Source: a virus
Length of the DNA stretch: 31,614 bases
Reading direction: 5' to 3' (one strand)
Virus record (IMG/VR): IMGVR_UViG_3300044972_000541
Span: 1-31,614 of that record
A program made the position numbers and the translations under genes. The notes below the pieces were generated by a model that had not been told where the DNA came from, searched no databases, and was given only the letters and a program-made list of their open reading frames with translations. Shown here piece after piece: positions 1 to 31,614 of this stretch; the first letter of the stretch is position 1; each line of letters opens with the position of its first letter.

Positions 1-40
1 AGCCAACCGGCTTTATGATGAAGCAGTAGGGAGCTTTCAT
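1..40 (-). CDS. Start of a phage protein, cut by the left window edge
   Basis: An ATG on the minus strand at 38-40 opens a frame that reads MKAPYCFIIKPVG and runs off the left edge. Its start overlaps the stop of the upstream gene (TAATG arrangement), as is usual in this operon. The opening resembles a small conserved phage protein that begins MK-x-x-YCFI-x-KP, but 13 residues are too few to assign a family. Call rests on the coupled start and the open frame. Confidence 0.5.
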   Translation of the reverse strand, partial: MKAPYCFIIKPVG

Positions 41-261
41 TAGAAATCTATTTTGTACTCTGTTGAGATTGGCATATTTGCCGAGAAGTTTTTCCAGCAA
101 ACAATCGCGCCGTCCTGCATGATCCAAATAGAAATAGATCCATCATCATTCTTGATAATAGACTCGATCTCATACTCATCTCGGAGAACGCGTTGTCCTA
201 CAACGTAGTGCATGCACTTCATGTAGTCAGGACCAACCGATATTTTTCTAATTAAATTCAC
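40..261 (-). CDS. Small conserved phage protein, unknown function
   Basis: A 73-residue protein with no signal peptide or membrane segment. It looks like a small soluble beta-rich protein with conserved-looking aromatic and charged positions (HYVVGQ near residue 18, IWIMQDG near 46, WKNF near 56, and a C-terminal EYKIDF). It overlaps the end of the upstream gene by 14 nt and its stop overlaps the next ATG, so it is translated as part of a minus-strand operon. I recognise it only as a type of short protein seen in phages of Bacteroidota; no role can be given. Confidence 0.7.
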   Translation of the reverse strand: MNLIRKISVGPDYMKCMHYVVGQRVLRDEYEIESIIKNDDGSISIWIMQDGAIVCWKNFSANMPISTEYKIDF

Positions 262-490
262 CTGTTTGAAGGTTTACTTTTACATCGCCATACTCGTTGT
301 AAATCTCTTCTTGAACAGAAGCCAAGTCATGAGCAGCGATTTCCATGTTTGCCATTATTTGGTTCTTCTGAACTTTAAGACGTTCGAAATTGATTTCGAT
401 ATCTGCGATGTTAAACTTAAGGTCTCTGAATTTTCTGTTAGCCTCGATCAATCGATCAAGCTGTTCTTGTTTGATTTTCTTTGTTTTCAT
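248..490 (-). CDS. Small coiled-coil protein
   Basis: An 80-residue, highly charged protein. Residues about 5-65 are nearly continuous helix with heptad-like spacing of Leu, Ile and Met (from EQLDRLIEANRKF through ASVQEEIYNEYG), followed by a short C-terminal tail. This suggests a small helical oligomer. Function is unknown; a place beside tail and lysis genes suggests a virion assembly or structural helper. The start has a TAnnTTTG-like box about 20 nt upstream. Confidence 0.7.
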   Translation of the reverse strand: MKTKKIKQEQLDRLIEANRKFRDLKFNIADIEINFERLKVQKNQIMANMEIAAHDLASVQEEIYNEYGDVKVNLQTGEFN

Positions 491-506
491 TTTATTAGAT
501 TTGATG

Positions 507-514
507 TAAAGGTA
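507..514 (-). promoter_or_regulatory. Possible -7 promoter box
   Basis: Read on the minus strand the site is TACCTTTA, seven of eight matches to the Bacteroidota -7 consensus TAnnTTTG, in the gap between 539 and the start at 490. No clear TTTG lies 19 nt upstream (an ATTG is 21 nt away). Weak call. Confidence 0.3.
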
Positions 515-538
515 CTAAATTATGCTGATATAGAACAA

Positions 539-664
539 TTATTCTTCTTTAAGCATTTTTAAAGCATCTAAAATAAATACCATATCCTTCAAAGAATAGA
601 TACCTTTTTGAACTGCTACGTCAATAGCCTGTTCAATTGTTTGGATGGCTTGTTCTTTATCCAT
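539..664 (-). CDS. Tiny conserved phage protein (41 aa)
   Basis: A 41-residue ORF. It starts MDKEQAIQTIEQAID and ends in KMLKEE, and looks like two amphipathic helices. Its ATG lies inside the end of the upstream gene (8-nt overlap, 657-664), which supports coupled translation, and it fills an otherwise empty slot in the operon. Function unknown. Confidence 0.65.
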   Translation of the reverse strand: MDKEQAIQTIEQAIDVAVQKGIYSLKDMVFILDALKMLKEE

Positions 665-869
665 TAATGATTGCATTGATTGCAGATGTTTGCTCAGATG
701 TCAAAGCATTTACAAACCATTCTTTACTCATCATAACAATAAGATGTTCAACGTTTCTTGAAATGGTATCTAAATCATCTTGTGTTTTGTCCGTCTTTGC
801 GTTCAATTCGTTAACCAAATTCACGCTATCAAATGCAGCGTTTACGCTTTGTAGTATTTCGTTTTCCAT
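657..869 (-). CDS. Small helical protein, unknown function
   Basis: A 70-residue acidic, mostly helical protein with no membrane segment. It starts on the last base of the upstream fibre-like gene (869) and overlaps the next gene by 8 nt, so it is tightly linked to the fibre gene. Possible roles include a fibre chaperone or a baseplate accessory, but this is inference from position only. Confidence 0.65.
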   Translation of the reverse strand: MENEILQSVNAAFDSVNLVNELNAKTDKTQDDLDTISRNVEHLIVMMSKEWFVNALTSEQTSAINAIING

Positions 870-1669
870 TATGCTAAAAGTATTTTTTGAACTGTTCCGT
901 TAATTACTACTTCCCAATATTTTGATGAAGTATTTACTTGAGATGCTACCGTTCCTACGGGATAAATAGAACTTCCGATTGCTATTTGCCCAGCTCCTAC
1001 AACAATGCCACACCCGATAGCTATAGCTCCAGAATCAGCAATTGAACTTGAACCTATAACAATAGTTCCTACGCCACTCGTAGCCGAACTTGCACCTATC
1101 GCAACACAATCATTTTCGTTGCCATCTAACACGTCACCACCTATACAAACATTTCGAATACCACTTACATTTGTTACACCCGCTGATTGCCCAATCATAA
1201 TATTGCCACCACCCGTTGTGCAAAATCTATTTGCATTTGTACCAATAGCTACATTTGAACTTGCAGTTGTGAGATTATAATTTGCTCCAACACCAATAGC
1301 TACATTTGAACTTCCAGTTGTTGCTGATGTTAAAGCATCCGTGCCAATAGCCACATTATTTGGACCCGTTGTATTAGCATCCAATGCATTATATCCAACT
1401 ACTGTATTATTGCTACCGCTTGTATTACTCTTTAAAGCACCATCACCAAATGAAGTGTTAGATGCAATGTTTCCTTTTCCGTTATTCCAAAGAGTTAAAT
1501 CCGTTGCGTTGGTTTCAACCCATGCTGGTAATCCACCACCTGCAGTATCAATGATATCCTGCATAGTGTAAATGTTTTTCTGAGCATTTACTAATGCTGA
1601 TCCGCGTTCTTTAGTTACAACACTATTTTCTATAGTGTGAAATTTTTGATTAAGTGGTATAATTGCCAT
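869..1669 (-). CDS. Tail fibre or spike with YadA-head-like repeats
   Basis: A 266-residue protein. Residues about 75-240 hold many copies of a 14-16-residue repeat centred on NVAIG or close variants (VVGYNAL, NVAIGTDAL, NVAIGVGAN, NVCIGG, CVAIGAS, AIAIGCG, QIAIGSS). This is the hallmark of the left-handed beta-roll of YadA/Hia-type trimeric adhesin heads, which also occurs in phage fibres. The repeat predicts a trimeric, surface-exposed shaft. No signal peptide or membrane anchor is present, which argues for a virion fibre and not a bacterial adhesin. It sits downstream of the lysis genes. Likely role is host attachment; the exact place on the virion is unknown. Confidence 0.8.
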   Translation of the reverse strand: MAIIPLNQKFHTIENSVVTKERGSALVNAQKNIYTMQDIIDTAGGGLPAWVETNATDLTLWNNGKGNIASNTSFGDGALKSNTSGSNNTVVGYNALDANTTGPNNVAIGTDALTSATTGSSNVAIGVGANYNLTTASSNVAIGTNANRFCTTGGGNIMIGQSAGVTNVSGIRNVCIGGDVLDGNENDCVAIGASSATSGVGTIVIGSSSIADSGAIAIGCGIVVGAGQIAIGSSIYPVGTVASQVNTSSKYWEVVINGTVQKILLA

Positions 1670-1672
1670 AGT

Positions 1673-2074
1673 TTATAAAGATATGTACCAAGTTGCGTTG
1701 GCGTGATTATATTGCAAACACACTGGCGTGTTTGCTGTTAATGTTGACGGAGCGCCTACAATTGTAGCGCCTGATGATATCCATGTTGTTGCTGCACGAG
1801 TTTCAGTTGCCATTACAACATACTTAGCACCATTTAAGTTTGAGTTAGATGCCGGAAGAGTAATTGCAAATGATGCACCTGCTGTTCCCGTGAAGTATGT
1901 GTTGGTCACTAAAATAGTACGAGACGTCAATAAGTTTGTAGCAACAACTTCAGGCGTAGCATTCAATGCCAATAAAGCTTGTACGTTAAAATTCTTTTGA
2001 GAACCATTTTCATCTGTACCGAATACGGTACAATTAACATTTGGCGCTACTACGTTATAATTATTTACTTTCAT
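1673..2074 (-). CDS. Probable tail-fibre-associated protein
   Basis: A 133-residue protein, Thr/Ala/Asn-rich with alternating hydrophobic residues typical of a beta-structured fibre or baseplate domain (FAITLPASNSNLNG near 88-102, then KYVVMATET). It lies 3 nt upstream of the YadA-like fibre gene and its ATG overlaps the previous stop by 4 nt (ATGA). The pattern of a TLPA-type strand followed by G-x-x-Y-VVM is seen in other phage fibre domains, but I cannot name a family. Confidence 0.7.
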   Translation of the reverse strand: MKVNNYNVVAPNVNCTVFGTDENGSQKNFNVQALLALNATPEVVATNLLTSRTILVTNTYFTGTAGASFAITLPASNSNLNGAKYVVMATETRAATTWISSGATIVGAPSTLTANTPVCLQYNHANATWYISL

Positions 2075-2205
2075 CTTCCTTGTCCTCGGTTAAGTTTCTT
2101 ATAGTTCTTTGAAGACTTCAATTTAGATGTCTTGCATTTTGAATGAATTCCAGGGCGACTTACCTTCACCTTGATCAATGACGTAGATTCTCCCTTCTTT
2201 TTCAT
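2071..2205 (-). CDS. Small basic conserved phage protein (44 aa)
   Basis: A 44-residue, strongly basic ORF containing VKVSRPGIHSKCKTSK and ending in YKKLNRGQGR. The charge suggests nucleic-acid or virion-core contact. It is joined to the downstream gene by an ATGA overlap and has a TAnnTTTG box just upstream. Proteins with this S-R-P-G-x-H-x-K signature look like a recurring small phage family of unknown function; that comparison is from memory. Confidence 0.7.
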   Translation of the reverse strand: MKKKGESTSLIKVKVSRPGIHSKCKTSKLKSSKNYKKLNRGQGR

Positions 2206-2209
2206 ATCA

Positions 2210-2217
2210 CAAATTTA
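2210..2217 (-). promoter_or_regulatory. Candidate -7 promoter box for the fibre operon
   Basis: Read on the minus strand this is TAAATTTG, a perfect match to the Bacteroidota -7 consensus TAnnTTTG. It is 4 nt from the ATG at 2205 and just downstream of the endolysin stop. No TTTG is found 19 nt upstream, so only half of the promoter is visible. If used, the transcript would be almost leaderless. Confidence 0.4.
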
Positions 2218-2226
2218 ATAAAAAAA

Positions 2227-2901
2227 TTAGAGACTCTTCAACATAGCAATCATTCGAGGGCAAGGATAGATATCAGACTTGTCTTTTCTAAATGAGTTAT
2301 GGCTATATACACCATTCTCTCCTTTTAATCCTCTAACTGAAATATCCCACATGTCTTCATCACGATACGTCAGATCAATATTATATATATTAGCCCAATA
2401 CAACATCAATTGACGTAGAGATTCGATCTGTGCGTCTGTGTATGCATGGTAATACTTACGTCCTTTGTATGGCTTCTCTAGTTCACATACCTGATCGATA
2501 GGAACCTCTCTACTCACATAGTTATAGAACTTATCACCCTTCTTAGTTAATGGACCCCAATTGCATATCTCAACAGCTACACACATCGGATCGATTGACT
2601 TATAAGGAACACCCTTAGCTCTGAATATATCTTGCTTAAGTCCTAAGTGATATCCCCAATACTTTGAACTAAATGCTTGACAGATCTCTCCGTCGTATGT
2701 ATCTTTTGATTGTCCCTTTCCGGAGATAACTACACATGTTGCAATGCGACCTCTATCGTCATTGTCCCACATCTTAATTGTACCTACACCTGAGCTATTT
2801 CCTGCTGTGTGGTGTAATACGATCATACTCTTCTTTGTCTCAGTCTTAATGTACTGAGATTCCTTCATAGGAACCTGTTTGATATTAGATGGTAACTTCA
2901 T
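2227..2901 (-). CDS. Endolysin: N-acetylmuramoyl-L-alanine amidase
   Basis: A 224-residue peptidoglycan amidase of the Amidase_2 / T7-lysozyme type, which cuts the bond between N-acetylmuramic acid and L-Ala at the end of infection. Visible signs are the strand plus zinc ligand motif IVLHHTAG (His30/His31), GYHLGL (His85), VAVEICNWG (about 108-116), and a C-terminal His201 and Cys214 in a DKSDIYPCP context, matching the His-His-Cys zinc site of the family. There is no signal peptide, so release needs a holin. The holin gene lies 1 nt upstream and the spanin before it, forming a lysis cassette. Confidence 0.92.
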   Translation of the reverse strand: MKLPSNIKQVPMKESQYIKTETKKSMIVLHHTAGNSSGVGTIKMWDNDDRGRIATCVVISGKGQSKDTYDGEICQAFSSKYWGYHLGLKQDIFRAKGVPYKSIDPMCVAVEICNWGPLTKKGDKFYNYVSREVPIDQVCELEKPYKGRKYYHAYTDAQIESLRQLMLYWANIYNIDLTYRDEDMWDISVRGLKGENGVYSHNSFRKDKSDIYPCPRMIAMLKSL

Positions 2902-2902
2902 A

Positions 2903-3352
2903 TTATCTCCATTTATCGCTCTCGCTTTTAAGACCTGTGATAAAGTCTCTAAACGATTTTAAAATATCTTTTCCGGTAACATCTTTATAACTCTCGTTCA
3001 TACTCTTAACTTCGATGAAAACAAAGAACAATGCAACAGCTTTAGTTAACAATAACTCGATTGATATGAAGTGAGATATGATGTCACCTGCGATGTACTT
3101 CTCTACCAAGTAAAAGAAAAATATTGCGGCTGCATATATAAGGCATTTGATACCTGTTGCCAACATCTTCTGGCTAGTAATTATATCTCCAATCTTAGCA
3201 GTTGATCCAGCCTTACGTCTGCTTTTAATAGATCTCCAGATTCCGAAACCTAGATCAAAACCGATAGAAATTAATGCAACTGTGACTAATGGTCCGACTG
3301 GCGCAAATAGCGTAATAAAGCTTGACAAAATGATAATAGTGTTTGTTTTCAT
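2903..3352 (-). CDS. Holin
   Basis: A 149-residue inner-membrane protein with three hydrophobic stretches (about residues 4-37, 68-88 and 96-116), short polar loops and a charged C-terminal tail (SFRDFITGLKSESDKWR). The region VALFFVFIEVKSMNESYKDVTG fits the general plan of phage_holin_4-like proteins, where an F-x-x-E-x-x-S-x-x-E segment follows the last helix. It lies between the spanin (4-nt overlap) and the amidase (1-nt gap). Expected role: timed membrane permeabilisation to release the endolysin. Confidence 0.85.
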   Translation of the reverse strand: MKTNTIIILSSFITLFAPVGPLVTVALISIGFDLGFGIWRSIKSRRKAGSTAKIGDIITSQKMLATGIKCLIYAAAIFFFYLVEKYIAGDIISHFISIELLLTKAVALFFVFIEVKSMNESYKDVTGKDILKSFRDFITGLKSESDKWR

Positions 3353-3780
3353 CTAAAAAATTTATATGCCCGATATAAGATATAAAGTACTACAAATATA
3401 ATCAAAAAAGCCAACAGGTTGTTTAGCAGTTTCTTCCACCATGGGTATTTCTCGTAATATTTAATAGGTATCTTTCTCTCCACTATTTTAGTGATGTAAA
3501 CAGGATCACATTTGCCTTGTATGTATACCTTCTTCTCTTTTGGCACATACCACGTTTTAACAGTAACTCTGTCCTTAGTTAGAGTAATTGTATCAACAAG
3601 CTCTCTCAATGTTACTACAGTGTCTGTATGCACCTCAGGGATGTATAGGTTGATAGTATCATGGATGATCAATGTATCCTGAGTAAGTAGGTATGGGTAC
3701 TTCTCAACTAGACGAGTGAAACGTTTTATTGGGCTACAACTAGCTAATAGTATCGAAATTATTATAATCGTTGTTCTCAT
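3349..3780 (-). CDS. Probable unimolecular spanin (lipoprotein with C-terminal TM)
   Basis: A 143-residue protein with a lipoprotein signal at the N-terminus (hydrophobic residues 4-13, lipobox LASC, Cys15) and a strong transmembrane helix near the C-terminus (about 118-138, after YPWWKKLLN). The stretch between them is rich in Thr/Val strands (TDTVVTLRELVDTITLT). An outer-membrane lipid anchor at one end and an inner-membrane helix at the other is the u-spanin architecture known from phage T1 gp11. It overlaps the holin start by 4 nt and lies in the lysis cassette. The role, fusing inner and outer membranes in the last lysis step, is inferred from architecture and context. Confidence 0.75.
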   Translation of the reverse strand: MRTTIIIISILLASCSPIKRFTRLVEKYPYLLTQDTLIIHDTINLYIPEVHTDTVVTLRELVDTITLTKDRVTVKTWYVPKEKKVYIQGKCDPVYITKIVERKIPIKYYEKYPWWKKLLNNLLAFLIIFVVLYILYRAYKFFR

Positions 3781-3946
3781 TTTCTTTTATAGGTGATTTA
3801 TTATACCAATGCCATCCGTCTACAGGATAGTTGTAATTATCTTTATTCTCTCTCAATAATTCGAAGTCTGGGCCGTACACAAAATTAGGCGCAAATACCC
3901 ATGAACCATCTTCAAATTGTTTATAAAATCCTGATGTATCTTCCAT
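3740..3946 (-). CDS. Small tail-associated protein
   Basis: A 68-residue, Trp/Tyr/Asn-rich protein (DGSWVFAPNFVYGPDFEL near 13-30, YPVDGWHWYNKSP near 40-52). It starts 1 nt after the stop of the large LRR protein and overlaps the spanin gene by 41 nt. Aromatic-rich small proteins like this occur after tail-fibre genes in Bacteroidota phages and could cap or decorate a fibre, but the role is not known. Confidence 0.65.
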   Translation of the reverse strand: MEDTSGFYKQFEDGSWVFAPNFVYGPDFELLRENKDNYNYPVDGWHWYNKSPIKENENNDYNNFDTIS

Positions 3947-3947
3947 A

Positions 3948-6143
3948 TTATCCTGTTATTGTCCAACCTTTAGACGTTACAATTAATCTGTCGGCTGCAG
4001 TTAATCCTGCTGCACCTACTGCAGTTGAAATATTTATTGTTTTAGATACTACAGTTCCCTGTGCAGCCATATCGTTAAACAATTGAACTATATTAGCTGT
4101 AGACATATTTGTATTAGATACGTTAATTTGCGGAGATGTTCCAGTCCATTGACCTGCTGAAGTATTTAGTAATCTTACAGATTGAACATCTGTTCTTGCT
4201 GAAGAATTATTTCCGCTTAAAGCTAATACACTTAAAGGGCATACAAAAGATATAGACAATAATCTGGCAAAATTATTTGAACTAGCATTTACTAAAGGAG
4301 TTGCCGTTAACGATCCTACTTTATTAAAATTAATTATATTAGTTAAATTAGGACAAGTATTAAATGTTGCTAATAGAGTATTAACTAAAGATAATTGATT
4401 AGTTGGAAAAGTTATAGATTTTAAACTCCAACAATTCTGAAAAGCACTTGAAAAATCTGTTACCGAAGAAGATACTATTGCTGGTAAAACAATAGTTTCT
4501 ATTGTCCTACATGCATTAAATATTCCAGCAAAACTAGTACAAGCTGTCATACTTGTAGGAAGAGTAACAGATTTTAAATTATTACAAAAAGAAAATGCAT
4601 TTTGAGTAGTAGTCACACTATTCATTGTAGCAGGCAAAGAAATAGTCTCTAAAGAATAGCAAGAAGAAAATCCTTGTAATAAAGTAGTACAAGCATTCAT
4701 GCTTGTAGGTAATGTAATTGTTTTTAATAAAGGACAAAAATTGAAGCAACCACTTAAAGTAGTTACAGAATTTTGTACTCCAGGATTCCAATCAAGTATT
4801 TTTAAAGACGCACAGCTACTAAATGTATTAGAAAGATTTGTAAATAAATACGAAGAATTTATAGTAATCTTTTCAATAGATCTGCAACTACTAAAAGTTG
4901 ATGAAAAATCTACTCCTGCTGGAGAAAGATTATTTGGTAATGTTACATCAGTTAAATTACTGCAGGCACCAAATGTATTAAACATACTAGTACAAACAGG
5001 CATATCAGATTGAAAAGTAACTTTTTTCAAATTTGTGCATGAAGAAAACGCACTACTCATAGTAGTTGCACTAAAGTTTAAGGGAAAAAGAATAGATTTT
5101 AAATTAGTACAATTACTAAAAGTAGTACTAACTGTATATCTTGCATTACTTGAACATGATGCTGGAAAATATACAGTTTGTAAATTAGAACAACTTGAAA
5201 ATGTACTAGTAAGATTTACTGTAGTAGGGCTTCCAAATGTTGGTAAGCTTACAAATTTAACCCATTCTAATGACAAACAATTTGTAAATGTAGTTTGAAA
5301 TGTTGTGCAATTATTTAAAGACGGAAGTGTCACATTTTTTAGTGCATAGCAAAAATAAAAAGTATTTTGAAAAGTTGTACAACTGTTGAGTGTAGTCGGA
5401 AGAGAAACAGAAATTAAATTAAAACAATTCTGAAATGTTGAATTACAAGAACTTATATTTACTGAATTAGTAGGAATAGCTACAGATCTTAAAAGAAAAC
5501 AATCTTGAAAAGCGCTTGCAATATTTGTTAAGTTCGGTGCTGATGTAGGCATTACTACAGCAGATAAACTAAAACAACCTTGAAATGCCCCTGACATATC
5601 CGTAAAAGTTACTGTTATAGGTAATTTAACATATTCTAAGTAATTATAACTTCCTAAACCATTAAATCCACTATAATAATAAGCCATACTAACTGTTTGA
5701 GTACTATTACCATAATACATTTCTAAAACATAACATGTAGTATATATATTTTGACTATTTGCAGAAATTTGTACAGGAAGTATTCTACAAGCATTAAGAA
5801 CAGAAACTCCTGTACCTGTAAAATATACTCTAATTTTAAAAGTGGTATATCCTCTAGAACAAGGTGTACCTGTTCCTGGTGTATATACTTTAGTTGTATT
5901 TGTTTGTGCTCCGTTTGTAACAGTTGTAGTAGTTCCGTCACCCCAATCAATTATTATATCTTGAGATCCAGAAGTTCTAGAAAATTGGGTTCTTATTGTA
6001 CAAGAAGCGTCTCCTAAATCAGACATTAAAAACTGAACTTCACCAGGGGCATCAGTAATTACTGGCCAATCTGTAGGCCGAACCCAAGGCGTAGGGTTTA
6101 CGGTTTTTGTAAAAAAGTTTTGTATAGGTAAATTAACCGCCAT
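3948..6143 (-). CDS. BspA-like leucine-rich-repeat tail protein
   Basis: A 731-residue protein. Residues about 60-115 contain a PKD-like segment (DIIIDWGDGTTTTVTNG). From about 140 to 640 it is built of tandem repeats of roughly 22-24 residues with pattern F-x-x-C-x-x-L-x-x-V-x-LP, which matches the BspA/TpLRR (LRR_5) class. The C-terminal 80 residues (MSTANIVQLFNDMAAQG, ending in LIVTSKGWTITG) resemble the tail of BspA-type surface proteins. There is no signal peptide, so a virion location, probably receptor binding, fits better than secretion. Codons are more A/T-rich than in neighbours. It sits between tail proteins and the lysis cassette. Confidence 0.8.
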   Translation of the reverse strand: MAVNLPIQNFFTKTVNPTPWVRPTDWPVITDAPGEVQFLMSDLGDASCTIRTQFSRTSGSQDIIIDWGDGTTTTVTNGAQTNTTKVYTPGTGTPCSRGYTTFKIRVYFTGTGVSVLNACRILPVQISANSQNIYTTCYVLEMYYGNSTQTVSMAYYYSGFNGLGSYNYLEYVKLPITVTFTDMSGAFQGCFSLSAVVMPTSAPNLTNIASAFQDCFLLRSVAIPTNSVNISSCNSTFQNCFNLISVSLPTTLNSCTTFQNTFYFCYALKNVTLPSLNNCTTFQTTFTNCLSLEWVKFVSLPTFGSPTTVNLTSTFSSCSNLQTVYFPASCSSNARYTVSTTFSNCTNLKSILFPLNFSATTMSSAFSSCTNLKKVTFQSDMPVCTSMFNTFGACSNLTDVTLPNNLSPAGVDFSSTFSSCRSIEKITINSSYLFTNLSNTFSSCASLKILDWNPGVQNSVTTLSGCFNFCPLLKTITLPTSMNACTTLLQGFSSCYSLETISLPATMNSVTTTQNAFSFCNNLKSVTLPTSMTACTSFAGIFNACRTIETIVLPAIVSSSVTDFSSAFQNCWSLKSITFPTNQLSLVNTLLATFNTCPNLTNIINFNKVGSLTATPLVNASSNNFARLLSISFVCPLSVLALSGNNSSARTDVQSVRLLNTSAGQWTGTSPQINVSNTNMSTANIVQLFNDMAAQGTVVSKTINISTAVGAAGLTAADRLIVTSKGWTITG

Positions 6144-6145
6144 GA

Positions 6146-7327
6146 TTAAATTGTTGGTATAATAGTTATCTCTCCTCTAATATCTGTTGAAGGAGGAAAT
6201 AAAGAATAAAATGTACAACTTCCTGCAGCTACATCTACTTGTGGCAATAACCCACAAACAGATACTTCCGAGTAGCTACCATTTTCTGGAGTAAAGTCTA
6301 CTCTAGTATTTGTTGTAATATTTACATTAGAGAATGTGTAGGTATAATAACTGCCTACTAATACCCAACTTGCTGATACCAATGTTTGTAAAGTAAGTTT
6401 AATAATAGAAGCCCCTCCACCTCCACCATATTGAGGAATATTTAATGTAGATCCTACTAATGTTGCTGCACCACTTGTGCCTGTAGTAGTTAACGTGATT
6501 GAAGGTTGTATTCCAGCTGAAGACAATGACTCATTTTTCCATAGTGATGTAGCTGAGTCGTACTGAAGTATGTCATTGTTTGCAACAGATGTGATTGCAA
6601 CATCATGTAGTTCATTTAATTGATCTACACCTTCACTTACGCTGACAAATATTTTACCGTTATTAGCATGTGCGTAAATAACATATCCAATTTGAACAGG
6701 GTGAGTATTTGGCTCAATGTTTGTCAATTGGCCTGCTGTTGTTTCAGATAGCCATAATACATCGCCATCTAACCAAGTTTCACCTTGAATAGAACCTGTT
6801 GTATTTATTTTTCTTACCTCTCCAAAAGTAGTAATAAAACCTTCTTGATTATTATTTATTGTCTCAGTAACAAGTCCTAAAATACCTGTATGATTTGCTT
6901 TATTATTTGCTTGCGCTAATTTAACAGCTAATCGTTGCCCTTGAGCTCCACCTTCTGCTTGTGTCCTAACTCTTACACATTGATAATTCGCTTCTAATAA
7001 ATTAACTCCGGCTTTATTTACGACTCTTATTACTTCTTCTTGCCCTACTTGTAGTGTTACATTTCCACCCTTTAATCCAAGATCAACAGTACCATCTTGA
7101 TCGTTCCATCGCATAACAGCAACACCTGCTGTTCCTGTTGGCGTTTGGTCTAGTTCTAATTGACCTGCCTTTAATTCATACTCTCCTAAGTCAACATCTC
7201 CTGTTGCTCCTGTATATGGAACATAAGGACCACCTCCACCACCTGTGGTTTTGGGCTTACCGTCTGCTCCTATGATCTCTAGATGATCATACCCGAACAT
7301 ATTACCATTCGCGTCAATTACCTGCAT
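6146..7327 (-). CDS. Tail fibre protein
   Basis: A 393-residue structural protein. The N-terminal part has a GGGGGPYVPYTGATGDVDLG segment (about 31-50), a form often seen at the start of repeated fibre modules. Residues about 60-235 are mixed strands (VTLQVGQEEVIRVVNKAG, LWLSETTAGQLTNI, VQIGYVIYAHANNGKIFV), and residues 270-310 are Thr/Ser/Gly-rich. The C-terminal part is a small beta domain. It is followed immediately by the LRR protein and overlaps the upstream gene by 10 nt. Likely part of the distal tail or host-recognition apparatus. Confidence 0.75.
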   Translation of the reverse strand: MQVIDANGNMFGYDHLEIIGADGKPKTTGGGGGPYVPYTGATGDVDLGEYELKAGQLELDQTPTGTAGVAVMRWNDQDGTVDLGLKGGNVTLQVGQEEVIRVVNKAGVNLLEANYQCVRVRTQAEGGAQGQRLAVKLAQANNKANHTGILGLVTETINNNQEGFITTFGEVRKINTTGSIQGETWLDGDVLWLSETTAGQLTNIEPNTHPVQIGYVIYAHANNGKIFVSVSEGVDQLNELHDVAITSVANNDILQYDSATSLWKNESLSSAGIQPSITLTTTGTSGAATLVGSTLNIPQYGGGGGASIIKLTLQTLVSASWVLVGSYYTYTFSNVNITTNTRVDFTPENGSYSEVSVCGLLPQVDVAAGSCTFYSLFPPSTDIRGEITIIPTI

Positions 7328-7647
7328 CTCACAACATTTATATTAGGCATATCTTCACCCTCAGCTATAAATGTTGTACCTGAAACACTAGATGTGACGG
7401 TTATATAATCACCTTCGTTTAAAAAATATGGAAATGAGTCAGTGATAGTATCACCTGCGCTCAATGTAACAGAATATACTTGAGTTGTTGTCGTTGTAGA
7501 TGCGGTATATTTAGATACCGTCAAAACATATGCAGCCGGATTATTAAATCGCATATAACGAAGTTCAGACACATTATTATCAGGGGCCATATGTATAATC
7601 GTCCCTGATGTAGATAATGTTCCTTGATTCGTAAATTGGCCGATCAT
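7318..7647 (-). CDS. Probable tail protein, beta-rich
   Basis: A 109-residue Thr/Ser-rich protein predicted to be a beta-sandwich (RYMRFNNPAAYVLTVSKY near 30-47, VYSVTLSAGDTITD near 57-70, GDYITVTSSVSGTTFIAEG near 79-97). It starts on the last base of the preceding gene and overlaps the next fibre gene by 10 nt. Likely virion component by context; no family recognised. Confidence 0.7.
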   Translation of the reverse strand: MIGQFTNQGTLSTSGTIIHMAPDNNVSELRYMRFNNPAAYVLTVSKYTASTTTTTQVYSVTLSAGDTITDSFPYFLNEGDYITVTSSVSGTTFIAEGEDMPNINVVRCR

Positions 7648-7892
7648 TACTCAGTAATATTAATTTTAGGATTATAAGGTATTAATTCAATATCTTTTAC
7701 CCACATAGTATCAGGGTTTGTATTATTTTGAATCTCTTCAACTGATACAACCCAATTATCATCAGCATCTTGAATAGGATTAAAATAACTATCCGATGTA
7801 TATAATTGACCTATTAATTGATCTTTCTGATCAATAGTAAGTAAACCTACAAATAGGTTTAAGTCCTCTGTATTTATATCTACTAACTTCAT
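7647..7892 (-). CDS. Small structural-region protein
   Basis: An 81-residue acidic protein (NTEDLNLFVGLLTIDQKDQLIG near 7-28, SYFNPIQDADDNWVVSVEEIQNN near 35-57). It overlaps the upstream gene by 4 nt (ATGA) and its stop shares a base with the next start. Function unknown; a tail-region accessory is the best guess from position. Confidence 0.65.
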   Translation of the reverse strand: MKLVDINTEDLNLFVGLLTIDQKDQLIGQLYTSDSYFNPIQDADDNWVVSVEEIQNNTNPDTMWVKDIELIPYNPKINITE

Positions 7893-8737
7893 ACTTGTCT
7901 TCCTAATGTAGTTTGAAATGCTTGAACTACTGTATATAGATTAGCCATTTCTGTGCCATTTAAAGTATCACCAATATGTGCAAATGCGCCTTCTTTCAAA
8001 GAGTACTCACCACCAAAACCTTTATTATTTAATGCCCCAATATAAATACTAAGATTAGGAGTATTTCTGCTAAAACTTAATAAGGATCCACCTAAATTAA
8101 TTCCATTTCTATATATTTTAGAACTAGTTGCATCAAGTGCCCCGCTAAATAATCCTAATCCACTAGAATCTACTATTCTTACTGAGTTATTTGTAGCGGA
8201 ACCTGTTCTAGAATAAAAGAAGTCATTATTGTTTGTTGGATTAGATTTAACTCTTAAATTAAGCGCATTGTTTGCTGTTGTATTATCAGATCTAACACCA
8301 ACTACAATACCGTTAGCATCCCCAGTGCCAATTTCTGCTGTACTTGTCCTTGAGTAATAACTTAATGACGCATAATTTAATACCGCTGAAGGAATTAAAA
8401 AAGTATCTGCATATGCATTAACCCCATTAGGAGTAGCACCCGTACTTGAGTGAGTCCAACCTCCGCTAAATACTAATCTATATGCGGCATCTAAATCACG
8501 AGGATCTTTTAAATTCCATTTATGTGTTGAAGAAGTTCCTCCAACAAATGGATATATTGCATTCATTTTTGTCCATAATCCATTAGCTTTTAAATTAACC
8601 ACAAGGCTGTTTATTGCAGTTTGCTGAGTAGGATCGGTTATCCCAGCTGCAGTTATAAATGCTTGAGCATCTGGATCAACTGAAGAAGATGATCGAGAAT
8701 TTAAACCTAAAGAATTAGCGATTGATATGCCTATCAT
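7889..8737 (-). CDS. Tail protein with LamG-like body
   Basis: A 282-residue protein. A short helical region (about 23-65, AFITAAGITDPTQQTAINSLV) leads into a beta-rich body with the pattern of concanavalin/LamG-like phage proteins (NAYADTFLIPSAVLNYASLSYY, then SKIYRNGINLGGS and NLSIYIGALN). The C-terminus is helical (GTEMANLYTVVQAFQTTLGR). Such proteins are common tail or tip components and may bind glycans. It is flanked by a 1-nt gap upstream and a 4-nt overlap downstream. Confidence 0.75.
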   Translation of the reverse strand: MIGISIANSLGLNSRSSSSVDPDAQAFITAAGITDPTQQTAINSLVVNLKANGLWTKMNAIYPFVGGTSSTHKWNLKDPRDLDAAYRLVFSGGWTHSSTGATPNGVNAYADTFLIPSAVLNYASLSYYSRTSTAEIGTGDANGIVVGVRSDNTTANNALNLRVKSNPTNNNDFFYSRTGSATNNSVRIVDSSGLGLFSGALDATSSKIYRNGINLGGSLLSFSRNTPNLSIYIGALNNKGFGGEYSLKEGAFAHIGDTLNGTEMANLYTVVQAFQTTLGRQV

Positions 8738-8738
8738 C

Positions 8739-8999
8739 TTACCAAAGGGCTACAATGTTCGTCGCTGTTGTGCTCGTAGCGAATACTCTCTTTACTTGTA
8801 CCGGAAGGAATGTACCAGCAGCCACATTGGAAAACGTTACGTCGTCCTCGCCAGCCGTTAGAACTCTTATGTTTCCTGCTCCACCTACATATAGAACGCA
8901 CTCCCACTTAATATCACCTCCACCAACGTAAGGAATATCAACAGTATTACTTGGAGTAACCGCTGCCGCTCTAGCGACTTGTAATTTTTGATTTGCCAT
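8739..8999 (-). CDS. Small beta-rich structural protein
   Basis: An 86-residue protein with a strand-rich plan (NTVDIPYVGGGDIKWECVLYVGGAGNIRVLTAGEDDVTFSNV split over residues 18-58, then a VQVKRVFATSTTATNIVALW ending). The motif of a small-molecule-like VLT-AG-DD-VTF and FLPVQVKRV resembles short virion decoration or fibre-attachment proteins. It precedes the LamG-like tail gene by 1 nt. Role inferred from position. Confidence 0.7.
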   Translation of the reverse strand: MANQKLQVARAAAVTPSNTVDIPYVGGGDIKWECVLYVGGAGNIRVLTAGEDDVTFSNVAAGTFLPVQVKRVFATSTTATNIVALW

Positions 9000-9002
9000 C
9001 TT

Positions 9003-9263
9003 TTATTTTTTTGTTGTCTTACCGTTCGCACCATTGCGCGCACGATTAATACTTGGTTTTTCTTTTACAAATTTACCACTTTTTGTGGAACTCATATCAG
9101 GGCCTCCCTTGCCATCAATGTCAAGAGCACGACGAGCCTTTGTATGTGCCGCTCTATATGACTTTCTTTCTTCTGTAGAGTTCAACTCACGCTGATATTC
9201 TCTCCTCTTCTCCGCTGCCTTCGGATTGCTCGCGTAGTACTTCGACGTCTTGCTTTGTCCCAT
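9003..9263 (-). CDS. Small basic conserved phage protein
   Basis: An 86-residue, very basic protein (SKYYASNPKAAEKRREYQRE at 7-26, then SGKFVKEKPSINRARNGANG, ending in KTTKK). I recognise the general pattern of K-YY-x-x-NP-x-AAEK-x-x-Y with a C-terminal N-R-A-R-N-G-x-x-G-K as a recurring small protein in Bacteroidota phage structural regions; no function is known to me. Its ATG lies 77 nt inside the upstream gene. Confidence 0.75.
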   Translation of the reverse strand: MGQSKTSKYYASNPKAAEKRREYQRELNSTEERKSYRAAHTKARRALDIDGKGGPDMSSTKSGKFVKEKPSINRARNGANGKTTKK

Positions 9264-9429
9264 AAAATATTCTATTTACTAATAACCCAGGATCGTTCCA
9301 CGCTTCTTGTCGTTCACCACAACCGCAGTCCTCTCCAACTAATTTATCTAGTCGGGTAGCTTTAGTAATAGCAGCAACCGTGTCACCGATCCCTTTATGT
9401 CTTTTTATAATGATCACCCTTTTTTCCAT
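9187..9429 (-). CDS. Small conserved phage protein with Cys motif
   Basis: An 80-residue protein. The N-terminal half is KRHKGIGDTVAAITKATRLDK followed by GEDCGCGERQEAWN (Cys33 and Cys35). A G-x-GD-x-x-x-x-x-T-x-A-T stretch before a C-x-C-x-x-R-x-x-x-x-N motif appears in several small phage proteins. The C-terminal 25 residues overlap the next gene in another frame and look less conserved, so the functional part may end near residue 55. Function unknown. Confidence 0.7.
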   Translation of the reverse strand: MEKRVIIIKRHKGIGDTVAAITKATRLDKLVGEDCGCGERQEAWNDPGLLVNRIFYGTKQDVEVLREQSEGSGEEERISA

Positions 9430-9713
9430 TTAGTGCTAGGAGATGCAGTCTTACTTGGTGACCACTTTGCTTTGTCTGCCCAATAAGCAGCGCTCATCTT
9501 ACCCTTGGCAATGTTCTTAGCGTGACGACTCTTAAATGCCTCACGTTGACCAACCGTCTGATTGGTCTTAACGCCCTGTTGACCAAAACGAATAAGCTTC
9601 ACCTCATCACCGGACTTGGCTACCACAACGTGGCTCTTCGTCGGATGACTTGGCGTTCTCTTAGGTTGATTGTACCCACTAACGCCTGCTCGTTCTAGTC
9701 TTGGGTCTTTCAT
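9414..9713 (-). CDS. DUF6321-like conserved phage protein
   Basis: A 99-residue basic protein. It contains KDPRLERAGVSGYNQPKRTP, then HVVVAKSGDEVKLIRFGQQG and HAKNIAKGKMSAAYWADKAKW. This series of motifs matches, from memory, a conserved small phage family labelled DUF6321 that is found near structural genes and has no assigned activity. It overlaps the downstream start by 16 nt and the upstream stop by 4 nt. Its strong conservation suggests a virion or packaging role, but that is inference. Confidence 0.75.
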   Translation of the reverse strand: MKDPRLERAGVSGYNQPKRTPSHPTKSHVVVAKSGDEVKLIRFGQQGVKTNQTVGQREAFKSRHAKNIAKGKMSAAYWADKAKWSPSKTASPSTKWKKG

Positions 9714-9862
9714 TGCTTCTTTTTTACTGGTTTAGCTGTTTTAGCGGCCTTCTTAAAGTTACTAGCCGTCGGTGCTCCCTTCTCTCCTTTTTTTCTCATG
9801 GTCTCGCCTGATCCAGCTTTAATTCGCTCTCTCTTTGCGTGAATGTTGCTATATAGTCCCAT
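9710..9862 (-). CDS. Small basic conserved phage protein
   Basis: A 50-residue protein using the ATG at 9862 (MGLYSNIHAKRERIKAGSGE); an in-frame upstream start at 9901 would need translation through the promoter palindrome and is disfavoured. The body reads KGEKGAPTASNFKKAAKTAK and ends in VKKKQ. The NIHAKR-x-RI-x-AGSGE-x-MRK-x-G-x-x-GAPT pattern recurs in phages of Bacteroidota next to the DUF6321-like gene, as here. It is the first gene of the long minus-strand operon. Function unknown, probably nucleic-acid or scaffold binding. Confidence 0.75.
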   Translation of the reverse strand: MGLYSNIHAKRERIKAGSGETMRKKGEKGAPTASNFKKAAKTAKPVKKKQ

Positions 9863-9868
9863 TATGAA

Positions 9869-9886
9869 TATATTTGTACAAATATA
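9869..9886. promoter_or_regulatory. Palindromic two-way promoter
   Basis: The 18-bp sequence TATATTTGTACAAATATA is a perfect palindrome. Each half is TATATTTG, an exact match to the Bacteroidota -7 box TAnnTTTG, so one box faces each way. It lies in the 29-bp gap between divergent starts at 9862 (minus) and 9892 (plus). For the plus direction a GTTG at 9845-9848 is 20 nt upstream, near the expected -33 position; the minus direction has no clear -33. The two start sites would lie very close to their ATGs. The palindrome may also be an operator. Confidence 0.6.
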
Positions 9887-9891
9887 ATAAA

Positions 9892-10416
9892 ATGAAACCA
9901 AAAGTAAAAATTCATAAGCGTAGAAGACGCAGAAAAAAGGTATATACCGGTAGAGAGACTAGATGGGACTTCATGCAACATTGGACAGTTATAAGAAAAT
10001 GGGCCGTCCTTAACTATGAACTTAAGAGCACGGCAGATCTAGAGATCTTAATGCACCTATACTCACGACAACTGTTTACCCTACCCGAATGCTATGAATG
10101 GGCAAAGTTTATGTCTTGGGATCGACACCGATTTAATAGATTGCTTGCTGAAGGTTGGATACATGTATGGAGGACTAGAAGTCTAGGTGAGTCAGCCATG
10201 TATGAACTGACACATAAGGCTAAGAAGATGATCACCTCAGTGTATAAGAAAATGACAGGCCTAGAGCCAATTCCTGAATCATCTAGACGAAATAAGGCGT
10301 TCAGAAAGAACGCCCCATTCGCACAAAAAACATTAGCTAATGCTATCCGTTCATTTAATCAAGAACACAAACAACATCTTTCTCTTGTATTAGATAAAGA
10401 CGAGTTTCCCCAATAA
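9892..10416 (+). CDS. Winged-helix DNA-binding protein, possible late regulator
   Basis: A 174-residue basic protein. The N-terminus is a run of arginines and lysines (KIHKRRRRRKKVY). Residues about 35-115 have the order of a MarR-like winged helix: helices through TADLEILMHLYSRQLF and LPECYEWAKFMSW, a recognition-like helix HRFNRLLAEGWIHVW, a short wing (RTRSLGESAMYELT), then a long helix (HKAKKMITSVYKKM). The ATG at 9892 is chosen over an upstream in-frame one at 9874, which lies inside the promoter palindrome. It is the only plus gene within the late block, shares its promoter region with the minus operon, and overlaps groES convergently by 62 nt. A regulator of that palindrome is a reasonable guess. 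Confidence 0.75.
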   Translation: MKPKVKIHKRRRRRKKVYTGRETRWDFMQHWTVIRKWAVLNYELKSTADLEILMHLYSRQLFTLPECYEWAKFMSWDRHRFNRLLAEGWIHVWRTRSLGESAMYELTHKAKKMITSVYKKMTGLEPIPESSRRNKAFRKNAPFAQKTLANAIRSFNQEHKQHLSLVLDKDEFPQ

Positions 10417-10615
10417 AGACATCATGGCCTGCCACCTTATCAAATAGGATGGTATCCCCTGCCTTAATGTCTAAGACATTAGTGCCAGGCTCAACGATGC
10501 GTGCCTTGTGGTATCTTAAATCGTCAGAGTCCTCCCCCGATAGGAGAAGACCTGACTTTGTTTCCTTTTGCTCGATGATCTTGTCGATCAGGATGAACTT
10601 ATTTATTACCTTCAT
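10355..10615 (-). CDS. groES: GroES-like co-chaperonin
   Basis: An 86-residue co-chaperonin that should cap the chaperonin ring. It matches the GroES fold in order: VINKFILIDKI (first strand), a short mobile loop region with KETKSGLLLSGED, ARIVEPGTNV, then the AGDTILFDKVAGHDVFIGETRLYLIQ core split over 52-78 and the ending DVVCVLD. It is slightly shorter than host GroES (about 95). It overlaps the groEL end by 17 nt, so the pair is coupled in the reverse of the usual host order. Its tail overlaps the convergent winged-helix gene by 62 nt. Confidence 0.9.
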   Translation of the reverse strand: MKVINKFILIDKIIEQKETKSGLLLSGEDSDDLRYHKARIVEPGTNVLDIKAGDTILFDKVAGHDVFIGETRLYLIQEKDVVCVLD

Positions 10616-12161
10616 AGTCTCTTACGTTTGTGATGATTGAACTTGTGCTCATGATCGTCGTAGCGACTGACACGGCATTTAATAAGGCGTTCTTAGTGAC
10701 TTTCGCTGGATCAATGATACCAAGCTTCATCATGTCGCCGTACTGCTCTCCTTTGACGTCGTAGCCCTCATTCTCGAAAGGTAACATACTAGAGATAATG
10801 TCCTCATCATCTTTACCTGCGTTTGTGATGATCTGAGCCATAGGAGCAGCTAGTGCATGCTTCATAATAAGGCAAGCTGTTGAGTTACCCGGTAAAGTTC
10901 TAGCACAATACATTAATGCCGATCCACCACCCGGAAGGATACCCTCCTCTTTTGCAGCTCTTACCGCACACACAGCATCGTCAATACGATCCTTCTTCTC
11001 CTTCTGCTCAATGTCGCTCAATGCTCCAACATAGATCACAGCAACACCGCCCGATAGATTGGCAACTCGCTCGTTCACAAAGTCAACCTCGTTCTTGTCA
11101 GTTATTCCGTTCGTTGATTCCTTTAATGATGCAATATGAGATTCAACGGCGTCAGCCGTTTCGATTGTTGGGATAAAAATCGTATTATCCTTACCAACAA
11201 CTACGCGTGCAGCTGTTCCCAACGTATCTAATGTGATCAACGATAAGTCATCACCAGTGTTCTCACTGAAATATGTTCCACCCAATGCAATAGCCAAGTC
11301 GTCCAATAGGTCTTTCTGACGGTAACCAAATGATGGAGGTAATATGTTACATGCCTTAATTTTACCCTGAGCAACGTTCATGTTTAACGTAGCCAAAGCA
11401 TTTGCACCTAACTCACCAATAATCAATAAAGACTTTCCTTGAGATACAATCGGAGCCAATATCTTCTCCAAGTTCATTAAGTTACTTATCTCATGGTCGC
11501 TGATCAAGATGTATGGATTCTCTAACACACACTCCTGACGTTTGTGGTCGTTGATGAAATACTTCGATGTCATACCTCGCTCGATACGCATACCCTTCAA
11601 TACGTCTACATATGTAGTAGTTGTTTGACTGTTCTCAACAGTAACCATGTCAACCTGACTAAATGCATCACCAATCATCTTACCGATCTCCTTGTCATTG
11701 TTTGCAGAGATTGATGCCACGTCGTATAACTTCTTACCAGTGACTTTCTTACTCATTTTGCTAAGGTCTTTTACGACTTTAGCTGTAATGTCGTTCATCT
11801 CACGGATCACCTCAGTAACATTATCATCATCTGTAAGGTGAATGTCAGCAGCGTCGATAATAGCCTCAGCCAATACAATTGATGTAGTCGTTCCGTCACC
11901 TGCAACCGTTGCAGTGCGCTCAGCTGCCTGACGCATCATGATCACAGCCAAGTTCTCAACCGGATCTAACAGGTTGATTGACTTAGCGACCGTCACACCG
12001 TCCTTTGTTACTGTAATACCACCGATGTGGTTCTCTGATTCAATTAGTACCGTGCGTCCGCGCGCACCTAATGTACTTTTGACTGCTCCGGCAATCGTCT
12101 TGATCCCCTTTTTGAGCTTTTTTTGGCCTTCAGAAGCCTCTAATACTTGTTTTACTACCAT
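10599..12161 (-). CDS. groEL: GroEL-like chaperonin
   Basis: A 520-residue group I chaperonin, ATP-driven, folding proteins inside a ring. Hallmarks are TLGARGRTVLIE, VTKDGVTVAKSI, the nucleotide motif AGDGTTTS (Asp of GDGTT), ISANNDKEIG, the apical-domain region ERGMTSKYFIND, and the C-terminal ATP-site motif ILPGGGSALMY. It is about 25 residues shorter than typical GroEL and lacks the GGM-repeat tail, ending RDYEGNK. The ATG at 12161 (MVVKQVL) is chosen over one at 12182 because a -7 box lies at 12180-12187. It is cotranscribed with groES. The probable role is folding phage structural proteins; an active chaperonin is inferred. Confidence 0.93.
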   Translation of the reverse strand: MVVKQVLEASEGQKKLKKGIKTIAGAVKSTLGARGRTVLIESENHIGGITVTKDGVTVAKSINLLDPVENLAVIMMRQAAERTATVAGDGTTTSIVLAEAIIDAADIHLTDDDNVTEVIREMNDITAKVVKDLSKMSKKVTGKKLYDVASISANNDKEIGKMIGDAFSQVDMVTVENSQTTTTYVDVLKGMRIERGMTSKYFINDHKRQECVLENPYILISDHEISNLMNLEKILAPIVSQGKSLLIIGELGANALATLNMNVAQGKIKACNILPPSFGYRQKDLLDDLAIALGGTYFSENTGDDLSLITLDTLGTAARVVVGKDNTIFIPTIETADAVESHIASLKESTNGITDKNEVDFVNERVANLSGGVAVIYVGALSDIEQKEKKDRIDDAVCAVRAAKEEGILPGGGSALMYCARTLPGNSTACLIMKHALAAPMAQIITNAGKDDEDIISSMLPFENEGYDVKGEQYGDMMKLGIIDPAKVTKNALLNAVSVATTIMSTSSIITNVRDYEGNK

Positions 12162-12179
12162 TTTATTTGAATTTAGATA

Positions 12180-12187
12180 CAAAAATA
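12180..12187 (-). promoter_or_regulatory. Candidate -7 box for groEL-groES
   Basis: On the minus strand this is TATTTTTG, matching TAnnTTTG, about 19 nt upstream of the groEL ATG. No TTTG is found 19 nt further upstream. A second perfect -7-like box (TACCTTTG, minus strand) lies at 12268-12275, also without a -33 partner. Either may drive the chaperonin genes. Confidence 0.45.
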
Positions 12188-12416
12188 GTAATAAAATAGG
12201 ATTTTAGGTGTAATGTTGATTAAAAAGCACATTATAATATGTAATATCACATTATATTGTCACAATACAAAGGTAAAATTCATTTAGATAATCGGAATAA
12301 AACCGATTAACTATATTTTTTGTCGCAAATATCTACTAAATATGCGACACACCTATATACTAAAAGTACCACAGGTGCTATTGATAAGAATGATTATTTA
12401 GCGAAGGGGTGTATGC
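12188..12416. promoter_or_regulatory. Regulatory gap upstream of groEL
   Basis: No gene fits here. The gap holds two copies of CACATTATA (12228 and 12248 areas) around an A/T-rich palindromic stretch, a second -7-like box at 12268-12275, and an imperfect inverted repeat at 12321-12349 with arms TGTCGC and GCGACA plus inner ATAT pairs. These could be operators for the chaperonin unit or leader structures. It does not match the CIRCE heat-shock operator as I know it. Confidence 0.4.
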
Positions 12417-12446
12417 AAAAAAAAGGGCTACCTTTCGATAGCCCCT
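12417..12446 (-). terminator. Intrinsic terminator after the 14158-12457 operon
   Basis: On the minus strand a stem GGGCTATC / GGTAGCCC (one G-U pair) with a GAAA tetraloop is followed by eight T residues. It lies 10 nt after the stop of the gene at 12457. This is a textbook rho-independent terminator and separates the four-gene operon from groEL. Confidence 0.9.
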
Positions 12447-12456
12447 CTAGAAGATT

Positions 12457-13614
12457 TTATTGGTTTACCTGATTATATTGGAAACCACCTCTTGTAGATT
12501 TCTCTAATTCGGATAATCTCTTAGATGTTTTATCACCAATTGCTTTCAATTTATTAGTCATGTTATTTCGGTTGTTTGCATTATCTTCAGAAGCTCTATA
12601 GTCTTTGATGATATTGCCACCGTAATTTTTATCGTTGAAATGCTTAACGCCGCCTTTACCTTTGAAGTCATAAACCTTCTCAGAGAATCTCTCAGCTTTG
12701 CGAGATTGACGAATTTCAGAAGTCATAGCAGCTTTACCCATTGACTTAGTATCTGAATCAGGTTGCTTTCTGTATTCAGCTCTAATTGATTTAGCTTCTT
12801 TTCTGTAATTTCTGATATCACCAGGAGCCATTCCTACAAAAGAATCGCCTGTTGCAGTATCTCCTGCATATGCCTTAAATTGTTTCTCTTCTCTTTTGTA
12901 TCCTGTGTTATAGGTTTTTTTGCTACTTTTTTCAACTCTAGCGGCTTTTAAAGTGCCAGCTCCTTTACCAGCTCCCTTACCAGCCTTGCCATAGTCACGG
13001 CGTCCACTATTTCCAACTAAAGCTGCTTGATAACGAACTTTTACATCTTTAACGCTTTTACCAGGATTAACAAACTTTTCTGGAGCTGGAGCTTCCTTTA
13101 TAGTCTTAATGCCGGTTTTTTTGGTTTTAATAGGTTCAGGCTTAAGAATATTCATTGTGCCTGTAAGCTCTGGCACCTTAGGTTTATCTTTTTTAGTAGG
13201 AGCAACAGGTTTAGCAACATCACCCATAAAACTTCCCCATTGGCCACGTTTAGTGTCTTTACTTACATTTACCCAACCATAATCAGGCGAATCTGGATTA
13301 TTCTTTTTCATATATGTATTGAACTCAGATAATTCACTAGCATCTAATTTTCTCATATTTTTAGAAGAAGTATTTCCAGAATCTAAAGCTCTGTAATCAG
13401 CTGGACCTTGCAACTTACTCTTTTTATAAGACTCCATCTGCTTATTATAAGCCTTTACTTCATTGTCGTAGTTCTTATTAGCATTGTAATCAGCTCCATA
13501 CTTGTCCCAATCACCTTGGTTGGATACATTAGATACCCCAGGTTTTGTACTCACAGATGGTTTCTGTGGTGGGGTTGTCTTTGTGGTCAATCGACCTGTC
13601 TTCATTCTTGCCAT
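12457..13614 (-). CDS. Basic low-complexity protein, possible internal virion protein
   Basis: A 385-residue, Lys/Gly/Ser/Asn-rich protein with no membrane segment. The N-terminus MKTGRLTTKTTPPQKP resembles that of the two neighbouring genes (RLTGKTTPPPG at 13907-14158 and RLTHQTTKMP at 13739-13891). The middle is disordered-looking with a GKAGKGAGKGAG run (about 210-225). The C-terminal third is helical and charged (FSEKVYDFKGKGG, then NKLKAIGDKTSKRLSELEK). It is last in its operon, before the terminator. A virion-internal or DNA-associated role is possible; no family is recognised. Confidence 0.7.
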   Translation of the reverse strand: MARMKTGRLTTKTTPPQKPSVSTKPGVSNVSNQGDWDKYGADYNANKNYDNEVKAYNKQMESYKKSKLQGPADYRALDSGNTSSKNMRKLDASELSEFNTYMKKNNPDSPDYGWVNVSKDTKRGQWGSFMGDVAKPVAPTKKDKPKVPELTGTMNILKPEPIKTKKTGIKTIKEAPAPEKFVNPGKSVKDVKVRYQAALVGNSGRRDYGKAGKGAGKGAGTLKAARVEKSSKKTYNTGYKREEKQFKAYAGDTATGDSFVGMAPGDIRNYRKEAKSIRAEYRKQPDSDTKSMGKAAMTSEIRQSRKAERFSEKVYDFKGKGGVKHFNDKNYGGNIIKDYRASEDNANNRNNMTNKLKAIGDKTSKRLSELEKSTRGGFQYNQVNQ

Positions 13615-13742
13615 TCTAGCGCTATTTTTATGATTAATAAGTTTATATGTAACTCATAAGAGTCCAAGAGATCGTCCGGTCGGTAGTACTCAAAGCCTAC
13701 ATTCAAACCATACGGTATCCTGTTCTCTATATAGATGTTCAT
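13602..13742 (-). CDS. Small protein, unknown function (46 aa)
   Basis: A 46-residue ORF starting MNIYIENRIPYGLNVGFEYY and ending in IALEWQE. It is joined upstream by an ATGA overlap at 13739-13742 and overlaps the next gene by 13 nt, so coupling supports it. The aromatic N-terminal half and a hydrophobic helix (INLLIIKIAL) suggest a small folded or membrane-touching protein. Role unknown. Confidence 0.6.
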   Translation of the reverse strand: MNIYIENRIPYGLNVGFEYYRPDDLLDSYELHINLLIIKIALEWQE

Positions 13743-13891
13743 GGTTTCATGTGTCTCTTTCTTACCTTAGGCTCGTACTCACGACCTACCTTGCTTTTTA
13801 CTATCCTTGAAATAAGAGGCATCTTAGTAGTCTGATGAGTCAAGCGGTCGATTGCAGCGTTCTTAAATGGGATGTCCTTGTAGTCTTTCAT
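13739..13891 (-). CDS. Small basic protein with RLT-x-x-TT motif (50 aa)
   Basis: A 50-residue basic ORF reading MKDYKDIPFKNAAIDRLTHQ and ending VRKRHMKP. Its N-terminus aligns with that of the gene at 13907-14158 (x-PFKN-x-x-I-x-RLT-x-x-TT), so the two look like paralogues. It follows that gene by 15 nt and overlaps the next by 4 nt. Function unknown. Confidence 0.65.
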   Translation of the reverse strand: MKDYKDIPFKNAAIDRLTHQTTKMPLISRIVKSKVGREYEPKVRKRHMKP

Positions 13892-13906
13892 GATTATTTA
13901 TTTCTT

Positions 13907-14158
13907 TTATAGTGAAGAGAATCCAGAAGGGGCTGGGCCGCTTGGCCCATTTTTTTTCATGTTTTCAAAATTCTTCTTAGCGTCTTTCATTGACTGCTTA
14001 GCAGCAGCGTCAGCTTTTTGCTTAGGAGTGTTGCCTCTTTTAGCATCTCTAGCATTCATTGCTGAAATCGCAAAGGACGTTCCAGGAGGAGGTGTTGTTT
14101 TGCCAGTAAGACGAGTAATGTCTCTGTTCTTAAATGGTGTTCTATCAAAATCTTCCAT
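13907..14158 (-). CDS. Small basic protein, first gene of late operon
   Basis: An 83-residue protein: MEDFDRTPFKNRDITRLTGK then TTPPPGTSFAISAMNARDAK, a Lys/Ala-rich helix (KQKADAAAKQSMKDAKKNFE) and a Pro/Gly/Ser C-terminus. It is the first minus-strand gene left of the central non-coding region, with a perfect TAnnTTTG box 15-22 nt upstream of its ATG. Function unknown; the helix plus flexible tail suggests a virion or scaffold accessory. Confidence 0.65.
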   Translation of the reverse strand: MEDFDRTPFKNRDITRLTGKTTPPPGTSFAISAMNARDAKRGNTPKQKADAAAKQSMKDAKKNFENMKKNGPSGPAPSGFSSL

Positions 14159-14172
14159 AACTATTTTTTTTA

Positions 14173-14180
14173 CAAATATA
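14173..14180 (-). promoter_or_regulatory. -7 promoter box for the leftward operon
   Basis: On the minus strand this is TATATTTG, a perfect TAnnTTTG, 15 nt from the ATG at 14158. The expected -33 TTTG 19 nt upstream is absent (CCTC), so either another factor is used or the -33 is degenerate. Location at the head of the operon supports it. Confidence 0.5.
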
Positions 14181-14189
14181 ATAATTTTT

Positions 14190-14530
14190 TAGATGGTCGG
14201 AGGTTTTGGGTAATACCCCCATTCCGCGCGAACGCTCGCAAAAGGAAAACGTTTTAGAAATCGACCGGGGGGTTGCCATTTCCAAAAGTTCGGCCGGAAT
14301 TTTTGGCTTTTTGGTTTGGGTCTTCCTGTTTGACGTGGTGACCTATATACTATACAGCCGGCCGGCCTTTCGTTATGCGCGCGCGGTCGCCTAGGCAATG
14401 TATATAATCTGCCGGCCGTTGTGCGTAGTCGATACCAACCCAAGCCCGTGCGCTCGGCCGGTCGTCCGGTCATTCAGTCGGTCGGTCGTTTGTCGCGTCA
14501 CGTCGGACGTGCGGAGGGGAGGGGTTGCAC
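14190..14530. other. G+C-rich palindromic non-coding tract
   Basis: About 340 bp that is plainly richer in G+C and CpG than the rest of the window. It contains five GGCC sites, a perfect 8-bp arm pair CGGCCGGC / GCCGGCCG (about 14359-14366 with 14411-14418), a GCCTAGGC palindrome, AAAACGTTTT, a CACGTC-G-GACGTG inverted repeat near 14497-14510, and repeated GTCGGTCGG. Small ORFs in it have unlike-protein composition. It lies between the divergent operons. Possible roles: origin, packaging or recombination site, regulator-binding tract, or a second structured RNA. Confidence 0.55.
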
Positions 14531-14700
14531 CTTTCTTAATTAATACCAATCAAACAAAATCAATTCATTTGTCGTATTGTTTCGCGCTGAAATCGTTCTC
14601 CAGTCTAGTATATGGGCATTTTTTACCGCTAAGCAAACGTGTCTCCTTATTTAGAATGAATATAAATTAGCATAAAATGTGAAAGTTTTTGTTGAAAATG
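14531..14700. other. A/T-rich spacer before the RNA promoter
   Basis: No gene or strong structure is seen. One 10-nt sequence, TAAGCAAACG, occurs at 14630-14639 and again at 14735-14744, where it covers the predicted transcription start of the structured RNA. This could be a binding site or a duplicated start region. Confidence 0.35.
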
Positions 14701-14731
14701 TTTGCACAATCCAAAAGTATGCGTATCTTTA
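14701..14731 (+). promoter_or_regulatory. Strong Bacteroidota-type promoter for the structured RNA and early genes
   Basis: A -33 box TTTG at 14701-14704 and a -7 box TATCTTTA at 14724-14731 (TAnnTTTG with one mismatch) are spaced by exactly 19 nt, the classic Bacteroidota primary sigma factor arrangement. Transcription is expected to start near 14738. It is the best full promoter in the window. Confidence 0.75.
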
Positions 14732-14737
14732 CAATAA

Positions 14738-15245
14738 GCAAACGAGCTAATAACAATTGAAATAAGACACTATACATCGGTGACCAATGACCACTACTTA
14801 ATCCTCTGCAATGTGACAAGGTGAAAGTAATAAGTAGGGCGAGGCGTTGGTAATAAATTCCAAGCTAGTGTTTTTTAATTAACAAGCAAGCCCTAAGGCG
14901 TTACGATGACGAATCAGTATACTCAGGGTGTCCGAGACGATAAAGTCTTACAGAGTGCCTTTCGAGGATAACACAAAGTAAGTCGGTTCAAGGTAGGACG
15001 GCTAAAGCTCTAAGCAAGTTCATTGAAATACGATATTATTTGAGACTAAAAGCGGTGCGGAGGTCGATACGATAGCACAAAGCTAGGACGAACCTAGGGC
15101 GCATGGTACACTACTCAGGTGGCCATGCGTCGGAACCACGGCTCAGGCCGTAGGGATTAACAGAGGGCCGGCGGTTTCACGCGGTCGGCAAAACTTAGGT
15201 GTAGTTAGAATGACTAATTAATGGAAGCGACATCCACTACACCAC
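14738..15245 (+). ncRNA. Large structured RNA, candidate new class or early-operon leader
   Basis: About 500 nt without a credible ORF, directly after a strong promoter. Local helices found by eye: 14794-14800 with 14831-14837; 14837-14840 with 14890-14893; 14922-14927 with 14932-14936 (one bulge); 14955-14960 with 14965-14974 capped by UUCG; 14981-14985 with 14999-15003; 15055-15058 with 15075-15078 (inner 15064-15066 with 15070-15072); 15083-15087 with 15093-15097; 15098-15106 with 15123-15131 (9 bp, inner 15109-15111 with 15119-15121); 15138-15142 with 15147-15151 (UCAG loop); 15167-15173 with 15080-like arms at 15180-15182 and 15186-15189; and a three-way junction: 15198-15204 with 15237-15243 enclosing hairpins 15205-15217 and 15222-15236. 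It lacks signatures of tmRNA, RNase P, 6S or a group I or II intron. Size, location in a phage and many small helices recall the ornate phage RNAs GOLLD and ROOL, but no sequence match can be claimed. No terminator is seen before 15269, so it may also be a leader. Confidence 0.7.
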
Positions 15246-15268
15246 TAACCATTTAATAACTAGAAATT

Positions 15269-15442
15269 ATGAAAACTTATTTTTATTGCGTAGAAGATAG
15301 CTACGGCCAAAGAACAGGAATTTACAGAAAAATTCAATTGAATGAAAGTGATATCGAATTAAATAGGTTCGGTTGGAAAACATACAATGGTCATTTCCTG
15401 TATGAAGATGAAATACAAGTATCATTAGCTTGTTTAGATTAA
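15269..15442 (+). CDS. First early ORF, unknown function (57 aa)
   Basis: A 57-residue protein with many aromatic residues (MKTYFYCVEDSYGQRTG, then FGWKTYNGHFLYEDE). It starts at an ATG in the context TAGAAATTATG, which recurs before two other genes in this cluster. It is the first ORF after the structured RNA. No family recognised. Confidence 0.6.
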   Translation: MKTYFYCVEDSYGQRTGIYRKIQLNESDIELNRFGWKTYNGHFLYEDEIQVSLACLD

Positions 15443-15473
15443 TTAATTACTAACCATTTAAATCCAACTAACC

Positions 15474-15584
15474 ATGGAAGCAAGAATCATCAGAATCGAG
15501 GGGCGCTATGAAATCATAGGTTTCTTTCAAGACGGCGTATTAGTAAGAACACGCAAATTATTAATCCCATTTAGAGCACGTTAA
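15474..15584 (+). CDS. Tiny ORF, unknown function (36 aa)
   Basis: A 36-residue basic ORF (MEARIIRIEGRYEIIGFFQD, ending PFRAR). Alternating hydrophobic residues suggest a small beta hairpin. It sits between two supported small ORFs with a 2-nt gap to the next. Support is position and spacing only. Confidence 0.45.
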   Translation: MEARIIRIEGRYEIIGFFQDGVLVRTRKLLIPFRAR

Positions 15585-15586
15585 TT

Positions 15587-15730
15587 ATGAACGAAAGAAT
15601 CAACATGAAGCAAGCGTTGATAAATGCAATGGTTGCTTATGAAATGAGAAAAGGTAGAACCAACATTTCAAAACAAACAATCGCCAACTTTGGCTTATTC
15701 GCTAACAAATTAACTCATCCAAAAAAATGA
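15587..15730 (+). CDS. Small basic ORF (47 aa)
   Basis: A 47-residue, basic ORF (MNERINMKQALINAMVAYEM, ending KLTHPKK). It overlaps the next ORF by 4 nt (ATGA), a sign of coupled translation. Helical; function unknown. Confidence 0.55.
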   Translation: MNERINMKQALINAMVAYEMRKGRTNISKQTIANFGLFANKLTHPKK

Positions 15731-15930
15731 CAACTTTACAGACATTCAAAGCGCTTATTAACGGGACGTTGGTAAGTGTAGACCAATTAAGAGGCAACAG
15801 AGGTCGCCAAGATATTCAGTACAAAATCAAAGCTACAACCTACACTAGTGGAAGTTGGGAGATTATTCTACCGGAAACACTTTTGAGCGCTGATGAATTT
15901 TGGAAACTTAACCCAATCAAAAAATCATGA
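15727..15930 (+). CDS. Small early protein (67 aa)
   Basis: A 67-residue ORF with a strand-rich middle (FKALINGTLVSVDQLRG, then QYKIKATTYTSGSWEIILPE). It is linked by ATGA overlaps on both sides. No family recognised. Position in a run of tiny early genes is typical of host-takeover or anti-defence factors, which is inference only. Confidence 0.6.
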   Translation: MTTLQTFKALINGTLVSVDQLRGNRGRQDIQYKIKATTYTSGSWEIILPETLLSADEFWKLNPIKKS

Positions 15931-16073
15931 AAGCAACAATCCAATTTATCAACAACTACGGAAAGCAGGTCGTAATGGAAAACCTGCTGTTTAATGACAA
16001 ACGTCACTTAGACAATTTTATTAACTACATCCAACGCAAGTACAACTATACGTTTGACGAGGTTTGGTATTAA
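15927..16073 (+). CDS. Small early protein (48 aa)
   Basis: A 48-residue ORF (MKATIQFINNYGKQVVMENL, ending YTFDEVWY). Its opening, x-IQ-x-x-NNYG, resembles the QINSNYGFD opening inside the gene at 16680-17057, so the two could be distantly related. Linked to the upstream gene by an ATGA overlap. Confidence 0.55.
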   Translation: MKATIQFINNYGKQVVMENLLFNDKRHLDNFINYIQRKYNYTFDEVWY

Positions 16074-16085
16074 AACTTAGAAATT

Positions 16086-16292
16086 ATGACATCAGTAGAA
16101 AGAGATTTTATCAAAAGACTAAAGTTAGTCATCGACGACGCCAATGTAATCATTGAGCATCTAGAACAGGGGAAAGGTTTAGAAAATGACACTAAGCATG
16201 GATCTACAATCTACACCCACTTAGACAACATTTCAATCGCGCTAGACTTAGGTAGCTATGAGCATTTGAAATGGAATTTATTCAAAGATTAG
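16086..16292 (+). CDS. Small helical early protein (68 aa)
   Basis: A 68-residue helical protein (RDFIKRLKLVIDDANVIIEH near 5-24, then DLGSYEHLKWNLFKD). The start is in the TAGAAATTATG context. A hairpin follows about 50 nt after its stop, so it may end the first early transcript. Function unknown. Confidence 0.6.
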   Translation: MTSVERDFIKRLKLVIDDANVIIEHLEQGKGLENDTKHGSTIYTHLDNISIALDLGSYEHLKWNLFKD

Positions 16293-16340
16293 CTGACGAG
16301 TATTCAGTATACGAAAACAATTAAATGAGGGTATCCTCAG

Positions 16341-16360
16341 CCCGCTCAGGCGGGTTTGTT
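16341..16360 (+). terminator. Probable intrinsic terminator or attenuator
   Basis: A 5-bp G+C stem CCCGC / GCGGG with a TCAG loop is followed by TTTGTT. It lies in the 92-bp gap between 16292 and 16385. A small GAGG / CCTC hairpin just before it could compete. Short T-run makes partial read-through likely. Confidence 0.6.
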
Positions 16361-16384
16361 CCTAATCATTAAAACCTTTTAAAC

Positions 16385-16507
16385 ATGGACAAAATTTTCA
16401 ACGGCGTATTGACCGCGGTAGCGGTTGGTATGGGAAGCACATTAGTGTATGCAATCAGTTTTGCAATCTACCAATTAGTAACAAGTAGTCCAACCTTATA
16501 CATCTAG
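16385..16507 (+). CDS. Tiny membrane protein (40 aa)
   Basis: A 40-residue ORF with one hydrophobic helix (VLTAVAVGMGSTLVYAISFA, about 8-27). It has a charged start (MDKIF) and a short polar end. Likely sits in the inner membrane. Function unknown; small phage membrane proteins often act in superinfection exclusion or host inhibition, which is not shown here. Confidence 0.55.
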   Translation: MDKIFNGVLTAVAVGMGSTLVYAISFAIYQLVTSSPTLYI

Positions 16508-16512
16508 AAATT

Positions 16513-16683
16513 ATGAAGCTACAAAACAAAGAAACAATACTCATTGACGATAGTCAATCAGTATTAACTGGGAATTACGAATTGGTTGGTAAGGTAGCCG
16601 GGACATCTAACAAGTACATAGTTAGGTGTCCTGATACCGATGCAATCCACATTGTCGAACTAAATTTAATTGATGTATTATGA
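16513..16683 (+). CDS. Small early protein (56 aa)
   Basis: A 56-residue ORF with a compact beta-rich pattern (NYELVGKVAGTSNKYIVRCP near 21-40, then IHIVELNLIDVL). Start in the TAGAAATTATG context; stop overlaps the next ATG by 4 nt. Function unknown. Confidence 0.6.
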   Translation: MKLQNKETILIDDSQSVLTGNYELVGKVAGTSNKYIVRCPDTDAIHIVELNLIDVL

Positions 16684-17057
16684 AGCACAGGATAGAACAC
16701 CTAGCTAGTAGAAATACAAAGTCTAGCAACATAAATAGGAAAGTAAAAAGTATAAAAAAACCTATAACTATGCAAGCAATCATTCAAATCAACAGTAACT
16801 ACGGCTTCGACCACAATTGGACGTTGCACATGGAAACAAAGCAAGGACTTAAATCATTTTATCTAGGCCAGGACGTAAAGTTTTGCAACCGGATATTACA
16901 AATGACACCAAGTCAAGTTGTCGAGGCAATCGGCACGGCTGAAATAACAACCGAGGCCGGCAATAAGAAGCTAGCAAAATTTATCATCTCCACTTTAAAG
17001 AAGAGACATTTAATTAACTTTCAAAATTTACAACCATGGGACCTATGCGCAGAGTAA
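16680..17057 (+). CDS. Early protein, unknown function
   Basis: A 125-residue basic protein from the coupled ATG at 16680; an alternative start at 16770 (MQAIIQINSNYGFDHNW) with an A/T-rich leader would give 95 residues and would leave out a Ser/Lys/Asn-rich lead that looks non-globular. The rest is a mixed fold (LHMETKQGLKSFYLGQDVKF, then TPSQVVEAIGTAEITTEAGN and a basic helix). No family recognised. I keep the longer form because of its ATGA overlap, but am unsure. Confidence 0.55.
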   Translation: MKHRIEHLASRNTKSSNINRKVKSIKKPITMQAIIQINSNYGFDHNWTLHMETKQGLKSFYLGQDVKFCNRILQMTPSQVVEAIGTAEITTEAGNKKLAKFIISTLKKRHLINFQNLQPWDLCAE

Positions 17058-17218
17058 CCACCTTAGCAGTCGGTATAATAATCGGCATGTCGATCGTTTC
17101 AGTCATGAAATTAAGCGACCGACCAAAACCTAGACCTTTCCGTCCAGTAAGTGTAGAGCAGTTCGAAAGGGAACAACCTCCGGTCTTACAAAAGTACGGC
17201 AAGTTAATCGTTGATTAA
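17036..17218 (+). CDS. Small membrane-anchored protein (60 aa)
   Basis: A 60-residue ORF with one N-terminal hydrophobic helix (VTTLAVGIIIGMSIVSVM, about 7-24) and a Pro/Arg/Glu-rich soluble tail (SDRPKPRPFRPVSVEQFERE). It overlaps the upstream gene by 22 nt. It is the last ORF before the iteron-like gap. Function unknown. Confidence 0.5.
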   Translation: MGPMRRVTTLAVGIIIGMSIVSVMKLSDRPKPRPFRPVSVEQFEREQPPVLQKYGKLIVD

Positions 17219-17265
17219 AGCTTTACTTTAAGTATGTTAATTATATTCCTCACAATCAGCAAGTT

Positions 17266-17292
17266 ATGTTAGTCCATGTTGATTTGATGTTA
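17266..17292 (-). repeat. Left array of 10-11-bp repeats
   Basis: ATGTTA (17266-17271), ATGTTG (17276-17281) and ATGTTA (17287-17292) are spaced 10 and 11 bp. The stretch 17278-17292 is the near reverse complement of the CAACATCAAAC unit in the right array. The spacing of about one helical turn suggests protein binding on one face of DNA. Confidence 0.6.
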
Positions 17293-17375
17293 ATTTTTTT
17301 GACGTAAGTGCTTGATTATCAAGCCTTCATGTCAGAATGTCGAAAATGACCCTCAACTTTTATATAATTACACAC

Positions 17376-17394
17376 AGGGATAGATTCTATCCCT
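17376..17394. other. Perfect 8-bp inverted repeat
   Basis: Arms AGGGATAG and CTATCCCT with a 3-nt centre. No T-run follows on the plus strand, so it is not an ordinary terminator. It lies just before the A/T-rich tract in the origin-like gap. Confidence 0.5.
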
Positions 17395-17496
17395 AATGTA
17401 TATATATTATATTTTTTATTTTTTTCTCATAATAAGGGGGGTAAATTAACATTTTAACACAAACCCTTATACAATAAGGATTTTAGCAAAAAAAAT

Positions 17497-17545
17497 CAAC
17501 ATTAAACCAACATCAAACCAACATTAAACCACTAAAACCAACATT
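17497..17545 (+). repeat. Right array of 11-bp tandem repeats
   Basis: Units CAACATTAAAC (17497-17507), CAACATCAAAC (17508-17518) and CAACATTAAAC (17519-17529), then a degenerate CACTAAAAC, then CAACATT (17539-17545) that touches the ATG of the next gene. Because it abuts the start codon, a bound protein could control that gene, or the repeats could serve as an unstructured leader. Confidence 0.75.
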
Positions 17546-18133
17546 ATGAACGCAGTAATCGAAGCCTTTTTAGTAGGCAAAAAGAAAAAACAAGGCAACG
17601 GCCAAACAGACGGCCGTTCGCTCTACCTATTCGGCAACTTAATCGCGGAGCACCGCGAAGACGGAATGTATGTATCGAATGCCGGCTGGCCAACCAGGAC
17701 GACAAACAAATGGTTAAACATGCTACCTGATACTCGTGTCTACTCACATAAAAAAACACCTTACCTGAACGGCGAGAAATGGGACGGCGAGATGACAAAG
17801 GTAAACGACAACGTTCAGCCTGAGGCAAAGCATGTCGGCGAGATATTCGACATGACATGCGAGTACATTCGCTTAGACGGTTGGAGGGGATATTCAAAAC
17901 CAATCTATTCGGTTCACATGGAACCGGACACAGGAGGGTGGGACGACAGTCCATATCCAAACGCTCAGGCGTTGATTAAGGAAAAATTAGCTGAGCTAAA
18001 GGCTATAGGAATTCCGGCAAAAGTTGTAACATCTGAGACGTCAAACGTTTTTTGTGTAAACCATTTCATTATTGTACCACCTAAATTTTATAACGATGCA
18101 ACCACAAGACTTGAACTTCGAAACGTGGGATGA
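17546..18133 (+). CDS. Conserved-looking phage protein, unknown function
   Basis: A 195-residue soluble protein. Residues 7-70 contain AFLVGKKKKQGNGQTDG then YLFGNLIAEHREDGMYVSNA and GWPTRTTNKWLNML. The opening, a F-L-x-G-K-x-x-x-x-GN stretch followed by Y-x-x-x-GN-x-IA and GW-x-T-x-TT-x-x-x-LN, recurs in my memory in unrelated phages as an uncharacterised early protein. The rest is mixed and includes a CVNHFIIVPPKF strand near the end. Its ATG directly follows the 11-bp repeat array, so it may be the iteron-controlled gene. It overlaps the next gene by 38 nt. Confidence 0.7.
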   Translation: MNAVIEAFLVGKKKKQGNGQTDGRSLYLFGNLIAEHREDGMYVSNAGWPTRTTNKWLNMLPDTRVYSHKKTPYLNGEKWDGEMTKVNDNVQPEAKHVGEIFDMTCEYIRLDGWRGYSKPIYSVHMEPDTGGWDDSPYPNAQALIKEKLAELKAIGIPAKVVTSETSNVFCVNHFIIVPPKFYNDATTRLELRNVG

Positions 18134-18338
18134 GTTATTCGACTACATCTTAGAGAGTAAAATTAACGGCCAAAAGAAGCAGTCGTTAGAATTATTTAAC
18201 GCGCTCCCAAATCGGGAGCATAGACAAATGTTCATTGACCATGTCAGTGAGGCGTATCATTACGAGGCGATGCATAACGGCCAACAGAACGAGTTAGCAG
18301 ACACATTAAAATTTTATTATGAAGGTAGAGATAGTTGA
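18096..18338 (+). CDS. Small acidic helical protein
   Basis: An 80-residue protein from the ATG at 18096 (MQPQDLNFETWDELFDYILE); a longer TTG start at 18072 is unlikely. It is mostly helical and acidic, with several Gln/Asn/His residues (AYHYEAMHNGQQNELADTLK). It overlaps both neighbours. Function unknown. Confidence 0.6.
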   Translation: MQPQDLNFETWDELFDYILESKINGQKKQSLELFNALPNREHRQMFIDHVSEAYHYEAMHNGQQNELADTLKFYYEGRDS

Positions 18339-18444
18339 GAGCTGGTCATCAGCCAAGACAATCGGACTAGCGGTTAGTTATTCGATTGAGGATAAGGAGA
18401 TACTTATTCATTTTTTGTTTCACGGCATATTCATAAAGCTATGA
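18319..18444 (+). CDS. Tiny ORF (41 aa)
   Basis: A 41-residue ORF (MKVEIVESWSSAKTIGLAVS, ending FHGIFIKL) that starts inside the upstream gene and ends with an ATGA overlap. Beta-rich with a hydrophobic tail. Support is the double coupling. Function unknown. Confidence 0.5.
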   Translation: MKVEIVESWSSAKTIGLAVSYSIEDKEILIHFLFHGIFIKL

Positions 18445-18602
18445 GGTTTTATGCAAAGTACACCTTGTTCGGGTATAAGTTTCGGCAAGGTGAGATGAAA
18501 CGTAACAAGGACTTAATCAGGCGTTATCATCACAGGGCAGTTGTCAATGAAGACGGTAACATTATTATTCAAATCGGTAAATTTAAAATTGTATTAACAT
18601 GA
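18441..18602 (+). CDS. Small basic protein (53 aa)
   Basis: A 53-residue ORF, basic in its first half (MRFYAKYTLFGYKFRQGEMK) and ending in a strand pair (NEDGNIIIQIGKFKIVLT). Joined by ATGA overlaps at both ends. Function unknown. Confidence 0.55.
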   Translation: MRFYAKYTLFGYKFRQGEMKRNKDLIRRYHHRAVVNEDGNIIIQIGKFKIVLT

Positions 18603-18937
18603 GAGCACAAACGAAAGAAAAGTACATGACAGTATTGAGATACATGCATGAACAAAACAAACCATTTTCCCTTTTAGAAATCAAGCAGAAAGCAGGCGCG
18701 CATAGCACGATGCTATCGTCATGCGTAAAGCTTGGATTGATAGAGCGTAAGAAAGGCAAGTACAGTTGGGTAGGCGACGTGCCAACAAAGACAACTGCCA
18801 ATCGGGTGCATGCGAATCTTCGCAAGACGTATGAAAGGCCAGTCGAAAGGAAGGTAGTCCAACCGATCAAACGATCACCGCGACGTAGAGTTCGCACGGC
18901 AAGTATTTTATGGGGTCTAATTAAATTCAACTACTAA
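18599..18937 (+). CDS. Winged-helix-like DNA-binding protein
   Basis: A 112-residue basic protein. Residues about 5-58 read as a helix-turn-helix with wing: KYMTVLRYMHEQNKPFSLLE, then IKQKAGAHSTMLSSCVKLGL and the wing IERKKGKYSWVG. The C-terminal half is disordered and Arg/Lys-rich (VVQPIKRSPRRRVRT). The fold suggests a transcription regulator; targets unknown. It overlaps the upstream gene by 4 nt and the next by 1 nt. Confidence 0.65.
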   Translation: MRAQTKEKYMTVLRYMHEQNKPFSLLEIKQKAGAHSTMLSSCVKLGLIERKKGKYSWVGDVPTKTTANRVHANLRKTYERPVERKVVQPIKRSPRRRVRTASILWGLIKFNY

Positions 18938-19104
18938 TGTATCACATCTGCTACCTCCTCACAAATGGTGATTGTGATGGGATAAAATGCTCAGGCATTA
19001 ACATCGAAGCGTCAAGCTATCAGGACGCAATTAAAAAATTCCAGAAGGAATGTTCTAATCAGATAGTTTATATTTGTAAGCAAGAAATAATACACCAATG
19101 TTAA
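18937..19104 (+). CDS. Small Cys-rich protein (55 aa)
   Basis: A 55-residue ORF with six cysteines (MYHICYLLTNGDCDGIKCSG, then KECSNQIVYICKQE and a final C). The pattern Y-x-L-x-x-x-G-x-x-x-G near the start then a helix then a strand suggests a small alpha/beta fold. Its ATG shares a base with the previous stop (TAATG) and it overlaps the next ORF by 7 nt. Function unknown. Confidence 0.55.
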   Translation: MYHICYLLTNGDCDGIKCSGINIEASSYQDAIKKFQKECSNQIVYICKQEIIHQC

Positions 19105-19265
19105 CTGCTTACGACATAAAGTTTGACAACGGCAAACACACGCGAGTGATGGCTCCCAACAAGAGCATTGCCGTTGTATACTTTATGTTATTCTTCGACA
19201 TGGACATAGAGTCCATTGAAGAATGTAGAGTTCAAATCATTATCGAACAATTTAATCTTAACTAA
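19098..19265 (+). CDS. Small acidic protein (55 aa)
   Basis: A 55-residue ORF (MLTAYDIKFDNGKHTRVMAP, then SIEECRVQIIIEQFNLN). It resembles its upstream neighbour in overall plan: strand, loop, helix with Ser-Ile-Glu, strand. It fits exactly between the stop at 19104 and the ATG at 19267. Function unknown. Confidence 0.55.
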   Translation: MLTAYDIKFDNGKHTRVMAPNKSIAVVYFMLFFDMDIESIEECRVQIIIEQFNLN

Positions 19266-19266
19266 C

Positions 19267-19737
19267 ATGTATATCTTAATCCCAATTGTGTCGGCGATAC
19301 TAATGTATCAGTCGGCAAAAATCAGCAATTACATCATTCGATCAATCGCAGGTTACACATCATTCGCCGGAATGATTATCGGCATCATGCTCGCGTTTGC
19401 TCAGATTGTATCAGCCCAATGGGTTCCAATCAAGGGCTTCCAGGAAGATAGCCCAGGCAACTTCAGTTACTATTCAATGGACAAACAGAACGCCATTGAC
19501 ATGTGCAAGGAAGCTTTGCGGATCAACAATGTCAACCTATCTACAATTGGCGTAGATAAGAAACACGACCCGATGATCAACAACCACTTAATGAAACCTG
19601 ATCAACCTGAGATGGTGTACATGGTTTATGTTGCAAAGTCAACTAGTGGGTATGTCGTTCGCTTAGTATTCAGAGAGAATCAATACTTTGAGATTGAAGA
19701 GGACTTTATGACAATTGTGTATGAAGGCGTGGAATGA
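19267..19737 (+). CDS. Membrane protein with soluble domain
   Basis: A 156-residue protein from the ATG at 19267; a TTG at 19216 would extend it into the upstream gene. Two hydrophobic segments (about 2-14 and 29-50, ending AFAQIVSAQW) lead into a soluble domain of about 100 residues with SMDKQNAIDMCKEALRINNV and a MVYVAKSTSGYVVRLVF strand pair. The VSAQW site could also be a signal-peptidase cut. Function unknown; the envelope location could suit a superinfection or host-envelope role. Confidence 0.6.
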   Translation: MYILIPIVSAILMYQSAKISNYIIRSIAGYTSFAGMIIGIMLAFAQIVSAQWVPIKGFQEDSPGNFSYYSMDKQNAIDMCKEALRINNVNLSTIGVDKKHDPMINNHLMKPDQPEMVYMVYVAKSTSGYVVRLVFRENQYFEIEEDFMTIVYEGVE

Positions 19738-20107
19738 TTTAATATCTGACAAGTATGTCACCATGTACACGACTGAGAGGTCAATGTATTACATCGACAA
19801 GGGCATTCGTATCGAGCGCTTCAACGATGGCGGTGACATAATTGTTCAGAACACCATGACAAACTCAGAGAAGTTTGTTAAGGTTACACCTCAGCAGTAT
19901 GAGGTGTTCGAGAACTTGGGTTGGTACCCTGGTATACTGAGAGTCAACATCGACATCATCGACAGTAAGTTAATAAAGGTCAACTACTTAATGAAGCTGG
20001 CGCTCAACAATGAACAGCCAACTGAAAAAATATATGCTGACCGTGAAAAATTATTGTTGAAATATTTTGAATATAAGAAACGTTTTAATAAATTTGTAGA
20101 CTTATGA
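19721..20107 (+). CDS. Early protein, unknown function
   Basis: A 128-residue protein from the ATG at 19721 (MKAWNDLISDKYVTMYTTER). The N-terminal half is strands (IRIERFNDGGDIIVQNTM), the C-terminal half helices (DREKLLLKYFEYKKRFNKF). It overlaps the upstream gene by 17 nt and the next by 4 nt. No family recognised. Confidence 0.6.
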   Translation: MKAWNDLISDKYVTMYTTERSMYYIDKGIRIERFNDGGDIIVQNTMTNSEKFVKVTPQQYEVFENLGWYPGILRVNIDIIDSKLIKVNYLMKLALNNEQPTEKIYADREKLLLKYFEYKKRFNKFVDL

Positions 20108-20262
20108 AGAAATGGCAAATGGTTAATACTATAAAAGCATTAAATGAGCTCGTTGGAGAACAATATCGTATTATGAAATCTGAAGAGAAAATTTTAAAAG
20201 CTTGGTTTAAAAGAATAAAAGAATTAGAAGAACAACTTAAACAAAAAGACTCAAACAAATAA
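20104..20262 (+). CDS. Small coiled-coil protein (52 aa)
   Basis: A 52-residue, Lys/Glu-rich ORF predicted as one or two long helices (MKKWQMVNTIKALNELVGEQ, then FKRIKELEEQLKQKDSNK). ATGA overlap with the upstream gene supports it. Function unknown. Confidence 0.55.
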   Translation: MKKWQMVNTIKALNELVGEQYRIMKSEEKILKAWFKRIKELEEQLKQKDSNK

Positions 20263-20265
20263 ATT

Positions 20266-20742
20266 ATGCACTGGAGAAATCTAATGAAAGACAACAAATA
20301 CCTTGGGGCATGGGACCTAGAGGTAGCCGGTAAGTACGAGCCGAAGGTCGTAACGATTGAGCGCATCTATCAGGACACTATGGTCGGAGAGATGGGTAAG
20401 GAGGACAAGGTGTTCGCCAAGCTTAAGGAGTTTCCCAAGGCTATGGTATGCAACCGAACAAACTTCAAACGTTTAGAAACATTCTTCGGGTCATTCAACC
20501 CAGACGATTACGTCGGTAAGCAAATCGTTTTGACGACTGAGAAGGTTAAGAGTCCACAAGGTTTGGTTGACGCGTTGCGATTCAGCACACGACCAATCCC
20601 TCAGAAGACCAAGGCTAAGCTGACTAAGTTAGATGCCGCGGTTGACTCTATTAAGAATGGTCGATCAACATATGAGAAGATTGCTGAGGCGTATGATTTG
20701 ACTGAGGATCAGGTTAAAGCTTTGAAGGATGCTTCGAATTAG
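20266..20742 (+). CDS. Conserved phage protein next to the RecB-type nuclease
   Basis: A 158-residue protein (or 152 from the ATG at 20284, MKDNKYLGAWDLEVAGK). The order KYLGAWDL, then a strand pair KVVTIERI and TMVGEMGKEDK, then AMVCNRTNFKRLETFFGS, DDYVGKQIVLTTEKV and DALRFSTRP matches, from memory, a small phage protein that is often found directly before a PD-(D/E)XK nuclease gene, as here. The strand plan is OB-like. A short C-terminal helical domain (TYEKIAEAYDLTEDQVKALK) follows. Likely assists recombination or replication; activity not known. Confidence 0.7.
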   Translation: MHWRNLMKDNKYLGAWDLEVAGKYEPKVVTIERIYQDTMVGEMGKEDKVFAKLKEFPKAMVCNRTNFKRLETFFGSFNPDDYVGKQIVLTTEKVKSPQGLVDALRFSTRPIPQKTKAKLTKLDAAVDSIKNGRSTYEKIAEAYDLTEDQVKALKDASN

Positions 20743-21514
20743 GTCATCTAAATGTAGCGCTCTCTTTTCAGGACCGATTGGAGGGCTTACGCCTAAGCAG
20801 AAGGAAACACTAGCTGAATACCTATCAAAGATACAGTTAACAGTTAAGCAAGCAGAGGAGAGAGATAGACTACAGCAAAAGGAGAAGGATGTCAATGAGC
20901 TACCTGAGGGTGCTAAGACATTAATCCAGGAGATAATCGATGAGAAGCTGTATGAGTATCATGTGGAGTTAGATAAGCGTGAGCTTGAGAAGGGCTGGTC
21001 TGTTGAGGAAGCATCGATTGATCGATACAACCGATTGTTCTTTACTGACTACAAGAAGTTAGAGGATGGTGACATGTATGCATCGCTTGAGTACGGCATA
21101 TCAAAGGGTCATCCTGACGTTGCTGACGAGCGTGACTTGTTGGTATTAGACGTGAAAAGTTCTTGGAATAAGAAGACATTCCCGAAGACTATCGAGAAAG
21201 CTACCAAGAAAGTTAAGGAGTCAGGGTATGATTGGCAGGTTAAACACTACCTATACATGCTACGCAAGATGACCGGCAAGGACTGGCGAAATGGCGTGGT
21301 AGCATTTGTATTATGTTCAACACCTGAGGAGTTAGTACCTGAGTGGGAGGGTGATCAGTTACACTATGTGGACCACCTACCTGACAACATGTTGGTGACT
21401 AGAGTTGAATTTACGTTGACTGATGAGGAGATTGAATTCATGGAGGCTAGGCTTGAGTCAGCTGAGAAGTATGCAAACGAGTATATTAAGTATCTGAAAA
21501 ACAAGAACTTATGA
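20729..21514 (+). CDS. PD-(D/E)XK nuclease, RecB/Cas4-like
   Basis: A 261-residue nuclease. The catalytic core is visible: GHPDV (Asp130), LVLDVKSSW (Asp141 and Lys143), and a following helix QVKHYLY (Gln170 and Tyr174), which is the QxxxY motif of the RecB-like exonuclease branch. An Arg/Glu-rich helical N-terminal region precedes it. Expected to degrade or trim DNA ends using Mg2+, for recombination or replication. It overlaps its upstream partner by 14 nt and is followed by a small membrane ORF and a single-strand binding protein. Confidence 0.85.
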   Translation: MLRIRSSKCSALFSGPIGGLTPKQKETLAEYLSKIQLTVKQAEERDRLQQKEKDVNELPEGAKTLIQEIIDEKLYEYHVELDKRELEKGWSVEEASIDRYNRLFFTDYKKLEDGDMYASLEYGISKGHPDVADERDLLVLDVKSSWNKKTFPKTIEKATKKVKESGYDWQVKHYLYMLRKMTGKDWRNGVVAFVLCSTPEELVPEWEGDQLHYVDHLPDNMLVTRVEFTLTDEEIEFMEARLESAEKYANEYIKYLKNKNL

Positions 21515-21795
21515 AAGTAAGAATCAAATCAGCTAAGACGTATGTAGGTCTTGATCACTTGGTGGGTAAGACATTCGATGCTGTCAAGGTTAATTCCGAC
21601 TACAGTGGGTATTATGTAGACGTTGAGATAATCAAGGGTAAGACTTCATCACTATACTTCCTACCATGGGAAGTTGAGGAGGTTGACGAAGTAATTGAAA
21701 AGATACATGACTATCAATCAGCAATTTCTCTTGCGTCTATATCAGTATTTTTAATAGCAGTTATCTTAATGATAATTTTAAAATTTGTAATCTAA
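21511..21795 (+). CDS. Small protein with C-terminal membrane helix
   Basis: A 94-residue protein. Residues 1-60 form a beta-rich domain (MKVRIKSAKTYVGLDHLVGK, then GYYVDVEIIKGKTSSLYFLP) with an SH3-like plan; residues about 74-94 are a hydrophobic helix (SISVFLIAVILMIILKFVI). ATGA overlap with the nuclease gene. Function unknown. Confidence 0.6.
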   Translation: MKVRIKSAKTYVGLDHLVGKTFDAVKVNSDYSGYYVDVEIIKGKTSSLYFLPWEVEEVDEVIEKIHDYQSAISLASISVFLIAVILMIILKFVI

Positions 21796-21807
21796 TAATT
21801 AATCTAT

Positions 21808-22143
21808 ATGTTTAAATTCAAAGGGATCGTCCACAAAGTAGGGGCGACAAATCAAGTGTCTGACAAGTTCAGAAAGCGTGACGTAGTGTTAACTGATGGA
21901 GCAACTGAGTATCCTCAGTACATACCATTTACATTTGTTCAGGACAAGTGTTCACTAGCTGACGACTTGATTGAGGGGCAAGAGGTTGAGTTTTCATTCA
22001 GTCTTAAGGGACGTGAGTGGACAAGCCCACAAGGTGAGGTTAAGTTCTTCGCAACAATCGAGGCATTTAATGTAGCTGGAGGTTCTGCACCAGCATCGAT
22101 GCCACAAGTTGCATCTGCTGAGGACGAGGATCTACCCTTCTAA
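21808..22143 (+). CDS. DUF3127-like single-stranded DNA-binding protein
   Basis: A 111-residue protein. The OB-fold-like core (FKGIVHKVGATNQVSDKFRK at 3-22, RDVVLTDGATEYPQYIPFTF, then VEFSFSLKGREWTSPQGEVK) matches the DUF3127 family, known in phages of Bacteroidota and crAss-like phages. It ends with an acidic tail and a final Phe (SAEDEDLPF), like the protein-recruiting tip of SSB. It should cover single-stranded DNA and recruit the nucleases and helicases around it. A hairpin terminator follows immediately. Confidence 0.8.
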   Translation: MFKFKGIVHKVGATNQVSDKFRKRDVVLTDGATEYPQYIPFTFVQDKCSLADDLIEGQEVEFSFSLKGREWTSPQGEVKFFATIEAFNVAGGSAPASMPQVASAEDEDLPF

Positions 22144-22172
22144 TAATAAGGGGGAGCGATCCCCCTATTATT
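22142..22172 (+). terminator. Hairpin terminator after the ssDNA-binding gene
   Basis: Stem GGGGGA / TCCCCC with a GCGA (GNRA) loop, extended by A-T pairs 22142-22149 with 22166-22172 with one bulged A, beginning at the stop codon. A weak T-rich stretch (CTTATCTTTG) follows. Read as a terminator with a promoter box directly behind it; it could also protect an mRNA end. Confidence 0.75.
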
Positions 22173-22174
22173 CT

Positions 22175-22182
22175 TATCTTTG
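22175..22182 (+). promoter_or_regulatory. Candidate -7 box after the hairpin
   Basis: TATCTTTG is an exact TAnnTTTG, 17 nt before the ATG at 22199. The spot 19 nt upstream is inside the hairpin (GGGA), so there is no -33 box. A terminator followed by a promoter would reset transcription here. Confidence 0.45.
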
Positions 22183-22198
22183 TTAAAAAGTTATAACT

Positions 22199-22540
22199 AT
22201 GGCACCAAACAAATTTATCGGGATGTTATTCCAATCGCGCGACATGATGCATATTGCGCACTTACAAACTACATCATTCGCTGAGCACAAGGCATTGGGT
22301 GCTTACTACGATGGAATTCTTGACTTGACTGACTCATTTACTGAGAAGTATTTCGGTCGCAACAAACGAGTTGAGTTTACAATTCCTGAGTCTAAGAACA
22401 TGGACGCTGTTGCTCACATGAAAGAGATGCAGAAACTTATTGAGGGTGAGCGTGCTAACTACAGCTCTGACCTCCAAAACATTATGGATGAGATGCTCGG
22501 TCTAGTACACGAGACATTATATCTTTTGACTTTAGTTTAG
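22199..22540 (+). CDS. DUF5856-like phage protein
   Basis: A 113-residue helical protein. The motif run NKFIGMLFQSRDMMHIAHLQ (4-23), then FAEHKALGAYYDGILDLTDS (27-46) matches my memory of DUF5856, a family found in many phages. The His/Asp/Glu-rich helices look like a small ferritin-like or Dps-like four-helix bundle, but this has not been shown. It stands alone between two terminators, with its own -7 box, so it may be expressed at its own level. Confidence 0.7.
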   Translation: MAPNKFIGMLFQSRDMMHIAHLQTTSFAEHKALGAYYDGILDLTDSFTEKYFGRNKRVEFTIPESKNMDAVAHMKEMQKLIEGERANYSSDLQNIMDEMLGLVHETLYLLTLV

Positions 22541-22588
22541 GTTTCAGTTAGGATTCTGAGGTTAGCCCTCCATGTGGGGAAAAATTCT

Positions 22589-22620
22589 AGGTAGGTGTGC
22601 ATGGACGGCCTATCTTTTTT
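22589..22620 (+). terminator. Probable intrinsic terminator
   Basis: Arms AGGTAGG (22589-22595) and CCTATCT (22609-22615) pair over 7 bp with one G-U, and six T residues follow (22615-22620). The 13-nt loop is long. It separates the DUF5856-like gene from the next operon. The right arm also resembles a -7 box. Confidence 0.55.
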
Positions 22621-22632
22621 AAATCAAATCAA

Positions 22633-22875
22633 ATGAAATATTGGACATCTACATCAACTGTGGACAAGTCGCTTGGCGACTCTATTGTCGAATCAGTAAT
22701 CAAGAAATATAGTGAACGTTCCCAGCGAGGAATCGATAAGTACGGCACAACAATGGACCGGGAAGATCTATCTACATTAGATTGGCTACGCCATGCCCAG
22801 GAGGAGGCGATGGACTTGAGCCTGTATCTAGAGAAGTTGATTGTGAAAGAGGAAACTAAACAACAAGAACAATGA
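22633..22875 (+). CDS. MazG-like / dGTP diphosphohydrolase-type protein
   Basis: An 80-residue helical protein from the ATG at 22633 in the leader AATCAAATCAAATG. The core KYSERSQRGIDKYGTT (25-40) followed by DWLRHAQEEAMDLSLYLEKL (50-69) matches the short all-alpha nucleotide diphosphohydrolase fold (dATP/dGTP diphosphohydrolase N-terminal type), where paired Glu and Asp residues (EEAMD) bind metal. Expected to hydrolyse nucleoside triphosphates and so shape the nucleotide pool during phage replication. A similar size and pattern are seen in other phages. Exact substrate is not known. Confidence 0.7.
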   Translation: MKYWTSTSTVDKSLGDSIVESVIKKYSERSQRGIDKYGTTMDREDLSTLDWLRHAQEEAMDLSLYLEKLIVKEETKQQEQ

Positions 22876-22976
22876 AAGAAAAAACACTAGCAATACTAAC
22901 ATTAATTTTAGTGTTAGGAATGCTCACATTAGTAGGCACATACCTTGTGTCATTTATTTGGAAGGGCGTATTTTAG
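22872..22976 (+). CDS. Tiny membrane protein (34 aa)
   Basis: A 34-residue ORF, nearly all a single hydrophobic helix (LAILTLILVLGMLTLVGTYL, about 6-25) with a short WKGVF tail. ATGA overlap with the MazG-like gene supports translation. Function unknown. Confidence 0.5.
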   Translation: MKEKTLAILTLILVLGMLTLVGTYLVSFIWKGVF

Positions 22977-22997
22977 TAATTTATTTAATCAAATCAA

Positions 22998-23282
22998 ATG
23001 GAGGAGAAAATCAAACAATTAATCGAACGTGATGCATTGGCATCCAAGTCGCAGAAACAAAAGCATGTACACCAGCGCCATTATCTTTTCTATTTATTGA
23101 GAGATCGAGTCGGCATGACGCTTGAGTCGATCGGTGAGTTATTCAACCGGGACCACGCGACAGTCATCCATGGGATCAATACCTACAAGACTAGGGAAGA
23201 GATGAAAGACCCATACATGAACCGAGACATTGCTCAATATAAAGAACTTTTAGAAGATGATAACTTACTTCAAATCAATTAA
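22998..23282 (+). CDS. Stand-alone DnaA domain IV-like protein
   Basis: A 94-residue protein that matches the C-terminal DNA-binding domain of DnaA, the part that reads DnaA boxes. The signature is RHYLFYLLRDRVGMTLESIG followed by ELFNRDHATVIHGI (Asp52-His53-Ala54-Thr55), equivalent to the DnaA signature D-H-[ST]-T-V-x-x-x. The AAA+ ATPase domain is absent. It is directly upstream of, and overlaps by 26 nt, the primase/helicase gene, so a role in marking an origin or in blocking the host initiator is plausible. The leader AATCAAATCAAATG is shared with the MazG-like gene. Confidence 0.85.
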   Translation: MEEKIKQLIERDALASKSQKQKHVHQRHYLFYLLRDRVGMTLESIGELFNRDHATVIHGINTYKTREEMKDPYMNRDIAQYKELLEDDNLLQIN

Positions 23283-25602
23283 TGATACCAACACACCATA
23301 TCATGTAGACGTAAGTGAAGCAATCAAGAGAATAAGAAACGGAAAGTCAAAAGAATTAGTAGAGGCTGTCCGTCAAGAGGTTGACAAGGAAAGCCGAAAC
23401 GAACGGAAGAAAAAACTTCCAGCCATTTGCTTCTCCGGTACATTCTCACGACGAGCTGACAACGCGATACTTGAGCATAGTGGGTTGATATGTATCGACT
23501 TCGATGGGTTCAGGGATGAACAACATCTAGAGACAATGCGCCAACAGCTCATTGAAGATGACTACAGCTATTGTGTATTCATTTCACCATCAGGTGACGG
23601 CCTTAAGGTCCTAGTAAGGATACCAAAGGACTCGATGAACCACAAGAAGTATTTCAACTCACTACAAAAGCATTACAACTGTGAGGAGTTTGACGTTACG
23701 AGTAAGAACATTAGTCGTGTATGCTATGAGTCATACGATCCTGAGATATTCGTTAACGAGCTATCATTCGTTTGGTCTGAGATAGAGGCCGAGGATGAGT
23801 ACAAGCCTCAGGTACGACCGATGATCAAGGTTGACGATACAAATGAGATAACAAGACGTCTGACAATATGGTGGAACAAAAGCTATGGCTTAGTCCCCGG
23901 TCAACGCAACAACAATCTATTTGTATTGGCTGCTGCTCTTAACGAGTTTGGTATTGATCAGACGACAGCTCAGCAGGTATTGATGAACATCGATGCTTCA
24001 GGCGAGATGCATAAAGAGATACCAACCATTGTCATGAGTGCGTATAGAGATATCAGCAAGCATGCGACGAAGTTCTATGAGGACGTTGACAAGACCAATA
24101 ACATCAAACGCGACCTGAAGATGGGCATACCGAAAGAAGAGGTAGCTCAGATACATGGTGTTGAGGAGGTGTATGAGGATGAGGAAGACGACTTGTTTTG
24201 GACCAAGTCTAGTAAAGGCAAGGTTGAGCTGGTTCCATTCTTATTTAGACAGTATCTAGAGAAGCATGGGTTCTACAAGTACTATCCTCCGGGATCATCA
24301 TCGTTTGTATTCGTTCGTGTGGTTGACAATACCATCAACGATGTAAACGAGGATATGATTAAGGACTTTGTGCTTGACTACCTACTAACGATTGATGACA
24401 TGTCGGTATATAACTTCTTTGCATTGAACACTAAGTTCTTCCAGGAGACATTCTTAAACTATGTCCCTAAGATAGATGCGAAGTTTAAAGAGGACGGTGT
24501 TGACGAGGCATACCTATACTACAAAAATTGTGCGGTCAAGGTAACGAGAGACGATATCATTAAGATAAACTACAAAGACCTTGGCGGTCATGTGTGGGAG
24601 AAACAAAAGATTGACCGTGACTTCCATAAGTCAGAGAATGCTGATTGTGAGTTTAAGAAGTTTGTGACAAATATTTCGGGCGATGGCTCCGAGCACTTAC
24701 GCTCGATGGAATCAACGCTTGGTTACTTGATGCATTCACATAAACCACCTAGCTATTGTCCGGCAGTTATTTTAAATGATGAGGTGATCAGCGACAACCC
24801 TGAGGGTGGTACAGGTAAGGGTATCTTTGTTAAGTCTATCAGCCACATGAAGAAGATGGTGATAATAGATGGTAAAGGATTCAGCTTCCAAAAGTCTTTC
24901 CCATACCAAAGGGTACAGGTAGATACACAGACACTAGTGTTTGATGACGTATCACGGCACTTTGACTTCGAGAGGTTGTTCTCTGTCATTACTGAGGGGA
25001 TAACGCTTGAGAAGAAGAATAAGGACGAGATACATATACCGTTCGAGCGATCGCCAAAGATCGTCATCACTACAAACTATGCAATCAAGGGTGCAGGTAA
25101 TTCATTCGAGAGACGTAAATGGGATTTAGAGTTCAAGCAGTTCTACTCAAAGTCATATACACCTGAGAGTGAGTTCGGTCACATGTTGTTTAGTGGTTGG
25201 GATAAGGATGAGTGGAATAGGTTTGACAACTACATGATTAAGAACATACAGCTTTACTTAAACAAGGGCTTAGTTCGTAGTGAGTTCAAGAACCTTAAGA
25301 CACGCAAGTTTATCGCTGAGACCTCAGCAGACTTCTGGGAATGGTGCACTGATCGTGACAACATTGATACCAAGGCGAAAGCTAAGACACTTGGTCAGAC
25401 ATTATTTAATACATTTACTGAGCAGTACTCTGACTATGGTCAATACGGAAGGTATAAGTTATCCCATAATAAGTTTTACAAATGGTTAGATGCTTATGGT
25501 GAGTATGCATTCAATTGCAAGCCAAGGGTATATAGAGTATCTAATGGCAAGGAGGTTGAATTTATAGTTAAAGAACCAAAACAATCTGAATTAAATTTTT
25601 AG
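23257..25602 (+). CDS. Primase/SF3-like helicase fusion (VirE N / BT4734-like)
   Basis: A 781-residue replication protein. Residues about 55-120 match the BT4734/VirE N-terminal primase-like domain (FSGTFSRRADNAILEHSGL, CIDFDGF with acidic pair, then FISPSGDGLKVLVRIP). A helical middle follows. The C-terminal half is a P-loop ATPase: Walker A GGTGKG near residue 517, Walker B LVFDDV near 560, sensor-like KIVITTNYA near 605, and a helical end. This is the plan of primase-helicases of phages and mobile elements that start and unwind replication forks. It follows the DnaA-like gene and precedes other DNA-processing genes. Confidence 0.82.
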   Translation: MITYFKSINDTNTPYHVDVSEAIKRIRNGKSKELVEAVRQEVDKESRNERKKKLPAICFSGTFSRRADNAILEHSGLICIDFDGFRDEQHLETMRQQLIEDDYSYCVFISPSGDGLKVLVRIPKDSMNHKKYFNSLQKHYNCEEFDVTSKNISRVCYESYDPEIFVNELSFVWSEIEAEDEYKPQVRPMIKVDDTNEITRRLTIWWNKSYGLVPGQRNNNLFVLAAALNEFGIDQTTAQQVLMNIDASGEMHKEIPTIVMSAYRDISKHATKFYEDVDKTNNIKRDLKMGIPKEEVAQIHGVEEVYEDEEDDLFWTKSSKGKVELVPFLFRQYLEKHGFYKYYPPGSSSFVFVRVVDNTINDVNEDMIKDFVLDYLLTIDDMSVYNFFALNTKFFQETFLNYVPKIDAKFKEDGVDEAYLYYKNCAVKVTRDDIIKINYKDLGGHVWEKQKIDRDFHKSENADCEFKKFVTNISGDGSEHLRSMESTLGYLMHSHKPPSYCPAVILNDEVISDNPEGGTGKGIFVKSISHMKKMVIIDGKGFSFQKSFPYQRVQVDTQTLVFDDVSRHFDFERLFSVITEGITLEKKNKDEIHIPFERSPKIVITTNYAIKGAGNSFERRKWDLEFKQFYSKSYTPESEFGHMLFSGWDKDEWNRFDNYMIKNIQLYLNKGLVRSEFKNLKTRKFIAETSADFWEWCTDRDNIDTKAKAKTLGQTLFNTFTEQYSDYGQYGRYKLSHNKFYKWLDAYGEYAFNCKPRVYRVSNGKEVEFIVKEPKQSELNF

Positions 25603-25604
25603 TT

Positions 25605-25856
25605 ATGTTAGAAGAAATAATCGAATACTATCCAGATGAAACTTTTTTAAAGGCAGATGGATTTGATGAGGCAGTTATTGGTGTAGAGATACCATCGATG
25701 AGATTAATCTATTCAGTTAAAAAAGTTATTGAGACATTGATAACTGAAGACGAGATGTCCCTAGAGGATGCTATGGAGCACTATGAGTTTAACATCAGAG
25801 GATCATATATAGGAGAGCTTACTCCAATATGGTGTGATGATATGTATCTTTGGTAA
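25605..25856 (+). CDS. Small acidic protein, unknown function
   Basis: An 83-residue acidic protein (MLEEIIEYYPDETFLKADGF, then ETLITEDEMSLEDAMEHYEF). It starts 2 nt after the primase stop in the same operon. The helical segment with MSLEDAMEHYEFN and a final G-E-L-T-P-I-W is a pattern I have seen in small phage proteins of unknown role. No catalytic motif seen. Confidence 0.65.
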   Translation: MLEEIIEYYPDETFLKADGFDEAVIGVEIPSMRLIYSVKKVIETLITEDEMSLEDAMEHYEFNIRGSYIGELTPIWCDDMYLW

Positions 25857-25857
25857 T

Positions 25858-26163
25858 ATGGAATTCACTGTAGTAGTAATTAAAAAGCGCCTTGATCTGA
25901 CAAAGGAGTTGATCAGGTTCTCAAAGGCAGGTAGTCGCCAGTATAAGGAATATACGGCAATGATCAATGACTACCAGGACACGTTGGATTTTTTCAACGG
26001 AGTAACTGACATCATGGACTACGTCCCTGAGTATTCAGTCAGACAGTTAAGGCGTCAACTACTATGGTTGAAACCTGAGACTAATCAAGATACAATCAAT
26101 GAAATCAATTCTAATCTAGAGAAATTAAATGCTAAGAGACTATCAAGTAGAGATAGCGACTAG
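25858..26163 (+). CDS. Small helical protein, unknown function
   Basis: A 101-residue protein from the ATG at 25858 (MEFTVVVIKKRLDLTKELIR); the in-frame ATG at 25834 lies inside the upstream gene and is less likely. Almost wholly helical, with charged heptads (EYTAMINDYQDTLDFFNGVT, then EINSNLEKLNAKRL). It overlaps the helicase gene by 35 nt. May be a helicase partner by position only. Confidence 0.6.
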   Translation: MEFTVVVIKKRLDLTKELIRFSKAGSRQYKEYTAMINDYQDTLDFFNGVTDIMDYVPEYSVRQLRRQLLWLKPETNQDTINEINSNLEKLNAKRLSSRDSD

Positions 26164-27355
26164 GGCAAACAATATTCTTCGTAGCAAAGGCATCGTATAC
26201 TTAGCAATGGAAGTAAGGACCGGTAAGACACTGACCTCACTTGAAGTTGCTAAGTTGTATGGTGCACAGAACGTATTGTTCTTGACGAAGAAGAAAGCCA
26301 TTAGAAGCATCGAAAAGGACTATTCAGATTTTGGATATTCCTTTGAGCTGACTGTCGTAAATGACGAGTCTATGCACAAAATCGACGGACAATACGACCT
26401 GATCATCCATGACGAGCACCATAGGTTCGGGGCATTCCCTAAGCCTGGGCTAGCTACCAAGTTATATAAGAAGATGTTCAGTAATAAACCGATGATATTC
26501 TTGTCAGGTACGCCAACCCCTGAGTCATTCAGTCAGATGTACCATCAGTTCTGGGTGAGCGATCGATCTCCATTCAAAGGCTATGCTAACTTCTACCGAT
26601 GGGCCGATGACTATGTCAAGAAGTTCCAACGGACGATCAATGGATTTGCAGTGAATGATTACTCAAGTGGTATTGAGCTGAAGATTATGTCAGCTGTTGC
26701 ACCATACATGATCACCTTCACGCAGAATCAAGCTGGGTTTAGCACTGAGATTGAGGAGGAGGTTTTGTATGTCGACATGACTGAGAAGACAAAGATGATT
26801 GTGAAGAAGTTAGAGCGCGACTTGGTTGTTGAGGGGAAGGAAGAAGTTATTTTGGCTGACACTCCGGTTAAACTTATGCAAAAAATGCATCAGTTATGGA
26901 GTGGCACTGTGAAGTTCGAGAGCGGCAACAGCATGACGATTGATACCACAAAGGCTGAGTTCATTAAAAGTAGGTGGCACGACAAAAAAATAGGCGTGTT
27001 CTACAAGTTCAAAGAAGAACTGAGCGCATTGAGTCAAGTCTTTGGTGATAAACTGACTACTGATCTAGAGAAGTTTGATAATGAGGACTATCAGGTTATA
27101 GCCTTACAAATTGTATCCGGTCGTGAGGGTATATCCTTAAAAAATGCGGACTATGTGGTGTTCTTTAACATTGACTTCTCAGCCACATCGTACTGGCAAG
27201 CTAGGGATCGGATGACTACAATGGAGCGGAAGTTCAATAAGGTCTACTGGGTATTTAGTAACGGAGGTATTGAGGATAAAATCTACAAAGCTGTCAAGAG
27301 CAAGAAAAGTTATACGTTAAACATTTTTAAGAAAGATTATGAAGCCAACAAGTAA
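26129..27355 (+). CDS. SF2 helicase (SNF2/DEAD-like)
   Basis: A 408-residue superfamily 2 ATPase. Motifs in order: Q-like LRDYQVEIA at the N-terminus, motif I MEVRTGKT (27-34), motif II DEHH (about 95-98), motif III SGTPTPE (about 125-131), and in the second RecA domain GREGISLKNADYVVFFN followed by QARDRM (motif VI, about 354-359). A DEAH-box variant with H-H in motif II and R-x-x-R-M in motif VI places it near phage SNF2-like helicases. Likely roles: branch migration, remodelling, or replication-fork processing. It lies in the replication operon. Confidence 0.87.
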   Translation: MLRDYQVEIATRANNILRSKGIVYLAMEVRTGKTLTSLEVAKLYGAQNVLFLTKKKAIRSIEKDYSDFGYSFELTVVNDESMHKIDGQYDLIIHDEHHRFGAFPKPGLATKLYKKMFSNKPMIFLSGTPTPESFSQMYHQFWVSDRSPFKGYANFYRWADDYVKKFQRTINGFAVNDYSSGIELKIMSAVAPYMITFTQNQAGFSTEIEEEVLYVDMTEKTKMIVKKLERDLVVEGKEEVILADTPVKLMQKMHQLWSGTVKFESGNSMTIDTTKAEFIKSRWHDKKIGVFYKFKEELSALSQVFGDKLTTDLEKFDNEDYQVIALQIVSGREGISLKNADYVVFFNIDFSATSYWQARDRMTTMERKFNKVYWVFSNGGIEDKIYKAVKSKKSYTLNIFKKDYEANK

Positions 27356-27659
27356 AGAAGTAATTAATGAGCTATCTAAAATATTAGATGCAACACCTAA
27401 AAAAATAAATGGATTTATGACAGCAAAAGAAAAAGCAAAAAAGTTATTAGGTAAATATTTAACCTACTTTCCTGTATTTCGAAATGAAAAAGAATACAGT
27501 TTCGAATACGATTATGATGAAGATAAAGCCAAAGAATGCGCATTGATTGCAGTTGATGAGGTAATCGAGTGCTGCAAACAGTACGATGAATTAAATGAGA
27601 CATATGTAACTCAAATTGATTATTGGATGGAAGTTAAACGAGAAATAAAAAAATTATGA
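27339..27659 (+). CDS. Small protein, unknown function
   Basis: A 106-residue acidic/basic mixed helical protein (VINELSKILDATPKKINGFM, then AKEKAKKLLGKYLTYFPVFR and ALIAVDEVIECCKQYDEL). It overlaps the helicase end by 17 nt and the next gene by 4 nt. No family recognised. Confidence 0.6.
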   Translation: MKPTSKEVINELSKILDATPKKINGFMTAKEKAKKLLGKYLTYFPVFRNEKEYSFEYDYDEDKAKECALIAVDEVIECCKQYDELNETYVTQIDYWMEVKREIKKL

Positions 27660-27898
27660 AGCAATGCTTTGAATGCAGGAGAATGCTTGAGCTAGACAAC
27701 TTCACCGAGAACAGACGACACTACACATTGAAGACTGACCTTGGAAAGAATCGCGTGTGTAAGATCTGTACCTTTGATCGATCGGTCAAGAGCAAGAGTC
27801 TTGTACAATACAACTTCGAGGAAAACAAATTTGATAACATTAAGTTCGATGACATCGGTCAGGTGGCAGAGTACTTTACTAAAAACAATATGATATGA
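27656..27898 (+). CDS. Zinc-ribbon-type small protein
   Basis: An 80-residue protein with two C-x-x-C pairs: C4/C7 (QCFECRRM) and C35/C38 (VCKICTF), spaced like a zinc ribbon or recombination-endonuclease-VII-type finger. The C-terminal half is acidic (FDNIKFDDIGQVAEYFTKNN). Expected to bind Zn2+ and probably DNA or protein. ATGA overlaps join it to both neighbours. Confidence 0.7.
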   Translation: MKQCFECRRMLELDNFTENRRHYTLKTDLGKNRVCKICTFDRSVKSKSLVQYNFEENKFDNIKFDDIGQVAEYFTKNNMI

Positions 27899-28128
27899 AA
27901 GAAAATTCAATAGAGTGGCTATACCGACAGCTGTGGGAGATGCCAAAGGATAAGTTAGCTTGGTATGCATTGAAGCAAGAAGCCAAGATAAAATATGAGG
28001 ATGAGATGTTTGAATCCATTAAGTTTGGAGGCGCATTAGTAAGAGCCGCAGAACATATTACAATGGAAAAGCTAACAAAAGAGTTTGAAATACTTAGAGA
28101 AAAATATCAAGATGAAAGTAACGATTGA
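27895..28128 (+). CDS. Small helical protein, unknown function
   Basis: A 77-residue helical protein (IEWLYRQLWEMPKDKLAWYA, then ALVRAAEHITMEKLTKEFEI). It overlaps the next gene by 17 nt. Function unknown. Confidence 0.6.
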   Translation: MKENSIEWLYRQLWEMPKDKLAWYALKQEAKIKYEDEMFESIKFGGALVRAAEHITMEKLTKEFEILREKYQDESND

Positions 28129-28273
28129 GCTAGACGATAGAGTCTACACAGCAGAAGATCCAGAAGCAGAATACTTTTGGGAGTTAGCAGAGTTATTTGT
28201 ATCTACAGCTCGATCAGCTGGGTATACAGATGTAACAATTAAAAAGTATGTATGCAACCTGGAGACACTGTAA
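28112..28273 (+). CDS. Small protein (53 aa), unknown function
   Basis: A 53-residue protein from the ATG at 28112 (MKVTIELDDRVYTAEDPEAE); a start at 28085 would lie deep inside the upstream gene. Strand then helix (FWELAELFVSTARSAGY) suggests a small alpha/beta fold. It overlaps the next gene by 22 nt. Function unknown. Confidence 0.6.
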   Translation: MKVTIELDDRVYTAEDPEAEYFWELAELFVSTARSAGYTDVTIKKYVCNLETL

Positions 28274-28551
28274 TATGTATCGATGACGCGATAAAGGCTG
28301 ACATGATTGAGTTCGTGTCGGCTGCTTATCCTAACTGGATAAAGAAGGGAAACAAGTATACCATAAGGGAAATTTTACTTAATGATGACATAGTTCCGGG
28401 AATTTTACTTAATGAGGTGGAAAACCCCTTAATATTCATCCATTTGATAAATAAAATACAAGAGCCTGCCTTTGGTATGTTTAGATTTGCTAAATTTGCT
28501 CATGACCGAGCAACAAATACAGTCGAAGCTTATCAAGAGATTGGAGTCTGA
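28252..28551 (+). CDS. Small conserved phage protein
   Basis: A 99-residue beta-rich protein (MQPGDTVICIDDAIKADMIE, then WIKKGNKYTIREILLNDDIV and GILLNEVENP, ending EPAFGMFRFAKFA). The plan G-D-x-V-x-C-I-D-D, K-G-x-x-Y-T-I-R-E-I, then L-N-E-x-x-N-P and a final R-F resembles a small SH3-like phage protein seen in other genomes; activity unknown. It overlaps the VRR-NUC gene by 50 nt. Confidence 0.65.
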   Translation: MQPGDTVICIDDAIKADMIEFVSAAYPNWIKKGNKYTIREILLNDDIVPGILLNEVENPLIFIHLINKIQEPAFGMFRFAKFAHDRATNTVEAYQEIGV

Positions 28552-28759
28552 TGGCTACTATGTTATCAAGTTGTCGGTCACAAATAAGACAGGAATCCCG
28601 GACCTTATAGCAATACCAAAGAACTCAGACGTAGAATTTATAGAAGTTAAACGGCCAGGGCAAAAGCCACGGCCATTACAAGTATATAGGATAAATGAAA
28701 TTAAAAGGCACGGCGTCTCCGCAAGAGTCTACAATGGTGAGGAATTCCTTGACTATTGA
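28502..28759 (+). CDS. VRR-NUC nuclease
   Basis: An 85-residue nuclease of the VRR-NUC (PD-(D/E)XK) type from the ATG at 28502. Motifs are GIPDL (Asp34), EFIEVKRPGQ (Glu48, Lys50) and a Gln60 in PRPLQVYRI, the metal and catalytic positions of the family. An N-terminal helix has EQQIQSKLIKRLES. Phage VRR-NUC proteins usually cut structured or branched DNA such as Holliday junctions. Near the SF2 helicase and phosphoesterase, it fits replication-intermediate resolution. The end overlaps the next gene by 26 nt. Confidence 0.88.
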   Translation: MTEQQIQSKLIKRLESDGYYVIKLSVTNKTGIPDLIAIPKNSDVEFIEVKRPGQKPRPLQVYRINEIKRHGVSARVYNGEEFLDY

Positions 28760-29102
28760 GAAGAACAGAACATTGATCAGACAACTAACAGTTGAAGGAA
28801 GGTCAGTAGATTACATAGCAAAACAAATAGGCGTAGGCACACATGCATTAAGTAGAAAGTATCTAAGCTCACTAACAGCTAACGTAGAGCTACATAGAGT
28901 GGAGATAGGACATAAGGATGAGCCTTACTACCTGACAGAAGAAGAAATGTTAAATGAAGTTAAATATGATTATAATACTTTAAGTGATGAAGAAAAACAA
29001 ATCTATAACGAACGACAAGAAGCTGGCATCCTTGGTAGGGATTTTACCAGTGATGATGGATTTTATGGAGGACCTTCAAACTATCTATCCTGTGGTCTAT
29101 AG
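28734..29102 (+). CDS. Helix-turn-helix protein, unknown target
   Basis: A 122-residue protein from the ATG at 28734; a longer start at 28695 lies inside the VRR-NUC gene. Residues about 10-45 form an HTH of resolvase/homeodomain type (IRQLTVEGRSVDYIAKQIGV then GTHALSRKY). The rest is acidic. Likely DNA-binding. Its C-terminal 39 codons overlap the next ORF, so the true end of function could be near residue 85. Confidence 0.6.
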   Translation: MVRNSLTIEKNRTLIRQLTVEGRSVDYIAKQIGVGTHALSRKYLSSLTANVELHRVEIGHKDEPYYLTEEEMLNEVKYDYNTLSDEEKQIYNERQEAGILGRDFTSDDGFYGGPSNYLSCGL

Positions 29103-29268
29103 CCGTGAGGTTAAGAAGGCTGGAAATGATTTCATTAAAGCTGTCGAAAAGAATAGCGACATGATCTACAAGAAAATGAAGGACGAGGAAGATAAAGGTG
29201 TCGAGGAGTTTTACCATGAGATCATTAACATGGGAAATATCTTTAGAGAATGGCTAAAGGATTTATAA
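28987..29268 (+). CDS. Small helical protein, nested start
   Basis: A 93-residue protein (MKKNKSITNDKKLASLVGIL, then FMEDLQTIYPVVYSREVKKA and a helical end GNIFREWLKDL). Its ATG lies 116 nt before the end of the upstream gene in another frame. An internal start near residue 23-24 (MMDFMEDL) would cut the overlap but lose the N-terminal lead. Function unknown. Confidence 0.55.
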   Translation: MKKNKSITNDKKLASLVGILPVMMDFMEDLQTIYPVVYSREVKKAGNDFIKAVEKNSDMIYKKMKDEEDKGVEEFYHEIINMGNIFREWLKDL

Positions 29269-29507
29269 GATATACAGTCGTTTGGATCAGTCAGAATCTA
29301 GCTATTCCGTTTTGGTCGATCGGTCACATTCACTTAATGACTACAGTTTATGATGACGTTACAGAACTTATCAGTTCCGTAGGTATGAATGCAATTGTAG
29401 CCATAGGTTTTTACATAAGCTATAAAGAAGATGGAAGGAGTGTATGCTATAAGTGTTCGGATAAAAGCAATGCCGATCAAGGCAGGGACCAGGCTGTTAA
29501 AGATTGA
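29250..29507 (+). CDS. Small membrane protein, unknown function
   Basis: An 85-residue protein with hydrophobic helices (about 5-30, YTVVWISQNLAIPFWSIGHI, and 45-56, NAIVAIGFYISY) and a charged, Cys-containing tail that overlaps the next ORF by 77 nt. Reads as an inner-membrane protein. Function unknown. Confidence 0.55.
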   Translation: MAKGFIRYTVVWISQNLAIPFWSIGHIHLMTTVYDDVTELISSVGMNAIVAIGFYISYKEDGRSVCYKCSDKSNADQGRDQAVKD

Positions 29508-29676
29508 TAAGGTCATAGATAATATACCAATTGCTATAGATAGCCAAGGTAAATTAATGAGCGAATACTTCATTAAGAAGGTAATTAGAAGAGATCATTT
29601 AGATAAGTATAGAATCTCATATGAAGTTTTATCAAAAAAATATTTGTCTGGATTATGTCATAATGTTAAAAATTGA
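29431..29676 (+). CDS. Small basic protein, unknown function
   Basis: An 81-residue basic protein (MEGVYAISVRIKAMPIKAGT, then NIPIAIDSQGKLMSEYFIKK). Strand-rich N-terminal half, helical C-terminal half. It overlaps the upstream gene by 77 nt. A -7 box directly follows its stop. Confidence 0.5.
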   Translation: MEGVYAISVRIKAMPIKAGTRLLKIDKVIDNIPIAIDSQGKLMSEYFIKKVIRRDHLDKYRISYEVLSKKYLSGLCHNVKN

Positions 29677-29684
29677 TATATTTG
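29677..29684 (+). promoter_or_regulatory. Candidate promoter box
   Basis: TATATTTG is a perfect TAnnTTTG directly after the stop at 29676 and 8 nt before the ATG at 29692. At the expected -33 position (29654-29657) is TATG, three of four matches to TTTG. Likely drives the last two plus-strand genes. Confidence 0.5.
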
Positions 29685-29691
29685 CTTGTAA

Positions 29692-29853
29692 ATGAGCAGT
29701 GTAAACTATGTAAACTTAATGATGACGGAGATCAATGATCTTACCGATTGCATCTACGAGTCTCTCATAGACGACGATACACAGGAGCTTAAATCAAACA
29801 TTCAAAATCTAATCCGCGTACTTAAGGATCTCCAAAAGTCGCACGAAGACTAA
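29692..29853 (+). CDS. Small acidic helical protein (53 aa)
   Basis: A 53-residue acidic helical ORF (VNLMMTEINDLTDCIYESLI, then ELKSNIQNLIRVLKDLQKSH). It follows a -7 box and ends 3 nt before the phosphoesterase start. Function unknown; a partner of that enzyme is possible from position only. Confidence 0.6.
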   Translation: MSSVNYVNLMMTEINDLTDCIYESLIDDDTQELKSNIQNLIRVLKDLQKSHED

Positions 29854-29856
29854 TGT

Positions 29857-31020
29857 ATGGCATTATATACCGAAAGGATACGCGAGCTCTATAGAAGTGG
29901 TGTAACCAACAAGGCTGAGATTGGCCGAATACTAATCAGAGAATTTAATCTTGACTCTAGCGAAAACACAATGCGTGTTATGGTGTCAAGAACGTTATCT
30001 AAGGATGGTGATTGTGATGAAGGAGTAAAGGACGCGTGCGAAAATTTAGGCATAAGACCAAGCTCAGTTCCATACATGTGGCTTAAGTCAAAGGAAGCTT
30101 CTCTATTTATTAAAAATCCTAACTATAAAGTTTCAGAGATTGACTACGACAAGATCATTGCTGAATGCATGGATGGTTATGTTCCATTAGTCAAGCAGTA
30201 TGTTCACCCGGTAAACTCATTCGATCGTTTGATCTGGACCGACGTCCATGTAGGAATGGACGCTAGTCGTAAAGGATTGGCCTTGTATGCTACCGATTGG
30301 AACGCTGAGGTATTGAACAAGCAGATTGATGAGATGGTGTCGTTTATTATAGGTAACAAACAAAGCGAATACTTAATCATTGATGAGCTAGGTGACTATA
30401 TGGATGGATGGGATGGTGAAACGACGCGTAAGGGCCACAAACTACCTCAGAACATGACCAACGAGGAAGCATTTGAAGTTGGATTGAAGGCTAAGGTATT
30501 ATTAATTGACAAGTTAGCAAATGTATACAAGCACATTACATGCAACAACATGTGCGAGGATAACCATTCAGGCGCCTTTGGCTATGTTGTTAATGCAGCA
30601 TTTAAACATATTATTGACTGCAAGCATTCAAACGTTACAGTAATAAACCATCAACGATTTTTAAACCATTACATAATTGGTGATCATGGATTCATCATTT
30701 CGCATGGTAAAGATTCCAGAAACCTTAAGTTCGGATTCAAACCACAACTTGACGCAAGAGGTGCTGAAAAAATATCTCAATACATTAGACACAATGAAGA
30801 GCTCAGAAAATGTAAGTTCATCGAATTCAGTAAAGGAGATTCGCACCAGTGCCTGTTCGACATGTGCACTTCAGATGAATTTGACTACTTTAACTACCCG
30901 GCATTCTCGCCGAGCTCAGAGTGGGTCCAAACAAACTTTAAAAAAGGGCGGTCCGGATTTGTCTTCCAAAATGTAGACATGCACTCGGACCGCAAGATTA
31001 TTACCCCTTACTTTTTTTGA
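29857..31020 (+). CDS. Calcineurin-like metallophosphoesterase with N-terminal HTH
   Basis: A 387-residue protein. Residues 1-50 look like a helix-turn-helix (VTNKAEIGRILIREFNLDSS). The catalytic half has the metallophosphoesterase series: TDVHVG (Asp129, His131), GDYMDG (Asp180), CEDNHSG (Asn236, His237) and ISHGKD (His283), which bind two metal ions. Members cleave phosphoesters, often as DNA nucleases (Mre11/SbcD-like) or nucleotide phosphatases. Phage copies near replication genes usually process DNA ends, but the substrate is not shown. It ends the plus block, overlapping the convergent minus gene by 20 nt. Confidence 0.85.
   Translation: MALYTERIRELYRSGVTNKAEIGRILIREFNLDSSENTMRVMVSRTLSKDGDCDEGVKDACENLGIRPSSVPYMWLKSKEASLFIKNPNYKVSEIDYDKIIAECMDGYVPLVKQYVHPVNSFDRLIWTDVHVGMDASRKGLALYATDWNAEVLNKQIDEMVSFIIGNKQSEYLIIDELGDYMDGWDGETTRKGHKLPQNMTNEEAFEVGLKAKVLLIDKLANVYKHITCNNMCEDNHSGAFGYVVNAAFKHIIDCKHSNVTVINHQRFLNHYIIGDHGFIISHGKDSRNLKFGFKPQLDARGAEKISQYIRHNEELRKCKFIEFSKGDSHQCLFDMCTSDEFDYFNYPAFSPSSEWVQTNFKKGRSGFVFQNVDMHSDRKIITPYFF
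30948..30993. terminator. Long-arm inverted repeat, possible two-way terminator
   Basis: Perfect arms GCGGTCCG (30948-30955) and CGGACCGC (30986-30993) near the end of the phosphoesterase ORF, separated by 30 nt. It lies close to the convergent junction (31001-31020), where a shared terminator would be useful. No T-run follows directly, though TTTTTTT is present downstream near the stop. Weak call. Confidence 0.35.
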
Positions 31021-31614
31021 TTATCTGATCAACTGTCTTACCGTTCTGAATATCTCTCAACATATCAGTTGTTGGCTCAGGCATTACATCTAATAACTTA
31101 ACGTATTCTAATCCTTGTTTATCTGTCAAGCCTCCGTTTCTTTCAACAAAATTAATCTCGTCAACAACACCGTCTGATTTCTTACGAGTCTTAACTAATT
31201 CAAATTCCCACTTGCTGAGATCACGATTAATCTGATTTTTAACCTCTTTCTCTTTTTCGTGTTGATTCTCAGTAATACCTTTCTTTTTAACAATATTCGT
31301 TACCTTTCTCGCAACAGTTCCTAAATCCTTAGGAGCTATACCAGTTGAATACAATATCATCAATGGAACAGATATATTCTGTAAAATTTTTCGATCCCCC
31401 TCAGGTAAGTATTTTTTTATTACTCTACCTTGGTATTCATCTTCAAATTCCCCCGTATAAGCCATTGCGCTTAAGTCAATCAATTCTTTGTATGTATCAC
31501 CGGCAATACCTACCATACCATAAGATCTACCTGATTGACCATCATTTTTAAATGCTACTGAATAGATGTTGTCAGACTTAAGCTGTTCAATGAATTTAAA
31601 AATGATGGTCAATC
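31001..31614 (-). CDS. C-terminal part of a minus-strand protein, cut by the right edge
   Basis: The last 204 residues or so of a protein whose start lies beyond the window. Visible parts are a mixed N-terminal fragment (SVAFKNDGQSGRSYGMVGIA), a helical middle (GTVARKVTNIVKKKGITENQ) with a charged helix, and a helical C-terminus (LLDVMPEPTTDMLRDIQNGK). It is probably the end of another minus-strand operon, perhaps structural. No family recognised. It converges with the phosphoesterase gene. Confidence 0.65.
   Translation of the reverse strand, partial: LTIIFKFIEQLKSDNIYSVAFKNDGQSGRSYGMVGIAGDTYKELIDLSAMAYTGEFEDEYQGRVIKKYLPEGDRKILQNISVPLMILYSTGIAPKDLGTVARKVTNIVKKKGITENQHEKEKEVKNQINRDLSKWEFELVKTRKKSDGVVDEINFVERNGGLTDKQGLEYVKLLDVMPEPTTDMLRDIQNGKTVDQIIKKSKG

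What the first reader, a model, noticed from the sequence alone, without database searches (positions are those of the whole stretch)
14738..15245. Large, highly folded RNA just before the early genes
Seen: about 500 nt with no credible ORF, directly behind the best promoter in the window (TTTG-N19-TATCTTTA), with at least ten local helices, including a 9-bp stem with an internal stem, tetraloop hairpins, and a perfect three-way junction (15198-15243) ending 25 nt before the first ORF. Known: phages carry large ornate RNAs such as GOLLD and ROOL. Inference: this is a large structured RNA, either free or a leader, and may be a new class. It lacks marks of tmRNA, RNase P, 6S and introns as I know them.
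Basis: partly seen in the sequence, partly recalled or inferred. Interest (0 to 1): 0.88.

Follow-up and report, generated by a model that had tools for sequence, protein, structure and literature searches.

The report
Modular structured RNA in phages
Just behind the early promoter of this bacterial virus lies a real, roughly 500-letter folded RNA of a previously uncatalogued class, built like a string of swappable folded cassettes that related viruses mix and match, and its job is still unknown.

Summary
The finding is real. The 14738-15245 stretch has no plus-strand ORF and no Rfam match, and it is the window's copy of a new structured-RNA family found in about 38 uncultured Bacteroidota-type phage loci, one copy per phage. 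Base pairing is preserved by many double changes: 26 of 37 pairs in the 3' domain and 21 of 29 in an inner domain. All 7 pairs that are significant against a tree-based null lie in the structure. G-U pairs greatly outnumber A-C mismatches, so the plus strand acts as RNA, not DNA.

The RNA is a mosaic. A constant 5' hairpin and a near-constant 3' three-way junction frame interchangeable folded cassettes (A, A', B, C1/C2, H, P, D, F, T, X). Lengths run from about 220 to 570 nt. Phages with 96-98% identical upstream DNA differ by whole cassettes. The 3' junction almost always ends 14-27 nt before the start codon of the first early gene, whichever gene that is. The RNA is therefore probably made as the head of the early transcript.

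Whether the RNA acts in trans (my preference) or only in cis is not settled. No transcript data exist, and none of the carriers is cultured.

The parts
14701..14731 (+). Bacteroidota-type promoter TTTG-N19-TATCTTTA of the early transcript
   Evidence: equivalent promoter placed just before the RNA in most relatives
14737..14748 (+). constant 5' hairpin AGC-AAACGA-GCT at the probable RNA 5' end; stem varies in step in relatives (GGC/GCC, CGGC/GCCG)
14766..14873 (+). optional cassette A, closed by GACACTA/TAGTGTT; absent as a block from L003/L017, replaced by A' in L014, L026, L039, L047, L132
14884..14999 (+). cassette B: helices 14890-14897/14922-14929, 14902-14907/14913-14919, 14930-14933/14996-14999, 14945-14957/14972-14984, 14958-14960/14965-14967
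   Evidence: 21 of 29 pairs with double changes
15030..15097 (+). cassette C2, including hairpin CTAGGACGAACCTAG (15083-15097); C1 takes its place in most relatives
15098..15131 (+). H hairpin with conserved TACACTACTCAGGTGG apex (15107-15122)
15136..15154 (+). P hairpin; all 6 pairs show compensatory changes
15167..15189 (+). D hairpin with conserved GTTTCACG-type loop
15198..15243 (+). E: 3' three-way junction (15198-15204/15237-15243, 15205-15208/15214-15217, 15222-15225/15233-15236)
15244..15268 (+). A-rich unpaired gap (start codon 14-27 nt after E in nearly all relatives), probably the ribosome landing site of the first early gene
15269..15442 (+). 57-aa ORF, first early gene here; lies elsewhere in L003, so it is not the RNA's fixed partner

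Best explanation
Shown: a structured RNA family lies directly behind the early promoter of a group of Bacteroidota-type phages. It consists of a constant 5' hairpin, a string of exchangeable folded cassettes and a near-constant 3' three-way junction. The junction ends 14-27 nt before the start codon of whichever early gene comes first. It occurs once per phage record. Inferred: it is transcribed at the onset of infection as the first 0.2-0.6 kb of the early transcript and folds on its own. Its cassettes act in trans as binding modules for host or rival factors, as decoys or a scaffold, either while still joined to the mRNA or after cutting near the E junction. The leader position ties its dose to the early promoter, and the cassettes are shuffled between phages as the targets change, much as accessory counter-defence genes are.
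For: Structure: 98.9% of cells paired, 26 of 37 pairs with double changes; 31 of 37 with 38 loci; cassette B 21 of 29. Against a tree-based null, 7 pairs are significant and all 7 lie in the structure. RNA strand: G-U versus A-C cells 100:8 and 56:12, 153:8 and 47:1. Cassette turnover: L025/L010 share 98% and L005/L022 96% of the 300 nt upstream yet differ by whole cassettes. Constant 14-27 nt gap to an ATG with varying genes. One copy per record. The C1-H-P-D core appears in two phages (L140, L141) with an otherwise unlike neighbourhood. Some cassettes carry a tRNA T-arm look-alike, GATGG-TTCGATT-CCATC.
Against: No transcript, processing site or binding partner is shown. There is no intrinsic terminator after E, so the RNA is not obviously a separate transcript. 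The strict start-of-operon position and same strand in nearly every case could equally mean a purely cis-acting leader. Trans action and counter-defence are inferred from cassette exchange only.
Confidence: 0.48

Rival explanations
1. Purely cis-acting leader: the folded 5' leader changes RNA polymerase (as HK022 put RNA does), or controls the stability or translation of the early polycistronic mRNA, and has no function apart from that transcript.
For: At the head of the early operon on the same strand; start codon 14-27 nt after E whatever the gene; single copy; HK022 put is a precedent for an early-transcript RNA that suppresses pausing and termination (PMC9378689, abstract).
Against: 220-570 nt and several exchangeable cassettes is far more than put needs; few strong plus-strand terminators in the following 16 kb; the E junction does not cover the start site and the linker after it is not conserved, so no RBS masking is evident; whole-cassette gain and loss is odd for a polymerase-binding element.
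Confidence: 0.37
2. Replication element: the RNA is a pre-primer or origin RNA in the divergent control region, as RNA II is for ColE1 (from general knowledge).
For: Lies in the divergent region between leftward and rightward operons, where origins often sit; upstream DNA is also conserved.
Against: L140/L141 carry the core after a same-strand ORF and not in such a divergent gap; cassette exchange is not expected of a primer; no origin feature was tested.
Confidence: 0.06
3. DNA-level element: hairpins act as DNA (protein binding, packaging, recombination).
For: Inverted repeats would also covary in DNA.
Against: G-U pairs outnumber A-C mismatches 100:8, 56:12, 153:8 and 47:1 in four domains, which is expected only if the plus strand folds as RNA; promoter points into it.
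Confidence: 0.04
4. Hidden coding region or chance folding.
For: Full-length folding energy is ordinary (z = -0.61).
Against: No plus-strand ORF of 25 aa or more; homologues differ by indels and whole blocks and by compensatory changes.
Confidence: 0.01

Closest known systems
GOLLD RNA
   Same: Large structured RNA of phages; universally conserved 3' region with less conserved 5' region, and tRNAs sometimes in the linker (PMC12286853). Here too the 3' end is constant, the 5' part varies and T-arm-like inserts occur.
   Different: No Rfam match; shorter (220-570 nt against often over 800); sits at the head of an early operon, not in a tRNA island; swaps whole discrete cassettes.
ROOL RNA
   Same: Large ornate phage or prophage RNA without known function.
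   Different: No Rfam match; different context; the 659-nt ROOL example assembles as a nanocage (PMC12286853), not tested here.
HK022 put RNA
   Same: Structured RNA at the start of an early phage transcript.
   Different: put is short and acts on RNA polymerase in cis; this one is far larger, modular and in Bacteroidota-type phages.
DUF2693 RNA (RF02956)
   Same: Structured RNA family in Rfam; chance-level local match to one cassette of L046.
   Different: 13.6 bits against a threshold of 81.3, E = 3.9: not a member.

Membership tests
GOLLD | match to its Rfam covariance model | tested here: not met
   no hit at gathering score in the window and 14 relatives, nor at E 5-10 in focused searches
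GOLLD | near tRNA genes | tested here: not met
   no tRNA or tmRNA in the 31.6-kb window
GOLLD | homo-oligomeric nanocage | not testable with these tools
   needs cryo-EM or native gels
ROOL | match to its Rfam covariance model | tested here: not met
tmRNA / RNase P / 6S / group I and II introns | match to Rfam or ARAGORN models | tested here: not met
put-type antitermination RNA | located at the start of an early transcript | tested here: met
   promoter and early genes flank it
put-type antitermination RNA | binds RNA polymerase and suppresses termination | not testable with these tools
   needs transcription assays
DUF2693 RNA | reaches Rfam gathering score | tested here: not met
   13.6 bits, threshold 81.3

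The most novel reading that the evidence does not exclude
A cassette RNA: a phage non-coding RNA built as a fixed 5' cap hairpin plus fixed 3' junction, into which independently folding RNA modules are exchanged between phages, each binding a different host target. It would be an RNA counterpart of a counter-defence gene island, and a kind of molecule not described before.
Probability: 0.4. Interest if true: 0.93.

Novelty: new variant of a known kind. Interest (0 to 1): 0.82.

Why it matters
It adds a covariation-proven large RNA class to the few known from phages, and one with a property I know of in no other: wholesale exchange of folded cassettes on a time scale at which flanking DNA barely changes. 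That turnover suggests selection from hosts or competitors, and it gives ready-made natural chimeras for finding what each cassette binds. If the cassettes act in trans, phages would be using modular RNAs where proteins are usually expected.

Tried and rejected
Rfam at gathering score and at loose E-values found nothing. blastn against 50,697 phage records found only a 34-nt chance match at the 3' edge of the RNA and its linker, with the window and two relatives as queries. The genome contigs pattern scan gave 72 hits; those inspected by sequence context or by the RNA model were chance, with one weak model match, L092, 17 bits. The RNA model found nothing in about 890 Bacteroidota genome draws, some shared between samples and with strict filters. 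The annotated cousin MW202828.1, with the same layout, gives no model match in the 41 kb searched. One viral scan used a pattern off by one base and was repeated. A loop-loop contact between the 5' loop AAAC and the D loop GUUU was considered and dropped, because L133 keeps D without that 5' loop. A hammerhead reading of the 3' junction was rejected: no catalytic core (from general knowledge). A generic three-way-junction scan was too permissive to use.

Full report
OBSERVATION. The promoter TTTG-N19-TATCTTTA is present at 14701-14731. The following 508 nt hold no plus-strand ORF of 25 aa or more, no tRNA or tmRNA and no Rfam family. The three-way junction at 15198-15243 is exact and ends 25 nt before the ATG of the 57-aa ORF at 15269. 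Folding energy gives a mixed answer: the full stretch is no better than shuffles (z = -0.61), but the 3' half is strongly stable (z = -3.62, 0 of 200).

SETTING. The window is a 31.6-kb virus record, probably a fragment of a longer genome. Leftward genes, among them a GroEL (10599-12182), and rightward early or replication genes including a 781-aa primase diverge around this region. The best annotated cousin is MW202828.1, 'Podoviridae sp. ctfjg026', with 49% primase identity and the same layout. The host is inferred to be a Bacteroidota bacterium from the promoter type and the primase relatives (Flavobacterium, Cellulophaga, Polaribacter phages); it is not shown.

FINDING RELATIVES. A search with the neighbouring 385-aa protein gave three IMG/VR relatives, two of them (L002/L003) with a homologue of the RNA at about 74-77% identity and visible compensatory changes. 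There the 57-aa ORF lies elsewhere and a 36-aa ORF follows the RNA, so the RNA does not depend on that gene. Pattern scans of 2.9 million viral contigs with conserved pieces and a covariance model of the 3' domain brought the set to about 38 loci. These include L033, L027, L043, L038 and L016, which were not used for the model (E 7e-16 to 4e-27), and more distant ones (E 8e-10 to 8e-13). Eighteen of 19 whole records tested have exactly one copy; the nineteenth, L136, was a chance pattern hit. About 890 draws of Bacteroidota genomes gave none, and no phage in the GenBank-derived collection matches by blastn. The known carriers are therefore uncultured phages.

STRUCTURE IS REAL. In the 3' domain (26 loci, MAFFT alignment made without structure), 98.9% of cells pair against 83.0% after shuffling, and at most 42% when partners are slid by 1-3 columns. 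26 of 37 pairs have double changes, in all six helices. Cassette B: 93.6% paired, 21 of 29 pairs with double changes. With 38 loci aligned to the model: 31 of 37 (an alignment that leans towards the model). I also wrote a null model that re-evolves each alignment along its own tree. At E < 0.05 over all column pairs, 4 pairs in the 3' domain and 3 in cassette B are significant, and all 7 are in the structure. Pair types favour RNA over DNA: G-U cells against A-C cells are 100:8, 56:12, 153:8 and 47:1 in four domains.

MODULAR ANATOMY. Across 36 loci the order is: promoter; 5' hairpin with loop AAACGA; optional A or A'; optional B (B1 or B2 apex); optional X (L040, L046); C1 or C2; hairpins H, P and D; optional T, a tRNA T-arm look-alike GATGG-TTCGATT-CCATC within an ACTTG/CAAGT stem; and the E junction. 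In L132, L135 and L139 an F cassette replaces B-C-H-P-D. L134 and L138 keep only E with other material upstream. Lengths run from about 217 to 569 nt. The window is A-B1-C2-H-P-D-E. Cassettes turn over fast: L025 and L010 have 98% identical 300-nt upstream regions but carry B1-C1 and A-B2-C1; L005 and L022 (96%) differ by cassette A. In L140 and L141 the C1-H-P-D core sits in a neighbourhood whose only clear match to the other carriers is the RNA itself, after a same-strand ORF and without E. A and A' share a sub-motif (GRTGAAAGTAATAAG) but rest on few, similar sequences, so their folds are less certain.

POSITION. The gap from the end of E to the next ATG is 14-27 nt in 32 of 33 loci measured, although the gene behind it varies. 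The exception (L034) has ACG where its close relative has ATG. The gap is A-rich, and Bacteroidota naturally lack Shine-Dalgarno sequences (PMC6847099), so the RNA seems to run up to the edge of the first ribosome landing site. No intrinsic terminator follows E. The simplest reading is that the RNA is made as the head of the early transcript. Whether it is cut free is unknown.

MECHANISM. Two readings remain. In the first (about 0.48) the cassettes work in trans as binding modules for host or rival factors, which explains why they are exchanged like accessory genes and why extra cassettes can be added or lost freely. In the second (about 0.37) the RNA is a cis leader acting on RNA polymerase or on the early mRNA. 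Its position and single copy fit, but its size and cassette exchange are hard to explain that way, and strong plus-strand terminators downstream are few. An origin or primer RNA (0.06), a DNA element (0.04) and artefact or coding (0.01) are unlikely.

COMPARISON WITH THE KNOWN. GOLLD resembles it in plan (fixed 3' part, variable 5' part, tRNA matter in the variable part; PMC12286853) but fails the model and context tests. ROOL fails the model test. HK022 put (PMC9378689, abstract) is a precedent for place, not for form. Five literature searches in an open-access library gave no description of such a cassette RNA, but that library is incomplete and preprints are largely missing.

LIMITS. The carriers form a few related groups, so cell counts overstate independent events; the tree-based test, which allows for this, gives 7 significant pairs and none outside the structure. 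Transcription, processing, partners and function are all untested.

Noticed in passing
window 14647-14670: TTATTTAGAATGAATATAAATTAG just upstream of the early promoter is near-invariant among most relatives; it looks like a Fur-type imperfect palindrome.
   Followed up: no
window 14160-14330: Block starting TTTTTTTTACAAATATAATAATTTTTTAGATGG and containing GGGTAATACCCCC is almost identical in L003 while neighbouring DNA diverges; perhaps control region of the leftward operon.
   Followed up: no
window 14250-14530: G+C of 0.52-0.56 against about 0.35-0.40 around it, with CGGTCGGTCGG-like repeats that recur in relatives.
   Followed up: no
window 15244-15467: The 57-aa ORF is flanked by repeats of ACTAACCATTTAA; relative to L003 it has been inserted between the RNA and the 36-aa ORF.
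   Followed up: partly
window 15474-15584: A 36-aa basic small protein (MEARIIRIEGRYEIIGFF...) is conserved as an early gene in nearly all carriers and often lies directly behind the RNA.
   Followed up: partly
L122 (MW202828.1) e.g. 24547, 24814, 25150: A palindrome containing GTTAACGACAC occurs 14 times, before many early ORFs; likely a phage-wide operator or promoter element.
   Followed up: no
L122 24485-24541: Element closed by an 8-bp stem GGTAGGGG/CCCCTACC followed by ACTAACC, before an early ORF; looks like a distant version of the E junction without the other cassettes.
   Followed up: partly
L014, L019, L026, L033, L043, L133, L139 upstream of the RNA: Repeats of CTACGTAGTTATACGTAGA type replace the usual upstream sequence in one subgroup, with no standard promoter found in several of them.
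   Followed up: no
window 10599-12182: Phage-encoded GroEL-like chaperonin (PHROG 5725, E 1e-125).
   Followed up: no
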